DNA from: Anaerobaca lacustris
GTDB lineage: Bacteria; Planctomycetota; Phycisphaerae; Sedimentisphaerales; Anaerobacaceae
Direction of reading: 5' to 3'
DNA length: 64,000 bases
Assembly: GCF_030012215.1 (NCBI RefSeq)
Contig: NZ_JASCXX010000008.1
Span: 1 to 64,000, forward strand
Part shown: positions 1-64,000 of the stretch, one piece after another
How the letters are laid out: the number at the start of each line of letters is the position of its first letter
Position numbering within the stretch: the stretch's first letter is position 1
Made by a program: the position numbers and the translations under genes
Notes under the pieces: model-generated
Told to the model about the DNA's origin: nothing
What the model saw: only the letters and a program-made list of their open reading frames with translations
Database searches by the model: none

Positions 1-242
1 CTCGTATGAGCAAGCCCCCTCACCGCCCGTGTCTTCAATTCCGGGTCGAACGAGCCGAAATTGCCGAGCTTCCTCGCGACGCTTGCAGGGGAACGTTTCA
101 GCAGGTCTGCCAGTGCAATGACTTCGGGATTGTTCGCCTTGGTCCTTCTAAAAGGAATTCGACAGTAAAGGTCAAAGGCAAGAATCAGTTCCTCTCTGTT
201 CCACAACTCTCCATGTTTCTGTGGCTGATCCTGCTCCGCCAT
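1..242 (-). CDS. HNH endonuclease-like protein, N-terminal part (cut by window edge)
   Basis: About 80 residues are visible, reading leftwards from an ATG at 240-242 and running off the window. They begin MAEQDQPQKHGELWNREEL and contain WNREELILAFDLYCRIPF, then NPEVIALADLLKRSP and ARKLGNFGSFDPEL. This is the amino-terminal helical region I associate with a family of HNH endonuclease-like proteins, in which the H-N-H nuclease lies in the C-terminal half. That half is outside the window, so the nuclease is not seen directly. A GGGGAAAG stretch sits just upstream of the ATG. Family memory supports the call; catalytic function is inference. Confidence 0.6.
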   Translation of the reverse strand, partial: MAEQDQPQKHGELWNREELILAFDLYCRIPFRRTKANNPEVIALADLLKRSPASVARKLGNFGSFDPELKTRAVRGLAHT

Positions 243-506
243 CGTTCTTTCCCCGCTCTCCAGGTAGCCTCCTGACATCGCCACAGCCGTCGCCGCACGA
301 GCCTGAATCCCTTCACGCAACACTACAGCCCGGACATCGTACGCCCCCTACTCTGCTCTGAACCGTTCCTGTAACAAAGTTCCCGCCTTCTGCGAATTCG
401 CTCGAATCTCAGACGTCATATCGCGGCCCACCCTTTCACCATCCATCGCGTCTGCCATTCTACCAGGGAAACCGAGAGCTGTCAGGTACATTTTCCGGCT
501 GAATGG

Positions 507-528
507 GGGGCGAATCATGATTCGCCCC
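507..528. repeat. REP-like palindrome GGGGCGAATCATGATTCGCCCC
   Basis: A perfect 22-bp palindrome whose arms meet at CATG: GGGGCGAATC, AT, GATTCGCCCC. It is followed by CTACGATGGGCGGGG. The form resembles short intergenic palindromes scattered in planctomycete genomes. It is not followed by a T-run, so it is not an obvious terminator. Confidence 0.6.
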
Positions 529-699
529 TACGATGGGCGGGGTGATGGCGGGCGGGAGGAAACAGGCTGGAGACCGGAGACCATAGGCCGGAGGGCGGTT
601 TGGCAAGGCCATTGTGTTTTGCGTCTCTTGCTGTTGTGTTTTGAGTTCCGAGGCACGGGGCACGAGCGACGCCCGACGGCTCTTGGGAGCGCGTCTTCA

Positions 700-846
700 A
701 ATCCGAAACTCGAATATCGGGAACCGAAACAAGCACGAAATCGCGAAAGGTCCAAAACCCCAAGCAACGGCTCTGCCGGGATGCTTCGAGTCATTCGAGA
801 TTCGGACATTGGGGTTTGTTTCGGGTTTCGGCTTTCGGGTTACCGC
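700..846. repeat. Two opposed arrays of TTCGG-type heptamers
   Basis: On the plus strand 806-846 reads as consecutive 7-bp words GGGGTTT, GTTTCGG, GTTTCGG-like, CTTTCGG. The stretch 700-750 reads as the reverse-complement type (AATCCGA, AACTCGA, ATATCGG, GAACCGA, AACAAGC). The same words in the same order recur at 5259-5304 and 5493-5534, so this is a dispersed repeat family and not chance low complexity. Confidence 0.7.
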
Positions 847-964
847 AGAATCGGGTTCCGGGTCGCAAGACGCGACCAACGCATCTACGCTTCTACGCTT
901 CTACTTCTCGCGCACGCTACGTCCTGGCTGAGCGGGGCCGCTCGCCCTACGCGGGCGCAAAAGG

Positions 965-997
965 AAAGGCCGGCTCGCTTTGGGCGAACCGGCCTTG
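965..997 (-). terminator. Terminator of the 23S-5S operon
   Basis: Arms AAGGCCGG (966-973) and CCGGCCTT (989-996) form an 8-bp perfect stem with a 15-nt loop, six nucleotides past the 5S 3' end. On the minus strand the stem is followed by TCCTTTT, a moderately T-rich tail. Position and form fit intrinsic termination of the rRNA transcript. Confidence 0.75.
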
Positions 998-1002
998 TAA
1001 TT

Positions 1003-1110
1003 CCTGGCGATGTCCTACTCTCACGCTTACGCACTACCATCGGCCTGGACGGGCTTAGCTTCTGAGTTCGGCATGGGATCAGGCGTTTCCCCGTCAGTAA
1101 CGTCACCAGG
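1003..1110 (-). rRNA. rrf: 5S ribosomal RNA
   Basis: The minus strand begins CCTGGTGACGTTACTGACGG, contains the conserved CCCATGCCGAACTCAGAAG and GGTAGTGCGTAAGCG segments of bacterial 5S RNA, and ends GAGTAGGACATCGCCAGG, pairing with its own start (CCTGGTGA/TCGCCAGG). Length about 108 nt, slightly short of the usual 115-120. It lies downstream of the 23S gene in the same direction, as in standard operons. Confidence 0.95.
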
Positions 1111-1141
1111 AAACTCGTTATATCAGGCTGGTCAGCCTGAT

Positions 1142-1247
1142 AAGATCAAATAGCAAAGAGCAAAGATCAAAACTGCGGAATCCGGACACGCCGGAACGAC
1201 ATCCACAGTTTTGCGTTTTGATTCTTGCACTTTTCACTTCTGTGAGA
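1142..1247. repeat. Heptamer arrays in the 23S-5S spacer
   Basis: 1142-1169 reads AAGATCA, AATAGCA, AAGAGCA, AAGATCA on the plus strand. About 40 bp later, TTTTGCG, TTTTGAT, TCTTGCA, CTTTTCA follow as another run of 7-bp words. Both lie between the 5S gene and the 3' end of 23S, so they are inside the rRNA transcript. The two arrays are roughly inverted relative to each other and could pair. Confidence 0.6.
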
Positions 1248-1313
1248 AGTCCAATGCGGATATGGATTTGAGCGACATTGCAGCGACGTTCAATCCGTCA
1301 ACCCAGGATTGAT

Positions 1314-4243
<2,930 letters not shown>

Positions 4244-4503
4244 TATCAATCGCAGATTGACTGATATGAATTCGCCTGAAATGAGCGCTCAAAATGTCCA
4301 AGCTCTTCACTGAGATCAGTGAAAAAGACTCGGTGGGATTTCACTTTCCCACATATCCGCATATGGACTTGTCAAAGAACGCCGCCTTGCGGGCGGCTAT
4401 AAAAAACGGCTATCTTACAGCCGATCTTATACCCTGCAACAGAAAAATACGTACTTTTGAAACTTTTTGTTCGCCCCGCCGCAACCACCGCCGCAACGGG
4501 CAA

Positions 4504-4576
4504 TGGAGACGACCGGGATCGAACCGGCAACCTCCGGCTTGCAAAGCCGGCGCTCTCCCAATTGAGCTACGTCCCC
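4504..4576 (-). tRNA. tRNA-Ala (anticodon TGC)
   Basis: 73 nt. Acceptor GGGGACG pairs with CGTCTCC; D-arm AGCTCAATTGGGAGAGC; anticodon arm GCCGG CTTTGCA AGCCGG-type with TGC; T-arm GCCGGTTCGATCCCGGT; discriminator A. CCA is not encoded. It lies between tRNA-Ile and 23S, the standard position in a 16S-23S spacer, although no 16S is present here. Confidence 0.95.
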
Positions 4577-4583
4577 GGGTCCT

Positions 4584-4663
4584 CTTCGTCGCTCGTCTCT
4601 CGTCGCCCGTATCCCGGCGACGAACGCCTCTTGCGAGATACGAACCACGAACAACGAGCCACG
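4584..4663. repeat. Heptamer arrays between tRNA-Ile and tRNA-Ala
   Basis: The plus strand reads CTTCGTC, GCTCGTC, TCTCGTC, GCCCGTA at about 4585-4612 and CGAGATA, CGAACCA, CGAACAA, CGAGCCA at 4634-4661. These 7-bp words are the same as those in non-transcribed intergenic regions (for example 5567-5601), yet here they sit in the tRNA-tRNA spacer of an rRNA operon. Confidence 0.7.
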
Positions 4664-4670
4664 GAACCAA

Positions 4671-4744
<74 letters not shown>

Positions 4745-4808
4745 TTCGTCAAGGTGTTCTGCGTCCAAGCTCACAACACCCTATAGCCTCAATTGACTTA
4801 GAATGCCG

Positions 4809-4836
4809 GTTATAGTCTGGAGTTTCAAAAGAGCAA
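4809..4836 (-). promoter_or_regulatory. Promoter for the tRNA-Ile/Ala-23S-5S operon
   Basis: On the minus strand TTGCTC (4831-4836), a 16-bp spacer and TATAAC (4809-4814) precede tRNA-Ile by about 65 bp and lie just past the terminator at 4838-4870. This arrangement implies the operon starts here and is not the tail of a 16S transcript. Confidence 0.6.
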
Positions 4837-4837
4837 C

Positions 4838-4870
4838 AAAAAAACCGCTGCTTTTCACTGCCAGCGGTTC
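4838..4870 (-). terminator. Intrinsic terminator of the candidate small RNA
   Basis: Minus strand: AACCGCTG, an 11-nt loop, CAGCGGTT, then a run of about seven T. The stem is perfect over 8 bp. It is the best intrinsic terminator in the window and lies between the upstream promoter at 5003-5031 and the rRNA operon promoter. Confidence 0.85.
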
Positions 4871-4996
4871 CCACCTCACCCGACTTGTCGTCGGCGGCAG
4901 TTAAAGCAAGAACTTTCGAGTTTGAAGCATTCTCTTCAAGATTCTTGTTTACCCCTTAGCAACGGGCGACCTTCATCGCCACAGCCACATCTTAGA
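4838..4996 (-). ncRNA. Candidate small RNA, about 160 nt, family unknown
   Basis: The stretch is bounded by a consensus-like promoter upstream and a strong intrinsic terminator downstream, and no reading frame fills it. On the minus strand it can fold GGCGA-TGAAGG-TCGCC near the 5' end, then a longer arm in which AAACAAGAA pairs with TTCTTGCTTT around an inner TTGAAG-loop-CTTCAA hairpin, then CCGAC-GACAA-GTCGG, then the terminator. It could be a stand-alone sRNA such as a 6S-like regulator, or an attenuated leader of the rRNA operon. I could not match it to a named family. Confidence 0.5.
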
Positions 4997-5002
4997 AAGG
5001 CA

Positions 5003-5031
5003 ATTCTATTGCCCTATCGACAACCGGTCAA
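5003..5031 (-). promoter_or_regulatory. Sigma-70-type promoter of the candidate small RNA
   Basis: Minus strand TTGACC (5026-5031), exactly 17 bp, TAGAAT (5003-5008). The predicted start is near 4996. Close to consensus and better than most promoters in the window. Confidence 0.7.
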
Positions 5032-5096
5032 CACCCTTTTCACATTTTTCCAATAATTTTTCATCCCCCCTTCCTGGGGCACGCCCGCGGAAGCTC

Positions 5097-5675
5097 CAAT
5101 CTCGAAATTCGAAATCCGAAGCCCCCAAAGGCCGTATCTCGTCGCTCGTCGCTCGTCGCCCGCAGAAAGCCAAAAGCCGAAACAAGGGCGAATGCCCGAA
5201 ATCACAAGGTGCGAAACCCTGCCTTAGGCCGGAAGCCTTTGAAGAATTCGACCTTTCGTGCTTGGGATTTGTTTCGGATTTCGACATTCGGATTTCGAAT
5301 TTGCCCCCCTGTCAGCTCCTTGGCGAGGGCAGAAACCCGAAAACCGAAGCCCCAAATGCCGTAGTTCGTCGCTCCCCTCGACTCCGCTCGGGGCAGGCTG
5401 CGCTCGCCGAAACCCGGCAGGCCCCGACCCGGCCGCAAGCCCCAAACGCCGGCCTACGCCGGCCAGGTTTGTGGCATCAGGGCTTCTTGCTTGTGGTTTG
5501 TTTCGGGCTTCGGTATTCGAATCTCGGATTTGTGCAGCTCCGCTCCCACGTCGCCCCCCGGAGCGACGAGATACCAGATACGAGCAACGAGATACGAGAC
5601 CCCCCCCTGCCCACCAGCCGGACCGCGAAAGTCTACAATCCAAGAGGGAGATGCGTAAATGCGTAGAAGCAATGT
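5097..5675. repeat. Mosaic of heptamer arrays and dispersed words
   Basis: A gene-free stretch made of consecutive 7-bp arrays: CTCGAAA/TTCGAAA/TCCGAAG at 5101-5121; TCTCGTC/GCTCGTC/GCTCGTC/GCCCGCA at 5137-5164; the GGGATTT/GTTTCGG/ATTTCGA family at 5264-5304; the same family again at 5493-5534; CGAGATA/CCAGATA/CGAGCAA/CGAGATA at 5567-5601; and an 8-bp GATGCGTA pair at about 5651-5668. A CTCGACTCCGCTCGGG word (about 5378-5393) belongs to a second dispersed family seen at 12588 and 63591. No gene supported here. Confidence 0.75.
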
Positions 5676-5718
5676 ACCTGACGCCTTTGATTTCCCCCAG
5701 AGGGTCGAACGAATCTGT

Positions 5719-5764
5719 TTGTCATCGGGCCGCTCCCTGGGTATACTCTTACTGGTAAGATATG
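5719..5764 (+). promoter_or_regulatory. Promoter and likely operator of the toxin-antitoxin pair
   Basis: TTGTCA (5719-5724), a 17-bp spacer, TATACT (5742-5747). The -10 box runs into an inverted repeat centred on TG, CTTAC-TG-GTAAG (5748-5759), extended weakly to TATACTCTTAC/GTAAGATATG. Placement over the start site fits autorepression by the AbrB-type antitoxin encoded next (family knowledge). Confidence 0.65.
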
Positions 5765-5780
5765 CAGAAAGGAGTGTTTC

Positions 5781-6044
5781 ATGGGATCGGTATCCACCAC
5801 CAGAATGTCGTCGAAGGGCCAGGTCGTGATTCCCGAGGACGTTCGCCGCCGGCTCGGCCTCGACGCGGGCTCCCAGTTCATCGTTGTGGGCGAAGAGGAC
5901 GTCGTGATCCTGAAGATGGTTCGCCCGCCCTCCATGCGCGAGTTCGACCGCCTCGTCAAGAAGGCGCGAATGCAAGCGAAAGCAGCGGGACTGACCCGTT
6001 CGGGCGTCGCGTCGGCCGTCTCAGCCGTGCGGAAGCGCCGATGA
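5781..6044 (+). CDS. AbrB/MazE-type antitoxin
   Basis: 87 residues. MGSVSTTRMSSKGQVVIPED is the swapped-hairpin AbrB DNA-binding fold signature (S-x-K-G-Q-V-V-I-P), followed by RRRLGLDAGSQFIVV and a basic C-terminus that would wrap the toxin. Such proteins repress their own promoter and neutralise a PIN-domain ribonuclease. AAAGGAG lies about 8 bp upstream of the ATG. The stop codon overlaps the toxin start (ATGA), so the two are translationally coupled. An inverted repeat over the promoter fits autoregulation. Because the partner is truncated, this may now be an orphan antitoxin. Confidence 0.88.
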   Translation: MGSVSTTRMSSKGQVVIPEDVRRRLGLDAGSQFIVVGEEDVVILKMVRPPSMREFDRLVKKARMQAKAAGLTRSGVASAVSAVRKRR

Positions 6045-6262
6045 AAATCGTGCTCGATACCAACGTCCTGATGTCCGGCATCTTCTTCACCGGGCCACCC
6101 GATCAGATCCTCCAGGCCTGGCGCGACGGAGCGATTCGGTTGGTGGTCTGCCCGGAACTCCTGGCGGAGTATCGAGACGTCGCGGTCCGGCTGAATCGGA
6201 CATACAAGGCCATCGACATCCTGGCACTGCTCGATCTCAGGTGGGGGACAGTCACCTATTAG
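6041..6262 (+). pseudogene. PIN-domain toxin, truncated by a REP-like element
   Basis: 73 residues remain. MKIVLDTNVLMSGIFFTGPP carries the first catalytic Asp of the PIN fold (L-D-T-N-V), and the second acidic site (CPELLAEYRDV) is also present. PIN toxins of this group run to about 135-145 residues. The frame stops just after ALLDL, where the palindrome at 6241-6291 begins and supplies the tail WGTVTY and the stop. The C-terminal acidic residues are therefore lost and ribonuclease activity is unlikely. No continuation of the lost part was found downstream. Confidence 0.85.
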
Positions 6263-6291
6263 GATGCGCGGAAATAGGTGGCTGTCCCCCC
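6241..6291. repeat. REP-like inverted repeat GGGGGACAGTCACCTATT
   Basis: Left arm TGGGGGACAGTCACCTATT, a 12-nt centre, right arm AATAGGTGGCTGTCCCCCC; 18 of 19 positions pair. The element has broken the PIN toxin. Half-copies of the same arm occur at 60650-60660 and 61571-61590. A related palindrome ATGGGG-GACGCA-CCCCAT lies at 6392-6409. Such elements are often mobilised by TnpA_REP proteins, none of which is present here. Confidence 0.8.
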
Positions 6292-6953
6292 ATTGCGGCG
6301 CGAGAGAAACCCGACAATTGCCTTTGCGATATCGATAATATCCTTCATCTCTCACATCCCTGCGGGGTCTTAAGGACACTATGCTTGCTTAATGGGGGAC
6401 GCACCCCATAGTTCGGCTTCCCATTTGCCCACTAGTGGCGCGGGCACGGATGTCGCAGGTGGTTTCCGCCTATCCTGTGTCTCTTGCACTGTCGTCATGC
6501 GATTGTCTCCGACTTCGGGCACGATTGTAGGCGGTCCGGCGGGAGAGGGCAAGGGCGAATGGGCGGTTTTCCAATGCGGCCATCGCCAGGACTCCGCCAG
6601 GCTGCGTCTTGCGGCTGCCACCCGAGGCGGCTTCAGGCCGATGGCAGATAGACGTACGTCAGCAGATCGGCCTCCGGCGTCGTGTGCGGATCGTTGAGGT
6701 ACTCTTCCCACATCGGCATGTACCGGGCCCAGTCGGCTTATTGCACGATGCGGGTTTTCGGTTTCGCACGTCTCCTGGTCCTCGATGCCCGCCGGGACGC
6801 TGCTGCGGCCGGTGCTCGTTGGGCGGCATTGTCGGCGACAGATGGGCACCGGGGCAAGAGAAAATGGCCGTATCTCGTATCTCGTAGACGGGAAACCGAA
6901 AACTGGCAACCGGCAACCGGCAACTGCGAACCGCTCCCGCGGCTGGATTGGCC
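6292..6953. other. Gene-free accessory region with dispersed repeats
   Basis: No credible gene. It contains the small palindrome at 6392-6409, a dispersed repeat copy at 6755-6885, and heptamer arrays TATCTCG x2 (6871-6884) and GGCAACC/GGCAACC/GGCAACT/GCGAACC (6905-6932). The stretch 6420-6740 shows nothing I recognise. Frames open across it on the minus strand have gene-atypical composition. Confidence 0.65.
6755..6885 (+). repeat. Dispersed ~125-bp repeat, copy 1
   Basis: Begins around TTTCGGTTTCGCACGTCTCC and runs through GGTCCTCGATGCCCGCCGGG, GGTGCTCGTTGGGCGG and ATTGTCGGCGA to TATCTCGTATCTCG. The same order of words appears inverted at 60490-60615 with roughly 80 percent identity by eye. 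It ends in a TATCTCG heptamer array, suggesting that the arrays and this repeat travel together. Confidence 0.7.
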
Positions 6954-6982
6954 TTGACAGGACGGCCCCGGCGGGGTAGGAT
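6954..6982 (+). promoter_or_regulatory. Promoter upstream of the methyltransferase gene
   Basis: TTGACA (6954-6959), a 17-bp spacer, TAGGAT (6977-6982). The gene begins 198 bp further on, leaving a leader of about 190 nt in which I see no known riboswitch. Confidence 0.65.
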
Positions 6983-7179
6983 GATGGTCTATGGTTATTG
7001 TCCTGTAAGAGAAGTCAGGCTCCACCGAGCGGGTTCGCAGGCGCGTGGTTTTCATCGTCCCCACGTGCGGCGGTTGGAGTATGGCTTCTCGCCCTCCCGC
7101 GTCATCCCCAAGAGAACAGCCTTCGCGCCGGCATCGCCGGATGCGGAGTTTGCACAAACGACATTGGAGAAATCAAGCC

Positions 7180-7959
7180 ATGGCAACAGAGAAACTACCG
7201 GAGTTCTTCTACGAGATATTCGACCCGTCATCACTACCTCGCCTGGGCCCCGGCGACGACGCCTCGACAACCAGGGCCCTGAACGCCCTGCTCGCCGCCA
7301 CGTCGCGCGAGGACGCCGGCCGCCCGATCCGCATCCTGGACGTCGGCTGCGGCAACGGCGCCCAGACCCTCTGCCTGGCGCAGCGCCCGGACGTCTCGAT
7401 CCTGGCGGTGGACAACCATCAGCCCTTCCTCGACGAGCTGCAGCGCCGCGCGGCGGCCGCCGGCGTATCGGCGAGGATTCAGACCTCGCTTCGTGACATG
7501 CACAGCCTGACCGCAAGCGACGGCCCCTTCGACGTGATCTGGTCGGAAGGCGCGCTGTTCGTGATGGGGTTTGGCGAGGGACTGGCCGCCTGTCGCGACC
7601 TGCTGCCGGCGGGCGGCGGGCTGGCGGCCAGCGAGCTGGCGTGGCTGCTATCCGATCCGCCGGACGACTGCCGGCAGTTCTGGGCCGAGGAGTACCCGGC
7701 CATGACGACCATCGCCAAGAACCTCGCGACGATCGAGCGTTGCGGCTACGAGGTCATCGACCACTTCACTCAGCCGGAATCGGCCTGGTGGGGGCCCTAC
7801 TATCATCCGCTCGAACGGCGTTGCGCCGTCCTGCGAGAGCGCTACGCCGCCGACGCAGAGAAGCGGGCCCTGATCGAGTCGATCCAAAGGGAGATCGACG
7901 TCCATCGCCAATACGCCGGATACTGGGGCAACGTGTTCTACATCCTGCGCCGATCCTGA
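7180..7959 (+). CDS. Class I SAM-dependent methyltransferase
   Basis: 259 residues. Residues 45-60 carry methyltransferase motif I, ILDVGCGNGAQTLCL, followed by an acidic residue in SILAVDNHQPF (motif II) and FDVIWSEGALFVMGFGEGL (motif IV region). The opening KLPEFFYEIFDPSSLPRLGP is typical of a group of small-molecule methyltransferases whose substrate is unknown to me. ATG 7180 is preceded by GGAG at a suitable distance; the frame is open further upstream but that part is arginine/serine-rich leader translation. It stands alone, with a promoter at 6954 and a terminator at 8004. Confidence 0.85.
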   Translation: MATEKLPEFFYEIFDPSSLPRLGPGDDASTTRALNALLAATSREDAGRPIRILDVGCGNGAQTLCLAQRPDVSILAVDNHQPFLDELQRRAAAAGVSARIQTSLRDMHSLTASDGPFDVIWSEGALFVMGFGEGLAACRDLLPAGGGLAASELAWLLSDPPDDCRQFWAEEYPAMTTIAKNLATIERCGYEVIDHFTQPESAWWGPYYHPLERRCAVLRERYAADAEKRALIESIQREIDVHRQYAGYWGNVFYILRRS

Positions 7960-8003
7960 CCGGCGGCCCTCGAGAGCCCCAGACGCACGCGTTCACTCTG
8001 ACC

Positions 8004-8041
8004 AAGACCTCGCGGGCTCGCCCCGCGAGGTCTTGTCGTTT
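8004..8041 (+). terminator. Hairpin terminator after the methyltransferase
   Basis: AAGACCTCGCGGG, short CTCG loop, CCCGCGAGGTCTT, then GTCGTTT. A 13-bp perfect stem 45 bp after the stop codon. Confidence 0.75.
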
Positions 8042-8062
8042 CCGCCGAGGCAGAGGCGTCGC

Positions 8063-8110
8063 TCGTGGAAGCGTTGGAGCGTAGAAGCGTAGATGCGTAG
8101 ATGCGTGAAA
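8063..8110. repeat. Octamer array (AGCGTAGA type)
   Basis: Consecutive 8-bp words GAAGCGTT, GGAGCGTA, GAAGCGTA, GATGCGTA, GATGCGTG. This is the reverse complement of the ACGCTTCT array at 881-910, and resembles GATGCGTA at 5651. It is one of the few tracts with an 8-bp rather than 7-bp period. Confidence 0.7.
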
Positions 8111-8163
8111 TGGCCGCAGGCGGCTTACAATGGTAGTGTCTTCTTGAGGGAGAACGCAGTACT

Positions 8164-8457
8164 GTGAAGCAGGTTGTCATCGAGAATCCGATCCTCAATT
8201 CCCCGCTCGACGAGCGACGGCAGCATTTCAAGGTCACCGGCGAGAAGAAGAAAGCCAAGGCCGCCAAGGTCGCCACAGCCCGAACGCTCTGGGTCCCCGC
8301 CGTCAAAAATCATGGCAGATTCGGCCGGCGGGTGTTTATCGAGATCGCCGATCCGTGGGATGCGGAGAATGCACTTGGAAGGCACAGAGGGCAGACTGAG
8401 ATAAATAGTACAGTTGAGGGACAGCTATGGCGCGACGAACGACAACAGAATCAATAA
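8164..8457 (+). pseudogene. Collapsed type III-like restriction (Res) gene, ends fused
   Basis: 97 codons from a GTG start. The first part, MKQVVIENPILNSPLDERRQ then HFKV, matches what I know of the very N-terminus of a large (about 1,000-residue) helicase/nuclease related to type III restriction subunits. The second part, ATARTLWVPAVKNHGRFGRR then VFIEIADPWDAENAL, matches the extreme C-terminus of the same family. The join lies near TGEKKKAKA and keeps frame, so roughly 900 or more residues (helicase and nuclease) are missing. The last 20 codons are out of family and overlap the AIPR start. Not expected to be functional. Confidence 0.7.
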
Positions 8458-10220
8458 CCATCAAGGATTTACAGGACACACTGGCTGATCTCCACGACCG
8501 GTTTCCCGCCCTGAGCGATGACGATCTATTCACCCTGTGGTTCTTGCGCGCCTATATCACGGAAAGCGAGTCCGAAGCAGCCTGCGCCGTGACCGGTACA
8601 TCCGGAGACAAAGGGGTAGATGGCATTCTGATCGACAATCCGGCCAAGACGGTCTTCATTGTTCAGGCGAAATACCACAAGCAGGTTGGCGGCAAAGCAG
8701 AGAAACGTGCGGATGTCATCAGCTTGGCGGAAGTCGCCGTACGCCTGTCTGAGTCCGATGAACGTGCATTCGGTGACTACATAAAGACAACCAACCCGGC
8801 CGTTGCTCAACACCTTCGTCAGGCCCGCAAGCAAGTGCTCAAGAACAATTACCGGGTCCAACTCAGCTATGTGACACTTGGGAATTGCTCCGCCTCTGTT
8901 GTCAAGGATGTGCAGCAACTCGTTAAGAAGGCCGGGTGCGATGCTCATATCGACGTTATCACGGGCAAACGCGTCATGCTTCTCGTGCGGGACTACCTTG
9001 ACGGTGTGGCTCCCCCCATCCCCACACTTGGCTTGGAGATGGAAGCTGGGGCCAACGTGAAGGTCAACGGGGTTTCCCAGCGATACGATCACCGCACGAA
9101 GATTGAATCCTGGGTCTTCTCCATGCGCGGCGATGCGGTGGCCTTACTTTTTGAATCCGCCGGGGTTCGCCTGTTCGCGCGCAACATTCGTGGGTTTCTC
9201 GGTCACTCGACTGCTGTCAATGAAGGCATGATAGCGACTCTGGACGAGGAGCCGGAACACTTCTTCTACTTCAACAACGGCATTACGATGATCTGCGACC
9301 ACGCTGAGAAGCGTAGTCACCAGGGCCGAGATATCCTACAGGTCTCCAATCCGCAGGTCATCAATGGGCAACAGACGACGCGCACACTCGCCGCGCACCC
9401 CAGGCTGGCTGCCAAAGCGAGTGTTCTGGTCAAGGTCATTCAAATCCCCAGAGACGAACGGAAACACGACGGCTTTGATGGTCTGGTGTCCAGTATCGTA
9501 GCTGGCACCAACTGGCAAAATGCAATTAGGCCCTCTGACCTCATGGCCAATGACCGACGCCAAATAGAACTCGAACGCAATCTTCGCAAAGTAGGCTTCA
9601 TGTATTTGCGAAAACGTCAGACCAAATCGGAGATGCGGGCGTTCGGTGGCGGCAAGCAGTACAGTGTCGTCAAGAAGGAGGAACTCGCCCAGGCGGTTGC
9701 AGGCTGTGAAGAAGATCCCGTCGTCGCGCGATCTGGCCGGGAACGCTTGTTTGAAGATGAGCTTTATACCAGGGTCTTTCCCAATAGCGATCGGAATTTT
9801 TACTTGCCTCGGTACTGCCTAATGCGAGAGGTCACGTATGCCGCCAAGGGCCAACCGGCCCGGGGGTATGCAAAGTGGCTTGTCCTCAACTTCGTGTGGT
9901 CCCATTTCGCGCCACATGTACGCAAAGGGCGCGACGCGCGAGCATTCTACATGATGTGGCAGCGAAACCGCTACAACGCGCCTTTTGGGTATCTGTTCAC
10001 CGCCATCGACAAGGTTTTCGTTCAGGCGCTGCGATACCATAAGAAGAATGCTGGCAAGGGGGCGACCGCAACCGACGTATCGACTTTCTTTCGCCACAAG
10101 AAGGGCCGCGACAAGGAGTTTGCCGCCTTCTGGAAGGCCCACGTACCCGAGAGTGTCCGGCGGACGTTCGAGAGGGCACTGCAACGAGTGGCCGCCGCTA
10201 TAGGTGACTTCGAGGGTTAG
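8427..10220 (+). CDS. AIPR family (abortive infection phage resistance) protein
   Basis: 597 residues. The N-terminal domain has a restriction-endonuclease-like core, GTSGDKGVDGILIDN then VFIVQAKYHK: D65 and Q80-x-K82 form the D...QxK pattern of Mrr-like nucleases. The middle carries the AIPR signature LFARNIRGFLG, FFYFNNGITMICD and NPQVINGQQTTRTL. Family members occur in restriction and abortive-infection loci; the mechanism is poorly known. GAGGGA lies 6 bp before the ATG. It overlaps the collapsed Res ORF and is followed by a collapsed Mod/HsdS-like ORF and a HEPN-like gene, so it is the intact centre of a decayed defence island. Its base composition is less GC-rich than the flanking chromosomal genes. 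Confidence 0.88.
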   Translation: MARRTTTESITIKDLQDTLADLHDRFPALSDDDLFTLWFLRAYITESESEAACAVTGTSGDKGVDGILIDNPAKTVFIVQAKYHKQVGGKAEKRADVISLAEVAVRLSESDERAFGDYIKTTNPAVAQHLRQARKQVLKNNYRVQLSYVTLGNCSASVVKDVQQLVKKAGCDAHIDVITGKRVMLLVRDYLDGVAPPIPTLGLEMEAGANVKVNGVSQRYDHRTKIESWVFSMRGDAVALLFESAGVRLFARNIRGFLGHSTAVNEGMIATLDEEPEHFFYFNNGITMICDHAEKRSHQGRDILQVSNPQVINGQQTTRTLAAHPRLAAKASVLVKVIQIPRDERKHDGFDGLVSSIVAGTNWQNAIRPSDLMANDRRQIELERNLRKVGFMYLRKRQTKSEMRAFGGGKQYSVVKKEELAQAVAGCEEDPVVARSGRERLFEDELYTRVFPNSDRNFYLPRYCLMREVTYAAKGQPARGYAKWLVLNFVWSHFAPHVRKGRDARAFYMMWQRNRYNAPFGYLFTAIDKVFVQALRYHKKNAGKGATATDVSTFFRHKKGRDKEFAAFWKAHVPESVRRTFERALQRVAAAIGDFEG

Positions 10221-10269
10221 CAGCCCCACAGGAAGAGCCGCTGTTTAACGAAGTTCAGTAGGAAAACGC

Positions 10270-10455
10270 ATGGGGAAGAAACGACAGACGCAGACGGGCA
10301 ATGGCACGTCCGTCGAATCGATCCGGCACAAGGATAAGCGATTGCGGGGTTTCGTGGTGGAACCCGAGAACGCACCGAAAAGAATGGTCTATCCCCGCGC
10401 CGCCGCCCTGCTGCCCTCGATCCTCGACAAAGCCTTCAAGGGAGAGTTGCTTTGA
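10270..10455 (+). pseudogene. Collapsed R-M ORF: Mod-like start joined to HsdS-like end
   Basis: 61 codons. The opening, with SIRHKDKRLRGFVVE and a lysine-rich start, resembles the N-terminus of type III DNA methyltransferases (IRHKDKR...). The end, AALLPSILDKAFKGELL, is the classical C-terminus of type I specificity (HsdS) subunits. No catalytic motif (DPPY, FxGxG) is present. Either two genes were joined by a deletion or the ORF is a small relic kept for translational coupling, since its TGA overlaps the TTG start of the next gene. Confidence 0.6.
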
Positions 10456-10949
10456 GCGATTCCGGCATTAAACAACTGAGCGCCGACAATTGGCTGATGC
10501 CTGATGACGTCATCCGCTTCTTCACGGGCATGGAACGCGCGGAAGACTATGTGGCCGAGGTGCTTGGCCCGCGACTCTCTGCGAAGGTCCCTGAAGACAT
10601 CTGTGCGTTGTTTGACGTGGCAAGAGGGACCATGCTGTACGGCTATCTGTACTATCCTCTTTTCACCGTCGGTCTCGAACAGTTGTTTCGGGTTGGGGAG
10701 GCCGCGATCCAGCATAAGTGCGCCCAACTGGCCATTTCCAAGACCAAGAAGCGGTTTGTGGACCAGATCAATTGGCTGGTGGAAAGAGACGCGCTTTCTG
10801 CCGAAGAAGCTGACGGCTGGCATGCTCTTCGGCGGCTGCGGAACTCGGCGTCGCACCCGACGAAGCAGTCGATTACCTCTCCCGGCATGGCCATAGGTAT
10901 CCTCTATCGTTTGTCCGAAGATATCAATACCCTGTTTGATGGAAGTTGA
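10452..10949 (+). CDS. HEPN-like protein in the defence island
   Basis: 165 residues, mostly helical. LRRLRNSASHP gives R130-x4-H135, the active-site pattern of HEPN ribonucleases. The rest is not similar to anything I can name with confidence; it has the size and spacing of DUF4145/MAE-type HEPN proteins. The TTG start overlaps the TGA of the preceding short ORF (TTGA), and GGGAG precedes it. Role inferred from motif and position: an RNase effector or accessory of the AIPR module. A merely structural HEPN without catalysis is possible. Confidence 0.6.
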   Translation: MSDSGIKQLSADNWLMPDDVIRFFTGMERAEDYVAEVLGPRLSAKVPEDICALFDVARGTMLYGYLYYPLFTVGLEQLFRVGEAAIQHKCAQLAISKTKKRFVDQINWLVERDALSAEEADGWHALRRLRNSASHPTKQSITSPGMAIGILYRLSEDINTLFDGS

Positions 10950-11326
10950 ATGCAATAGCTGTATGGCCCGACGAGGCCCACGCGTATGTCAACGTTCGCC
11001 GAGCCGCACTTGTGGCTTCACACTTCACTCTTGAAACTTCAAACCGGCCCCCCGCCATTCGTTCCCTTCCGCATGGGCTGAAGCCCATCCTACACCCGTT
11101 CCGCTGGAGGCGAGCGACGCGCGACGAGATACGAGACACGTGTTCCGGCCGCAGGGGCAAGGTATCCACGCTTCACGCTTCACACTTCACACTTCACACT
11201 CTTCCCGCACCCCGCGCGACGCGCGGCGTCTTCGTCATGCGGACAAAGGGGTTGACCGTCGGGCGGGATTGGCGTTCAATGGCGTGGTTGGGCGGATCGC
11301 ACTTTTGGACTGCCAAAGGGGATGAC
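10950..11326. repeat. Intergenic heptamer arrays and a dispersed palindrome
   Basis: No gene. CTTCACA/CTTCACT/CTTGAAA/CTTCAAA at 11016-11043; a palindromic GCATGGGCTGAAGCCCATCC TAC element at 11071-11093 (also at 12768 and 41859); CGAGCGA/CGCGCGA/CGAGATA/CGAGACA at 11111-11138; and CACGCTT x2, CACACTT x2, CACACTC at 11167-11201. The start region of the next gene begins at about 11300. Confidence 0.75.
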
Positions 11327-12310
11327 ATGATGCTACGGAGATGGGTTGTGGTTGTGGTTCTGGCGTCGGTTGCGGCGCCGGGTTGGGGCCGGGATGCGGC
11401 GTCGGCCGCGAGGGAGGTCCTTGGGTATCTTCGGGGACTGGGCAACGGGTCGTATCTGTTCGGGCAGATGGCGACCTGGGTTCACGATGAGAACCCGGAT
11501 ATGGACCACGCCAGCAACTGGCTGCGGAAGGTGTACGACCACACGGGCCACTGGCCGCGATACGGGTGCGTGACGTACGATTTCCACGACGATCCGTTTG
11601 ACGATGCCGAATGGAATCGCGGGGTCAAGAAGATGTGGGATCGCGGCCTGATCGTCGGGGTTTACTCGTTCTATGCGAACCCCTCCGGCGGGGCCTGGAA
11701 CGACCCGGTCGAGATCGATCGGATCTTCGAGCCGGACGACAATCCGACGAAGGCGCACTTCTATCGCCAGATGGACCGGATGGCGGCCAACCTGCAATGG
11801 CTCAAGGATCGCGGCGTGCCCGTCATCTATACGCCCTTCGTCGAGAGCGACGACCGGAACAAGTGGCACGCCAAGGGCGGCAGCGAGCGGATCGTCCGGC
11901 TGTATCGGCTGGTGCACGAGGTCTTCACGCGACAGAAAGGGCTCGACCACATCCTCTGGGCCTATCACACCACGCAGAACCACGGCGCGCTGGAACGCGA
12001 CTATCCCGGCGACGAGTACGTGGACATCCTCGGCAAGTCCGCCTATGGGACCGGCCTGCCCTTCTCGGAGTACGACTGGGCCGTGCAGAAGAAGAAGGAC
12101 GCCGGCAAGGTGATCTGGTGGGCCGAACTGGGGATTCGCGGCCGGTCCGATTCGCCCGTCGATTGCATGGCCGTGCTGGAGAGACTCGAGAGCCGCTATC
12201 CCGAACTGGCCGGATTCGTCTTCTGGAGCGACGCCGGATTCTACAACGTCGTCGGCAACGAAAACGGCCGTGAGCTGATGGCCTCGCCCAAGACCGTCAT
12301 CCTCGAATAG
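11327..12310 (+). CDS. Secreted GH26-like glycosidase (mannanase superfamily)
   Basis: 327 residues. A signal peptide (MMLRRWVVVVVLASVAAPGW) precedes a single TIM-barrel domain. GNGSYLFGQMATWVHDENPD is the GH26-type opening. E173 in VIYTPFVESDDRNKW is the likely acid/base, and E267 in VIWWAELGIRG the likely nucleophile. FGFxFW-like pieces such as LAGFVFWSD close the barrel. Expected to hydrolyse beta-mannan or a related polysaccharide outside the cytoplasm. The frame is open far upstream, but ATG 11327 has AAAGGGG in range and starts the signal peptide. Specificity within the clan is uncertain. Confidence 0.75.
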   Translation: MMLRRWVVVVVLASVAAPGWGRDAASAAREVLGYLRGLGNGSYLFGQMATWVHDENPDMDHASNWLRKVYDHTGHWPRYGCVTYDFHDDPFDDAEWNRGVKKMWDRGLIVGVYSFYANPSGGAWNDPVEIDRIFEPDDNPTKAHFYRQMDRMAANLQWLKDRGVPVIYTPFVESDDRNKWHAKGGSERIVRLYRLVHEVFTRQKGLDHILWAYHTTQNHGALERDYPGDEYVDILGKSAYGTGLPFSEYDWAVQKKKDAGKVIWWAELGIRGRSDSPVDCMAVLERLESRYPELAGFVFWSDAGFYNVVGNENGRELMASPKTVILE

Positions 12311-12830
12311 GAAGGCGAACGGTCGCCGGCATCCAGAGCGCGGCCCTCACGTGGAGGCATGAAAGCATAGGCCCTGCGGCCTCCAGCCTGCGTCACGCAC
12401 GAGATGCGTAGATGGAAGAACCGGGGTCCGTCCCTCTCAAACCCCTGGAATTGATTATTGATGATGGATGATTGATGATTGGGGCGCGGCGGTGGTCGGT
12501 GACGGACAGCCTGTGGTCGCGATTCATGTCGCACCGAGCGCGATGCTGATCTTCTTCATCATGCAGAGCGGAGCGCTCCCCTTCTTTGTCACCCCGAGCG
12601 GAGCAAAGCGGAGTCGAGGGGTCTGGCCATAGCCGGGACGTGCGCTCCGTTCGCAGACGGATTCCTCCGCTGCCGGCCGCTTGCGGCGGCCCTCCGGTCG
12701 GAATGACAATCGGTGCCGCGTTCATCTTGTTGACTCCCACGCAATCGCGTGCCGTTCGGTGGGTTCCGCATGGGCTCAAGTCCATCCTACGCCTGACCGC
12801 CCCTGCGAGCGACGAGCGACGAGGTACGCG
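12311..12830. other. Gene-free region rich in dispersed repeats
   Basis: No gene found. It holds an AATTGAT/TATTGAT/GATGGAT/GATTGAT heptamer array at 12449-12483 (the array that recurs inside two pseudopilin genes), a CACCCCGAGCGGAGC...GTCGAGGGG word at 12588-12627, the palindrome GCATGGGCTCAAGTCCATCC at 12768-12787, and CGAGCGA/CGAGCGA/CGAGGTA at 12806-12826. Confidence 0.7.
12449..12483. repeat. ATCATCA/AATCAAT heptamer array, intergenic copy
   Basis: Words AATTGAT, TATTGAT, GATGGAT, GATTGAT, GATTGGG; the reverse complement reads CCCAATC, ATCAATC, ATCCATC, ATCAATA, ATCAATT. It is nearly the same string, in the opposite orientation, as the coding arrays at 40918-40946 and 42080-42112. Confidence 0.75.
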
Positions 12831-13643
12831 TTAATAGTCCTTGAACGTCCGCATCCACACCGGCCAGTCCTCGGGCTTTGCGCCTCCAGCCTTGGTCCAC
12901 GGGCCAGCCGTGTCGTATTCACGGTGCCACTTGAACGTCCAGAGTTCCTTGAGGCCCACCTTCCGCACGGACCAGTCCATGAAGAGCATGTTGATCCCGC
13001 CGTTGTGCCGGTTGATGCAGAGATTGCTCATCATGGGACAGGTCCGCCAGTCCCCTCCCTCATACTTCGGCGGTGAGAGAAAGTGCTTGGGACTCACAGT
13101 AGGAGCACTACAGTCGAAAAGTAGCGGGATACGGCTGGCCTGCTTGACGTCGCATGTGCCCCAGTAGATGGGTTTTCCATCGACGATCGCCGGCACCATG
13201 ATCCCATCGACCTCAACCATTCCTTCGCACACCCATCCATTGAAACCGTAGCTGCCGTAAAGGTCGGGTTGGCCCATCAGCCAGCGATAGGCGTGGAACG
13301 TGTCCCCCACGGGTTCGTGTCCTCCGCCGGGGACAGGCTTCGACGCCGAAGGACACAGCGCCAGTTTGGCGTACGCCGGGTTGCCATTCCGAGTGAAGAG
13401 CCGCCAGACGATGTGCCCACCCCTCTCCTCCGGTACTCGCCCATCGTTCTCCCCGAGGTACGTCGAGAAGGTCAGGCCCAGTTGTCGTAGGTTAGCCTGG
13501 CAACCGACCGCCTGCGCCTGCTTCCGGGCCTTCTGGATCGCCGGCAGCAGCAGCGCCGTCAGCATCGCGATGATGGAGATGACGACGAGCAGTTCGATCA
13601 GGGTAAAGGCCCGCTCGCGTTTGTTTCGCTTTCTCGCGCCCAT
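12831..13643 (-). CDS. Pseudopilin-like protein with prepilin N-terminus
   Basis: 270 residues. [20 protein letters not shown] is a type IV prepilin-like cleavage site and hydrophobic helix; the cut is expected before F13 after a short basic leader. The rest is a DUF1559-like planctomycete pseudopilin with a C-terminus [20 protein letters not shown] followed by FKDY, a tail shared with the protein at 40844. [21 protein letters not shown] is the usual late motif. Probably assembled in or by a type II secretion-like system. GGAG lies upstream of the ATG. Confidence 0.85.
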
Positions 13644-13867
13644 GGCATCGCTCTCCGCCTGAGCCCAACAATAGAACCTCGCGCCGCATCACACACTCTT
13701 TGTTGGCCCCCTTTTCGCCTCTATTGACCATTACCATTTTCGCAGAGGCCCCACCCCGTGTCAAGCACAAACCCCAAAACCAAATCCGCCCGCAATGCCT
13801 CACGCATCCCGCGCGACGCGGGCCGCAGGCTGTAGGCCGGAGGCCACCCTTCCACGGCGACAGCCGC

Positions 13868-13896
13868 TTGACAGAGGCGCGTCGATGCGGTAATTG
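13868..13896 (+). promoter_or_regulatory. Promoter of the secreted repeat protein
   Basis: TTGACA (13868-13873), 17-bp spacer, TAATTG (13891-13896), about 38 bp upstream of the ATG at 13935. Confidence 0.6.
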
Positions 13897-13934
13897 TCGG
13901 GGAACCAATGACCCTTTTTTTGGAGGAATGTAGC

Positions 13935-14939
13935 ATGAGACGGGGAACGTTTTTTCGCAGCACTCTGTATGGTTGCCTGCTGACGGCCGCCGTTCTGACG
14001 GGGCCTGTGTGGGCGCAGCCGCCGGGCGGACGGGGCCTCTTCGGCGACTGGCGGGTCAAGGTCCCGTTCGGCCAGGGGCAAATGGACGTGATCCTGTCGT
14101 TCGCCCCGGCCGGCGAGGGCGTCTGGGCCGGCCAGTGGATCAGCGCCTGGGGCATGAACGATCTGAAGGACGTACGGCTCGATGACGGCAGGCTCCGCTT
14201 CGTCCACGTCGCCCGCTTCGGCGACAACGAGTACGTCTCGACCTTCAGTGGCGACGTCGAGGGCGACAAGCTCACCGGCATCCTGTCGGGCGAACAGGGC
14301 GAGCTGGACGTCGAGGGCCAACGCAACCCGCGCGTCAACCCGGCGGTCGGCCGCTGGGAGATGAAGTTCACCCTGGGCGATCGCGAAGTCGCCTCGGTGC
14401 TGGCGGTGGCGTCCGACCGGGAGGGCCGGCTCGGCGCAACGTGGGAAAGCCAGTGGGGCGAGCACCAGATCTCCGATTTCGCCGTCGAGCGGCGCAGCAT
14501 TCGCTTCCGTCGAAAGAGCAAGATCCAGGACCGCCAATGGGACTCGACGTTCGAGGGCACGCTCCAGGGCAACGAGATCGCTGGCACGATCCAGTCCGAG
14601 ATGGGCGAGATCGAGGTCCGAGGCGCCCGGCTCGGCGCCCCGGCGATCGGCACGTGGAACCTCGAAGTCACCGGCGAGTGGGGCACGGTCAAGCAGCGGC
14701 TCGTCGTCGGTCCGGACCTGAGCGCCCTGTACGGGACCATTGCCGTCAAGAAGGTCGAGTTCAAGGACGGCAAGCTCACCTTCGGCATGGTCGTCCCGTT
14801 CGGCGACGAGGAGTTCACGATGGACTTCGCCGGCAAGATCGACGAGGCCAAGCTCACCGGCGAGATGACCACCTCGCGCGGCAGCCAGAAGATCACCGGC
14901 GTCAAGGTCGTCCGCCCGCGCCGCCGACCCAACATGTAA
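13935..14939 (+). CDS. Secreted three-repeat beta protein, function unknown
   Basis: 334 residues. Signal peptide MRRGTFFRSTLYGCLLTAAV ending near VWAQ. The mature part holds three repeats of roughly 100 residues, each beginning with a W-containing strand (LFGDWRVKVPFGQG; VGRWEMKFTLGDRE; IGTWNLEVTGEWG) and containing D-x-K-L-T-G turns (GDKLTGILSGEQG; AKLTGEMTTSRG). I know similar proteins in planctomycetes but no function. ATG 13935 was chosen because GGAGG lies 8 bp upstream and the signal peptide starts there; an earlier in-frame codon at 13908 lacks both. Confidence 0.75.
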   Translation: MRRGTFFRSTLYGCLLTAAVLTGPVWAQPPGGRGLFGDWRVKVPFGQGQMDVILSFAPAGEGVWAGQWISAWGMNDLKDVRLDDGRLRFVHVARFGDNEYVSTFSGDVEGDKLTGILSGEQGELDVEGQRNPRVNPAVGRWEMKFTLGDREVASVLAVASDREGRLGATWESQWGEHQISDFAVERRSIRFRRKSKIQDRQWDSTFEGTLQGNEIAGTIQSEMGEIEVRGARLGAPAIGTWNLEVTGEWGTVKQRLVVGPDLSALYGTIAVKKVEFKDGKLTFGMVVPFGDEEFTMDFAGKIDEAKLTGEMTTSRGSQKITGVKVVRPRRRPNM

Positions 14940-14955
14940 CGACAAGAACGCGTTC

Positions 14956-14986
14956 GAGCCTGCCGGCCGTCACCGCCGGCAGGCTC
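14956..14986. terminator. Hairpin between convergent genes
   Basis: GAGCCTGCCGGC, 7-nt loop, GCCGGCAGGCTC: a 12-bp perfect stem between two genes that converge. No T-run on either side, so termination is probable but not certain. Confidence 0.55.
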
Positions 14987-14999
14987 CGACCGTATTGGA

Positions 15000-16817
15000 T
15001 CAGGGCAAGGGCGAACCTTTGGCCCGGTCCAGCATCCGACGGACCGCCGCGTTGGGCGAGAGAATCTCGCGGGCCGAACGGATCGTCACCGTAGGGATCG
15101 CGCCGTGCTCGAGGTGCATTCGCATGCGAAGCTCCTGGTCGGCGTCGCGCCCGCCCAGGTTGGCGTAGCCGAACGCACGGCAGAGTCCGTCGAACAGAAA
15201 CGCGTTGAGATCGCAGCCCCCCGTGCGTTCCAGGCCGTCGATGGACTGGTGCCAGCTCTTGAACAGATGGACCTGCGCGAACGACTGGCCCTGCATGGTG
15301 ATTTCGTTGAGTCCTTCCCCTGAGACCACCAGACCCCGGCCCAGCGCGGCCACGTGGCGGATCAGTTTGTGCATGCCCTCGGTGGGCGTGGTGGCCTCGA
15401 CGAAACAGTTGTGCAGATTGTGACTGACGAGGGTGACATCGATGAACGCGGCGTCCGTTGCGAGATCGTCGGTGGCCTGCCGGATCGCGCGGCCCAGGAT
15501 CGAGCGCCACATGCTCAAGCCGGGATGCACCTTGACCATCACCTTCTTGTCGCGATTGGCCAGGAGTGCGGCGTTGGATTCGGGCACGCCCAGTCCCCGG
15601 CCCCGGTACCAGCTCCAGCCGCGAAGGTCGTACCGTTCGATGCCGCGATACTGGAAGTCGCGCACGTGCGCATAGGCCGGGTTGGACGGGTCCATATCGA
15701 TGGCGTTGAAATGGGGCATCATGTGAAAGCCCAGGGCCCGGCCTTTCCGGATGAAGGCCTTGGCCGTTTCGCTCGGCACGTACGTGGGGTAATTCTCGTC
15801 GTACGGATCGGTGCGCCAGTTGGGGATGTGCAGCAGCACGGTCTTGGGATTCAGCTCCTGCGCAAGCGCCTCCAGGATCGCCTCGTCGGTCGGGCACCAG
15901 CTCACCGCAAAGCGGACGTCACGAACCCAGGGCGCCCGACGCGCGCGCTCGGCCTCGAGGTCGTAGGCCTGCCACAACCATTGGCGGTAGCGTGTGGCCG
16001 GCTCCTGCCAGTCGCCGTCGAAGACGTTGATCCGCCAGGTGAGCCCCCCGGCACTGAGATTGTTGTCGATGGGCCCGTAGGCCTGGGTATCGAAGCCCAG
16101 CCGCATGGCGTCGGTCCTCGTTCCCACCTTCAGGGCCTTGTACCGATAGCGATTGTCCTGGGTGTGTACCCAGAAGCCCCCCTGCTCAGCCTGCAGGATC
16201 GCCAGGCCGGCCTCCCAGAAGAAGGGCCACTCCCAGTGGCTGTCTTTGATCAGCGAGTCATCCAGCGGAAGCTTGACACCCTGGAAGAACGGGGCCACCA
16301 GCTTCAGGTCGGATCGCAGGCCGGTCAGATTCCAGCGACAGGCCAGAACGCCGCCGCGCGACGAGTAGGCCGCCGGCTCGACCAGGATGTCACCGGTCTG
16401 CGGCTCGACGGACACGGTCAGCACGCCGTCGGCATCCCAACTGTGGAAGACGACCTCGGCGCGATGATCGGACAGACTGTGGGTTTCGATAGCGCCGAAC
16501 TTGCTCTCATCGACGGAGACGGTCTCGCCGCCGCGATAGAGCAGTTGCAGGGCCGCAGACGGCACATCGCTCTTGCGAACGAACACCTCGCCCGACCGCT
16601 TGCTCTTGAGCGAGGTCAGGACGCCCTTCTCCATGACCGCCGTCTGCGTCGCCGTGTCAATGAAAAGGACTCCGTCGCGGACCTGGATCGAGACTTCGTG
16701 GTTTCGAGATGTCCCGCCAGGGGGCGTCTCGACCGACGCCGGTCCGGCCCAGCTCGAAACTGCGCCGCTGAGGGCCACACTGCTGCCGGCTGCTTTCAGA
16801 AAATTGCGACGGTCCAT
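15000..16817 (-). CDS. TAT-exported DUF6259-like glycosidase
   Basis: 605 residues. MDRRNFLKAAGSSVALSGAV is a twin-arginine signal. Residues 40-270 look like a beta-sandwich, and from about residue 290 a TIM-barrel-like region carries PKTVLLHIPNWRTDPYDENY, FIDVTLVSHNLHNCF and ALGRGLVVSGEGLNEITMQG. I recognise the DUF6259 type of uncharacterised glycoside hydrolase relative. FIDVT and GEGLNE are candidates for catalytic acids. Likely a periplasmic or surface enzyme on complex glycans. It converges with the repeat protein at 13935. GGAGG-like sequence (GGGAGGTAATTC) lies before the ATG. Confidence 0.65.
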   Translation of the reverse strand: MDRRNFLKAAGSSVALSGAVSSWAGPASVETPPGGTSRNHEVSIQVRDGVLFIDTATQTAVMEKGVLTSLKSKRSGEVFVRKSDVPSAALQLLYRGGETVSVDESKFGAIETHSLSDHRAEVVFHSWDADGVLTVSVEPQTGDILVEPAAYSSRGGVLACRWNLTGLRSDLKLVAPFFQGVKLPLDDSLIKDSHWEWPFFWEAGLAILQAEQGGFWVHTQDNRYRYKALKVGTRTDAMRLGFDTQAYGPIDNNLSAGGLTWRINVFDGDWQEPATRYRQWLWQAYDLEAERARRAPWVRDVRFAVSWCPTDEAILEALAQELNPKTVLLHIPNWRTDPYDENYPTYVPSETAKAFIRKGRALGFHMMPHFNAIDMDPSNPAYAHVRDFQYRGIERYDLRGWSWYRGRGLGVPESNAALLANRDKKVMVKVHPGLSMWRSILGRAIRQATDDLATDAAFIDVTLVSHNLHNCFVEATTPTEGMHKLIRHVAALGRGLVVSGEGLNEITMQGQSFAQVHLFKSWHQSIDGLERTGGCDLNAFLFDGLCRAFGYANLGGRDADQELRMRMHLEHGAIPTVTIRSAREILSPNAAVRRMLDRAKGSPLP

Positions 16818-17183
16818 GAATTACCTCCCAATCGTTGGCTATCGATCCTGTCCAAGGCGACGAGTCCCCTGGCTCATGCAGTCAACATAGCCATCCGGCC
16901 ACCAAGCGACAATGAAGAAACTGAGGCCGGCATCCCTGGGGCCCTCCGGTTGCGGATTGATGATTTCGGATTTCGGATTCGAGTCAAGCGGGCTGATCAG
17001 CCATCTGCAATTCGAAATCCGCATGCGGCATTCGGCCGGGGCGATTGCCTGTCTCGCCGCTTACCGGTAGACTTGTCCTTGTGACCGACGCGAAACACGG
17101 AAGAATCGTCCGGAGCGGGTGCATCGTGGCCACAATGGAGAACGGCCTGATGCCATGAGCGAATCTGAAAGGATACCGGAGAT
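16818..17183. other. Divergent intergenic region with TTCGG-type words
   Basis: Holds the start regions of two divergent genes. 16967-17040 has GATTTCG/GATTTCG/GATTCGA words and AATTCGAAATCCGCATGCGG, a weak copy of the dispersed TTCGG family. GAAAGGATACCGGAGAT at 17169-17185 gives the start signal of the gene at 17184. Confidence 0.6.
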
Positions 17184-17963
17184 ATGGATATGAACGCTCA
17201 GCAGGAGTTTCTGCGGCTCTGGAACCACCACTTCCCCGGCGCCGCGCTTCCGATCACCTTCCAATACACGGAAGTAGCAGAAGCCGTTGAACGGGTGAAG
17301 CCCCCGACCGGTCACCGGTGCATCTTTGCGGATCTGTCGAGGGTAAGAGCCGGACAGTCATTGTGCTTTGATGCCGAATCGATTGGCTGCTTTGGCGGCA
17401 AGAGATACGCCGGGTTCAGCGATTCGCCCATGCCGGACTTTGAATACTTCCTCTCCTGCGGCATCCCGGGCAAGCTGGAGGGCGAGCGCTACAAGAAAAC
17501 CCCTGAGCTCGTGAAAGCCTGGATGGCCCAGGTCCCCAGGCTGCAGGCGCCCGCCAGGTTCCTCGCGTTCAAACGCTGGGACAAGCTCGAAGAAGCCGAT
17601 CAGCCGGATGTGGTGATCTTCTTTGCCGAAGCCGATGTTCTGTCCGGGTTGTTCACGTTGGCCAACTTCGATATGGCCACGCCCGACGGCGTGCGGGCCC
17701 CATTCGGCGCCGGCTGTGCTGCGACCATCCAGTATCCATACTTGGAGAAACGAAGTGACACGCCGAGAGCCGTTCTCGGGCTGTTTGACGTGAGCGCACG
17801 GCCCTTCGTATCCGGCGACACGCTGACCTTCTCCGTCCCGATGAATCGGTTCGGTCGCATGATCGCCCATATGGAGGAGAGCTTTCTCATCACCAAGTCG
17901 TGGAGTAGTGTGCGAAAGAGAATGGCAAGAGCACATGCAGATGCTTCGGAACAATCGCTTTGA
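17184..17963 (+). CDS. DUF169 family protein
   Basis: 259 residues, cytoplasmic, no signal peptide. CIFADLSRVRAGQSLCFDAE then SIGCFGGKRYAGFS is the DUF169 signature (Cys-containing G-C-x-G-G loop), and FGAGCAATIQYPYLEKRSD with SVPMNRFGRMIAHMEESFL closes it. The family is common in anaerobes and linked by others to metal or redox handling; the biochemical role is unknown. GGAGAT precedes the first ATG; a second ATG two codons on is an alternative. The gene ends 13 bp before the next start and is probably cotranscribed. Confidence 0.8.
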   Translation: MDMNAQQEFLRLWNHHFPGAALPITFQYTEVAEAVERVKPPTGHRCIFADLSRVRAGQSLCFDAESIGCFGGKRYAGFSDSPMPDFEYFLSCGIPGKLEGERYKKTPELVKAWMAQVPRLQAPARFLAFKRWDKLEEADQPDVVIFFAEADVLSGLFTLANFDMATPDGVRAPFGAGCAATIQYPYLEKRSDTPRAVLGLFDVSARPFVSGDTLTFSVPMNRFGRMIAHMEESFLITKSWSSVRKRMARAHADASEQSL

Positions 17964-17976
17964 CGAGGAGAACCCG

Positions 17977-19428
17977 ATGAACCGATCGACAGCCCTTATC
18001 TTGATTGGCACAACCGTCCTTCTATCGCCTTGCGCCTGGGGCCAACAGGCCGCGCGCCATTCGGACCCGGTGACGGTCGTGCCCGAAGAAGCCGATGAGC
18101 TATTGGCCAACCCAGGCATGGGATGGCAGACTTTCCATCACACACGCGAGCAGGACAGGAACCTGCCGGATTGGATTCCTTCGACCGTTCACTACGCACG
18201 ATGGGGCTGGGGCCGGCTCGAGCCTCGGCCGGGCGAAATCGACTATGCCTTTCTCGACGGCGTGCTACAGGAGACCCGTGCCGCCGGTCAGCAGTTGGCG
18301 TTTCGCGTCATGTGCTGCTCGACGTCGCCCGGCAGGCCCTATCACCCGGACTGGCTTGCTGACGTCGGCGGCCGCATCCTCATCGCCGACTATGGCACTC
18401 AGAAGGAACTCGCGATCCCGGATCTGGACGATCCTGAGGTACTGGCCAGACACTTGCATTTCATCCACCGGCTGGGCGCCCGCTACGACGGCCATCCGGA
18501 CGTCGATCACGTAGACCTGGGCACCGTCGGCTGGTGGGGGGAGTGGCACATGAGCAGTTCCACAATCGCCACGATGCCGACCGTGGAGAACCGCAGGCGG
18601 ATCATCGATGCCTATGCGAACGCCTTCAAGAAGACGCCGCTGCTGATGCTCATCGGCGACCCGGAGAGCCTGGCCTACGCCACCGAGCGCGGCGCCGGAT
18701 GGCGGGCCGACTGCCTCGGCGACATGGGCGGCTTCTCGAAAACGTGGTGCCACATGTGCGATGCGTACCCGCAACTGGTCCGTAAGGCGGATGTGGCAGA
18801 CACGTGGAGAACGGCACCGGTGGCCTGGGAGAGTTGCTGGGACATGCGTCGATGGGTAAGCGAGGGTTGGCCCCTGCGGTATATCTTCAACTACGCCCTG
18901 GCCATGCACGGCTCCCACCTCAACAACAAGTCCGCTCCGTTGCCTGAGGGCGACGACGTGCGCCAGGAAATCGAGAGATTCCTTCGCCGACTCGGGTACC
19001 GTTTCGTCCTGCGGGAGTTGCAGCATTCGAGAAATGCGCGTCCTGGGGATTCGCTGACGCTTGCGATGAAGTGGCAGAACGTGGGTTCGGCTCCCTGTTA
19101 TCGACCTTATCGTTTGGCCTATCGGTTGACCGACGAGCGTGGCGGGAGCCAGATACTCATCGGCGATGCGACGGTCGAGCAATGGATGCCCGGCACAGTG
19201 GACGTACTCAGCGAAGAGTTTCTCAAAGACCCGCCGGACCTGCCCCCTGGTGAGATTGTCGAGGTCGTGGACCGGACAACACTGCCGGCGAGTCTACCGA
19301 CCGGCCGATATACACTCGGTATCGCCATCGTGGGCGAACATTCAGCAGACCCGATCGTGAGACTCGCCGTCAAAGGCCGATCTCCGGACGGTTGGTATCC
19401 TTTGAGTGAGATCATCGTCCATGAGTAG
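17977..19428 (+). CDS. Secreted DUF4832-type glycosidase-like protein
   Basis: 483 residues. Signal peptide MNRSTALILIGTTVLLSPCA ends at WGQ. NPGMGWQTFHH followed by VHYARWGWGRLEPRPGEIDY is the barrel start typical of GH42/DUF4874-like proteins; LGTVGWWGEWHMS contains a candidate catalytic Glu; after residue 370 a beta-domain with MKWQNVGSAPCYRPYRLAYR is the DUF4832 part. GAGGAGAAC precedes the ATG. Probably acts on an extracellular galactoside-like glycan; the substrate is a guess from the clan. Confidence 0.7.
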   Translation: MNRSTALILIGTTVLLSPCAWGQQAARHSDPVTVVPEEADELLANPGMGWQTFHHTREQDRNLPDWIPSTVHYARWGWGRLEPRPGEIDYAFLDGVLQETRAAGQQLAFRVMCCSTSPGRPYHPDWLADVGGRILIADYGTQKELAIPDLDDPEVLARHLHFIHRLGARYDGHPDVDHVDLGTVGWWGEWHMSSSTIATMPTVENRRRIIDAYANAFKKTPLLMLIGDPESLAYATERGAGWRADCLGDMGGFSKTWCHMCDAYPQLVRKADVADTWRTAPVAWESCWDMRRWVSEGWPLRYIFNYALAMHGSHLNNKSAPLPEGDDVRQEIERFLRRLGYRFVLRELQHSRNARPGDSLTLAMKWQNVGSAPCYRPYRLAYRLTDERGGSQILIGDATVEQWMPGTVDVLSEEFLKDPPDLPPGEIVEVVDRTTLPASLPTGRYTLGIAIVGEHSADPIVRLAVKGRSPDGWYPLSEIIVHE

Positions 19429-19482
19429 TCACGCTGTAGGCACAATCTTCTGTGCCCGTACGATTCGGGGCCGGACTCGATC

Positions 19483-22242
19483 CTACCGTCGCAACGCAAC
19501 CCAATATTGCGATGATATGCCATCCAACCGTCGCAGGATGGCCGCGATCTTCTCGATGTGGTAGAGGTCGGCCCTGCACCACGGCTGATCGAGCCTGGTG
19601 GCGAGCCTCTCGGCCGAGAGGCGGCATCCATCGGCGGCGGCAGCGAAGATGCCCCGCGACAGATGGGGCGGCGAGATGTAGTTTTCCCCTCCGATCATGC
19701 GTTCGCCATAGGCCTGATACCAGAGCGGCAATCCCTTCGTCAGGGCCTGTACGTTGCGCTCCAGGGCCTCGCCCGCGTATCGGCCCAGCAGCGTGGCGAC
19801 CTCCGGCGTCAGGCCCACGTAGCGCGGCACCTTGGCGCCGTGCAGTCCTTTGCTCACCGCGCGGGTGGGCCGGATCAGCCACGTGTCGGCCCGCTCGTGA
19901 TGGATGCGTTCGGTCGCCATACGCGCGAACAGCGCGGCGGCGGCGCGCTGCCCATCCTCATCGGTGCCGATCCGTCGAAAGAGCCGCCCCGCCGCCAGAA
20001 CGCCGGCCAGTTGCCCGTTCAAACGCTCCGCCTCATCCTGCGTACCGGCATGATCGAACTGAATATCCCGTTTTGCGAAGTCGGTAAAAATCTCGCGAAC
20101 CGCGCCGATCCTGCCTTGGACGCGGTCCCACCGGTCCGCGTAGTGAGCGTAGGTCCACACGGCGTACAGGTCCTCGATGCTCGCAGTATAGGCGACCTGC
20201 CGACCGGCGAACTGCTTCATGCCGGGACCAAGGTCGTAGGGCTCGCGCCGTTTTCCATCGCTGTCGCTGACCGGCTTGTCCAGAGGGACCCCGGCATCCC
20301 ACAGATCGTCCAGAAAGGCAATGGCCTTCGCCCTGATCTCGGGCGGGAGGTGGGGCAGCGAAAGTGCAACGACCTGCATCGTCTCGGCCGTCCGCCAGAA
20401 ATGCCGTTCTTCCCCGCTGATGCCCAACTGCAGGACAAACGGGGCCCACGGCCCGTCCTCGATCAGCTCGCGAACCTGCTCGGCCAGACGGCTTCGCAAG
20501 GCGGCCGCCCGCGCCGAGTTGTCCTGTCGGACTTGTATCGCCGGCGACCGCTCGAAGAACGAACGCAGATCGTCCGGTTCAAGGATGGTCTTCTCAATGC
20601 GGTCGTCGAAGGCGCCGGCCCCGCGCGAGGCCACGTTGCCGCCGGCGACGCACCAGGGCAATTCGCTCTTCTTCGGCGCCGGCGGCTCAGTGCCGCCGCC
20701 GGCCACCTTGGGTACATCGGGTCCGGCGACGCAGACGACCTGCGAGCCGACAACCCAGAACAGCCGGCCCGCGGCCACGGCGCAGATCGACCGGTCGGGC
20801 CCGTGCCACTCGTTGGGCATCCCGGTCAGGTAGCCTTGCATCGCGAGCCTGGCGGCCCCGTCGAACCCCCCTTCGACGGCCGCCGGACCGAAGATGCCGC
20901 CGTAGGTGTCCCGGCCCGACCAGATCGGCGCGGCCCTCATACGGTCGAGATCGAGGCCGCTCAGCATGCCCTGGTGGTGTCCCACGAGCACATCGCCCAT
21001 CAGGGACAACGACTGCGCCTCGTCGCCGATCATCGGAAAGGCGTACCAGTCGCGCTCGTTGTCGCTGAAAGGCCAGTACCAGTCGAAGCGGCCGGTCTGC
21101 CGCTCGAGGCGCCCGAGCACGTTGTACCGCCGAACGCCGCGCAGATAATACGTCATGGCCGAGCGCGCAAAGGTGTAGAGTTCGCCGGTCTTGGGATGGA
21201 ACGTGGGAGGGGTGGGCGGATTGTGCAGACCGACGGTGAAGAGGACCGGCGCGATCCACGGCTCGGTCCCGTCCGCCAGATCGAAGGCGTGGAAGCAGCG
21301 GTCGTATGGATGATCGCGGAGGTAACGTACGATCCCGTCCTGCTCGGCCTCGCGCCGCTGCGGCGTGGGGTGCACTACCAGATCGCCCCACTGCTCCATG
21401 AGCACCTTGTCCTGCGGACCGAGAGGGATCGACTGCTGGATCTGCTTGAGCAGAGCGCCGTTGCGGTCCATCACCGTGTGGAACGAGTCGGCCGGGTTCG
21501 TGCGAACGATCGCCAGGCCCTGCCAGATCGTCGGGCCCTGATCGCGCAGGGACAAGCCCGCCAGCTTCGCCGACTTCCACAGCAGCGCGCCGTCCGGATC
21601 GAGGCAGTACACGTGCATGTCCTCCGAGCCGAAGACGATCCTGCGTCCGTCGAGCGAGAGTGATGCCGGCTTGAGGATCATCCCACCCGTCGCGAACGTC
21701 CAACGTCCCTCGCCCGTCCGTGCATCGACGGCATGGAAGACGCCCGCCCGATCCCCGAAGTAGACGTTTCGCCCGTCGCAGGCCGGCGCGACCCAGATGC
21801 CGGCCCCGGCGTCGTATTGCCAGATCAGCGACCCGTCGCAAGCGTCGAGGCAATACAGCGTGCCCTTGTCGAACGCTTCGTCGGCGCCGAAGTAAAGCCG
21901 GCCCTGCCAACAGCAAGCCGAAGCGCCGATGGACCCGCCCGCCCGGAACGTCCAGCGGGTCCGCCCGTCGGCGATGTCCAGGGCATGCATGCGGCCCGCG
22001 AACGTCCCCACGAAACACATGCCGCCGGCAACGATGGCCTCGACCCGCGTGGCGATCATCTCAGCGTGGAAGTCGCGATACCACTTTCGCTCGTACGGAC
22101 CCCGGACGACCTCGTCGGTGTATCCGCTGCGCTGGTTGTCACGATGCAGGGTCGGCCAGTCGCCCGCGCCGGCGATGCGAACGCCGATAGACAAGACAAG
22201 AGCCAAGCCCTGGAGAAGCGTCGCTGTTGCGTGCCTGTTCAT
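19483..22242 (-). CDS. Secreted PQQ-type beta-propeller protein with helical C-terminus
   Basis: 919 residues. Signal peptide MNRHATATLLQGLALVLSIG. About residues 25-470 form repeats such as GRTRWTFRAGG, GTLYCLDACDGSLIWQYDAG, GNVYFGDRAGVFHAVDARTG and HVYCLDPDGALLWKSAK, the WxxD/G-type strands of PQQ-like propellers. From about residue 540 the protein becomes helical, with no match I can name. It need not bind PQQ. It ends 55 bp after the stop of the upstream GxGYxYP gene and forms an operon with it. GGAGGG precedes the ATG; the frame is open further but lacks a start signal. Confidence 0.75.
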   Translation of the reverse strand: MNRHATATLLQGLALVLSIGVRIAGAGDWPTLHRDNQRSGYTDEVVRGPYERKWYRDFHAEMIATRVEAIVAGGMCFVGTFAGRMHALDIADGRTRWTFRAGGSIGASACCWQGRLYFGADEAFDKGTLYCLDACDGSLIWQYDAGAGIWVAPACDGRNVYFGDRAGVFHAVDARTGEGRWTFATGGMILKPASLSLDGRRIVFGSEDMHVYCLDPDGALLWKSAKLAGLSLRDQGPTIWQGLAIVRTNPADSFHTVMDRNGALLKQIQQSIPLGPQDKVLMEQWGDLVVHPTPQRREAEQDGIVRYLRDHPYDRCFHAFDLADGTEPWIAPVLFTVGLHNPPTPPTFHPKTGELYTFARSAMTYYLRGVRRYNVLGRLERQTGRFDWYWPFSDNERDWYAFPMIGDEAQSLSLMGDVLVGHHQGMLSGLDLDRMRAAPIWSGRDTYGGIFGPAAVEGGFDGAARLAMQGYLTGMPNEWHGPDRSICAVAAGRLFWVVGSQVVCVAGPDVPKVAGGGTEPPAPKKSELPWCVAGGNVASRGAGAFDDRIEKTILEPDDLRSFFERSPAIQVRQDNSARAAALRSRLAEQVRELIEDGPWAPFVLQLGISGEERHFWRTAETMQVVALSLPHLPPEIRAKAIAFLDDLWDAGVPLDKPVSDSDGKRREPYDLGPGMKQFAGRQVAYTASIEDLYAVWTYAHYADRWDRVQGRIGAVREIFTDFAKRDIQFDHAGTQDEAERLNGQLAGVLAAGRLFRRIGTDEDGQRAAAALFARMATERIHHERADTWLIRPTRAVSKGLHGAKVPRYVGLTPEVATLLGRYAGEALERNVQALTKGLPLWYQAYGERMIGGENYISPPHLSRGIFAAAADGCRLSAERLATRLDQPWCRADLYHIEKIAAILRRLDGISSQYWVALRR

Positions 22243-22297
22243 CGAATGGTGCCCTCCAGGAAGACAGCCCGGACCCGGCCGTCGTGCTTGCCGGACC

Positions 22298-24199
22298 TTA
22301 TGGGCTCGATGGGCCGTGGTTTTCCAGGTGGATGCGATACAGTTCGAAGAACGTCGGGGCGTCGAGCAGTTCGATCTTGGGGTTAATCTGCTGGATCGCA
22401 TCATGCGTCCGCACGTACCAGGTGGGCGTCTTGAGGATGTTGCGGAACCAGTGGAACGGGGCATGGCCTTCCGCGCGGCGCTGGGCAATCCGCTGCACCA
22501 CGTGGCGGGCCGCGTCGGCCGGATCGCCTTCGTTGACGTCGTGGTCGAACCGCAGGACGGGCATGCCCTTGTGCAGCAGCGAAGCGGGCCCGCCGGACGG
22601 CACGATGCCGTTGGGACTGAACGAGGCATAACAGTCCAGTCCCGCTCCGTTCAGCTCCGGCCCGTGCGCGTAGATGATGAACCCCGTGACGCTCAGGCCC
22701 CAGCGGTCGTAGAACGTCTTGCAGTGCCGCCCCCAGGCGTCCAGTCCACAGGGCAGGCCGGAGACGCCGCGCGGCTCCTGGAGCATGCCGGGCTCGCAGT
22801 AGCCCGCCCCGTTGTCGGCCGAGGCGAAGTAGTCGTTCGGCGTGGCGGTGCGACGCATGTAGTCCATCGCCATCGGCGCCCGGCGGTCGAGCACCGGACT
22901 GATGCACCACATCATCGGCACCTGGCCGCGCGCCGGGTCGTCCCAGATGTCCATCGTCCGCTGGTAGAGCCAGGCGGCGCAGTCGTAGTCCCCGACGTAA
23001 AAGATCACGAACTCGCGCCCGTCGAATTTGACCTGTCCGTCCGCGTCGAGATACCCACGCTCGGCGAGTTCCCGCCGCGTCACCCACTCTTGCGGGTATT
23101 CAAGCCGCTTCGGGAAGTGCATGAAAAACGAGGCATTGGCCATCGCGCCGTAGCTGATCGCGTCGGCGTCCATGAAACCGTTGTAGGCACTGATGATCCG
23201 GCCGTATTCCCATTCGGTGGGCACCGGGTCGTGGCGTCCGCCGGCGTCGCCGTGCGTGGTGTATTTGTGCGCCCAGGGGACGAAGCCGCCGATGTGGATC
23301 ATGTTCTCCTTGCCGCCGTGGTGGTAGGCGCTGAGCAGCAGGGCCTTGAGCGTCTCCAGGTCAGTCCCCGGCTCCTGGTCCGGATCATCGACGGGCGTCT
23401 CGTCGGCCCAGATGCCAAGGTCGAAGAAGAAGGCCTTGCGCGCCACGAAGAAATCGTGGTTGGTCAGGCAGTGATGGTTCAACACGGCGTTTCGCGGCTT
23501 CTTCATCCAGTACTGATCGAGGTAATAGGCCCCGTAAGCGCCGTCGCACCGGCCGGCGTCGAGATAGTTGTGCTTCATCCACAGATAGGCGTCGCACTTG
23601 GCCGAACCGGTGGAGGGCAGGTCCGTGCCGGGAATGCGTCCGGCGCCCGTGAACAGGGCCGTCCCGTCCGGCCCGATGAGCCAGCGCCGGACCGGCAGCG
23701 CCGGCTTGCCCTCGACCAGCAGGCGGTAGAGGCTGCCCTCGCGCCGGTCGTAGCGGACCGGCAGCAGGTCTTCGACGCCGGCCACCGTCGAGGCGACGTT
23801 GCTGGTGGCCGCGACGTTCGGGTCGTAGACCACGAGGCCGCGAATGTGCGAGCGGAACTGTGCGATCAGGTCGGTGAGGGTCTCGATGTGCTGGATCGGC
23901 CGGCCGTGGAGCCACCCGCCCGGCTCGGACAGCTTTTCCAGCCAGAAGTCGTCGATGTTTCGGTTGCGGTACCGAGAGTGCGCGAAACGAATGTAGAGCG
24001 ACGGCTCGTGACGATTGACCAGTCCCTGCAAGGCGGCCACCGCGTGACAATGGTCCCACGCCATTTGCACCCGATCGGGCCGGGCCGCATCGATATCGAG
24101 GGTATACGTCAGGTCATAGAGCCGGATCGGGCCCGGCTCGGCGCCCGACGCCTGCACGAAAAGGACGAGCCACAGAACGATCCAATGAAACAGACGCAT
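22298..24199 (-). CDS. Secreted GxGYxYP-family putative glycoside hydrolase
   Basis: 633 residues. Signal peptide MRLFHWIVLWLVLFVQASGA. AALQGLVNRHEPSLYIRF is the N-terminal GxGYxYP-type domain; later IGGFVPWAHKYTTHGDAGG, YGAMANASFFMHFP and FVIFYVGDYDCAAWLY belong to its barrel-like part. The family is found in polysaccharide-utilising bacteria and is presumed to act on glycans. First gene of a two-gene unit with the propeller protein. The signal peptide fixes the start at 24199. Confidence 0.75.
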   Translation of the reverse strand: MRLFHWIVLWLVLFVQASGAEPGPIRLYDLTYTLDIDAARPDRVQMAWDHCHAVAALQGLVNRHEPSLYIRFAHSRYRNRNIDDFWLEKLSEPGGWLHGRPIQHIETLTDLIAQFRSHIRGLVVYDPNVAATSNVASTVAGVEDLLPVRYDRREGSLYRLLVEGKPALPVRRWLIGPDGTALFTGAGRIPGTDLPSTGSAKCDAYLWMKHNYLDAGRCDGAYGAYYLDQYWMKKPRNAVLNHHCLTNHDFFVARKAFFFDLGIWADETPVDDPDQEPGTDLETLKALLLSAYHHGGKENMIHIGGFVPWAHKYTTHGDAGGRHDPVPTEWEYGRIISAYNGFMDADAISYGAMANASFFMHFPKRLEYPQEWVTRRELAERGYLDADGQVKFDGREFVIFYVGDYDCAAWLYQRTMDIWDDPARGQVPMMWCISPVLDRRAPMAMDYMRRTATPNDYFASADNGAGYCEPGMLQEPRGVSGLPCGLDAWGRHCKTFYDRWGLSVTGFIIYAHGPELNGAGLDCYASFSPNGIVPSGGPASLLHKGMPVLRFDHDVNEGDPADAARHVVQRIAQRRAEGHAPFHWFRNILKTPTWYVRTHDAIQQINPKIELLDAPTFFELYRIHLENHGPSSP

Positions 24200-24361
24200 A
24201 CCCCAAACCTGACCTTTCTCTGCAAGTGCCCCACGGGCCATACGATCCGCGGCCGGCCCGCCGGAAATCGAGGTACGTGGATCATTGCACAATCGCGGCA
24301 ACCGTTCATCCCATCGAGTTCGAGCCTTCGATCCCCTCGGAAACACACGGGCGACAGAACG

Positions 24362-24434
24362 CAACAAGGGCGGGATTCGAACCCACCTTCTTCGTCCCAT
24401 CTTAGACAACGAGCCTCTGGTCTACAACCCTGTT
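24362..24434 (-). other. Degenerate tRNA-like sequence
   Basis: 73 positions with the spacing of a tRNA: acceptor halves AACAGGG/CCTTGTT pair (one G-T), T-arm GTGGG-TTCGAAT-CCCGC is intact, and an anticodon-like stem TTGTC/GACGA closes an 8-nt loop instead of 7. The D-arm does not pair. Best read as a decayed tRNA; a divergent functional one is less likely. Confidence 0.4.
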
Positions 24435-24649
24435 CTTCACAGCGCATGGCGTGCTGCGGTACGCTGTCGGTCACAACCCTCGGCGATGTCACCGCCGCAG
24501 ACTGGCCCCAATGGATGCGGGGTTTCACGGACTGACGATTTCTACTCCAGCATGGCGAGGTTGCGTCGTGCGCAGGCCGACGATAGGATATCATCGAAGG
24601 GGATACTGTATCTGCCAACCTCAACGAAGCGTGGAGATCTGACAAGGAG
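24435..24649. other. Intergenic; possible pseudopilin tail remnant
   Basis: No full gene. At about 24504-24536 the plus strand reads DWPQWMRGFTD and then a stop, which resembles the [11 protein letters not shown] ending of the pseudopilins at 12831 and 40844. Eleven residues are too few for certainty. The rest is the upstream region of the FAD oxidoreductase gene, where I see no clear promoter. Confidence 0.4.
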
Positions 24650-24655
24650 ATGAGC

Positions 24656-26107
24656 ATGGATCGACGGGAGTTTTCAAAGCGGATGTTGATGGCCGGGGCG
24701 GGTCTGGGGTTGAACGCGGCGCCGGTGGTCGGGAGCCGTGGCGACTACTACGAGGAGCCGGCGAAACGGCTGCCGATTCGCACATTCGACGTTGTCGTGG
24801 CCGGGGGCGGCACGGCCGGCGTGGTGGCCGCAATCGCCGCCGCACGGCAGGGAGCCAGGACCGCGCTGATCGAACTGAAGGGCTATCCGGGCGGCACCGC
24901 CACCGAGGGCGGCACGGCCCTGCACAGCTACTACAACCTCTGGAAGGCGTTCGACGTCGAGAAGCGGCAGGTGGTGCGCGGCATCCCGCAGGAGATCATC
25001 GATCGGCTCATGAAGGTCGGCGGCTGCACGGGCCACGCCGAGATGCTCGAACACTACAACTACGATTCGGTCTGCACGGCGATCGACACGGAACTGTATA
25101 AGCTCATCACGTTCGAGATGCTCGTTGAGGCGGGCGTCCAGGTCTTTGTGAACACGCGGGTGGTCGGCGCGATCGTGGACGGCTCGCGGGTGCGCGGGGC
25201 CATCGTCGAGAGCCGTTCGGGACGTGAGGCGTTCTATGCCAAGTCGTTCGTCGATTGCACCGCCTACGGCGACCTGTGCGCGTACGCGGGGGCGAAGTAC
25301 AGCGAGCCGAACGATTATCCCGTGTGCAACAGCGTGGGCGTCGGCAACGTCGATATCGACAAGTACTACGAGTTCTTCCGATCGAACAAGCTCAGGGGCC
25401 AACTGGCCAGGGGCATGCGCAGCGGACGGCCCAACCTGATCGTTCGCGCCGGTGCCGATACCTCGCAGATCAACGTGCCCGAGCTGGCCGAGGGAGCCAG
25501 GGCCATCGGCATGTCCTTCATCACCACCACGGTCCACGACAACTACTTCATGTTCATCAAGTGCAATCTCAAGCTGCCGGTCAGCCCCACCGACCGCGAC
25601 GAGGTGACGAAGGCCGAGTTGGAGATCCGCCGGCGGATGGCCCGCGCCGTCGAACTGTTCCGCCAGTACATCCCCGGCTGCGAAAAGGCGTTCATGGCCC
25701 GCACGAGCCCGAACCTCTGCATTCGCCGAGGCCGGCTGATCGAGTGCGACTATGACATCACCCACGAGGATGTGATCGAGGCCCGGCACTTCGACGACGA
25801 GATCATGGTCTACGGCTTCCACGACATGGCTCCGCGCCTCCAGGTCAAGGGCGGCGGCACTTACGGCGTCCCGTACCGGGCGCTGTGCGTCAAGGGCATC
25901 GAAAACCTCTACGCCTGCGGCATGATGATCACCTCGGACCATCGCGCCCATATGTCCACGCGGAACACCGTCTGCTGCATGGGCCAGGGCCAGGGCATCG
26001 GCACCGCCGCCGCCCTGTGCGCCGCCAGGGGTATCGGCACACGCGACCTGCCCTACGGCCCCCTCCGCGACGCCCTCAACCGCGCCGGCGTCTATTTCGA
26101 GAGTTAG
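24656..26107 (+). CDS. TAT-exported FAD-dependent oxidoreductase
   Basis: 483 residues. MDRREFSKRMLMAGAGLGL is a twin-arginine signal. FDVVVAGGGTAGVVAAIAAA (G-x-G-x-x-G) is the FAD-binding Rossmann motif at about residues 45-65, followed by GYPGGTATEGGTA, typical of the FAD_oxidored group that includes xanthan-lyase-associated and other sugar-linked proteins. IENLYACGMMITSDHRAHMS and GQGIGTAAALCA close the FAD site. AAGGAG abuts ATG 24650 but sits 6 bp before ATG 24656, so the latter is the likelier start. Substrate unknown. Confidence 0.82.
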   Translation: MDRREFSKRMLMAGAGLGLNAAPVVGSRGDYYEEPAKRLPIRTFDVVVAGGGTAGVVAAIAAARQGARTALIELKGYPGGTATEGGTALHSYYNLWKAFDVEKRQVVRGIPQEIIDRLMKVGGCTGHAEMLEHYNYDSVCTAIDTELYKLITFEMLVEAGVQVFVNTRVVGAIVDGSRVRGAIVESRSGREAFYAKSFVDCTAYGDLCAYAGAKYSEPNDYPVCNSVGVGNVDIDKYYEFFRSNKLRGQLARGMRSGRPNLIVRAGADTSQINVPELAEGARAIGMSFITTTVHDNYFMFIKCNLKLPVSPTDRDEVTKAELEIRRRMARAVELFRQYIPGCEKAFMARTSPNLCIRRGRLIECDYDITHEDVIEARHFDDEIMVYGFHDMAPRLQVKGGGTYGVPYRALCVKGIENLYACGMMITSDHRAHMSTRNTVCCMGQGQGIGTAAALCAARGIGTRDLPYGPLRDALNRAGVYFES

Positions 26108-26456
26108 GCTGTAGAGGCGACATGGTCAAGAAGACAGACAGGCACATGTGGATGTGGTCGGGTAGCCTGCTCAAGGTCCTCCTTCAGAGCCGCTTTCTTG
26201 TCGCTCCCAGAGCAACCGAGCTTACCGCTAATCTTCTTGCAGTACGGCCCCGTGGGATGTAACGTAGGAAGAGACTTGCTTGCAGATTGCTGTCGCTTGA
26301 GATTGTGGCTGGCCGCAATCGACAGCCTTGTCGACGAAGCACGATTGCGGTTGAACTACCACACTACAGTCGCTTCGTCGGTTGTAGCCAAGGTTGTTGT
26401 TGGACAGAGCAACGACAGACAGTGTCCCTGTAAGTGACTTCATAGAAAACACGTAA
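26108..26456. other. Intergenic region ahead of a tRNA
   Basis: AT-richer than its surroundings. A 46-codon frame from ATG 26122 (MVKKTDRHMWMWSGSLL...) has no supporting features and is not called. GGACAG...TGTCC at about 26402-26427 may form a hairpin 30 bp before the tRNA. Nothing else recognised. Confidence 0.5.
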
Positions 26457-26528
26457 GGGCCCGTAGCTCAGCGGCAGAGCAGGGGACTCATAATCCCTTG
26501 GTCGCTGGTTCGAATCCAGCCGGGCCCA
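26457..26528 (+). tRNA. tRNA with CAT anticodon, probably tRNA-Ile2
   Basis: 72 nt. Acceptor GGGCCCG/CGGGCCC, D-arm AGCTCAGCGGCAGAGC, anticodon arm GGGGA-CTCATAA-TCCC, T-arm GCTGGTTCGAATCCAGC, discriminator A. The segment ACTCATAATCCCTTGGTCGC closely resembles bacterial isoleucine tRNAs read as AUA after lysidine modification of CAU, more than elongator tRNA-Met. Identity between these two is inference. Confidence 0.85.
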
Positions 26529-26725
26529 GTGGGGGCGCGTGGATCGTTGTACACGGCCTCTTGTCGCTATGCAAGTCCGCTCTTCTTCTGCCTTTGATCT
26601 TGGTACGACGCGCCGGTCCGTCGCGACGAGTGGCTGTTCAACGAAGACACGGTGGCCAGGATTCTCAGGGGCGCCATGGAGAACGGCCCGCGGGCAGACG
26701 GGAGGGACGCGCTCGGGACACGAAA

Positions 26726-26758
26726 CAAGGGGCTGCGAATCGGGCCCGCAGCCCCTTG
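26726..26758 (-). terminator. Strong hairpin 3' of the LamG remnant
   Basis: CAAGGGGCTGCG, 9-nt loop, CGCAGCCCCTTG: a 12-bp perfect stem, on the minus strand followed by TTTCGTG. It lies about 50 bp past the stop codon of the LamG remnant and probably was its terminator. Confidence 0.65.
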
Positions 26759-26809
26759 TCCAATTCCTGCAGATTCTCGACTGTCACGGCACAGCGCCGA
26801 CGTCCGGCC

Positions 26810-27293
26810 TTAGAAGGGCTTGTGCCGTTGGGCCGTCAGACCGGCCAACCCGGCGATCTCCTCGGCCGAAAGGGCGCGGTCGTAGACCCGGACGTCGTCG
26901 ATCGCGCCGCGGAGGTACCGGTCGTCCAGATGGCTGTACTGGCGGCCGAGATGGAAGAAATCGGTACTTGGCACGAGGCCGGTGACGCTCGTGGCCGTCT
27001 GCGGCGCGCCGTCAATGTAGAGGCGGTTGGTCCTGCCGGCCCGGACACCGACGACATGATGCCACTCGCTGTCAGTGTACGGCGTATCGCTGCTGACGGC
27101 GCTCTTGGCCAGATCGTCGGTGCCGTCGCCGACCCACAGGCGGAAGGCATTGCCCGTGTGGCGCACCAGACCGAAGCCGAAGTAGTCTCCGCCGACCTGG
27201 GCCAGCTTTCCGCCGATGCCGTGGTAATGCCCTGCGGTGCCCGGATCCAACTTGACCCATGTGGCCAGCGTGAAGTCGCCGGTCACCTCCTCG
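26810..27293 (-). pseudogene. LamG-domain protein, 5' end removed by mobile elements
   Basis: About 160 codons of family sequence survive: EEVTGDFTLATWVKLDPG, GIGGKLAQVGGDYFGFGLV, SEWHHVVGVRAGRTNRLYID and GAIDDVRVYDRALSAEEIAG form the second half of a concanavalin-like LamG domain. The family part begins exactly where the inverted-repeat element at 27294 ends; the preceding codons (REDLPTNVKCTPE) are translated from that element's terminal repeat. The missing first half, signal peptide and promoter are not on the other side of the insertion. Confidence 0.8.
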
Positions 27294-27586
27294 GGGGTGC
27301 ACTTCACGTTTGTAGGTAGATCTTCACGGGAGTGGTGCAATCGACTTTATCATTCCGACCGGAGCGCAGCGCAGTGGAGGAATCTGGCGGCGAATGGGAC
27401 ATTGCCTTATCCTCGGCCAGATTTCTCCGTGCGGGCTTCGCCCCATTCGACTTCGCTCAGAGCCTGCCCTGAACGCAGTTGAAGGGGCAAGCTCTTAGTC
27501 GAAATGACATCCGCCACGCTCTCAGAGATGACAAAACCCCCTTCCTGGCCTCGGCAGGAACCTACCTACAAACACGCAGTGCACCC
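27294..27586. mobile_element. 293-bp non-autonomous element with ISKra4-type ends
   Basis: Left end GGGGTGCACTTCACGTTTGT then AGGTAGATC (27294-27322); right end CCTACCTACAAACACGCAGT then GCACCC (27561-27586), the inverted repeat of the left. These ends match those of the full IS that starts 5 bp later. The inside carries no transposase; it contains a TCATTTCGAC...GGTCGGAATGA-type dispersed repeat pair. It is either a MITE or an internal-deletion derivative mobilised by the neighbour. Confidence 0.75.
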
Positions 27587-27591
27587 GGCCC

Positions 27592-28989
27592 GGGGTGCAC
27601 TGCACGTTTGTGGGTAGAATAATAGGGCCCTTTTTGTAGGATCGAAGGATTTCGAGAGATTCTAGGAACCTGCAAAGGAAGGGCCCAATCATGGATAGCC
27701 GAATTCTCGATCAATTGGAAGAGCTCTATGACGAAGAATTGACGCTGGGGCAGTCGGATCTGGGGCAGTTGGAGCAGAGCATCGGCACGCTTCTCACGTC
27801 GATCGGAGCGGGGTTGTTGCAGCGTGTGGTGGACCGAAGCCGTAACGGGTATCGGGGCAGCGCGATCCCGTGCTCGTGTGGGAATTCAATGCGCTTTGTG
27901 GGCCATCGGCCGCGATCGGTTCATACGCTCTGGGGTTGGATCACGATTCATCGTGCCTATTACCATTGCGCTGCCTGCCATCGCGGCCAAGCGCCTTACG
28001 ACCAGGACAGTGGATTGGGGACCGAACAGCTCAGTCCGGCGTTGGCCAAAGCCTGCTGCACCTTGGCCGTCGATGACAGTTTTGCCGAAAGCGTTCAGAA
28101 GATCGGACAGTTGTTCGGTGAAAGGATGGCCGATACCACCGTCGCGGCTCTGGTTCAGCAGGTCGGCGCCGTCTCGGCCCGGCAGCAGGAAGATCAGCGT
28201 CAGCAGTTTGAGGCCACCCGTCAAATCCCTGCCGCCGAGGCACAGCCGCAGCGATTGTACGTCAGCGTCGATGGCACCACCGCTCGAGAACGGGATGGTT
28301 GGCATGAGGCCAAGATCGGCTGTATCTACTGGGAAGACGAGCAGTTCCGGCGACATGCGTACTATGTCGGTCGGTTCTGTGACTCGCAGACGTTTGGCTG
28401 GTATCTCTGGCTGGCCGCCTGTCGCTGGGGCCTGGGTGGCGCGGTGGAGGTGATCTATCTGGGCGACGGGGCCGCGTGGATTCGCAACGAACAGGAGCGG
28501 CATTTTCAACGAGCCGTCCTTATCCTCGACTGGTATCACGCCAGCGAGCATCTCTGGGATTGCGGCAAAACCCTGTTCGGCGAAGGCACGGCGTTAACCC
28601 AGCAGTGGGTCCAAGAACGACTGTCTCTGCTATGGGACGGCCAGACGCGAAGCTTGCTGGAGAATCTCAAAGCCGAGCGTCGCGGCCGTCGTGGCGGAAA
28701 ACGCGAGGCGCTGGACGATCTGATTCGCTACATCTCGACCAACGAAGAACAGATGCGATACGACGTGTTTCGTGAACAGGGCTACGACATCGGCTCCGGG
28801 TCGGTCGAGGGGGCCTGCAAACACGTCGTCGGCAAGCGGCTCAAGCAGTCGGGCATGATCTGGACCCGCCCCGGTTCTTCGGCGACGCTGGCCCTGCGGA
28901 TCACTTGGCTCAACGGCGAATGGGACCGCTTCTGGCAGAGCTGCCCCATGGCCGCCTAGAATCTACCTGCAAACACGCAGTGCACCCCC
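27592..28989 (+). mobile_element. ISKra4-type insertion sequence, complete
   Basis: About 1.4 kb. Left terminal repeat GGGGTGCACTGCACGTTTGT then GGGTAGAAT (27592-27620); right terminal repeat ATCTACCTGCAAACACGCAG then TGCACCCC (28961-28988). One intact transposase gene fills it. No clear target duplication could be read, partly because the left flank is the related 293-bp element. Confidence 0.8.
27691..28959 (+). CDS. ISKra4-like DDE transposase
   Basis: 422 residues, apparently intact. CSCGNSMRFVGHRPRS and YYHCAACHRG form an N-terminal zinc-binding region. LYVSVDGTTARERDGWHEAK holds the first Asp, VIYLGDGAAWIRNE the second, and the Glu probably lies in GYDIGSGSVEGACKHVVGKR. Y-H-A-S-E-H-L-W after ILDW is typical. 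The protein cuts and joins the element ends at 27592 and 28989 and may also mobilise the adjacent 293-bp element. AAGGAAGGG precedes the ATG. Family assignment to ISKra4 is from memory of the motif set and terminal-repeat style. Confidence 0.85.
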   Translation: MDSRILDQLEELYDEELTLGQSDLGQLEQSIGTLLTSIGAGLLQRVVDRSRNGYRGSAIPCSCGNSMRFVGHRPRSVHTLWGWITIHRAYYHCAACHRGQAPYDQDSGLGTEQLSPALAKACCTLAVDDSFAESVQKIGQLFGERMADTTVAALVQQVGAVSARQQEDQRQQFEATRQIPAAEAQPQRLYVSVDGTTARERDGWHEAKIGCIYWEDEQFRRHAYYVGRFCDSQTFGWYLWLAACRWGLGGAVEVIYLGDGAAWIRNEQERHFQRAVLILDWYHASEHLWDCGKTLFGEGTALTQQWVQERLSLLWDGQTRSLLENLKAERRGRRGGKREALDDLIRYISTNEEQMRYDVFREQGYDIGSGSVEGACKHVVGKRLKQSGMIWTRPGSSATLALRITWLNGEWDRFWQSCPMAA

Positions 28990-29014
28990 GCCGAAGTCTC
29001 GCTTGCGATGTCCC

Positions 29015-29043
29015 TTGACAGAAGGCACCCTCGGCGATAGAAT
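29015..29043 (+). promoter_or_regulatory. Promoter of the beta-CASP ribonuclease gene
   Basis: TTGACA (29015-29020), 17-bp spacer, TAGAAT (29038-29043), 40 bp before the ATG and 26 bp beyond the IS right end. It lies outside the IS and is the gene's own promoter. Confidence 0.75.
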
Positions 29044-29083
29044 GAACAATCTATTCTGACTCTGAACACAGGGAAACCAGCCC

Positions 29084-30490
29084 ATGCAGATCAAACTACG
29101 CTTCCTCGGGGCGGCACAGAACGTCACCGGATCCCGCCACATGCTCGAAGTCAATGGGACGCGATTGCTGGTCGATTGCGGCCTGTACCAGGAACGGCAG
29201 TTCAAGGGACGCAACTGGGAGCCGTTCGACTTTCCCGCATCCAGCATCGACGCGGTGCTCCTGACCCACGCCCACCTGGACCATTGCGGCCTGCTGCCCA
29301 AGCTCGTCAAGGAAGGGTTCGCCGGACCGGTGTACTGCACGGCCGCCACCGCTGAGATCGCCCGCATCATCATGCTGGATTCGGCCCGGCTCCAGGAAGA
29401 GGACGCCGAGTTCAAGCGCAAACGGCACGAGCGCGAGGGACGCAAGGGGCCCTATCCCGTTGTCCCGCTCTACACCACCGCCGACGTCGAGGCGACGGAG
29501 CCGTTGTTCCGAAAGGTCCGGTACAAGACGCCGGTCCAGATCGCTGACGGCATCCAGGCGACCTTCTGCGAAGCCGGCCACGTCCTGGGCTCGGCGATCA
29601 TCCACGTGTGCATCGAGAAGAACGGCGAGAGCCGCAGCGTGCTGTTCTCCGGCGACGTCGGCCGGCCCGACCGGCCCATCGTGCGCGATCCGGCGGAGGT
29701 AGATGAGGCCGACTACATCCTGGTCGAATCCACCTATGGAGATCGTGTCCATCGCGGACACGGTGACATCAAGGCCGAGATCGCCGAGGTCATCAACGCC
29801 ACGAAGGCCGCCGGCGGCAACATCGTCGTGCCCAGCTTCGCGCTGGAACGCTCTCAGGACATGCTCTATTACATCAACGAGCTGCTCGCCGAGGACGCGA
29901 TCCCTCATCTGATGGTGTTCCTCGACAGTCCGATGGCCGGCGCCATCACCAAGGTGTTCAAGCGTCACCGTGAGCTGTTCGATGACGAGATGACCGAGTG
30001 GGTCCGCAACGGACAATCGCCCTTTACGTTCGAGGGTCTGCACATCACGCAGACGGCCGCCGAGTCGAAGGCCATCAACCACATTCGCGGCACGGCCATC
30101 ATCATCGCCGGCTCCGGCATGTGCACGGGCGGACGCATCAAACACCACCTCGTCAACAACATCGAGCGGCCCGAGAGCACGATCATGTTCGTGGGCTACC
30201 AGGCGGTCGGCACCCTCGGTCGACGCATCGTCAACGGCGAGAAGGAGGTCCGAATCCTCGGCCGGAACCATCCGGTCAACGCCAAGGTCGTGCAGATCCA
30301 CGGCTTCAGCGCCCACGCCGACAAGGACGAGTTGCTGCGCTGGCTCGGCGCACTGAAGAACCACCCGAAAAAGGTCTTCGTCGTGCACGGCGAAGCCGAG
30401 AGCGCCAAGAGCTTCGCCGCATACATCCGGGAAAAGACCGGCTGGGACGTCATGGTGCCCGAGTACAAGGACGAGGTCGCCCTCGACTGA
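29084..30490 (+). CDS. Beta-CASP metallo-beta-lactamase-fold ribonuclease
   Basis: 468 residues. THAHLDHCG gives H62, H64, D66, H67, the metal-binding motif; AGHVLGSAIIHV and FSGDVGRPDRPIV supply further ligands; YILVESTYGDR starts the beta-CASP insert; the RMMBL end has GFSAHADKDELLRWLGAL and FVVHGE. This is the CPSF73-like RNA-processing group found widely in bacteria and archaea; it probably cleaves or trims RNA. Cytoplasmic, no signal peptide. Single gene with its own promoter; its stop is 50 bp before the next, unrelated exported protein. Confidence 0.9.
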   Translation: MQIKLRFLGAAQNVTGSRHMLEVNGTRLLVDCGLYQERQFKGRNWEPFDFPASSIDAVLLTHAHLDHCGLLPKLVKEGFAGPVYCTAATAEIARIIMLDSARLQEEDAEFKRKRHEREGRKGPYPVVPLYTTADVEATEPLFRKVRYKTPVQIADGIQATFCEAGHVLGSAIIHVCIEKNGESRSVLFSGDVGRPDRPIVRDPAEVDEADYILVESTYGDRVHRGHGDIKAEIAEVINATKAAGGNIVVPSFALERSQDMLYYINELLAEDAIPHLMVFLDSPMAGAITKVFKRHRELFDDEMTEWVRNGQSPFTFEGLHITQTAAESKAINHIRGTAIIIAGSGMCTGGRIKHHLVNNIERPESTIMFVGYQAVGTLGRRIVNGEKEVRILGRNHPVNAKVVQIHGFSAHADKDELLRWLGALKNHPKKVFVVHGEAESAKSFAAYIREKTGWDVMVPEYKDEVALD

Positions 30491-30540
30491 CGCCGGCCGC
30501 ATGTCGAGACTACGCGATTTCACGAAAAGGAGGATGTGAA

Positions 30541-31767
30541 ATGGACCGACGGTTGTGTGGAGCATTCGTTGCGTCTGTCTGTTGGATCGCCTGCTGTCAC
30601 AGCGACGGCGCAGTGGTCGAATTCCCCGACGTGTCGCCCTGCCGTGCGTTGACGAGCGGGCCCCACGAACATCTGCTCGCCAGCTACTACGGCATCAACT
30701 CATGGGATCGCTCGCAGCGGTACATCACGGTGCTCCGGACCGACGTGAAGGGCCGCATTCCCACGGAAGACGATCCGGCGACGCTCGCTCTCGTCGACGT
30801 ACGGACGAAGGAGTTCATCCCGCTGACACAGACGCGGGCGTGGAACTTCCAGCAGGGATGCATGGCCCACTGGCTGGGCACCGCGCCGGACTCGCAGATC
30901 ATCTACAACGATTTCCGCAACGGGCGTTTCGTATCGGTCGTCATGGACGTCCACACAAAGCGCGAGCTGAAGGTGATCGATCATCCCGTCAGCGCCGTTT
31001 CGCCCGACGGCAAGGAGGCGGTCAGCATCAACTTCGCACGACTGCGCATCACGCGACCCGACTACGGTTACGGCGGCGACGGCCAGGACGCCCGTAGGAA
31101 CGTCCAGTTCCCCCAAGACGACGGCCTTTTCCTGGTCGATCTCGAAACGGGCCAGGCCAGGTGCCTGGTCTCCATCGCCCAGGTCAGGCCGCTGGTGCCC
31201 GAAGTGCCAGCCGAGGGGATCGAGTATTTCAATCATACGCTGTTCAGCCGGGACGGCAGCAAGATCTTCTGGCTGGCCCGCGCCATCCCGAATCGCAACA
31301 CCACCTCGCTGACCGTCAACCGCGACGGCTCGAACCTGCAACGGTGCTTTCCCGACGGCTGGGGCGGTTCGCACTTCGACTGGCTCGACGGCGACCGGCT
31401 CATGGTCACCGCCGCCTACGAGGCGAAGGTCTACGGCCATATCCTGTTCACCGTGGGACAGACCGATTACCAGCGGCTGGGCAACGGCCTGCTCGACTAC
31501 GACGGCCACGGCACGTTCTCGCCGGACGGCAAGTGGATGGTCACCGACACCTACCCGGCCGGCGCGCTGCGCGAGCAGAAGCTCTACCTGATGGACATGC
31601 AGACCCAGGCGGTGCTGCCGCTCGGACGGTTCGTCCAGCCGCCCGAAGTCAAAGACGGATGGCGATGCGACCTGCACCCGCGATGGAGCCCCCGCGGTGA
31701 CAGCATCGCCTTCAACTCCACCTACACGGGAAGCCGCCAAGTCTACGTGTTCGATCTGACCTGGTAA
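30541..31767 (+). CDS. Exported beta-propeller, oligogalacturonate-lyase-like
   Basis: 408 residues. A short signal peptide (MDRRLCGAFVASVCWIACCH) with Cys residues. Propeller blades are marked by TLALVDVRTKEFIPLTQTRA, GLFLVDLETGQARCLV, GSKIFWLARAIPNRNTTSLT and HGTFSPDGKWMVTDTYPAG, ending HPRWSPRGDSIAFNSTYTG and VYVFDLTW. The blade order and HxRWSPxGD ending resemble oligogalacturonide lyase and TolB-like proteins. Lyase activity is only a suggestion. AGGAGG lies before the ATG. A terminator follows. Confidence 0.7.
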   Translation: MDRRLCGAFVASVCWIACCHSDGAVVEFPDVSPCRALTSGPHEHLLASYYGINSWDRSQRYITVLRTDVKGRIPTEDDPATLALVDVRTKEFIPLTQTRAWNFQQGCMAHWLGTAPDSQIIYNDFRNGRFVSVVMDVHTKRELKVIDHPVSAVSPDGKEAVSINFARLRITRPDYGYGGDGQDARRNVQFPQDDGLFLVDLETGQARCLVSIAQVRPLVPEVPAEGIEYFNHTLFSRDGSKIFWLARAIPNRNTTSLTVNRDGSNLQRCFPDGWGGSHFDWLDGDRLMVTAAYEAKVYGHILFTVGQTDYQRLGNGLLDYDGHGTFSPDGKWMVTDTYPAGALREQKLYLMDMQTQAVLPLGRFVQPPEVKDGWRCDLHPRWSPRGDSIAFNSTYTGSRQVYVFDLTW

Positions 31768-31787
31768 CGTCGAGACCGTCCGGCTGC

Positions 31788-31818
31788 AAAAGCCCCGTTG
31801 AATTCCGGGCTTTTCTGT
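31788..31818 (+). terminator. Intrinsic terminator after the propeller gene
   Basis: AAAAGCCC, loop of 11, GGGCTTTT, then CTGTTG. An 8-bp stem starting with an A-run and ending with a T-run, 21 bp after the stop codon at 31767; likely bidirectional. Confidence 0.75.
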
Positions 31819-31853
31819 TGCCTCACCGGGCCCGACAAGCTACAGTGACGGCC

Positions 31854-33158
31854 ATGAAAAAGCTCATGGTGTCACTCTTAGCCCTCATCGTGGTTTCGGT
31901 TTCTCCGCTTCTGGCGCAGGAATACGAACCCTTGCCCGCCGATCCCTACTTTGCCGCCTACAAGCCGCTCAAGGCGCCGCCCGTCGAGGGGCTGCTGCTC
32001 AAACCGGGCGACCGGCTGGCCATCTGCGGCGACTCGATCACCGAGCAGAAGATGTATTCGCGGATCATGGAGACGTACCTGACGGTCTGCGTGCCGCAGC
32101 TCGAGGTCACGGTCCGTCAGTTCGGCTGGAGCGGCGAGAAGGCCCCCGGCTTCCTGGCGCGCATGGCCAACGACGTGCTGCGATTCGATCCGACCATCGC
32201 GACGACGTGCTATGCGATGAACGACCACAACTACCAGCCCTACAAGGACGAGTTCGGGCAGATCTATCGCGACGCCTCGTTGGCGATCATTCGCGCGTTC
32301 AAGGAGCGCGGTGTGCGGGTGATCCAGGGCTCGGCCGGCACCGTCGGCAAGATGCCGTCGTGGGTCCAGCGGGCGCTCGGCACGGTCGACGATTTGAACC
32401 GCAGCCTGCTGGAGTTTCGCAACATCGACGTGCGGCTGGCCGAACAGGAACAGGTGGGCTTCGCCGACGTGTTCGTTCCGATGCTGGTCCAGGGAGTCGA
32501 GGCGAAGCGTCGCTGCGGCGACGATTACATGATCGCGGGCAAGGACGGCGTCCATCCGGGCTGGGCGGGCCACCTCATGATGGCCTACGCCTTCCTCAAG
32601 GCGATGGGGCTCGATGGACAGATCGGCACCATCACGGTGGATATGCTGAATGGGCAGGCCACGGCATCGGAGGGCCATCGCGTGCTGTCGGCCGAGCCGG
32701 GTCGCGTGAAGATCGAGAGCAACCGGTATCCATTCTGTGCCACTGGTCCGGCCGACGTCGATTCGAGCATCCGCTCCGGCATGACGCTCGTGCCGTTTAA
32801 CGAAGACTTGAACCGTTTCACGCTGATCGTCAGGAATCCCCCGGCCGGCGGCTGCCGCATCACGTGGGGCGAGGCGTCGAAGAGCTATACAGCAGCTCAA
32901 CTGAAGACCGGCGTCAATCTGGCCGCCGATTTCGAGGTCAATCCGTTCAGCGAGGCCTTCCATCGCGTCGATGAGGCGGTGGCCGCCAAGCAGGGCTACG
33001 AGACTCGGCAGATCAAGACGCTGTTCCACGGCCCGGAAGGCAGGGCGGACATGGACATGACGGCCGCGCTGACGGAGAAGACCCGTGCCCCGCTGGCTGA
33101 GGCGGTCGCGACGGCTTTTGTCCCGGTTCGCCACACGATTCGTATTGAGGCCAGGTGA
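31854..33158 (+). CDS. Secreted SGNH/GDSL hydrolase
   Basis: 434 residues. Signal peptide MKKLMVSLLALIVVSVSPLL ending AQ. LAICGDSITEQKMYSRIMET is SGNH block I with the catalytic Ser; FGWSGEKAPGFLARM block II; CYAMNDHNY block III (Asn); DGVHPGWAGHLMMAYAFLKA block V with Asp and His. Such esterases remove acetyl or other acyl groups from glycans. The C-terminal 130 residues are an added beta-rich part. The signal peptide fixes ATG 31854. Confidence 0.85.
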   Translation: MKKLMVSLLALIVVSVSPLLAQEYEPLPADPYFAAYKPLKAPPVEGLLLKPGDRLAICGDSITEQKMYSRIMETYLTVCVPQLEVTVRQFGWSGEKAPGFLARMANDVLRFDPTIATTCYAMNDHNYQPYKDEFGQIYRDASLAIIRAFKERGVRVIQGSAGTVGKMPSWVQRALGTVDDLNRSLLEFRNIDVRLAEQEQVGFADVFVPMLVQGVEAKRRCGDDYMIAGKDGVHPGWAGHLMMAYAFLKAMGLDGQIGTITVDMLNGQATASEGHRVLSAEPGRVKIESNRYPFCATGPADVDSSIRSGMTLVPFNEDLNRFTLIVRNPPAGGCRITWGEASKSYTAAQLKTGVNLAADFEVNPFSEAFHRVDEAVAAKQGYETRQIKTLFHGPEGRADMDMTAALTEKTRAPLAEAVATAFVPVRHTIRIEAR

Positions 33159-33202
33159 GGACCCGTCGGATTCCCCGGACGCCGATCCGGTAGGAGAGTC
33201 GT

Positions 33203-33637
33203 ATGGCACGCGTCGCCGAAGGCGATATTGTCAGAGTGCGCTGTGCCGGCCGGCTGACCGACGGCCGGGAGTTCGAACTGGCGCCGGACGGCGGGACGGT
33301 CGAGTTCATCATCGGCCACGGCGACATGCTGCCTGCCCTGGAGAAGGCCGTGATCGGCATGACGCCGGGCGAATCCAGGACCGTGGTCGTGCCCAAGGAC
33401 AAGGCCTACGGCCCCCGCGATGAAGACCGCATCGAGGTGATCCCGCGCAAGGACCTGCCCGAAGGCATCACCCCGCGAGTCGGCCAGCGGCTCCGCCTGC
33501 CCGCCGAGAACTACCAGGTCGTCAACGCCACGATCATCCAGGTCACCGACACGGAAATCGTCGTCGACGGCAACCATCCGCTGGCCGGACAGGACATCCT
33601 GTTCCACGTCACGCTGGAGGAGATCGTCACGCTGTAG
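33203..33637 (+). CDS. FKBP-type peptidyl-prolyl isomerase (SlyD-like)
   Basis: 144 residues. VRVRCAGRLTDGREFE opens the FKBP fold; VEFIIGHGDMLPALEKAVIG then MTPGESRTVVVPKDKAYGPR is the conserved core; an inserted flap follows and NHPLAGQDILFHVTLEEIVT ends it, the order seen in SlyD-type proteins. Likely a cytoplasmic folding factor; the metal-binding His-rich tail of E. coli SlyD is absent. GTAGGAGAG precedes the ATG. It sits between two exported hydrolases, all in one direction with short gaps. Confidence 0.88.
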   Translation: MARVAEGDIVRVRCAGRLTDGREFELAPDGGTVEFIIGHGDMLPALEKAVIGMTPGESRTVVVPKDKAYGPRDEDRIEVIPRKDLPEGITPRVGQRLRLPAENYQVVNATIIQVTDTEIVVDGNHPLAGQDILFHVTLEEIVTL

Positions 33638-33659
33638 CCACGACACAAAGGAGACAACG

Positions 33660-35009
33660 ATGGACGCTTTTCGCATCGCTTCGACCGCAATGCTGTGCTT
33701 GTTTGCCGCCGTGAACTGCGCCGGCGCAGAAGACGCCTTCGTAACGATGGAGATCTTCCCGTATGTCGCCGAACACGTGCACGGCCCAACGATCGTGGAG
33801 CTTCCCAACGGCGACCTGCTGGCGGCGTGGTTCCAGGGCTCGGGCGAGCGGTGGGCCGACGACGTCGCTATCATGGGCTCGCGGCTGAAGCGCGGCGCAG
33901 ACCGGTGGAGCGAGCCGTTCGTCATGGCCGACACGCCGGGCTTCCCCGACATCAACCCCATCCTGTTCATGGACGCTCAGAGCCGCCTCTGGCTGATGTG
34001 GTACACCGTCATCGCCAACCAGTGGGAGACCTCGCTGCTGAAGTACCGCATCAGCGAGGACCTGGAGCGAGACGACGGCCCGCCTCGATGGATGTGGCAG
34101 GACGTGCTGCACGTCAAGCCGGGCGACAAGGCCGAACGAGGTATCCAGCCAAACGACCGCTTCGTCCGCTCCGTCGAACACCAGATCGAGCAATACACAC
34201 GGTACCTGACCGAAGAGGGCATGACGCAGGCGGCTGCAGCCCGCCTCGACGCCTGGCGCGACGACCTGCTCGTCAAAGCCCGAGGCGAGGACATGGTGCG
34301 AAGAGGCATTCTTATCGATGACACGGGCCGGCGAATCGACCAGCCGCTCGGCTATCCTTACTTTCGCCGGATGGGCTGGCAGACAAAGAACAAGGCGGTC
34401 GTTCTCGACAGCGGACGGATCGTCGTGCCGCTCTACTCCGACGGGTTCAGCTTCTCCCTGATGGCGATCACCGACGATAGCGGAAAGAGCTGGACGTTCA
34501 GCGAGCCCCTCGTCGCCGCCGGCAACATCCAGCCGAGTATTGCCCACGGGCCCGACGGGGCTCTGACCGCCTACATGCGCGACAACGGGCCGCCCCCTGC
34601 CCGCCTGCACGTCAGCCGTTCGACCGACGCCGGGGCCACCTGGAGCCCCGTGCGCGACGGCGCACTGCCCAATCCGGGTTCCGGCGCCGACATCGTTACC
34701 CTGGCCGACGGACACTGGGTCCTGGCCTACAACGACACGGAAGACGGACGGCACAGCCTGGCCGTATCGCTGTCGGCCGACCAAGGCCGGACCTGGACCC
34801 ACACCCGGCACCTGGAACGGGACCTGCGGGGCTCGGCCGCGACGCGAAGCCATTACCCTTCCATCATCCAGGGCCGGGACGGTGCCCTCCACGTCGTCTA
34901 CAGCTTCCACCGCAATGACCGAGACCAGGGGCCGACAAAAACCATCAAGTACGCACGGTTCACCCAGAGCTGGCTACAGACCGAAGACCGTCTCAACCCG
35001 GACAGATAG
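33660..35009 (+). CDS. Secreted sialidase-like (BNR repeat) protein
   Basis: 449 residues. Signal peptide MDAFRIASTAMLCLFAAVNC. HGPTIVELPNGDLLAAWFQG, followed by repeated Asp-box-like segments (STDAGATWSPV; SADQGRTWTHT; TDDSGKSWTFSE), marks a BNR/Asp-box propeller of the sialidase superfamily. IQPSIAHGPDGALTAYMRDN and SHYPSIIQGRDGALHVVYSF are repeated strands that also carry catalytic-type residues. Substrate could be sialic acid or another uronate-type sugar. AAAGGAG precedes the ATG; last gene of a possible unit with the FKBP gene 23 bp upstream. Confidence 0.8.
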   Translation: MDAFRIASTAMLCLFAAVNCAGAEDAFVTMEIFPYVAEHVHGPTIVELPNGDLLAAWFQGSGERWADDVAIMGSRLKRGADRWSEPFVMADTPGFPDINPILFMDAQSRLWLMWYTVIANQWETSLLKYRISEDLERDDGPPRWMWQDVLHVKPGDKAERGIQPNDRFVRSVEHQIEQYTRYLTEEGMTQAAAARLDAWRDDLLVKARGEDMVRRGILIDDTGRRIDQPLGYPYFRRMGWQTKNKAVVLDSGRIVVPLYSDGFSFSLMAITDDSGKSWTFSEPLVAAGNIQPSIAHGPDGALTAYMRDNGPPPARLHVSRSTDAGATWSPVRDGALPNPGSGADIVTLADGHWVLAYNDTEDGRHSLAVSLSADQGRTWTHTRHLERDLRGSAATRSHYPSIIQGRDGALHVVYSFHRNDRDQGPTKTIKYARFTQSWLQTEDRLNPDR

Positions 35010-35082
35010 ACCATAACACACGCAAGAACAAATAGTTATAACAGCCAAAATTCGCCGCCGCGGCCCGCAGCCCGGACGAAGA
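35010..35082 (+). other. 3' flank of sialidase-like gene
   Basis: Short AT-rich stretch with no clear terminator. It leads into the conserved element at 35083. Confidence 0.4.
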
Positions 35083-35145
35083 GAGATTTTCTGACTTTTT
35101 CCCAGAATGAGCATCCACATTACCCGTCGACAAACGCCTTATACG
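35083..35145 (+). promoter_or_regulatory. Conserved IR + GCATCCACAT element, copy 1
   Basis: An AT-rich inverted repeat (TTCTG...CAGAA, 35089-35107), GAGCATCCACAT ending at 35120, then TACCCGTCGACAAACGCC and TTATACG, a -10-like box. GTGGAGTACGTCGAGGCATG follows, placing an ATG 46 bp after CACAT. The same order of parts is found at 35800 and 41887. I read it as a promoter, possibly for an alternative sigma factor or activator. Confidence 0.6.
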
Positions 35146-35165
35146 TGAGTGGAGTACGTCGAGGC

Positions 35166-35285
35166 ATGCGGCTTGGGGAGGGTGGGAAGCAACAAGGGGG
35201 TCTGTGCGCCCTGTCGCTTCGGTGCGTGCCGACCCCTTTTCTTCAGGTCGGCCGGGTGCCCGCCATCCAAACCCTGTGGGCTTAG
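35166..35285 (+). other. Short ORF at the conserved element, 39 codons
   Basis: Begins at the ATG set by the element (GGAG 11 bp upstream) and reads MRLGEGGKQQGGLCALSLRC to a TAG. No homology known. Possibly a leader peptide, possibly chance. A frame from GTG 35149 also runs through to the gene at 35479, so an N-terminally extended 204-residue product cannot be excluded. Confidence 0.3.
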
Positions 35286-35478
35286 CTGCCACCTTCGACT
35301 CTTTGTGCCTGAAATGGCGTTGGCTCGAAATCTGGAAGACACGTCCTCATCCGCGCCTTTTGTCTTGCTTGTCACATCGGAAGAGGCGATGATGCACCGG
35401 GCAAAGGAAGCTGGTTCGGCCGAAATGCTTAAGCGGCCGACGCATCTGTCATGGCGCGGCCTGCGTGAAAGGGCAAGG

Positions 35479-35763
35479 ATGTCGGAAAGAATCAAACGAG
35501 ACCAAAGGATCCCCATTCCCCTGCTCCGGGGCCAGCACAGACTCATCGTACAGCACGCCCTGGCCAACGATCATCCGTATCGACAGGCCGTTCTGGCCGG
35601 TGAAAGGCGACAGATCGACGTGACGCTGACCGAACTCGAGGACCTGCTCGGACATATCGTGGTCGCAGCGAACGATTGTCACGATGGGGAGCTGGAATAT
35701 GCGCTCGACGCCCTGTACGACCGGCTCGATGGCATTCTGTACTCCTACGAAGAGGTCGATTAG
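35479..35763 (+). CDS. Small conserved-looking hypothetical protein
   Basis: 94 residues, MSERIKRDQRIPIPLLRGQH then RLIVQHALANDHPYRQAVLA and VTLTELEDLLGHIVVAANDC. Charged, mostly helical, no membrane segment, no Cys pair. I do not recognise it. The start is a choice: ATG 35479 has AAGGGCAAGG just upstream and begins the well-behaved part of the frame, but the frame is open back to 35149. The conserved element at 35083 may drive it. Another copy of that element follows directly downstream. Confidence 0.55.
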   Translation: MSERIKRDQRIPIPLLRGQHRLIVQHALANDHPYRQAVLAGERRQIDVTLTELEDLLGHIVVAANDCHDGELEYALDALYDRLDGILYSYEEVD

Positions 35764-35799
35764 CACGGTCGAACCTCAAGCAGCCGGACGAGACTGAAC

Positions 35800-35860
35800 T
35801 TTTTTTGGAGAAATCCCAAAAAAGGCATCCACATTCCTGCTCGCCAGACGCCTATAAGCT
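35800..35860 (+). promoter_or_regulatory. Conserved IR + GCATCCACAT element, copy 2
   Basis: TTTTTTTGG (35800-35808) and CCCAAAAAA (35815-35823) form an 8-bp inverted repeat, followed at once by GGCATCCACAT (to 35834), 18 bp, TATAAG (35853-35858), then CCGGAGGTAAGGATACATG with the ATG 45 bp after CACAT. Confidence 0.65.
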
Positions 35861-36117
35861 GTCCGGAGGTAAGGATACATGACCAAGCGGCTGCGCGGGG
35901 CACCTCGCCACACGGGGCCGGCACGCACTGTGGACACTCGCAGATCGTGCCGGCCATCTGTTTCCTCGGGCCTGACTCTCCCCTTTGGCCGATCCCGCCG
36001 GCCACGGAGACCCATTTTCGACGTTTGTCCTTGAATCTCGTCGATATCCCGGCCAGAATGGCCTCGTCGAGGCAGGCCGCTGGGCCTTGGCCGAACAACC
36101 CGATGCAAGGAGCGATT
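35861..36117 (+). other. Long structured leader of the 81-residue gene
   Basis: Contains a 51-codon frame from ATG 35879 (MTKRLRGAPRHTGPARTVDT...) that starts behind a good Shine-Dalgarno but has no known relatives, and a perfect 10-bp hairpin GGCCGGCACG...CGTGCCGGCC at 35916-35955. CTCGTCGATATCCCGGCC and GGCCTCGTCGAG near 36032-36073 may form a second. If transcription starts near 35865 the leader is about 250 nt. Confidence 0.45.
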
Positions 36118-36363
36118 ATGGCGATCCAGTTCAAGGAATTCACCCGACCGGCGTTTTCCGGCGATACCGACGAGCTGAAGAAGAAGGTCGTCAAGTACTG
36201 CAACAGCGAACTCAAGTGCTTCCGAATCATCTCGATCTCCGAGGCCAAGGGCATCAGCGACGACTTCTACCGCATCACGGTCTGGTACGACGATGAGGCA
36301 GAGAAGTACGAGCATCTCCTGTCCGCCTTAGTCGCTGAGAACGCCAAGACGGACAAGGAATGA
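36118..36363 (+). CDS. Small hypothetical protein, 81 residues
   Basis: MAIQFKEFTRPAFSGDTDEL then KKKVVKYCNSELKCFRIISI and DDFYRITVWYDDEAEKYEHL. An alpha/beta cytoplasmic protein with strands near residues 36-56 and a helical end; no motif known to me. AAGGAG lies 6 bp before the ATG, making translation likely. It follows a long structured leader behind the conserved element at 35800. It may be a small regulatory or binding protein; function unknown. Confidence 0.65.
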   Translation: MAIQFKEFTRPAFSGDTDELKKKVVKYCNSELKCFRIISISEAKGISDDFYRITVWYDDEAEKYEHLLSALVAENAKTDKE

Positions 36364-36406
36364 TCGCCCATCAGGGCAAACCTGAGCACGTTCGGCCCCC
36401 AAGCGT

Positions 36407-38584
36407 TCAGTGCAGTGCGCCGACGGGAACCCCGTTGTTTTCCAGACGACGCGCTGGGCAGTCCGGCGTCAGCCGGTAGTCCCTTCCAGCGGCATCGACA
36501 AACTCCGGCTCGACCACCAGGGCACGCGCCGAGAACCCCCGCGCCCGCTGGTGGTCGAAGAACTCATCGGCCCCAACGGATGTCCGTCCCCACAGCAGCA
36601 GGACGCCGTCCCGCTGGTACCAGCAGTTCGCATCCAGTGTCAGGGCGGCCGTCCAGTCGCGACCGTGCAGACGCAGGCCACTGTCCGTCGCATTGCAGAA
36701 GATGTTGTAACGGACGACGAAGTCGCTCGTCGCAGCGCTGTTGTCGTAGAACATCACGTGTCGCCCGTTGCGGTCGGGCCGCTGGCCGTGTCCCCAGCCA
36801 TAGCCGGCGTCGACGCAGGTGTTGTGCTCGAAGAGAATATTGTGTGTGCGGCTGGACTCGTCCCGGTTCCAGTACTCGAACGAATACTCGCAGTTCCAGA
36901 TCACGTTGCGGCGATAGGTGATGTTCTCCTGGACGTTGGTGCCGCTGCCCTGGTTGGTCAGGGCGGCATCGTAGATCTCCCACAAGCGACAGTCTTCCAC
37001 GAGACAGTCGCCGGCGCTGGACCAGAACTCGATCCCGTTGCCGTAGCGCACCGGCCGGCCGTCGGCCGTGGTGTGCTGATGCCCGCCGCCGATGTAGGAC
37101 AGATCGCATCGACGTACGACAATGTGTTGGACGCCGGAGCCGCCGATGCCGTGAGCCGCCCCATATCGAAGGTCCAGATCCTCATAGGTGACGTACCGCT
37201 TGCCGCTCTGGTCGACGATGTGCTTCCTGAGGGCCAGTTCGATGCTGCGATGGCAATCCGCAGGATTGCCGTCCGAGCGGAGCAGTACGCGCTTTGTATC
37301 GGGTTCGTAGGAGTAGTCGCCCGGCTCCCGAAGCGCATCGCGGCTCCACTTCTTGACCCCGACGGCCGCGCCGTGATCGAAGATGATGTTGCCCACGTCG
37401 ACCGACAGGGCCCCCTGCGCATCGCCCGTGGCCCAAATCCCGTCCTCCAACAGACGCCAGTCCGATGTTGCATTCCTCGCCACTGAACCGAGCAGCGATG
37501 GTCTGTCGCCCGTGCCGAACGCGCCATATGTGACAGGCAGACCGGCCGCACCGCTCTGGGGAATGAGCTGGCCCCGCCACCGGCCGCCGCGTTTGAAAAG
37601 GACCGTGTCGCCCGACTTCAACGAGGCGCGATTGACCTTCTCCAGGGACCGCCAGGCGGTCTGCGGGCTTCGCCCGTCCTGGCCGTCGTCCCCTTGAGCA
37701 TCGTCCACGTAATGGGTCTGTGGCAGTCGCCCCATCTGGATGAACGCCAGAATCGCACGCGCGACGACGTCGTCGGGCTCGGGGATTCGGCTGACGATGG
37801 TCCCGTGGTCGCGGCCTTCGACCTCGACATATTCAACCTTCTCGTGCCCGGCCGCCTTCATCGCCGCGACGAACAGGCGGTTCTCCTCGGCCCGCGCCAC
37901 CAGGTCCTCGCCGCCGCAGATGCACACCGTCGGCGGCGCATCGGCACAGACGTGATACAGCGGCGCCGCCTCGTCCACAACCGGACGCGTACGCTCGATC
38001 CCGCGCTCGGCACGGACCGTCGAGTGCGTGATCATCTGCCCGCTGACGGGAATCAGGCCCGCAATGGCGTCCGGCTTCAGGCCGTATCGACCCAGATACC
38101 GCCCGTCCAGACCGATCATGGCCGTCAGATAGCCGCCGGCCGAGTGGCCCGAGACAAAGATCTGCTTCGCATCGCCGCCGCGAGCGCCGATGTTCGCGTG
38201 CAGCCAGGCAAAGCCGGCCGCTGCATCGTCCAGATAGGCCGGATACGTCGCGTTGGGCGAGAGGCGGTAGTTCGCCAGCGCCACCGCTACCCCGTGACGG
38301 GCGAACCACTTCGCGATCCCCACAGTCATCCGATCGACCTTGCTGCCCTCGGTAATGCCGCCGCCGTGAAACCACAGCAACGTCGCAAAATCCTCTCTGC
38401 CCTCCGGCAGATACAGATCCAGCTTGCACCGCTCAGCCTCGTACGCCGTCAACCCGTCCCCACTCTTGTAGGCGATGTCCGTGACGATTGAAACCGCATC
38501 CGCCTCCGCCGCCGCAATGCCGTCGTGTCCGATCGACCCGAGCAGCACGGCCAGTACGATGGCCCACATTGACAATCTTGTCAT
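36407..38584 (-). CDS. Secreted fusion: alpha/beta-hydrolase plus right-handed beta-helix
   Basis: 725 residues. Signal peptide MTRLSMWAIVLAVLLGSIGH. Residues 30-285: alpha/beta-hydrolase of the BD-FAE/carboxylesterase type with oxyanion HGGG (73-76), nucleophile Ser148 in GHSAGGY, and a late RDHGTI His. Residues 300-725: a DUF1565-like/parallel beta-helix with HYVDDAQGDDGQDGRSPQTA and repeated short strands (RYVTYEDLDLRYG; QHIVVRRCDLSYIGGG; GDCLVEDCRLWEIYD). Such a fusion could de-esterify and bind or cleave an acidic polysaccharide such as pectin. GGGAG lies 9 bp before ATG 38584. The stop of the upstream GH97 gene lies 22 bp ahead, so both are one operon. Confidence 0.8.
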   Translation of the reverse strand: MTRLSMWAIVLAVLLGSIGHDGIAAAEADAVSIVTDIAYKSGDGLTAYEAERCKLDLYLPEGREDFATLLWFHGGGITEGSKVDRMTVGIAKWFARHGVAVALANYRLSPNATYPAYLDDAAAGFAWLHANIGARGGDAKQIFVSGHSAGGYLTAMIGLDGRYLGRYGLKPDAIAGLIPVSGQMITHSTVRAERGIERTRPVVDEAAPLYHVCADAPPTVCICGGEDLVARAEENRLFVAAMKAAGHEKVEYVEVEGRDHGTIVSRIPEPDDVVARAILAFIQMGRLPQTHYVDDAQGDDGQDGRSPQTAWRSLEKVNRASLKSGDTVLFKRGGRWRGQLIPQSGAAGLPVTYGAFGTGDRPSLLGSVARNATSDWRLLEDGIWATGDAQGALSVDVGNIIFDHGAAVGVKKWSRDALREPGDYSYEPDTKRVLLRSDGNPADCHRSIELALRKHIVDQSGKRYVTYEDLDLRYGAAHGIGGSGVQHIVVRRCDLSYIGGGHQHTTADGRPVRYGNGIEFWSSAGDCLVEDCRLWEIYDAALTNQGSGTNVQENITYRRNVIWNCEYSFEYWNRDESSRTHNILFEHNTCVDAGYGWGHGQRPDRNGRHVMFYDNSAATSDFVVRYNIFCNATDSGLRLHGRDWTAALTLDANCWYQRDGVLLLWGRTSVGADEFFDHQRARGFSARALVVEPEFVDAAGRDYRLTPDCPARRLENNGVPVGALH

Positions 38585-38606
38585 GTTCGGTACTCCCAAC
38601 GTCTTC

Positions 38607-40568
38607 TTACCGAGCGGGCCTGTAGATGCGAGCGACCCAGCCGCCGCCGGGGGCCAGATCGATCTTCATTGTTGCATCGGCCGTGACGGTCCGCGTCTCT
38701 TTCCTGTAGTCGATCGCGCGAGTGGCGGCATTGACGCCGTCGCGGAGGAACTCCATCTCGTACGGGCCGGGACCGAGGAAATCGAATCGCAGATCGAGCT
38801 GCCGAGCCTGCCAGTCCGTAATCGCCCCGACGAACCACACGTCGCCCCGCCGGCGGGCCAGCACCACGTAGTCGCCCACCTTGGCCTCCAGCACGCGCGT
38901 CTCGTCCCACTCGACGGGGATCTGCGCGATGAACTCGGTGCACTCGCGCTCGCGGTAGTAGTCCGACGGCGCATCGGGCAGCATCTGCATCGGGCTCTCC
39001 AGGATCACGAACAGCGCGATGTCGTGGGCGCGGGTGCCCAGGCCCATCGGCCGGTCCCCTACCGGTCGGAATTCGTGCTTCTGTGCGTTGTTCATCGTGC
39101 CCGGGATGTAGTCCATCGGTCCGGCGACCATGCGAATGAAGGGCAGCAGCGTATGATGCTCCGGATTGGCCTGGTCGCTCCAGCCGTTCTGCTCGACCTC
39201 GATCAGGCCCTCCCGCGTCAGCACGTTGGGATACGCCCGCCGCAGGCCCGCCGGTTTGTAGGCGCCGTGAAAGTCGATCACCATGTGCCGTTTGGCGGCC
39301 TCCCGCGCGATCCGGTGGTAGAAATCGACCATCTTCTGGTCGTCGCGGTTCATGAAGTCGATCTTGATGCCCCGGATGCCCCACTCGGCAAAGCGATCGA
39401 GCGCCGCCTCGCACTGGCGGTCCAGCGTCGCCCAGATCACCCACAGCATCACGCCCACGTTCTTCTGTTTCGCATAGGCGCAGACCGCCTCCATGTCCAG
39501 ATCGGGATGGATCTTGAACAGGTCGGCCCCGTCGGTCCAGCCGTCGTCGAAAAGGAAATACTCGAAGCCGAATTCGGATGCGAAGTCGATGAAGTACTTC
39601 GCGGTAGCGGTGTTGATGCCGGCCTTGAAATCCACTCCGTAGATATTCCGCCGGCCCCACCAGTCGAATGTCACCACTCCCGGCTTGATCCACGAGACGT
39701 CGTCGAGGGCCAGCGGCGGCGCGAGCAGATAGACCAGTTGATTGGCAATCAGGTCGCCGTCGCTGCGGGCGATGGCGATGATGCGCCACGGATAGGTTCG
39801 CGTGCCACTGGTCCTGGCGATATAGTCGGCGTGCCTGGTAACGCGACCGTGCACGTAGGGGCTGCCCTCATACGATTCTTCGAGCGGATAGCCCGCAAAG
39901 GCCGCCTCCAGAGAGGCCCCGCCCGTGCCCCGCAACCACATGCCCGGATAGTCCCGCAGGTCCGACTCGGTGATGAGCACCCTGGGCCCGGTCTGCGGCG
40001 TGACGAGCAGCGGCAGACAGCACAAGTCCTCGGCCTTCAGTTCGCCGATCGTCTGCTCGCTGTAGGGCTCCTCGTAGGCGGAGCGGAAGCTCTTTTCCTT
40101 CTGGCAGATCACCGATGCCGAATCGGCGAACCGCCAGTTCGCCCGCTCGGAGGCGATGACCACATCGCCCGGCAGCGACATCGAGAAGCGGTACGCCACG
40201 CCGTTGTCGTACGCCCGGAACGTCAGGGCAAAATCCGCCTCGAACGTCAGCGTCAGCTCGTTGTAGCGTTCCGGGATCACGGCGTTCTTCTCACGAATCT
40301 CCGGGCGCACCTCGCGTGAGACCGCATCGCGATCCACCCGCGTGACGCGGGCGTTGACTCCCATGACATCCCTGTCGGCAATCGTCAGCGACAGTCCCGC
40401 AACCTCCGTCACCGTCCCGCCGTCGACGAGCACCGCGAAATCAATCCGCTCGTTCACGTCCACAGCGACACCCACCGTCCCATCCGGACTGCGCAGCTCG
40501 TGGCGTTCGGCAAGCCCCACACTTGCACCGACAAGCAACACCGTCACGCCAATCATCGTCTTGTTCAT
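38607..40568 (-). CDS. Secreted glycoside hydrolase family 97
   Basis: 653 residues. Signal peptide MNKTMIGVTVLLVGASVGLA. An N-terminal beta-sandwich with ELRSPDGTVGVAVDVNERID is followed by the barrel (GVVTFDWWGRRNIYGVDFKA, YFLFDDGWTD). GIKIDFMNRDDQKMVDFYHR has the Asp that acts as nucleophile in retaining GH97 enzymes, and LIEVEQNGWS a further conserved Glu. GH97 members are alpha-glucosidases or alpha-galactosidases; the Asp pattern favours a retaining, alpha-galactosidase-like enzyme (inference). GGGAGG lies before ATG 40568. First gene of an operon with the hydrolase/beta-helix fusion. Confidence 0.88.
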   Translation of the reverse strand: MNKTMIGVTVLLVGASVGLAERHELRSPDGTVGVAVDVNERIDFAVLVDGGTVTEVAGLSLTIADRDVMGVNARVTRVDRDAVSREVRPEIREKNAVIPERYNELTLTFEADFALTFRAYDNGVAYRFSMSLPGDVVIASERANWRFADSASVICQKEKSFRSAYEEPYSEQTIGELKAEDLCCLPLLVTPQTGPRVLITESDLRDYPGMWLRGTGGASLEAAFAGYPLEESYEGSPYVHGRVTRHADYIARTSGTRTYPWRIIAIARSDGDLIANQLVYLLAPPLALDDVSWIKPGVVTFDWWGRRNIYGVDFKAGINTATAKYFIDFASEFGFEYFLFDDGWTDGADLFKIHPDLDMEAVCAYAKQKNVGVMLWVIWATLDRQCEAALDRFAEWGIRGIKIDFMNRDDQKMVDFYHRIAREAAKRHMVIDFHGAYKPAGLRRAYPNVLTREGLIEVEQNGWSDQANPEHHTLLPFIRMVAGPMDYIPGTMNNAQKHEFRPVGDRPMGLGTRAHDIALFVILESPMQMLPDAPSDYYRERECTEFIAQIPVEWDETRVLEAKVGDYVVLARRRGDVWFVGAITDWQARQLDLRFDFLGPGPYEMEFLRDGVNAATRAIDYRKETRTVTADATMKIDLAPGGGWVARIYRPAR

Positions 40569-40719
40569 CGAAACAGCCTCCCAAGCAGGCATCTCACTTC
40601 ATTGGGCCACATCGTGTCCCGGGCGCGTCGCGAGAACCCAGTCCGACCCGCGCCCAAGATAGTGGACGTCGCCGCCGCAGAGAAGCGCAAAAAGGGCAGC
40701 CGAGACTCCATTCACACCC

Positions 40720-40747
40720 TTGACAGGGCCGGGCGATATGCGATAAT
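40720..40747 (+). promoter_or_regulatory. Promoter of the pseudopilin gene at 40844
   Basis: TTGACA (40720-40725), 16-bp spacer, GATAAT (40742-40747). About 95 bp before the ATG. Confidence 0.7.
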
Positions 40748-40843
40748 ACGCGTATTGCGAGTGGACAGGCCGCGGGCACGCCGGAGCGAGTGTGCAGCGA
40801 CGCCTGAAAACACGCTCCTTTGGAGAGGTAAGGAGCCGAAGCC

Positions 40844-41797
40844 ATGAGCGGCAGGGATAAACAGATAGCGCACCTCAATGCGCCCCGCACCCAACGTACA
40901 CCCCCAATCCCCCCAGTAATCAATAATCAATCATCCATAATCAATTCCAAGGCCTTCACGCTGATCGAGCTGCTGGTCGTCATCGCCATCGTTTCGCTGC
41001 TGATGGCCCTGCTGATCCCGGCGCTGCAGCGGGTCCGACGCCAGGCGCGGAACGTGCTGTGCCAGTCGAACCTGCGTCAGTGGGCCATGACGCTCGCCAC
41101 CTACACCGACGCCCACGATGGCCGGTTTCCTTCCGACCTGGGCGGCATGGGCGGCATGTGGCTGCTGCGCGGCACGTTCCTGGGCACCGACGACCCCAAC
41201 AACACGCCCGATGGAGCCGCATTGCACCACTTTCATACCAAAGGCATCGCGCTGTGCCCGATGGCGACCCAGCCGGCTGGGGAGAGAAGCGGGGGCGCCG
41301 TCGGCCCCGGCTACAGACTGGAGCTCCGCTCGGGGTCCTCGACGACGGCCTGGGAGATTATGAGTCCCCCACCGGCTTTCCAGGGCAGCTACGGATACAA
41401 CATGTACCTGTTCCAGGGGTTCAGTTGGAGTCTCCCGTGGTCGCTGATCGCGACGGGACGCGTCGAGCTCAACATCCACACGTTGCGCGACTGCGCGGCC
41501 ATACCGGTCCTCCTGGACGCCTCGGCCCCCTATGCCAGGCCGCGGGCCACCGAGCCGCCGATGGGACCACCCGGCGGTGGCGGCGGTGGCGGCGGCGTGA
41601 ACTGTTTTCTCATGGATCGCCATGGCCGGCACGTCAACGGCATATTCCTCGACTGGTCCGTGCGCCAGGTCGGACTCAAGGAACTCTGGACGCTGAAATG
41701 GGCCTCCGACTACGACCGCCAGGGCCCCTGGACCAAGGCCGGCGGCGTCGATCGCGACCGGTGGCCTCGATGGATGCGAGACTTCAAGGACTATTAG
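40844..41797 (+). CDS. Pseudopilin-like protein with repeat-encoded leader
   Basis: 317 residues. A 37-residue leader (polar, with [10 protein letters not shown] just before the motif) precedes [20 protein letters not shown], the prepilin-peptidase site and helix. The C-terminus [20 protein letters not shown] then DFKDY is shared with the protein at 12831. [16 protein letters not shown] is an odd Gly-rich loop at about residue 240. The leader codons NNQSSIIN derive from an AATCAAT/AATCAAT/CATCCAT/AATCAAT heptamer array that also occurs in non-coding DNA. AGGTAAGGAG lies 9 bp before the ATG. Confidence 0.85.
40918..40946 (+). repeat. Heptamer array inside a pseudopilin gene, copy 1
   Basis: Words AATCAAT, AATCAAT, CATCCAT, AATCAAT, encoding most of NNQSSIIN. 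The unit length of 7 gives a peptide period of 7 residues per three units. Same array as 12449-12483 (intergenic, inverted) and 42080-42112. Confidence 0.8.
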
Positions 41798-41800
41798 GCC

Positions 41801-41838
41801 GTATCTTGTATCTCGTATCTCGTATCTCGTATCTCGTA
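41801..41838. repeat. GTATCTC heptamer array, five units
   Basis: GTATCTT, then GTATCTC four times, then GTAC. It begins three bases after the pseudopilin stop codon. Shorter forms occur at 6871 and, inverted, at 5567 and 4634 (CGAGATA). Confidence 0.85.
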
Positions 41839-41858
41839 CAAGCGAGGGGGCGGCAGGC

Positions 41859-41881
41859 GTAGGATGGGCTTCAGCCCATGC
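41859..41881. repeat. Dispersed palindrome GTAGGATGGGCTTCAGCCCATGC
   Basis: GATGGGCT-T-CAGCCCATG-type inverted repeat; other copies at 11071-11093 and 12768-12790 (with two changes). It could serve as a terminator or REP element. Confidence 0.75.
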
Positions 41882-41886
41882 GGACC

Positions 41887-41955
41887 TTTTTTCGTTTTTT
41901 TCGGTCATTTTTCGAAAAAGGCATCCACATCGGGCGACCCGCGCTCGCTCTGCAA
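41887..41955 (+). promoter_or_regulatory. Conserved IR + GCATCCACAT element, copy 3
   Basis: TTTTTTTCG (41895-41903) and CGAAAAA (41913-41919) form an inverted repeat, followed by GGCATCCACAT (to 41930), then CGGGCGACCCGCGCTCGC and a weak -10 TCTGCAAT, then GGTGGGAGTACGTGGCATG with ATG 48 bp after CACAT. The parts GGAGTACGT and GGCATG are shared with copy 1. Confidence 0.65.
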
Positions 41956-41977
41956 TCGGCAGGTGGGAGTACGTGGC

Positions 41978-42052
41978 ATGGAGACCGAGGTCCGCACCAG
42001 TCGGCATCCGGCCGCCTATCCCACCCAAGGAGGTGACCCCAATGGCCACTAA
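41978..42052 (+). other. Short upstream ORF overlapping the pseudopilin start
   Basis: 24 codons, [20 protein letters not shown]..., from an ATG with GGGAG 8 bp upstream. Its TAA (42050-42052) overlaps the start of the pseudopilin gene (ATG 42042), so ribosomes finishing here could reinitiate. No homologue known. Confidence 0.4.
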
Positions 42053-42989
42053 CCCGACAAAACGCCGAGCCGCCCCAGGAATCATCAATCATCAATCATC
42101 CATAATCAATCCCAACGCCTTCACCCTAATCGAGTTGCTGGTGGTCATCGCGGTGATCGCGCTGCTGATGGCGCTATTGGTCCCGGCTCTCCGCGCCGCC
42201 CGCGAGCAGGCCCACCGCGCCGTCTGCCTCTCCAACCTCCGCCAACTCACACTCGCCTGGCTAACCTACGCCAACGAGAACGACGGATGGTTGGTCAACG
42301 GCCTGACTTCGACCGGCGGAGGCCGAGATGGCTCCACAACTGGCTGGCTGGGCCGAGCGTTCCTGGAGACCGACCGACAGGCCATTATCGAGCACCCCCA
42401 CAAGGGCAAGCTTTGGCCCTACATCAACGATGTCGACTTCTACCGCTGTCCAAATGGGGAGGCCCGTCATATGGCCACATATGCCATCGTCTCGGCCGCC
42501 AACGGGTTTCTCGTGGAAGGAATGGTCGTGCGGGACAGAACGCCCGGTAGCACGAGGACTTGGACTTATCCAGGCAGGCGCGTTGGCGGAACGGTTCTGT
42601 ATCTACTGAGGTTCGACGAGATCACGCATCCCGGCCCGGGCGATCGGGCGGTCTTCATCGACCAAGGATGGCTTGCTATCGGGGATTACCGTGTGTTGTA
42701 TCTCGCTGGCGCTTGGTCCGGTGTTAGCCCGGCTCCCCTCCATCACGCCAGCGGCACCACGCTGTCATTCGCGGACGGACATGCCGAGTACTGGAGATGG
42801 AAAGGCCGCGAGACCCTAAAGATGCAGCGGAAGATGCTGCCCTACCGCGATTTGTTCAAGCCGTACCTCGTTGACCCCGACGAAACCATTGCCGACTACG
42901 AGCCGCAAACAGAAGATGGGCTCTACGACTTGCAGCGCGTCCAACGCGCCACGTGGGGGCGACTGGGTTACGGGCAGGAGAGTCCGTAG
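42042..42989 (+). CDS. Pseudopilin-like protein with repeat-encoded leader
   Basis: 315 residues. Leader [20 protein letters not shown] then IINPN precedes [20 protein letters not shown]. The leader region [10 protein letters not shown] is encoded by ATCATCA-type heptamers. The middle part contains [20 protein letters not shown] and [20 protein letters not shown], the latter a common motif of planctomycete pseudopilins (S-F-x-D-G-H). The C-terminus differs from the other two pseudopilins here and lacks the WMRxFKDY tail. AAGGAGGTGA lies 8 bp before the ATG. It converges with the propeller gene at 42998. Confidence 0.85.
42080..42112 (+). repeat. Heptamer array inside a pseudopilin gene, copy 2
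   Basis: Words ATCATCA, ATCATCA, ATCATCC, ATAATCA, then ATCCC. Encodes [10 protein letters not shown], directly before PNAFTLIE. Confidence 0.8.
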
Positions 42990-42997
42990 CGTTGCGG

Positions 42998-44305
42998 TCA
43001 GGGGGTAGCCTCGATTCGGTAGAGGTGGGTTTTGGTTCGCAGGAACAGGGCGCTATCGGCGACGGCGGGCGAGGCCATGCAACCGGCGTCGAGCGTATTG
43101 GTCGCAACGACCTCGAAGCGGCGGGCGGCCTTGAAGACGGTCGATGTACCGTTCTGGTTGAAGCAGTAGATGTTGCCGTCGGCGTAGAGCAGCGACGCGG
43201 CGTAGTTGCCCCGGATGCGCTCCTGCCAGATCGGCTCGCCCGTGGCGGCGTCGAGGCAGATGGCGATCCCCGTGTCGTTGATCGTAAAGAGCAGGTCCCC
43301 CACCAGCACCGGCGAGGGCGTTCGCGGCACGGTCCGGGCCGTTTTCCACAGGACGTGGCTGTCGGTGACGTCGCCGGCGCCGTCGATGCGGACGGCCATC
43401 AGTTCGGTCTGGCCGAAGCCGGTGACCACGTAGACGATGCCGTCGCGATAGACCGGACCGGCCGCGCCGGAGAACGCCGGCATGTTGACCTTCCACAGCT
43501 CGCGTCCGGTCCTCGGATCGTAGCCGTAGAACGCCTTGGCGCCGACGCTGATCATCTGCGTAGCGCCATCGGCCTCGACGATCAGCGGCGTCGTATACGC
43601 CTTGCGCAGGTCGCCTTCGTCGCGCGGCTTGCCCTCGGCGTCGAGGTCGTCCCAATCGGCGGTGCGGTCGGTCTTCCAGACGGTGCGCCCGGTGATCTTG
43701 TCCAGCGCGACGAGGTACTGCACGTCCACGCCGTCCATCGTCAGGATCAGCAGGTCTTCAAACAGGATGACCGACGAGCCCGGCCCGCGATAGTGCCGAC
43801 AGGGCAGGTCGGTGCGCTTCCACAGGACTTCGAACGTCGCCGTGTCCAGGCACGCCGTGCCATAGCTGCCGAAATGCACGTAGACGCGTCCCGGCTCGAC
43901 CACGGGCGTAGGCGAGGCGTAGCTGTTGAGTGGATTGCCCAAGGGCTCGGGGTCGGCGGCGTGAAAGAGACGCTCGTTGAAGCGAATCGCCCCCGAGTCG
44001 GCATCGACGCAGATCGCATAGAAATCGTGCCCTTCGGCCGTGGCCGTCGTCAGCCAGATTTGCCCGTCCATCACCACGGGGCTCGACCAGCCGAGGTGCG
44101 GGATGGCTGTCTTCCACGCGACGTTCTCCGTCTCGCTCCAACGCACCGGCAGGCCGATTCGCTCAGCGCTGCCGGGCCTCGTCGCCAGACCGTCGCCCGA
44201 CGGTCCGCGAAAGCGAGGCCAGTGGGCCTGCGCCGTCGCCGCCATCACAAAGAGGACCAAAGCAACCCAATATCGACACATCCACTGCTTGCCTGCCGCT
44301 TTCAC
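42998..44305 (-). CDS. Secreted PQQ-like beta-propeller protein
   Basis: 435 residues from a GTG start. The signal peptide includes YWVALVLFVMAATAQA. HWPRFRGPSGDGLATRPG is the usual start of planctomycete PQQ-like proteins; blades follow with W-x-T motifs (VAWKTAIPHLGWSSP; YLVALDKITGRTVWKTDRTA; AFYGYDPRTGRELWKVNMPA; ICLDAATGEPIWQERIRG). GTG 44305 was chosen because GGGAGGAA lies 9 bp upstream; ATG 44281 would also keep most of the signal peptide. It follows the amidohydrolase gene by 44 bp and is probably in one operon. Confidence 0.85.
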   Translation of the reverse strand: MKAAGKQWMCRYWVALVLFVMAATAQAHWPRFRGPSGDGLATRPGSAERIGLPVRWSETENVAWKTAIPHLGWSSPVVMDGQIWLTTATAEGHDFYAICVDADSGAIRFNERLFHAADPEPLGNPLNSYASPTPVVEPGRVYVHFGSYGTACLDTATFEVLWKRTDLPCRHYRGPGSSVILFEDLLILTMDGVDVQYLVALDKITGRTVWKTDRTADWDDLDAEGKPRDEGDLRKAYTTPLIVEADGATQMISVGAKAFYGYDPRTGRELWKVNMPAFSGAAGPVYRDGIVYVVTGFGQTELMAVRIDGAGDVTDSHVLWKTARTVPRTPSPVLVGDLLFTINDTGIAICLDAATGEPIWQERIRGNYAASLLYADGNIYCFNQNGTSTVFKAARRFEVVATNTLDAGCMASPAVADSALFLRTKTHLYRIEATP

Positions 44306-44349
44306 AAACACATTCCTCCCAGAAGCATCACCCGTTCTTGCCCCGGTCA

Positions 44350-45435
44350 CTACGGGTGCAGGATCTTCAGCGCGTTGGTTCGATAGACCTTCTCGAGTAC
44401 CGGATCGCTCAGCGCCAGGCCGTGCAGAGGCCAGTGGTAGCTGAAGAGCCGCCAATAGTAGAAGTGCTCGTCGGCCGACTCCAGGATGCGGAACGACATC
44501 CGGTACACCTCCGGGCTGAAGGTCATGTCGGTCCCGTAGACGAGCCGGTCCTGGTAGGCTTCGAAGAACTTGGCCGTGAAGCGCGGAGTGGCGGCCGTCT
44601 CGGCGAAGCGGGCGCTGATGTCTGCGTAGAGGTTGGGATACTCGTCGAACAGTCCGGCCAGCCGATTCAGATCGTACGAGCAATTGGCGAAGTGACAGGC
44701 GATGAAGATGGTCTTCGGGTGCCGCTTGACGGCCCGTTCGAGGATATCGATCATCCCGGCGTGGCCGACGATGCCCGGCTGATCGTCGAGCCGCCACTTG
44801 AAGGCGTTCATCAGCCCGTCATTGTGGGCGTCCATCGGCTCGTACATCCAGTACGGATCGGCTACGTGGATGTTGATGGGCATCTTCAGTTCGGCGCACT
44901 TGGCCAGCAGCGGGTCCATGCGGGGATCGTCCAGGTGCATCCCCCAGGCCTTGGTGGGCCGGCAGTAGAACAGGCCCTTGCCCTTGTCGCCCAGCTCGCC
45001 GACGCCTCGGGCGCCCATGTCGTAACATCGCTGCAACTCGGCCACCGCCGCCGGGCCGAAGCCGGGCTGATCGTAGCCGGTGTAGTCGAACCCGCACCAC
45101 AACTCGAAGCGATCGGGGTACTTCGAGTACAGCGTGCACAGATCGTCGAACTGCTTGCCCACGGCCATTGTCAAGACGACGGCCTTGGCGATTCCGTGCT
45201 CATCCATGACCTGCACCCAGCGGTCCAGTTGCTCCGGCGTCCTGGCGTAGACGTGGGCATGCATGTCGATCGCCGGATAGCGAGCCTTGGCGATCTCCGT
45301 CACGGGAATCCGGTAGACGGAGCGAGGACGAAAGTCCTTCAACAGCAGCGTATCGGGCGAGGGCTCTTCCGCCGCCGGCGCCAACCCCGCCGAACAACAC
45401 ACGAGCAGCGACACAACAACGATGGTGCGTTTCAT
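44350..45435 (-). CDS. Secreted amidohydrolase (amidohydro_2 family)
   Basis: 361 residues. Signal peptide MKRTIVVVSLLVCCSAGLAP. PAIDMHAHVYARTPEQLDRW has the H-x-H metal motif; PINIHVADPYWMYEP a third His; FIACHFANCSYDLNRLAGLF a fourth; RLVYGTDMTFSPEV the late Asp. This is the metal-dependent TIM-barrel decarboxylase/hydrolase family (PF04909 type). Substrate unknown; export is unusual for this family but frequent in planctomycetes. Leads an operon with the propeller gene. GGAGATC lies before the ATG. Confidence 0.85.
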   Translation of the reverse strand: MKRTIVVVSLLVCCSAGLAPAAEEPSPDTLLLKDFRPRSVYRIPVTEIAKARYPAIDMHAHVYARTPEQLDRWVQVMDEHGIAKAVVLTMAVGKQFDDLCTLYSKYPDRFELWCGFDYTGYDQPGFGPAAVAELQRCYDMGARGVGELGDKGKGLFYCRPTKAWGMHLDDPRMDPLLAKCAELKMPINIHVADPYWMYEPMDAHNDGLMNAFKWRLDDQPGIVGHAGMIDILERAVKRHPKTIFIACHFANCSYDLNRLAGLFDEYPNLYADISARFAETAATPRFTAKFFEAYQDRLVYGTDMTFSPEVYRMSFRILESADEHFYYWRLFSYHWPLHGLALSDPVLEKVYRTNALKILHP

Positions 45436-45613
45436 GGTCGATCTCCTTTCACCCTGGCACGTCGATTCGATGCGAGTTCAATCGTTGGGACCCGTCCCAT
45501 CAGCGGCGAGTCTATCGTATCGGTTCCATCGCCGCAAATGGCTTTTGCGTCGTCCCGCCACGACGCGTGATACGCGATAGCCTGGCAAGAACGACGTTTG
45601 ACAGTGCTGCGAC

Positions 45614-45642
45614 TTGAAAAACCGGATGGTCGGCGATATGCT
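45614..45642 (+). promoter_or_regulatory. Promoter of the sulfatase-like gene
   Basis: TTGAAA (45614-45619), 17-bp spacer, TATGCT (45637-45642), 64 bp before the ATG. Confidence 0.6.
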
Positions 45643-45705
45643 AACAGTGTCGGGCCGGGCCAGCATTCCAGGCGGCCGAGCCCAACGTTCGGGAGGAGGA
45701 CACCG

Positions 45706-47034
45706 ATGAAACGCCGTGCGTTCCTGAAGGGCTGTGCCGCTTCGCTGGCAGGTTTGGCTTCGCCCAATCCGCACATGCTAAAGGTCTGCGCCGCTCCACC
45801 AGCCGAGATGCCGGACACATCCGGCATGAACCTGCTGTTGATCCATGCCGAGGGCCTGACGGCCAATGCCATCGGCTGCTACGGCAACGCACTGGTGCGG
45901 ACCCCGAATCTGGACCGCTTCGCGACGCGAGCGACTCGCTTTACCCGATGCTACTGCCAGACGCCAATGGGCAACCCGTCGCGCGCTTCGTTTCTCACGG
46001 GCCTGCGCCCCGACGCGACGGGGATTCTGACCGACGGCGATCCGGTGAATCGCCTGTCGAGCGCAGGGACGCGATTGTTGCCGGAGATGCTCCATCAATA
46101 CGGCCTTCACACCATGCGTGTAGGCAGGCTGCTTGACGACACAGGCCGGGGCCGCCACCAGCACAGGGTGTGCCGCAAGAGCACAAAGGTGGCGCGCCTT
46201 CTCACGAAGGCCGTCGAAGAAGAAGCCCCCTTCTTTCTCTCGGTAGATTTCTCCGCTCTCCGCACACCGCTGCACTGCCCGACGACCTATCTCGATTCCT
46301 ACGATCCGGCTCACATCCCGGCCCCACAGGCCCCCGCCTCCCGGGACAGAGATGTCCCTGATATCGCCAGGCGATTCGGGCGAAACGAAGAGATCCTCTG
46401 CGGCGACGAAGGGCCCCTGCCGGACGATCCGACGCGAGGGGCCATTCTCGCGTACTACGCCTGTGTTTCGTTTCTCGACGCACAGATCGGAATCGTACTC
46501 GATGCCCTGGACCGGGCCGGACTGAGCCGCGACACGATCGTCCTGATCTTCAGCAACCACGGCTTTCACCTGGGCGAGCACGGGCTCTGGGGCGCGCGAA
46601 CGCTCTTCGAGCAGTCCACCCGCGTCCCCTTGCTGGTCCGCGTGCCCGGCGTGACCACTCGCGAGGTTGTGTGCGATGAGATCGTCGAACTGGTGGACCT
46701 GCTGCCCACCGCGTGCGAGTTGCTGGCCGTGCCGACGCCCGACCGCCTGGAAGGCAAGAGTCTCGCCCCGTTGCTGTGCGATCCCCTTCAACCCTGGAAG
46801 CGGGCGGCGTTCACGGTCTGCGCCACGGCCGACGCCATCGGGCGATCCGTGCGGACCAAACGCTGGCGCTATACCGACTGGCAATCCCGCACGGCCGCAT
46901 CGCGACAGTTCGAACTCTACGACCTGGACACCGATCCGTGGGAGCAGACCAACCTCGCTCTGAATCCCGACTATCGCAACGAGCGTACGATCCTGGCCAA
47001 CCTCCTCCAACGAGGCTGGCGAGCGGCCCAATAG
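45706..47034 (+). CDS. Sulfatase-fold protein lacking catalytic residues
   Basis: 442 residues. MKRRAFLKGCAASLAGLASP is a TAT-type signal. The fold follows iduronate-2-sulfatase-like proteins (TPNLDRFATRATRFT; SRASFLTGLRPDATGI; HLGEHGLWGARTLFEQSTRV). However, the C-x-P-S-R motif that carries the formylglycine reads G89-N-P-S-R; the first metal pair, normally V-D-D, reads H-A48-E49; and the late D-H pair reads N284-H285. All expected catalytic and metal positions except the Arg and His are changed. Either a binding protein or an enzyme of altered chemistry. GGGAGGAGG precedes the ATG. Confidence 0.82.
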   Translation: MKRRAFLKGCAASLAGLASPNPHMLKVCAAPPAEMPDTSGMNLLLIHAEGLTANAIGCYGNALVRTPNLDRFATRATRFTRCYCQTPMGNPSRASFLTGLRPDATGILTDGDPVNRLSSAGTRLLPEMLHQYGLHTMRVGRLLDDTGRGRHQHRVCRKSTKVARLLTKAVEEEAPFFLSVDFSALRTPLHCPTTYLDSYDPAHIPAPQAPASRDRDVPDIARRFGRNEEILCGDEGPLPDDPTRGAILAYYACVSFLDAQIGIVLDALDRAGLSRDTIVLIFSNHGFHLGEHGLWGARTLFEQSTRVPLLVRVPGVTTREVVCDEIVELVDLLPTACELLAVPTPDRLEGKSLAPLLCDPLQPWKRAAFTVCATADAIGRSVRTKRWRYTDWQSRTAASRQFELYDLDTDPWEQTNLALNPDYRNERTILANLLQRGWRAAQ

Positions 47035-47159
47035 GCCTGCGCCTGCCATCGAAACGCACGAAACCGCACGGCAAGGTCCGTAAAAAGTCGCGGCTCAATC
47101 TCTGGCAGGCCCGTCCGTCAGATTTCTTGCGCTCCAGTCCGGAATCGTGATACTGCCCC

Positions 47160-47188
47160 TTGCTTTTTCGTCCGGTTTCGCGTATAAT
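47160..47188 (+). promoter_or_regulatory. Promoter of a 21-residue peptide gene
   Basis: TTGCTT (47160-47165), 17-bp spacer, TATAAT (47183-47188, perfect -10), 33 bp before the ATG. Confidence 0.7.
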
Positions 47189-47221
47189 CTGCCCATACAC
47201 TTTTATGGGGTGGTGCAAGCT

Positions 47222-47287
47222 ATGAACGAGATACTGTTGACGGTCTTCGTGATGCTTCTGTTCCTCGTCGGCGTCACGACACAGTAG
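47222..47287 (+). CDS. Predicted 21-residue membrane peptide
   Basis: MNEILLTVFVMLLFLVGVTTQ: one hydrophobic segment (residues 4-18) flanked by Glu and polar residues. It lies behind a promoter with a perfect TATAAT box, with GGGGTGG about 8 bp before the ATG. The size and form are those of small bacterial membrane proteins or type I toxins. No antisense RNA is evident. Coding status is inferred from signals only; no homologue is known to me. Confidence 0.5.
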   Translation: MNEILLTVFVMLLFLVGVTTQ

Positions 47288-47514
47288 GTTAGGCAACACA
47301 AACGGCAATCCGGCGCCATGGTGGCCCCTGGCCCGGAACCGGACGGAATCGGCCCCCGATCAGCATTCGGGCTCTCCGGATCGCGCCGCTCTGACGCGCC
47401 CCGCTGATGGGTTGTCCTGCCACAGCTTCCCGCTTATCCTCCAACTGCGCCAGCGACCGGCCCTGCGCTCGTGCCGATGGGACCGGCATTTAGCCTGTGC
47501 GTCCGAGAATCCTG
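47288..47514. other. Intergenic, nothing recognised
   Basis: No gene, tandem array or clear hairpin seen. The region is of ordinary GC content and ends at the promoter of the LamG gene. Confidence 0.5.
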
Positions 47515-47786
47515 TTGCATCGCCGGGACCGATCTGCGATAATCGATTTGCGTCGAAACTTGGTTTTCTAACGTGAGCATATGGGGCATGACCGTTTCCG
47601 GCGTCTTGCGGCAGGACGCCTCCATTCGAGTCGGCGCGGTGGAGGATGGGCCGATATCCAGCCCACAGAATCCCGTCAAGAGATCGGGCACATCAGGCGA
47701 TAGAACCAAAGTCTACATCGACATAACAGCAACGCAGTGGCGCACGGTTGGGCGCCGGAGCAATCATCTTTTGATGGAGGATTCTC
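47515..47786 (+). promoter_or_regulatory. Promoter and ~230-nt leader of the LamG protein gene
   Basis: TTGCAT (47515-47520), 17-bp spacer, GATAAT (47538-47543). The leader carries a GGCGTC-loop-GACGCC hairpin (47600-47620) and ends with TGGAGG before ATG 47787. No riboswitch class recognised. Confidence 0.5.
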
Positions 47787-50717
47787 ATGGTTAGGCACGC
47801 AGTTTGTTTCATCTCATTGGTCGCAGCGCTCGGACTGGCAGCGGCCGGTCCGGCGGGAGCCGAACTCGTCGCCTGGTGGACGTTCAACGAAGGGGCCGGC
47901 ACGACCGCGGCCGATGTCTCCGGAAACGGACACGACGGCGCCCTCAACGGCGACGCCACCTGGGTGGTCGGCCATCTGGGCGGCGCCCTGCAGTTCGACG
48001 GCTCCGGCGATTACGTGATGTGCGGGCTCCTGGACATCGATACCTCGGTCACCGGCGGGATGACCGTAACCGCGTGGATCAACAAACCGGCCGGCGGAGA
48101 CTACAAGATGTGCAGCAATCGCCAGGCCGCCAATGCCGCCGGCGGAGGCTTCACGTGCTCGATCTACAACGACCGCATGGAGATGGACATCAGCAGCGCC
48201 ACAGCGCGCAACCTCAATCGGGACACCGACGGTCCGACGATCCCGGGCGACACATGGATCCATCTGGCGTGGGTCCTCGACGACGAAGGCAACACGTTCA
48301 ACGAGTATCACAACGGCGTGCTGGTGGACTCCTCGCCGGAGACCGTCTCCGTCGGCCTCTCGACGCAGAACTTCCGGATCGGCGCCGATTCGCCCAATCT
48401 CGGACTGTACTTCAGCGGAATGATCGACGACCTGCGGGTCTACGATCACGCCCTGAGCGAGGCCGAACTGATCGATGTCATGGCGGGCAAGGCTCCCGGC
48501 TTCGAGAGAGCCGACGACCCACGTCCGGCAAGCGGCGCCATCGATGTCCCTCGTGACACCGTCCTGAGCTGGACCGCCGGCGATTTTGCCGCGACGCACG
48601 ACGTCTATCTCGGCACAGCGTTCGACGACGTCGACGCCGCTGGCCGCAGCAACCCGCTCGGGGTGCTGGTCAGCCAAGGCCGGACCGACACGACGTATGC
48701 CCCGGCCGAGGTCCTCCAGTTCGGACAGACGTACTACTGGCGCGTCGACGAGGTCAATGCGGCCCCGGACAACACGATCTTCAAGGGCGACGTCTGGAGC
48801 TTCACCGTCGAGCCTCTGGCCTATCCGATCGAAGGCGTCGTAGCGACGAGCAACGTGCCGTCGGGCGTGGGCACAGGGCCGGAGAACACCGTCAACGGTT
48901 CGGGCCTGAACGCCGACGACGAGCATTCGATCTCGGCCGGGGACATGTGGCTGGCTCCCGAGAGCGGCGGCGATCCGTTGTGGATCCAGTTCGAGTTCGA
49001 CGCGGTCCGCAAGCTTCACCAGATGTTCGTGTGGAACTACAACGTCCAGTTCGAGCCGGTCCTCGGCTTCGGGCTCAGGGACGTCACGGTCGAGTATTCC
49101 ACGGACGGCGTCGAGTGGGCCGTTCTGGGCGACGTGGAACTGGCCCGGGCGACGGCCACCGCGACGTACACCTACAACACCACGATCGACCTCGACGGCA
49201 TCGCGGCCAAATACGTCCGCCTGGTCGTCAACAGCGGCTGGGGCGTGATGGGCCAATACGGCCTCAGCGAAGTCCGCTTCACGTACCTTCCCGTCCTGGC
49301 CCGCGAACCACAGCCGGCACCCGGCGCCGTCGATATGTCGGTTGAGACCGTCCTGGACTGGCGTGGAGGCCGAGAGGCTGTCTCGCACGAGGTCCTGCTG
49401 GGAACCGATCCGGAGGCGCTGGCCGTTGTCGACGTCGTCACCGCGTCACAATACGATCCCGGCGTGCTCGATCTGGGGACGACCTACTACTGGCGAATCG
49501 ACGAGGTCAACGAGAACGCCAGCCCCAGTGTCTGGGCCGGCGACGTCTGGAGCTTCTCCACACAGGACTATCTCGTCGTGGATGACTTCGAAAGCTACAC
49601 GAACAACATCGATGCCGGCACCACGATCTTCCATACCTGGATCGACGGGTTCGACGATGCGACGAACGGCTCGCAGGTCGGGTATCTCGATGCCCCGTTT
49701 GCCGAGCAGGCGATCGTCCGTGGCGGCAACCAGTCGATGCCTCTGTACTTTGACAACACCTCGGCGCCCACGTCCGTGGCCGACCTGGACCTCGGCGGTC
49801 AGGACTGGACTCGGGCCGGCATCCAGACGCTCGTACTGTACTTCCGTGGCCGGCCGAGCAACACCGGCGGACAGCTCTACGCAAGGATCAACGGCACTAA
49901 GGTTCTCTACTCCGGCGCCGCCGACGTGCTGACCAAGCCGCAGTGGAAACAGTGGAACATCGACGTGGCGTCGGTCGGCGCCAATCTGCGCAACGTCACG
50001 ACGCTGAGCATCGGCGTCGACGGCGGCGGTTCGGGCCTGGTGTACGTCGATGACATCCTGCTGTACCGGGCGGCCCCGGAGATCCTGGCTCCGGCCGACC
50101 CGGGGACCGATGGACTGATGCTTCAGTATCTCTTCGACAACGGCGCGACCGACAGTTCGGGCAACGGCTATCACGGCACTCTGCTGGGCGATGCCGCTGT
50201 CGCGAACGGGGTCCTGAGCCTGGATGGCCTGGGCGACGCCGTGGCCGTCCCGCGAATCGGTGGCGCAGCCGCCACGCACAGGGCGTTCAGCTATGGGATG
50301 TGGGTCAACCCGGCTTCGTCTCTGGCAAACGTCCAGTTCGCCGGCGGCATAAACACCGATGGCTGGGTGGCCGGAGCAGTCCACTTCAAGCTCTCCTATG
50401 GCCTGGTCAACGCGGGGATCAACGGCCTCGACGGCGGCGACCTCCAGGGCGTGACGATGGTCAACGCCGGCGAGTGGAGCCACATGGCCCTGACCGTCGC
50501 CGAGACGCGCGTCGCCATCTATCTCAACGGCCAGATCGAGGATGCGCGCGATCTGTCGGCCCCGATGACGAACCTCGTCGTGGGCGGCGCCTCCCTCGGC
50601 GCCTGGAACAACGGCGGCGATCTCCAGCGCGGGATGGCCGGCCAGATGGACGACGTCCGCGTCTACGACCGTGCGTTGTCCGAGGCGGAGGTTCTGTTCC
50701 TCGCCGACCACCGCTAA
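47787..50717 (+). CDS. Secreted multi-domain LamG/discoidin carbohydrate-binding protein
   Basis: 976 residues. Signal peptide MVRHAVCFISLVAALGLAAA. Order: LamG 1 (ELVAWWTFNEGAGTTAADVS to IDDLRVYDHALSEAEL, about 25-235); Fn3-like domain with TYYWRVDEVN (245-340); discoidin/F5-8C-like domain (IEGVVATSNVPSGVGTGPEN to YGLSEVRFTY, 345-505); second Fn3-like with TTYYWRIDEVNE (515-590); a beta-sandwich starting VVDDFESYTNNID (595-760); LamG 2 (DGLMLQYLFDNGATDSSGNG to MDDVRVYDRALSEAE, 770-970). No enzymatic motif. Probably cell-surface or secreted, binding polysaccharide. TGGAGG precedes the ATG. No C-terminal sorting signal seen. Confidence 0.9.
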   Translation: MVRHAVCFISLVAALGLAAAGPAGAELVAWWTFNEGAGTTAADVSGNGHDGALNGDATWVVGHLGGALQFDGSGDYVMCGLLDIDTSVTGGMTVTAWINKPAGGDYKMCSNRQAANAAGGGFTCSIYNDRMEMDISSATARNLNRDTDGPTIPGDTWIHLAWVLDDEGNTFNEYHNGVLVDSSPETVSVGLSTQNFRIGADSPNLGLYFSGMIDDLRVYDHALSEAELIDVMAGKAPGFERADDPRPASGAIDVPRDTVLSWTAGDFAATHDVYLGTAFDDVDAAGRSNPLGVLVSQGRTDTTYAPAEVLQFGQTYYWRVDEVNAAPDNTIFKGDVWSFTVEPLAYPIEGVVATSNVPSGVGTGPENTVNGSGLNADDEHSISAGDMWLAPESGGDPLWIQFEFDAVRKLHQMFVWNYNVQFEPVLGFGLRDVTVEYSTDGVEWAVLGDVELARATATATYTYNTTIDLDGIAAKYVRLVVNSGWGVMGQYGLSEVRFTYLPVLAREPQPAPGAVDMSVETVLDWRGGREAVSHEVLLGTDPEALAVVDVVTASQYDPGVLDLGTTYYWRIDEVNENASPSVWAGDVWSFSTQDYLVVDDFESYTNNIDAGTTIFHTWIDGFDDATNGSQVGYLDAPFAEQAIVRGGNQSMPLYFDNTSAPTSVADLDLGGQDWTRAGIQTLVLYFRGRPSNTGGQLYARINGTKVLYSGAADVLTKPQWKQWNIDVASVGANLRNVTTLSIGVDGGGSGLVYVDDILLYRAAPEILAPADPGTDGLMLQYLFDNGATDSSGNGYHGTLLGDAAVANGVLSLDGLGDAVAVPRIGGAAATHRAFSYGMWVNPASSLANVQFAGGINTDGWVAGAVHFKLSYGLVNAGINGLDGGDLQGVTMVNAGEWSHMALTVAETRVAIYLNGQIEDARDLSAPMTNLVVGGASLGAWNNGGDLQRGMAGQMDDVRVYDRALSEAEVLFLADHR

Positions 50718-50760
50718 GACCGCCGCAACGACCGATTCGGTCGATGGCATGGATCACCGC

Positions 50761-50794
50761 GGGGCTCGTCTCGATGCAGATCGAGACGGGCCCC
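50761..50794 (+). terminator. Hairpin after the LamG protein gene
   Basis: GGGGCTCGTCTCGAT-GCAG-ATCGAGACGGGCCCC: a near-perfect 15-bp stem (one mismatch) followed by GTCTCTATT. 44 bp after the stop. Confidence 0.7.
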
Positions 50795-50977
50795 GTCTCT
50801 ATTGATGAATTCGCACGCTCTGCCCCAAGGTGCCGCGACGCACCGATTCACGTCCTCCTTGTCCGCTCTTTTTGCAGGGCCCGCTTGACACCGTCGGGCG
50901 TATTGGAGAAACTGGCTGGTGTCGATGTGCTGTGCGACGGACATCCGATCTATGGACTTTGGGACGAGGTGACGAAT

Positions 50978-52303
50978 ATGGAACGGCGAGCCACACACGA
51001 ATCAGGCCAAGCAATCTCACGACGACGGTTCATGCAGGGTTCGGCCCTCTCGATGGCGGCGCTGGGGCTGGGGGGTGGGCGGCTCTTCGCGGCCGGCTCC
51101 GATACGATCCGCGTGGGCCTGATCGGCTGCGGCAGCCGGGGCATGGGGGCGGTCCGCAACTGCGTCGATGCGGCGCCGAATGTGGAGATCGTGGCCCTCG
51201 GCGATCTGTTCAAAGACCGCATCGACACCTGCCTCAAGACGATCAAGACCAACGGCGAGAAGGACTGGAGTTCGTCGGCGCCCTGGGCGCACGCCGACAA
51301 GGTGAAGGTCACGCCGGAAACGTGCTTCACGGGCTTCGAGGCCTATAAGAAGGTCATCAACAGCGGCGTGGACCTCGTCATCCTCGCCACATCGCCACAT
51401 TTTCGCCCGATGCACCTCAAGGCGGCCATCGAAGCGGGCAAGCACGTGTTCATGGAGAAGCCCGTCGCCGTAGATCCCGTCGGCATCCGTTCGGTCCTGG
51501 CGTCGTCCGAACTGGCCAGGCAGAAGGGGCTGGCCATCGGCGCCGGCACGCAGCGCCGCCACGACCCGAAGTATGTCGAGGTGATCAAGCGCGTCCACAA
51601 CGGCGAAATCGGCGAACTCGTCGCGGGCCAGTGCTACTGGGTCCAGGGCTGGGTCCGCCAGTGGGGATTCTACAGCGAGCGGCAGCCGCAGTGGACCGAC
51701 ATGGAGACCCAGTGCCGCAACTGGTACTACTACACGTGGCTCTCCGGCGACCACATCGTCGAGCAGCACGTCCACAACCTCGACGTGATCAACTGGGCGA
51801 TGGGAACGCATCCCGTGATGGCGATGGGCATGGGCGGCCGCGAGGTGCGCATCGAGCCGGAGTTCGGCAACATCTACGACCACTTCGCCGTCGAGTACGA
51901 GTACCCCAACGGCGCCCGCATCCTGAGCATGGCCCGCCAGATCGCCGGTTGCACCGAACGCATCGCCGAACGCATCGTCGGCGCCAAAGGCATCGCGATG
52001 GAAGGGGCGATCGAAGGGGCCAGAGCCTACAAGTACGACGGCCCCACCCCGAATCCGTACGAGCAGGAGCACACTGACCTGATCCGGAGCATCCGCAACG
52101 GTCGGCCTTTGAACGAGGGCAAGGCGGTGGCCGAGAGCACGATGACCGCGATCCTCGGCCGGATGAGCGCGTACACCGGACGGGCCATGAAGTGGGACTG
52201 GGCGATGAAGAGCTCCAAGCTCGACCTGACCCCGCCGAGGTACGAACTCGGCGACCTTCCCGTCGGCCCGGTCGCCGTGCCCGGCAAGACACCTCTGGTC
52301 TGA
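50978..52303 (+). CDS. TAT-exported Gfo/Idh/MocA oxidoreductase
   Basis: 441 residues. SRRRFMQGSALSMAALGLGG is the twin-arginine signal. VGLIGCGSRGMGAVRNCVDA (G-x-G-x-x-G) binds NAD(P); GKHVFMEKPVAVDPVGIRSV carries the E-K-P motif; HVHNLDVINWAMGTHPVMAM fits the C-terminal catalytic part. The family oxidises or isomerises sugars and inositols; exported forms are common in planctomycetes. GAGGTGA lies about 7 bp upstream of ATG 50978. The next gene is a paralogue 62 bp away. Confidence 0.88.
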   Translation: MERRATHESGQAISRRRFMQGSALSMAALGLGGGRLFAAGSDTIRVGLIGCGSRGMGAVRNCVDAAPNVEIVALGDLFKDRIDTCLKTIKTNGEKDWSSSAPWAHADKVKVTPETCFTGFEAYKKVINSGVDLVILATSPHFRPMHLKAAIEAGKHVFMEKPVAVDPVGIRSVLASSELARQKGLAIGAGTQRRHDPKYVEVIKRVHNGEIGELVAGQCYWVQGWVRQWGFYSERQPQWTDMETQCRNWYYYTWLSGDHIVEQHVHNLDVINWAMGTHPVMAMGMGGREVRIEPEFGNIYDHFAVEYEYPNGARILSMARQIAGCTERIAERIVGAKGIAMEGAIEGARAYKYDGPTPNPYEQEHTDLIRSIRNGRPLNEGKAVAESTMTAILGRMSAYTGRAMKWDWAMKSSKLDLTPPRYELGDLPVGPVAVPGKTPLV

Positions 52304-52365
52304 CGCGAGACCGCGTGCACCTCTTCTGCTTTCGTCGTAACCAGCAGTGGAAAGGATGGGACAAG

Positions 52366-53658
52366 ATGACAAAGATGAATCGACGAAACTTCCTCGGAGC
52401 GGCCCTCGGCAGCGGCCTGGCCATGAATGGACTTCTCGGACGGGCCGGGGCCGGCCAGCCGAGCGAGCCGAAGATCAAGCTGGGCGTCATCGGCTGCGGC
52501 AATTACGGCATGGCCAACATCCGCGCGGCGTTCAAGGCCGGCGGCGTCGCGATCGTCGCGCTGTGCGACGTGGACGACCAACATCTCAAGGACAGCGCCG
52601 ACCGTGTCGAGCAATCGCAAGGCACCCGGCCCAAAACCTTCAAGCACTACGGCGAGCTGCTGGAGACGCCGGGGCTTGATGCAATCGTGATCGCCACACC
52701 GCCGCAGTGGCACGCCCTGCCGTTCATCGCGGCCGTCGAGAAAGGGCTGGACGTCTACTGCGAGAAGCCGCTTGCCTACGACGTCCGGGAGGGTCGCGCC
52801 ATGGTGGATGCGGCCAGGAAGAAAGGCGTCATCGTCCAGGTCGGCTTTCAGCGCAGGCAAAGCCCGGCCATTCAGCAGGCGCGCGAGCACATCCGCCAGG
52901 GCCACCTGGGTCGGATCATCGAGGCCCAAGCGCAGATTCACTACACCGCAGGAATGCGGGATACGACCCCGCAGGACCCGCCCGCCTCGCTGGACTGGGA
53001 CCTCTGGTGCGGGCCGGCGCCCAAGCTGCCCTATAGCCCGCAGGTCGGCCACTTCGCCTGGCGGCTGGAGAAGACCACCGGCCACGGCCACCTCGTCGAT
53101 TGGGGCATCCACCTGATCGACGCGACCCGATGGATTCTCGACGAAACCACGCCCCGAACGGTCCAGGCCGCCGGCGGCATCTACCACTTCAAGGACAAGA
53201 TCACCACGCCGGACGTCCTCTCGGTCCAGTTCGATTTCGAAACCTGCCCGGTGTTCTGGCGGCATCGCATCTACGGCGCTGCGGAGTATACGCCGGAGGT
53301 TTCCAACGGCATCTTCTTCTACGGAGAGAAAGGCACGGTTTTCGTCACCGACCAGCGTTGGGTCATCATCCCGAAGGGCCGAGACGCCCAGCGCATCGAG
53401 CACAAGGTCGGCTCAGACATGGGGACCGCGCACATGACGGAATTCCTCGACGCGGTTCGCAATAGAAAGCAGCCCGGCTGCACCATCGAGGACGGGCATC
53501 GCTCAACCACCACGGTCAAGCTGGCCATGATCGCCTACGACGTCGGCGCCGCCGTCGCCTGGGATGAGCAGACCGAAAGGATCACCAACCACGCGCAGGC
53601 CGACGCGTTGCTCAAGCGGCCCTACCGCGCGCCGTGGAAGCACCCGTTCTCCGGCTGA
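52366..53658 (+). CDS. TAT-exported Gfo/Idh/MocA oxidoreductase (paralogue)
   Basis: 430 residues. MTKMNRRNFLGAALGSGLAM is a twin-arginine signal. IKLGVIGCGNYGMANIRAAF binds NAD(P); GLDVYCEKPLAYDVREGRAM has E-K-P; LVDWGIHLIDATRWILDETT carries the D-x-x-x-H-x-x-D-like active-site segment. Differs enough from the preceding gene to suggest a different sugar. ATG 52366 has AAGGATGGG upstream; ATG 52375 is an alternative. Probably cotranscribed with 50978. Confidence 0.87.
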   Translation: MTKMNRRNFLGAALGSGLAMNGLLGRAGAGQPSEPKIKLGVIGCGNYGMANIRAAFKAGGVAIVALCDVDDQHLKDSADRVEQSQGTRPKTFKHYGELLETPGLDAIVIATPPQWHALPFIAAVEKGLDVYCEKPLAYDVREGRAMVDAARKKGVIVQVGFQRRQSPAIQQAREHIRQGHLGRIIEAQAQIHYTAGMRDTTPQDPPASLDWDLWCGPAPKLPYSPQVGHFAWRLEKTTGHGHLVDWGIHLIDATRWILDETTPRTVQAAGGIYHFKDKITTPDVLSVQFDFETCPVFWRHRIYGAAEYTPEVSNGIFFYGEKGTVFVTDQRWVIIPKGRDAQRIEHKVGSDMGTAHMTEFLDAVRNRKQPGCTIEDGHRSTTTVKLAMIAYDVGAAVAWDEQTERITNHAQADALLKRPYRAPWKHPFSG

Positions 53659-53684
53659 GTCGCCGCCACGGCGGCAAACCAGAC

Positions 53685-54455
53685 TCAGAACGAGTAGAGC
53701 ACGCCGCCGACGAAGGAGATGCTCTGCGCCTTGTCCACGATGGGACTGTTCATAATCTCGCGGTCGAACCACTCGCACTGGACCGTGCCGAGGAGTTCCC
53801 ATTGGCCGACCAGCTTGCGGCGCGCCACCAGTCGGACGAAGGGGTTCGTAGCCGCACCGCCTTTGTAGGCGGGGCGCCAGTCACGCGCTTCACTGGCTCG
53901 CACGCCGTAATAGTAATCCACGAGTCGATTGCTCTTGTAAGACAGCCCGACCGACGGGATGAGGTCGAACCCGGCCAGGGGGAATCGCGCCGTATAACTG
54001 ACCTCCAACTCCTGTCCGCTGTGTCTGCCGAGAAGGTCGGTGACCCAGTTTGCACCGATCAGGCCCCGACCCGTCAGCCAGCCCAGCGCCACACCTCCAT
54101 AGACCGTCAGGTCGCGGTCCTTCATGCCCGCCAGGGCCCTGCTGTCACTGGCCCTGTAGCCGTCGAAGCGAGGCCGAACGACCGGTCCCAGCGACCAGCC
54201 GCCCTTTCGAAAAATCCGATACCCCCCGCCGATACCGCGAATATAGAGTCGTTCGCCTTCGTAACCGAACATGGGGACGGGATACACCTTCGAATCCACC
54301 CCCTCATAGGGTTTTGAGGAGATCACGGCGCCGCCGCCGATGAACCTCTCCGGCTTCGAGGGTTCGACCGTCGACTCGTCCGCTTCCCCGGCAAATCCTC
54401 CGCCCGTAACGGCAACACAAATGAACGCTGCGACCAGAACAACTTCGATCTTCAT
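53685..54455 (-). CDS. MipA/OmpV-like outer-membrane protein
   Basis: 256 residues. Signal peptide MKIEVVLVAAFICVAVTGGG. FIGGGAVISSKPYEGVDSKV then YPVPMFGYEGERLYIRGIGG is the MipA/OmpV opening; alternating hydrophobic strands follow, ending in AQSISFVGGVLYSF with a terminal Phe, the hallmark of outer-membrane beta-barrels. Supports a diderm envelope. Role may be porin-like or scaffold. ATG 54455 is fixed by the signal peptide. It converges with the oxidoreductase gene. Confidence 0.82.
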   Translation of the reverse strand: MKIEVVLVAAFICVAVTGGGFAGEADESTVEPSKPERFIGGGAVISSKPYEGVDSKVYPVPMFGYEGERLYIRGIGGGYRIFRKGGWSLGPVVRPRFDGYRASDSRALAGMKDRDLTVYGGVALGWLTGRGLIGANWVTDLLGRHSGQELEVSYTARFPLAGFDLIPSVGLSYKSNRLVDYYYGVRASEARDWRPAYKGGAATNPFVRLVARRKLVGQWELLGTVQCEWFDREIMNSPIVDKAQSISFVGGVLYSF

Positions 54456-54618
54456 TCCTCGTTTCGTCCCCCATAGAGAGAAGGCTCGTGCTTCGCGGGG
54501 CCGTCCACGTCCCACCGGATCGCCCGACGGCAACACGATAGCATCTTGGGCGGGAGCTGTCAGCAAAATATCGCGATAGCGACACCATGCGCGTGGCACA
54601 GGGGCTGCGCGTGTACCG

Positions 54619-55020
54619 TCAGAACCCCTTGTACTGTCCGAGGAACGCCGAAAGGCCTTCGCGACTGAACCACTGGGGGTCCCACGCCACGTGGTCGGTC
54701 ATGTGGAGGTACTCATCCCTGAGAACGTATGCGTCGGCCGGGAGTCTCTCGTGTCCGGCCACGACGGTATGACTTTGGCGGTCGTAGAATTCACCCTCGA
54801 AGAAGTCCAGCCGCTTGAGGTCCTCGGCACCGATATCCAGGTAGACCAAGCCGTCGACCCATCCGGCGTCGTGGGTCCGGAAGATGACGGGATACACGTC
54901 GTCGCAAACCTTGCGGCGGACGAAGCCGTGCAGGCGCGCCGGGCGACTGGTATACGTGCCCCGCACCAGCCGCGTCCAAACGGACTCAAACATCAGCGAA
55001 CCGTAGGTGAACAGATGCAT
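54619..55020 (-). CDS. Gamma-glutamylcyclotransferase-like (AIG2) protein
   Basis: 133 residues. MHLFTYGSLMFESVWTRLVR has the Y-G-S-L substrate loop; GLVYLDIGAEDLKRLDFFEG and EFYDRQSHTVV contain the conserved catalytic-type Glu (F-E-G-E-x-Y). Family enzymes make 5-oxoproline from gamma-glutamyl amines. Cytoplasmic. The start was chosen at 55020 where the fold begins; the open frame upstream is not family-like. Confidence 0.85.
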   Translation of the reverse strand: MHLFTYGSLMFESVWTRLVRGTYTSRPARLHGFVRRKVCDDVYPVIFRTHDAGWVDGLVYLDIGAEDLKRLDFFEGEFYDRQSHTVVAGHERLPADAYVLRDEYLHMTDHVAWDPQWFSREGLSAFLGQYKGF

Positions 55021-55232
55021 GCCCTGCGTCCCCGGCAAGAAACGACATTCTCGTAAGACCCATGCCGGAGTCTCACGCAAACGCCGTGCCACCCGCAGAG
55101 CCCTCCTCGGAAGCCCCAAACCAGCAGCGACCTTGCAGAAGGCGACAAAACTGTGGACAAACCCCGTCGGACCGACGAAATCGTCGATTCTGCTTCTGCA
55201 GGCCGCGTCGAATCAGACCGAGGATCGTGCGT

Positions 55233-58200
55233 CTAAGGCAGCATCGCCAGTTGGGCCCTCGCCCAGACGTGGCTGACGTTGAGCCTGGCCGCCTCGCCGA
55301 ACGCGCTGCGGGCCGCCTCGATCCGGCCGGACCCGAGATAGCCCAGCCCCTGGATGTAGTGGGCCGAGGCGAGCCGGGCCTGGCGGGCCTGCTGCTCGCC
55401 GAACTTCGCGAAAAAATCCACCTCTTCGTCGCGCTCGATTCGCTCGGTCCCCGTTCGGATCAACTCCTCGAAGATCTCCGTGGCCTGCTCCTCGCGACCC
55501 AGCTTGCGCATCGACATCCCGCGATAGAACCGGGCCTCCGGCGCCCATCGCGCACCCGACTGGGCGGCCGACTGCTCGTAGAAAGCCGTCGCCTTCTCGG
55601 CATCGCCCAAGGCTTCATGGGCCTGGGCTGTGTAGTAGGCAAACTGCGCGGCACGCGGATCGTTGCGAGGCCGGCCGATGGAGAGGTTCTCCGGATACTC
55701 GGCCGCCGCGAGGAAATCCTCCAGGGCCTTGGCCGGTTCATCGCCCTTGAGCCGTTCGACCCCGCGAAGCAGATGGGCGTCGACGTAGACGTCGCGAATC
55801 TCCCCGCCGCCTTCGCGAACGTGAAAATGGTGATTCGCCAGATACGAGACGGCCCGGTCGTAATGGCCCGTCAGCACCATCGCCGCAATCAGGCACTGGA
55901 AGCTGTCGTTTCGTTTGATGACCGTCGCATGGTGCTTCTGAAGGATCTCCAGCCGCCTGGCGGGGTCCACGTTGCCCAGTTCGTACAGATGGTCCAGTTC
56001 AGCAAACAACCGAGCGTCGTCACTCCTGCAGGCGACGGCCCTTTCGTAGCTGGCGATGGCCTTGGGCACGTCGTCGGCTGTTCGGTAGTAGGCCCACCCG
56101 AGGTTGCGATGCGCTCCGGAGAGACCCGAGTCGAGCTGAGCGGCCCGCTCCCACTGGGCGATCGCTCGTTCCGGCTGCACCTCGTAGAGCGCGTTTCCAA
56201 GGTAGTACGCCGCACGCGCGTCGTCCGGGTCGCACTCGATCGCAGCGGTCAGCGCCGCAATCGATTCGTGACGGAACGGGAAGCAGTAGTCCGCCGGCAT
56301 GGCCTGCGCCTGCGAGAAGAGCTTTCGGGCCGCGTCGACATTCCCGTTGCGCTGATGGATATAGCCGAGATAGTAGTACACCAGCGGGTAGCGCCCGGCC
56401 GCGTCCGTCTTGTCGCGCGCCGCCCGTCCGAGCACCTCCACGGCCTCGTCCCAGAGCCCCCAACCCATGTAGTCCGTCGCCAGTTCGAGGTACGCCTGCA
56501 CGTTGCGCTGCATCGTCCTTTCCAACCGCTCCAGCGTATTGGCGGCACGGCGCCGCTGCCCGAGGGCCGTCTGGATCAGAGCCAACTCGTTCATCGCAAG
56601 GAAATCGAGCGGATCGCTTGCCAGCACCGCCTGGACGATGGCGAGGGCCTGCTTGAGATCTCCCTGATTCCTGAGCGCCGCGGCCTTGAGATTCCGCGCC
56701 TTTGTGTTCACGGTGTTGGTTGTCAGCGATTTGTCGATCTGTTCGATGGCCATCGCCCAGTCGCCCCGGCCGCACGACAGCTCCGCGAGCTGATGGTAGC
56801 CGGCCGAGTGAAACGCGTGATCCCACGTGGAACGGTGGAAGGCCTCGTACGCCTCATCGAGCTTCCCCTGGGCGCGCAAAGCCACGCCCAGATGGAACAG
56901 GGCCTCGGTGTTGCCCGGCCGCGTGTAGTCGGCCGAAAGCCTCGTCACCGCCCGGCGCAGGTGCTCTTCGGCCTCGGCGTACAGGCCCCGCCGGTTGTAG
57001 TTGACGCCCACGATCGTGTTCGTTCGCATGTCGTTTGGATCGCGCCGCAGGGCCTCTTCGTAGTAGTCGAACGGATCGACGCGGGGGTTGTGAATCTGCT
57101 CGATGCGAAGCCCGGTCAGATACAGTTCCTCAATCGTCTGAACATCCGTGGGTGCCGGCGGGTTCTTCACGGGCTCCGGCAATTGGGAATCGCGTTGGTG
57201 CTCAACGGGTCGATAGGCGATCAGCTCCTGACCCGAGGCGGCCAGCAACGAGACCCGCAGATCGGTGACGTCGACGCCTTCCGGCGCCGCCACTTCCGTC
57301 AGAAACGGCTGGGCCGGACCGATGGCGATCGTCTCGTCCAGAATGGTCTGCCCCGAAGCAGTCAGCAGCACCCTGGCCCTCTTGTGCGGGGCGGTCGTGT
57401 TGAAGCCCAGCCTGACCTTGCCGTCATCAGTCCGTTCGAGGTTGACGGCCGCATCGAGATTGGCGTTCTTAAACCCGCCGATCGCGCGGATCGGATACCA
57501 GCACTGCTGGAACGTCTTGACCTCGTACGGTTTGATCCAACTGTAGTCGGGCTGATTGTCGCTGAACGCGCCGACCATCAGCTCGGCATACGGGCCGTCC
57601 TCATCGGTGAGGATCTTGTCCCACATCCGTCCGCGCGGTCCGGGCCCCCACTCCCACAGCTTGGCCCCGCAGACCACGTGATGGTTGGCCACGTGGACCA
57701 CACCGGCCTGGCGGCCGTGATCGTAGCCGCCCATGAAATCCTCCTGAAGGTCCCAGGCGAAAAAGGAGACGGGCTCCGGGTGGTTCTTCCACCAGCTCAG
57801 ATCCACACCCTGATAGTCCGTACCGCGAAAGCGGCCGGCGCCGATGGGCCAATGGATGAAATCGTTCTTGGAGTGATAGGTCGCAGCGGTGACGCTGGGT
57901 GGAAAGATCACCTGGTAGGTGTCGTCCACGTGGACCGCAACATTGGCCCAGTACAGGACCGAGTGCGGCTGGGCCGTCCGGTTGAACAGCTTCACCGTCG
58001 CCTCGACGTGCGACCGGCCCGGATACAGCGTCACGCCGATCAGCCACTTCATCCGGTGCCGCCGCTCCGTCTCTCCGAACCAGATCGTCTTGCTGCCGTC
58101 GGCGTTCTCGGCCAGCGTGTAATCGACGGGCATGTGCGTCGTGTCGCGATGGTGGTGGAACACGCACCATTCGATCCCGCCGGAAATCCACGCCCCGAGC

Positions 58201-58580
58201 ATGCCGATCAGCGCCGGCTTGACCACGTTCTGCCGGTAGAAGATCTCGTAGTTGTTGGTCTTGTCGGTCGCATAGAACAGCCGCCCCCCGACCTCCGGCA
58301 GAATGCACAGCTTGATGTACTCGTTCTCCAGGTACAGGGCCGTATAGGTCTGCTCCTCGCGGATATTCGTCACGCCGTCCTGCATCGCATAGGGATACAC
58401 CCGCTTCTGCGCCCCCTGATACGATTCATTGGTGTAGAAGCGTGGATTCACGTCGGGCGCTTCGAGCCGATAGGTGGGAAGCGTCAGCGGCTCCTGCCAG
58501 ACCTTGACCGCCGCCGACGCCGGCCCAAGAACGATCAGGACGAGAAGAAACGACAGACATGCGCGTCTTTCCAGTGACAT
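55233..58580 (-). CDS. Secreted DUF5107 and TPR protein
   Basis: 1,115 residues. Signal peptide MSLERRACLSFLLVLIVLGP. Residues 25-330: DUF5107, a galactose-mutarotase-like sandwich (ALYLENEYIKLCILPEVGGR; YTNESYQGAQKRVYPYAMQD; HSVLYWANVAVHVDDTYQVI). Residues 470-1110: at least ten TPR-like repeats (ALFHLGVALRAQGKLDEAYE; AAYYLGNALYEVQPERAIAQ; LGWAYYRTADDVPKAIASYE; YYTAQAHEALGDAEKATAFY). DUF5107-TPR proteins accompany polysaccharide-degradation genes in several phyla. Likely glycan-binding with protein-interaction repeats. GGAG precedes the ATG. Confidence 0.9.
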   Translation of the reverse strand: MSLERRACLSFLLVLIVLGPASAAVKVWQEPLTLPTYRLEAPDVNPRFYTNESYQGAQKRVYPYAMQDGVTNIREEQTYTALYLENEYIKLCILPEVGGRLFYATDKTNNYEIFYRQNVVKPALIGMLGAWISGGIEWCVFHHHRDTTHMPVDYTLAENADGSKTIWFGETERRHRMKWLIGVTLYPGRSHVEATVKLFNRTAQPHSVLYWANVAVHVDDTYQVIFPPSVTAATYHSKNDFIHWPIGAGRFRGTDYQGVDLSWWKNHPEPVSFFAWDLQEDFMGGYDHGRQAGVVHVANHHVVCGAKLWEWGPGPRGRMWDKILTDEDGPYAELMVGAFSDNQPDYSWIKPYEVKTFQQCWYPIRAIGGFKNANLDAAVNLERTDDGKVRLGFNTTAPHKRARVLLTASGQTILDETIAIGPAQPFLTEVAAPEGVDVTDLRVSLLAASGQELIAYRPVEHQRDSQLPEPVKNPPAPTDVQTIEELYLTGLRIEQIHNPRVDPFDYYEEALRRDPNDMRTNTIVGVNYNRRGLYAEAEEHLRRAVTRLSADYTRPGNTEALFHLGVALRAQGKLDEAYEAFHRSTWDHAFHSAGYHQLAELSCGRGDWAMAIEQIDKSLTTNTVNTKARNLKAAALRNQGDLKQALAIVQAVLASDPLDFLAMNELALIQTALGQRRRAANTLERLERTMQRNVQAYLELATDYMGWGLWDEAVEVLGRAARDKTDAAGRYPLVYYYLGYIHQRNGNVDAARKLFSQAQAMPADYCFPFRHESIAALTAAIECDPDDARAAYYLGNALYEVQPERAIAQWERAAQLDSGLSGAHRNLGWAYYRTADDVPKAIASYERAVACRSDDARLFAELDHLYELGNVDPARRLEILQKHHATVIKRNDSFQCLIAAMVLTGHYDRAVSYLANHHFHVREGGGEIRDVYVDAHLLRGVERLKGDEPAKALEDFLAAAEYPENLSIGRPRNDPRAAQFAYYTAQAHEALGDAEKATAFYEQSAAQSGARWAPEARFYRGMSMRKLGREEQATEIFEELIRTGTERIERDEEVDFFAKFGEQQARQARLASAHYIQGLGYLGSGRIEAARSAFGEAARLNVSHVWARAQLAMLP

Positions 58581-58732
58581 GAGCCAGGCACTCCTTTCTA
58601 TGGTCTTCCCTTGTGCTGTCTCGTCCCCGACTCCGGAATTCACACGAGCCGGATGCAAGCCGGCATCATGCTACCAGAAAACGTCCCCATCCACAACCAC
58701 CGATCCCCGCTCCTGCGCTCCCGGGCCGCCCG

Positions 58733-59599
58733 TCATTCACCACCGTCCGGGCCGAAGTCTTCCGGGAAGTTCAGATAGGCGTACTCGCCGTGCAGTTCGT
58801 ACGCCTTGCGGTCGCGGGCCTTGGCCGCCTCGACCTCGTCGTCGTGGAGCCCCAGGTAGAAGTACTTCCCTCGGTACCGGATCCCCGCCTCCCATTTGTC
58901 TTTGTGCCGGAGCACACCCACGAACCGCGAGCTTCCGCCGCGAGGCCCCCGGTTCGCCTGATTCTGCTGGTGCGTGCAGATGCGCAGGTTGCAGCGCCGA
59001 TTGTTCAGCCCGTTGCCATCGATATGGTCGACGATGCAACCTTTGCGTACCCGCATGATCATCCGGTGCATGTACACCGTACGCCCTTTCCGGATGCAGG
59101 TCGCATAGGTCGTCCCGCCGTGGCGTTTGGCGTACCACCGGTACTTGCTGACGCGCTTATAGTCGGCAGCGTCGACCAAGGCAAAGAGCCCCCCGCCCAG
59201 CGGGATACGTCGGACGTCGGGATCGTCCTCGCCGGGTATCGGGTTGGCCTCGGCCTTCGGGCACTTCGTGCGGACGGGCTTCCATGCCTTTGGTTTGAAG
59301 TTCCGGCACGTATCGATCGGCAACACCTCGCACAACTCGCCCGGGCAGTCCGGACGGTTCGTACACAGCAGCAGCCGCTCCACACCCAGCAGCCGGTCGC
59401 GCCACTGCCGCGTCTTCGGCAACGGACACGAATACGCACACACCTGGCAGCGGCCCGCGAACAGGATCGCATAGACCGACTTCCACCGCTGGCCCCGGTA
59501 CTGCTCCGGCCAGATCTTGCTGTCCGGCGGAGGAACCCGCTTGACCCAGTACCGCCAGTCCCGCTGAGGCTTCTGGGGGCTTCCTCTCTTCTTCATCAT
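58733..59599 (-). CDS. HNH endonuclease with AP2 domain and Cys-rich N-terminus
   Basis: 288 residues. Cys-rich part: CQVCAYSCPL, LLLCTNRPDCPGELCEVL and C-R-N-F (residues 50-105), probably zinc-binding. Middle: LVDAADYKRVSKYRWYAKRH, the strand-rich lead-in common to HNH homing-type proteins. VYMHRMIMRVRKGCIVDHID then GNGLNNRRCNLRICTHQQNQ is the HNH nuclease (H-R...D-H...N). C-terminus: AP2-like DNA-binding domain, SSRFVGVLRHKDKWEAGIRY then RGKYFYLGLHDDEVEAAKAR. Such genes often move as selfish elements. AAGGGCCG lies before ATG 59599 (or the next ATG). No intron or target gene is evident nearby. Confidence 0.88.
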   Translation of the reverse strand: MMKKRGSPQKPQRDWRYWVKRVPPPDSKIWPEQYRGQRWKSVYAILFAGRCQVCAYSCPLPKTRQWRDRLLGVERLLLCTNRPDCPGELCEVLPIDTCRNFKPKAWKPVRTKCPKAEANPIPGEDDPDVRRIPLGGGLFALVDAADYKRVSKYRWYAKRHGGTTYATCIRKGRTVYMHRMIMRVRKGCIVDHIDGNGLNNRRCNLRICTHQQNQANRGPRGGSSRFVGVLRHKDKWEAGIRYRGKYFYLGLHDDEVEAAKARDRKAYELHGEYAYLNFPEDFGPDGGE

Positions 59600-59927
59600 C
59601 GGCCCTTTCCATTCTCTGCGTCTTCGCCGGCCCGTGGCCCATGCCCCGCGGCCCGCCGCCCGTGGCCGACCCCGCCGGCCGCCACGTGGCCAGAGATATG
59701 ATAGTTTGACCATGCTCCGGCGTCAATAAAAAAACCAACAAATTTCCTCAGTTGCCTCCCCAGTAAACCCCCGCCCACGACACTTCTACGCGGCCTCCGG
59801 CCGCCACGCTTCACGCTTCACGAACGACGCTTCACGGCAAAAACGCCCCGGCAGGCCGTCATTCCTTCCCTTTCCGCCCCCGTCGCCCTACAATTGATCC
59901 GTGCCTGTAGATGGTTGGGGTTGACGG
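59600..59927. other. Intergenic region with a heptamer array
   Basis: Contains CGCCACG, CTTCACG, CTTCACG, AACGACG, CTTCACG at 59802-59836 (units of 7), with no gene. A weak -10 TACAAT near 59890 may serve the Nudix gene. GC-rich inverted words CGGCCCGTGGCC...GGCCGCCACGTGGCC lie near 59630-59695. Confidence 0.6.
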
Positions 59928-60392
59928 ATGCCAACGAAGAGTGCCGGTATTCTGCTGCATCGCTGGAACGCAGGCAGACATGAGGTCCTGCTCGTTCACC
60001 CGGGCGGACCGTTCTGGCAGAACAAGGACAACGGAGTCTGGTCGATCCCGAAAGGGCTGATCGACGACGATGAAGACCCGCTGACCGCCGCGAGACGGGA
60101 GTTCCGCGAGGAGACAGGCTTCCCGGTGGGCGGCGAAGCCCTGCCCCTGACGCCGTGCAGACAATCCGGCAAGAAGGTCGTGTACGCATGGGCCGTGGAG
60201 GGCAGCATCGACCCATCCGAGATCGCCAGCAACACATTCTACATGGAATGGCCGCCCCACTCCGGCCGGACACAGGAGTTCCCCGAGGTGGACCGCGCGG
60301 CCTGGTTCACCTTCGCCGACGCTCAGGAAAAGATACTCAAAGGCCAGCTTCCGCTCATCATCGAATTGGCAAGTCTCCTGCGGGCCCGATGA
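59928..60392 (+). CDS. Nudix hydrolase
   Basis: 154 residues. The Nudix box G43-LIDDD-E-DPLTAAR-REFREETGF fits G-x5-E-x7-R-E-U-x-E-E-x-G-U exactly. SAGILLHRWNAGRHEVLLVH and WSIPKGL are typical of diadenosine-polyphosphate or house-cleaning Nudix enzymes. FPEVDRAAWFTFADAQEKIL ends it. Cytoplasmic. No clear operon partner; the next stretch is repetitive. Confidence 0.92.
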   Translation: MPTKSAGILLHRWNAGRHEVLLVHPGGPFWQNKDNGVWSIPKGLIDDDEDPLTAARREFREETGFPVGGEALPLTPCRQSGKKVVYAWAVEGSIDPSEIASNTFYMEWPPHSGRTQEFPEVDRAAWFTFADAQEKILKGQLPLIIELASLLRAR

Positions 60393-60740
60393 CACAAACA
60401 GGCTCCTGCACCGCCTCCCGCACGACGCCTCACCCAGCCGTTCCATCGCGATATACGAACAAAGCCTGCCTCGAGCGCAGCCGAGAGGAGATTCGAGATA
60501 CGCCTTTCCCCTTGCCCCGCCCCCCCTCCTTCGCCGACAATACCCCCAACGAGCACCGGGCGCAGAACCGCCCCGGCGGACATCGAGGACCAAGAGACGT
60601 GCGAAACCGAGAACTCGCGACAATGCGACGAGACAACGCGACGATGAGGCAACTGTCCCCGTCGGATTCCGAGCCGTAAATTGTATTTTAAGGGCTGACC
60701 CCAAGATACCTGCGTAAATGAGTTCAAAAGGTATTCAGTG
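60393..60740. other. Repeat-rich interval before the TPR gene
   Basis: Holds dispersed-repeat copy 2 (60490-60615), loosely periodic GCGACAAT/GCGACGAG words (60617-60645), a half REP arm GGCAACTGTCCCC (60648-60660), and GGGCTGACCCCAAGATACC. AAAAGG precedes the TPR start. No gene. Confidence 0.6.
60490..60615 (-). repeat. Dispersed ~125-bp repeat, copy 2
   Basis: On the minus strand it reads GGTTTCGCACGTCTCTTGGT, CCTCGATGTCCGCCGGGGCG, GGTGCTCGTTGGGGG and ATTGTCGGCGA, the same order as 6755-6885, ending in ATCTCGAATCTC. Roughly 80 percent alike by eye; the two copies are 53 kb apart in opposite orientation. Confidence 0.7.
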
Positions 60741-61598
60741 ATGTCGAGATCTCTTCTGGCCAGAATAGCCTCATGGATGTATCCGAAGTCTCATGAAGCG
60801 TATGAGTTCTGGGATCAGATTTCCAGTCTTCGCGATGAGGGTCGTTTTGTTGAGGCGTACAGCGTGTTTTGCAGGGCAATTCAGAAGTATCCGCAAGTTC
60901 TGGACAGCGGCGATATTTGCGTAATGCTGGCAGAGCTGGAGTTGTCGGCAAACATGAATCATCAGGAAGCGTTGAGACTCTTGGACAGAGCGACCAAGCA
61001 AGGGTATACGGCAGAGGCGAGGTATTACCGTGTGCATGGCATGGCTATCTGGCAGGGCGGACAATACGAAGCGGCGATAACGGATATCGAGAGAGCTGTT
61101 TCATTGGATGCCGATTCCGTGAACCTGATTCCGTTCGCAGAGCGTCTCTCTTTTGTGGATGACAGCCGCGCGAGCGACATATGGCTTCGTATCCTGGAAA
61201 AGGAACCAGACAATTGCATGGCCCATGCCTATCTCGCACGTGAATCCATAAAGGCCGGAGATACTAGTGCGGCCTTGCGTTGGGCTGAAAAAGCCGCGCA
61301 ACTGAACCCGTCAGGGTCAGATCTGTACGAAATCGGACACATATACCATGGGCTATCGAGGTTCCGCGACGCTATCCAATTCTACGCGCGGGCCAAAGAA
61401 TCAGGGTATGAAAATAGAGCTGCTGTGCTCGCAAGTATGGCTGCATGCCACATCTCTTTGGGAGAACCGGCACAAGCCAAGGCTGATCTGGAAGAAGCCT
61501 CCCTTTACGACTCTGATGACGACTATGTGAAATTCGTATGGCAGGAATACCAGCGGAGTTATTGGGGGGGCGAGGGGGGCGAGAGGACAGCCACCTAG
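60741..61598 (+). CDS. TPR protein, atypical base composition
   Basis: 285 residues, helical throughout. TPR-like pairs: FWDQISSLRDEGRFVEAYSV, RYYRVHGMAIWQGGQYEAAI, YEIGHIYHGLSRFRDAIQFY and ASMAACHISLGEPAQAKADL. No signal peptide. Codons are visibly more AT-rich than neighbours, suggesting acquisition. The last residues, GGEGGERTAT, and the TAG stop are read from a REP-like arm (GAGAGGACAGCCACC), as in the truncated PIN toxin; the natural C-terminus may be lost. A second half-arm lies 80 bp before the start. GTG 60738 is an alternative start. Confidence 0.65.
   Translation: MSRSLLARIASWMYPKSHEAYEFWDQISSLRDEGRFVEAYSVFCRAIQKYPQVLDSGDICVMLAELELSANMNHQEALRLLDRATKQGYTAEARYYRVHGMAIWQGGQYEAAITDIERAVSLDADSVNLIPFAERLSFVDDSRASDIWLRILEKEPDNCMAHAYLARESIKAGDTSAALRWAEKAAQLNPSGSDLYEIGHIYHGLSRFRDAIQFYARAKESGYENRAAVLASMAACHISLGEPAQAKADLEEASLYDSDDDYVKFVWQEYQRSYWGGEGGERTAT
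61571..61590 (+). repeat. REP-like half-arm GAGAGGACAGCCACCTAG
   Basis: Matches the right arm of the palindrome at 6241-6291 in GGACAGCCACCTA. It supplies the stop codon of the TPR gene. No partner arm directly follows. Confidence 0.65.
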
Positions 61599-61725
61599 TT
61601 GAAGGTCTGCCATTCGGGACGCCTTGCTCATTTCCGGCGGGATGAGTGATGTCGCTGCAGCGTGATTCCCTTGGATCTGGCAGGACGTCGCTGGAGTAGA
61701 GACGAGCGAGGAGATCCGGCGGGCG

Positions 61726-62760
61726 TCAGGTGGGCCGGCGGCGCAGGCGGCCGGCGAAGGCGTAGGCGAGCAGGGCCAGCAGCGCGAAGGCGGAGAGGTG
61801 CTCGACGGCCGGCGGGAGCATCTGGTGAGCGTGGGAGACGACCTCGATCGTCGTGTTGTAGACCAGAGCGTCGAGCAGCAGGCCGGCGCCGAGGGCGCAG
61901 CCGGCCACGGTGGCCAGGTAGAGCAGCGCCGTGCGCCGGCCCATCACGTTCCAGATGGTGGTCAAGCCGGCGGCGTTCGTGGCCGGACCGGTCATCAGGA
62001 ACACCAGGGCCGCGCCGGGGCTGAGGCCCTTGAGGATCAGCGCCGCCGCGACCGGCACCGACGCCGACGCACAGACGTAGATCGGAATGCCCACCGCCAT
62101 CATCACCAGCATGGCGGGCAGTCCTCGTCCGAGCTTGTCGGCGAAGAAATCGTCGGGCGTCAGCGCCGAGATGATCGCCGCAATCGCCAGGCCCAGCAGC
62201 AAGGGCTTGCCGATATCGTGCGGCAGGGTCACGAAGGCATATTTCATCCCGTCGAGAAACTTCTTCCTCCATGTGGGATTCGGCGAGCCGTTGCCGGGCG
62301 GATCGGCCGGTTCGACGGGAACGGCAGCGTCCCGCCCGAAGAGATTGACGAGCAACCCGCCCACGACGCCCGTCACCAGGGCCACGAGCGGCCGGAAGAT
62401 CGCAAAGACCGGGCCGAGCAGACTGTACGTCACCAGAATACTGTCCACTCCCGTCTGCGGCGTGGACAACAGGAACGACAGGGTCGCGCCCTTGCTCGCG
62501 CCCTGCTTGCGCAACGACATCGAGACGGGGATCACGCCGCACGAGCACAGCGGCAGCGGCACGCCAAAGATCGCCGCCTTGAATAGCGGCAGCAGGCCGG
62601 GACCGCCGAGGTGTCGCTCGACCATCTTCCGCGAAACCAGCATCGACAGCAGGCCCGCCACGAAGAAGCCGAACAGCAGATACGGCGACATCTCCGCGAA
62701 GACCGACCAGAAATCCAACGCAATCTGACGCAGTACGTCAAGCACGGCTCGCCACCCCAC
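61726..62760 (-). CDS. Permease, ArsP/DUF318 type metal-efflux-like
   Basis: 344 residues, 8-9 hydrophobic segments. FGVPLPLCSCGVIPVSMSLR carries the conserved Cys-x-Cys of the family; LSFLLSTPQTGVDSILVTYS and LIFLMTGPATNAAGLTTIWN-like segments (here ALVFLMTGPATNAAGLTTIW) form the second half of a pseudo-repeat. Relatives are proposed to export arsenicals or transition metals. Start GTG 62760 overlaps the ferredoxin gene by 23 bp; GTG 62745 has a better GGGGTGG spacing and is an alternative. Coupled to the ferredoxin and hcp genes. Confidence 0.85.
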   Translation of the reverse strand: MGWRAVLDVLRQIALDFWSVFAEMSPYLLFGFFVAGLLSMLVSRKMVERHLGGPGLLPLFKAAIFGVPLPLCSCGVIPVSMSLRKQGASKGATLSFLLSTPQTGVDSILVTYSLLGPVFAIFRPLVALVTGVVGGLLVNLFGRDAAVPVEPADPPGNGSPNPTWRKKFLDGMKYAFVTLPHDIGKPLLLGLAIAAIISALTPDDFFADKLGRGLPAMLVMMAVGIPIYVCASASVPVAAALILKGLSPGAALVFLMTGPATNAAGLTTIWNVMGRRTALLYLATVAGCALGAGLLLDALVYNTTIEVVSHAHQMLPPAVEHLSAFALLALLAYAFAGRLRRRPT

Positions 62761-63493
62761 TCTCGACTTCCACCGTCTCGCTTCGAATCACGTCGCCCCG
62801 AAGTGAGACCGTGACGTCCTGGAAATCGTTCAGTCGGCCGCTCCGTGCGACGGCCTCGCGGGCCACGCGCGTCAGGCCGGAGCAGCACGGCACTTCCATA
62901 TGCACCACGGTCAGCGAGCGGATCGTATTGGCGCCGAGGATATCGGCCAGCTTCTCGATGTAGAACTGAGCGTCGTCGAGCTTCGGGCAGCCCATCGCCA
63001 CGCTGCGGCCTTTGAGGAACCGCTGGTGGAAATCGCCCATCGCAAACGGCACGCAATCGGCCGCCAGCAGCAGGTCCGCGTCGGCGAAATACGGCGCCGT
63101 CCGCGCCACCAGCTTCAACTGGATGGGCCAGTGTCCCAGTTGCGACGGGACCGCCGGGGCCTCAACGTCGTCGGCAGGCCCCGCCTTCGCAGCGGCCTCG
63201 AACTGGTGCATCGCCAGACCCGGACAGGCGAACGCCGGTTCCGGCTTGCCCTCGCGCGCCAGATGGGCCTTGGTCGCCTCTTCGTCGAACTCAGGCGCCT
63301 CCCGCTGCTCGATCGTGATGGCGTCCTGGGGGCAGTGCCCCAGGCACGCCCCCAGTCCGTCGCAGTAGGTTTCGCTGACCAGTTTGGCCTTGCCGTTGAT
63401 GATCTTGATCGCGCCTTCGGCGCAGGCGGTGACGCACTGGCCGCAGCCGTTGCACTTCTCCTCATCGATCTTTACGATGTTTCGTACTGCCAT
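62738..63493 (-). CDS. 4Fe-4S ferredoxin-type protein
   Basis: 251 residues. C14-x2-C17-x2-C20-x3-C24 (CNGCGQCVTAC) and CDGLGACLGHCP (C44, C50, C54) form two iron-sulfur sites; the rest includes VVHMEVPCCSGLTRVAREAV with a C-C pair and LLLAADCVPFAMGDFHQRFL. This is a known companion of hybrid-cluster protein in anaerobes and may pass electrons to it. Cytoplasmic. Its end overlaps the permease start; hcp lies 185 bp upstream. Confidence 0.88.
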   Translation of the reverse strand: MAVRNIVKIDEEKCNGCGQCVTACAEGAIKIINGKAKLVSETYCDGLGACLGHCPQDAITIEQREAPEFDEEATKAHLAREGKPEPAFACPGLAMHQFEAAAKAGPADDVEAPAVPSQLGHWPIQLKLVARTAPYFADADLLLAADCVPFAMGDFHQRFLKGRSVAMGCPKLDDAQFYIEKLADILGANTIRSLTVVHMEVPCCSGLTRVAREAVARSGRLNDFQDVTVSLRGDVIRSETVEVESGVASRA

Positions 63494-63590
63494 GATACAC
63501 CTCGATTCCTACGGGTTTGGAGTAACCGCCGTCTTTCGTCACCCCCCTCGGCGGGGTACGGCCACGAACAGGAAGCATGCCTCGTCCATG

Positions 63591-63630
63591 GCCAAACCCC
63601 TCGACTGCACTCCGTTGCGCTCGGGGTGAC
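63591..63630. repeat. Dispersed word CCCCTCGACTGCACTCCGTT
   Basis: CCCCTCGACTGCACTCC...GCTCGGGGTGAC is a weak inverted repeat, shared with 12588-12627 (inverted) and 5378-5393. It lies between hcp and the ferredoxin gene. Confidence 0.6.
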
Positions 63631-63678
63631 AAGCAAGCGGCGATCAGTTCTCCTTCACCGTATGCAATCTCCGCCCGC

Positions 63679-64000
63679 TCACGTGGCGAGCGTGGCGGCG
63701 ATATCGTCTTTCACATCGCCGATCGGCTTGATGTCGAACTTCTCGACGAGCACGTTGAGCACGTCCGGCGTAACGAAGGCCGGCAGGCTCGGTCCAAGCC
63801 GGATGTCTTTGACGCCCAGGTGCAGCAGCGTCAACAGGATCGCCACCGCCTTCTGCTCGAACCACGAGAGAATCAGCGAAAGCGGCAGATCATTGACGCC
63901 GCAGTTGAACGCACCCGCCAGCGCCACCGCGATCTGCACCGCCGAGTAGGCGTCGTTGCACTGCCCGACGTCGAGCAGTCTCGGGATGCCGTCGATGTCG
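63679..64000 (-). CDS. hcp: Hybrid-cluster protein (hydroxylamine reductase), C-terminal part
   Basis: The last 106 residues are visible: [60 protein letters not shown] and [28 protein letters not shown] and [10 protein letters not shown] supply ligands of the hybrid Fe-S-O cluster. The enzyme reduces hydroxylamine or, in other bacteria, nitric oxide, and marks anaerobic metabolism. It starts beyond the window. The ferredoxin and permease genes follow in the same direction. Confidence 0.93.

Follow-up and report, generated by a model that had tools for sequence, protein, structure and literature searches.

Sulfatase genes are exceptionally numerous in the Planctomycetes-Verrucomicrobia group, according to passages of PMC6388578, and one gene in the stretch of Anaerobaca lacustris DNA analysed here (64,000 nucleotides, hereafter the window) bears on the use that a sulfatase fold may have once its catalytic residues have gone. 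The gene lies on the forward strand between positions 45706 and 47034 and encodes a protein of 442 amino acids with an S1_7-like fold; its open reading frame, frame and coordinates are those of a preliminary description of the locus. That description had every key active-site position replaced within an intact frame, and proposed either a retained non-enzymatic role, such as binding of sulfated glycans, or a changed chemistry. A search of the open-licence literature for pseudosulfatases or sulfatase pseudoenzymes returned no paper on the subject.

The start codon is preceded by a Shine-Dalgarno-like sequence, GGGAGGAGG (45691-45699, +), and a purine-rich stretch of this kind is present in all six orthologues described below. 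A promoter scan of positions 45400-47800 gave one promoter-like site (45614-45642, +) and shuffled sequences give 0.6, so that the site carries no weight. An antisense frame (45778-47049, -) was rejected as no more than a shadow of the sense frame: it is open in relatives, but in genome G005 its identity is 49% versus 67% for the sense product. The N-terminus bears a Tat-type signal with the motif RRAFLK (about residues 1-33; 45706-45804, +), and the protein is probably Tat-exported.

Residues 42-340 of the protein match the Pfam Sulfatase family PF00884 with 114.8 bits (cut-off 25), and there is also a match to SGSH_C with 70 bits. The AlphaFold model, obtained with an 18-row alignment, has a pLDDT of 84.8 and a pTM of 0.85, its weak parts being residues 17-31, 143-150 and 233-235. 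The ulvan sulfatase of Formosa agariphila (6hhm, titled S1_7) is the top match by sequence, by Foldseek (E 2.6e-33) and by Z (VIA-align: Z 47.6, rmsd 2.0 over 393 residues), and human iduronate-2-sulfatase (5fql/6ioz), assigned to S1_7 in a passage of PMC5066984, comes second by sequence and Foldseek. Model residues 39 to 439 are covered by alignment to S1_7 structures, and as modelled the protein has a complete S1_7 (iduronate-2-sulfatase-like) fold. The earlier view that the rest of the fold and the Tat signal are kept is accurate for the core and for the M-K-R-R-x-F-L motif, conserved in 6/6 orthologues. It is too generous on two points: the middle region is shorter than in the intact sisters, 96 columns of an intact sister being gaps here (over residues 111-190), and the TIGR01409 Tat score is below cut-off (13.1 versus 16.7 bits).

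The columns which we take to be catalytic were chosen on the basis of general knowledge of sulfatase active sites. This choice was partly checked against PMC5066984 and passages of PMC6388578. In alignment with the intact sisters the C-x-P-S-R column falls on G89-N-P-S-R93 (45970-45984, +), Gly89 standing where a Cys or Ser would be the formylglycine precursor, and the late D-H metal ligands fall on N284-H285 (46555-46560, +), both as first described. The metal motif is altered as well, but the column corresponding to (V/I)-(D/E)-D is A48-E49-G50 (45847-45855, +) and not H-A-E, the previous placement being one column off. With E49-G50 and N284-H285 at these places, the S1 metal ligands D-D and D-(H/N) are not present. 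The intact sisters L075 and L076 read I-E-D at this motif, and Glu is found at that metal column in 19 of the 115 sulfatase-like frames gathered, three being the window gene and two orthologues, so that E49 is probably ancestral as far as the alignment tells. Since E49 is common to the intact sisters, the metal motif has clearly lost only the Asp of residue 50, now Gly. The claim that every key position is replaced therefore stands for the nucleophile, the second Asp and the late Asp, and falls for E49. Further losses concern the Lys (to R) and His (to D) of GK..H, the His of KPH (to R) and the Lys of W.K (to A); Arg93 is kept. The GK..H positions were once held by residues 111-175 (46036-46230, +), a region now eroded. 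Compared with S1_7 enzymes, the protein thus lacks the formylglycine precursor, the second metal Asp, the late Asp and the catalytic Lys/His.

Cys occupies the formylglycine column in 102 of the 115 frames; the 13 others comprise five gaps in partial frames, the window gene with its orthologues (six), and L049 and L118. Its absence from the window protein is not due to chance, because 24 of the 25 frames of the same genome keep it (the window gene is the sole exception in this fetched set, which is not the whole sulfatase complement) and 6/6 orthologues lack it. Following the preliminary description, we also considered another Cys at this position, C82 or C84, as a hidden nucleophile, and rejected both: they align with the two Cys of R-C-Y-C-Q in sisters that also have C-N-P-S-R. 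Judged by these aligned positions, the window protein has the S1_7 sulfatase fold but is catalytically dead. In the aligned sequences of the SulfAtlas paper (PMC5066984) the reported share of Cys is 78.9% and that of Ser 21.1%; the paper also describes nine Planctomycetes/Lentisphaerae sulfatases without the catalytic Arg, possibly inactive; there Arg is changed to Ile or Leu, whereas the window protein keeps Arg93 and has lost the nucleophile and metal ligands. A degenerate site was also observed outside the genus of the clade, in the 510-residue sulfatase-like frame L049 (genome G015, from position 736, +), in which the second Asp has become Gly, the formylglycine motif reads S-L-N-S-R, D-R replaces D-H and more residues are lost.

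The search for orthologues yielded one in each of the six genomes of the genus examined, the window's included (the others are also found in records L099-L102 and L104). They share 51-72% identity with the window protein, and all are in frame, the intact frame reported for the window gene thus extending to its orthologues. The former formylglycine position is G in the window, G003 and G004, S in G005 and G001, and P in G002. The late D-H motif has become NH in the window and G001, YH in G005, EC in G002, AN in G003 and RH in G004, and D-D is retained in G003 alone. Six Cys are invariant, all of them common to L075 and L076; no His is invariant among the six proteins. The G004 orthologue misses 46 of the 58 positions of region 191-248.

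A profile of these six rows was run against the 89 family genomes and against 392 genomes sampled from the phylum; in the phylum sample four candidates were scored per genome, so that rarer relatives may be missed. It retrieved L075, L076, L078, L132 and L133; a further relative, L107, comes from an Opitutales record. C-N-P-S-R, D-H and the W.K Lys are present in all six relatives, and no match to the dead clade was found in the 83 other genomes of the family. L075 (G063; record DQCG01000549.1, identical to L103) is 55% identical to the window protein, and together with L076 (G056) it shares the cysteines and the C-terminal motif of the window protein; unlike that protein, these two sisters have intact catalytic positions and the 96 extra middle columns, across which they are 76% identical to each other. 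In a tree of 23 rows, picked by hand and with a root not inferred by the program, the six dead proteins form one clade (100/98), which joins L075 and L076 at 99/96; a quick tree of 61 rows, taken from the 62 best-scoring of the 115 frames, agrees. Since the sister pair and four more relatives have C-N-P-S-R and D-H, these sequences are most simply explained if the ancestor of the genus lost the site once and each lineage then eroded on its own.

Selection on the gene was assessed by counting estimates, G004 being omitted from the codon analysis and the region trees because of its gaps. In the closest pair, G005-G001, 87 of 977 nonsynonymous and 110 of 331 synonymous sites have changed over the whole gene (Fisher p 8e-24). 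For residues 249-442 the figures are 12/438 and 48/144 (p 1e-21), and for residues 111-175 they are 30/132 and 17/45. The corresponding pN/pS values are 0.36 (residues 1-37), 0.32 (38-110), 0.60 (111-175, the least constrained part), 0.36 (176-248) and 0.09 (249-442). The NG86 ratio of residues 111-175 is 0.86 for G000-G002 and 0.18 for G000-G005, the latter a pair whose synonymous change approaches saturation. Over entire genes, the G000-G005 ratio is 0.21 for the pseudosulfatase and 0.12-0.25 for its neighbours; for G000-G002 it is 0.30, with 0.29 for the neighbouring MipA gene and 0.13-0.16 for the LamG, Gfo/Idh and TPR genes, the pseudosulfatase evolving somewhat faster than neighbour genes in this comparison. 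The gene is under purifying selection, which is strongest in the C-terminal subdomain. Because synonymous change in residues 249-442 equals that of the whole gene, the constraint acts on the protein, and gene conversion or a DNA-level constraint was rejected as the cause of the conserved C-terminus.

This distribution of constraint differs from that of other sulfatases. The C-terminal subdomain (residues 311-442; 46636-47031, +), strongly conserved in the clade with the motif GRSVRTKRWRYxDWQ...RTILANLLQRGW, is more conserved than the N-core (41-110) in 15/15 clade pairs versus 17 of 1288 pairs of other frames, the latter with an N-core identity of 0.5-0.85; the same sequences recur in several pairs, and the comparisons are not independent. 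On a fixed tree, with the clade taken without G004, the branch length for 311-442 is 0.71 inside the clade versus 10.72 in the rest of the tree, and for 41-110 it is 1.45 versus 5.93; the intact sister pair has 0.52 and 0.31, respectively. Relative to the N-core, the C-terminal subdomain is thus more constrained than in other sulfatases. No comparable shift is seen in the middle columns (160-248): their branch lengths are 2.78 inside and 12.15 outside the clade, a ratio like that of the N-core, and the median middle-minus-N identity is -0.18 in the clade versus -0.19 in other frames. The middle region is fast everywhere and not specially so in the dead clade, where, going by the alignment, it is marked instead by deletion and by loss of catalytic residues.

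The account that we consider probable is that the protein is an exported pseudoenzyme which contacts a partner through its C-terminal face. The non-enzymatic role proposed at the outset gains support here from six in-frame orthologues forming one clade under purifying selection. Catalysis would have been lost once, in the ancestor of the genus; the protein, exported via Tat, would act in binding or as a scaffold, about residues 249-442 would provide the conserved site of contact for a partner in the envelope, and the old pocket would be the least likely seat of function. Binding located in that pocket, a lectin-like retention of sulfated glycan without cleavage as the preliminary description had suggested, appears rather unlikely to us. 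The fold can bind without its nucleophile, as entries titled as S1 Cys-to-Ser/Ala mutants with bound substrate or sulfate indicate (6pt6, 6ptk, 7pth), and a variable middle region is usual in other sulfatase frames, so that variability alone does not exclude binding; however, the Lys/His and metal positions of the pocket have gone and vary from species to species, and the 96 absent middle columns belong to a region conserved in the sister pair. Slow decay, in which the function is gone and the frame survives by chance or because folding is still under weak residual selection, is unlikely. The weak constraint on residues 111-175 and the heavy erosion of G004, where the loss in region 191-248 could be early decay, would fit it, but frame and Shine-Dalgarno-like site are kept in 6/6 genomes despite the divergence of the proteins, and a C-terminal subdomain whose rate of change, set against that of the N-core, is lower than in other sulfatases is the opposite of what decay produces.

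Enzymatic readings fare worse than the favoured account of a partner-binding pseudoenzyme. A changed chemistry, that is a new active site within the old fold, could draw on the retained fold and the six invariant Cys, but these Cys are also in the intact L075 and L076, no His is invariant and the former catalytic columns vary without being fixed to any new residue; this part of the earlier proposal is very improbable. That the protein is still a sulfatase in some species, for instance through Ser-derived formylglycine in G005, is the least credible reading and hardly to be expected. A Ser stands at the position in G005 and G001, anSME is encoded in 6/6 genomes, and the G005 context, PMSGPSRNSLLTG, fits by eye the updated PROSITE pattern quoted in a passage of PMC5066984, which together make a nucleophile in G005 not impossible, though the metal ligands are gone. 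Both proteins lack the second metal Asp, the late Asp and the W.K Lys, and the idea is inapplicable to the Gly of the window protein.

A candidate partner is encoded nearby. In the window the pseudosulfatase gene is followed by a micro-ORF, a LamG gene and two Gfo/Idh genes, and then, on the opposite strand, by genes for a MipA-family protein (PF06629; 53685-54455, -), a GGACT protein and a DUF5107-TPR protein. G005 has the same series with a single Gfo/Idh, G003 is without the LamG gene at the corresponding place, and GGACT gave no match in the G002 stretch. On the 18-kb contig of G004 the only matches are to the pseudosulfatase, the micro-ORF region, MipA and 65 residues of the TPR protein, and in G001 the pseudosulfatase and MipA lie on one strand of a 3.5-kb contig, the other neighbours being on a different contig. 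PF06629 has one match per genome in all six, always within about 8 kb of the pseudosulfatase, G001 with the pair set apart and G004 with most of the neighbourhood gone included, and the two genes are convergent in 5/6 genomes.

Other features of the region were recorded alongside. The micro-ORF (47222-47287, +) encodes 21 hydrophobic residues, MNEILLTVFVMLLFLVGVTTQ, and is preceded by a near-invariant leader, GGGGTGGTGYAAGCT, with a TATAAT-like box in the genus that is absent from the promoter-scan list. A 23-base leader-start pattern occurs once in each of seven of the 89 family genomes, namely the six of this genus and G062, which belongs to another one, and its reversed control in 0/89. The DUF5107-TPR gene (55233-58658, -), 8 kb from the pseudosulfatase gene, has a 64% identical counterpart in G056, beside an intact sulfatase. 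On the other side, two neighbouring proteins (40844-41797 and 41973-42989, +) carry prepilin-like N-terminal methylation motifs.

Shared gene order by descent within one genus is the null explanation for the proximity of MipA, and MipA as partner of the pseudosulfatase is speculative. As an exclusive partner it is weakened by a MipA match in 24 of the 83 other family genomes, where the profile search retrieved no protein of the dead clade, and by G062, where MipA, GGACT and the micro-ORF are present with no sulfatase match in the surrounding 17 kb. MipA gave no match in G063 or G056, the genomes of the intact sisters, which are 89% and 70% complete. In its boldest form, which we regard as a doubtful conjecture, the dead sulfatase and the neighbouring outer-membrane MipA would together form an envelope sensor or scaffold. 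The sulfatase would be its periplasmic half, with the C-terminal subdomain docked on the barrel and the old catalytic site drifting freely. The model for this is the MipA barrel of Pseudomonas aeruginosa and MipB, a separately encoded envelope protein of beta-lactamase fold proposed as co-sensor in a passage of PMC10936184. The Pseudomonas partner differs in being a lipoprotein with another fold and in sharing one operon with mipA, whereas the window pair is convergent in 5/6 genomes. A second parallel is YejM/PbgA/LapC, likewise an envelope protein of the wider sulfatase/phosphatase superfamily, which regulates through a partner (YciM/LapB). Its catalysis is disputed, the catalytic residues being apparently misplaced according to a part of PMC7773988, and a Mg-dependent phosphatase being described in a part of PMC7576196. 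Unlike the window protein it has, according to the latter source, five transmembrane helices and a conserved active-site Thr, and the corresponding NCBIfam model NF038282 scores 24.5 bits on the window protein versus a cut-off of 825 (E 7.6e-6, residues 250-335 only).

The PF00884 annotation counts every such gene as an enzyme, and the present case advises caution: the use of sulfated glycans should not be inferred from gene counts alone. Here the loss of catalysis can be located on a tree, intact sisters are available for comparison, and constraint has moved measurably towards one subdomain, so that the purpose of a sulfatase fold after catalysis becomes directly testable.
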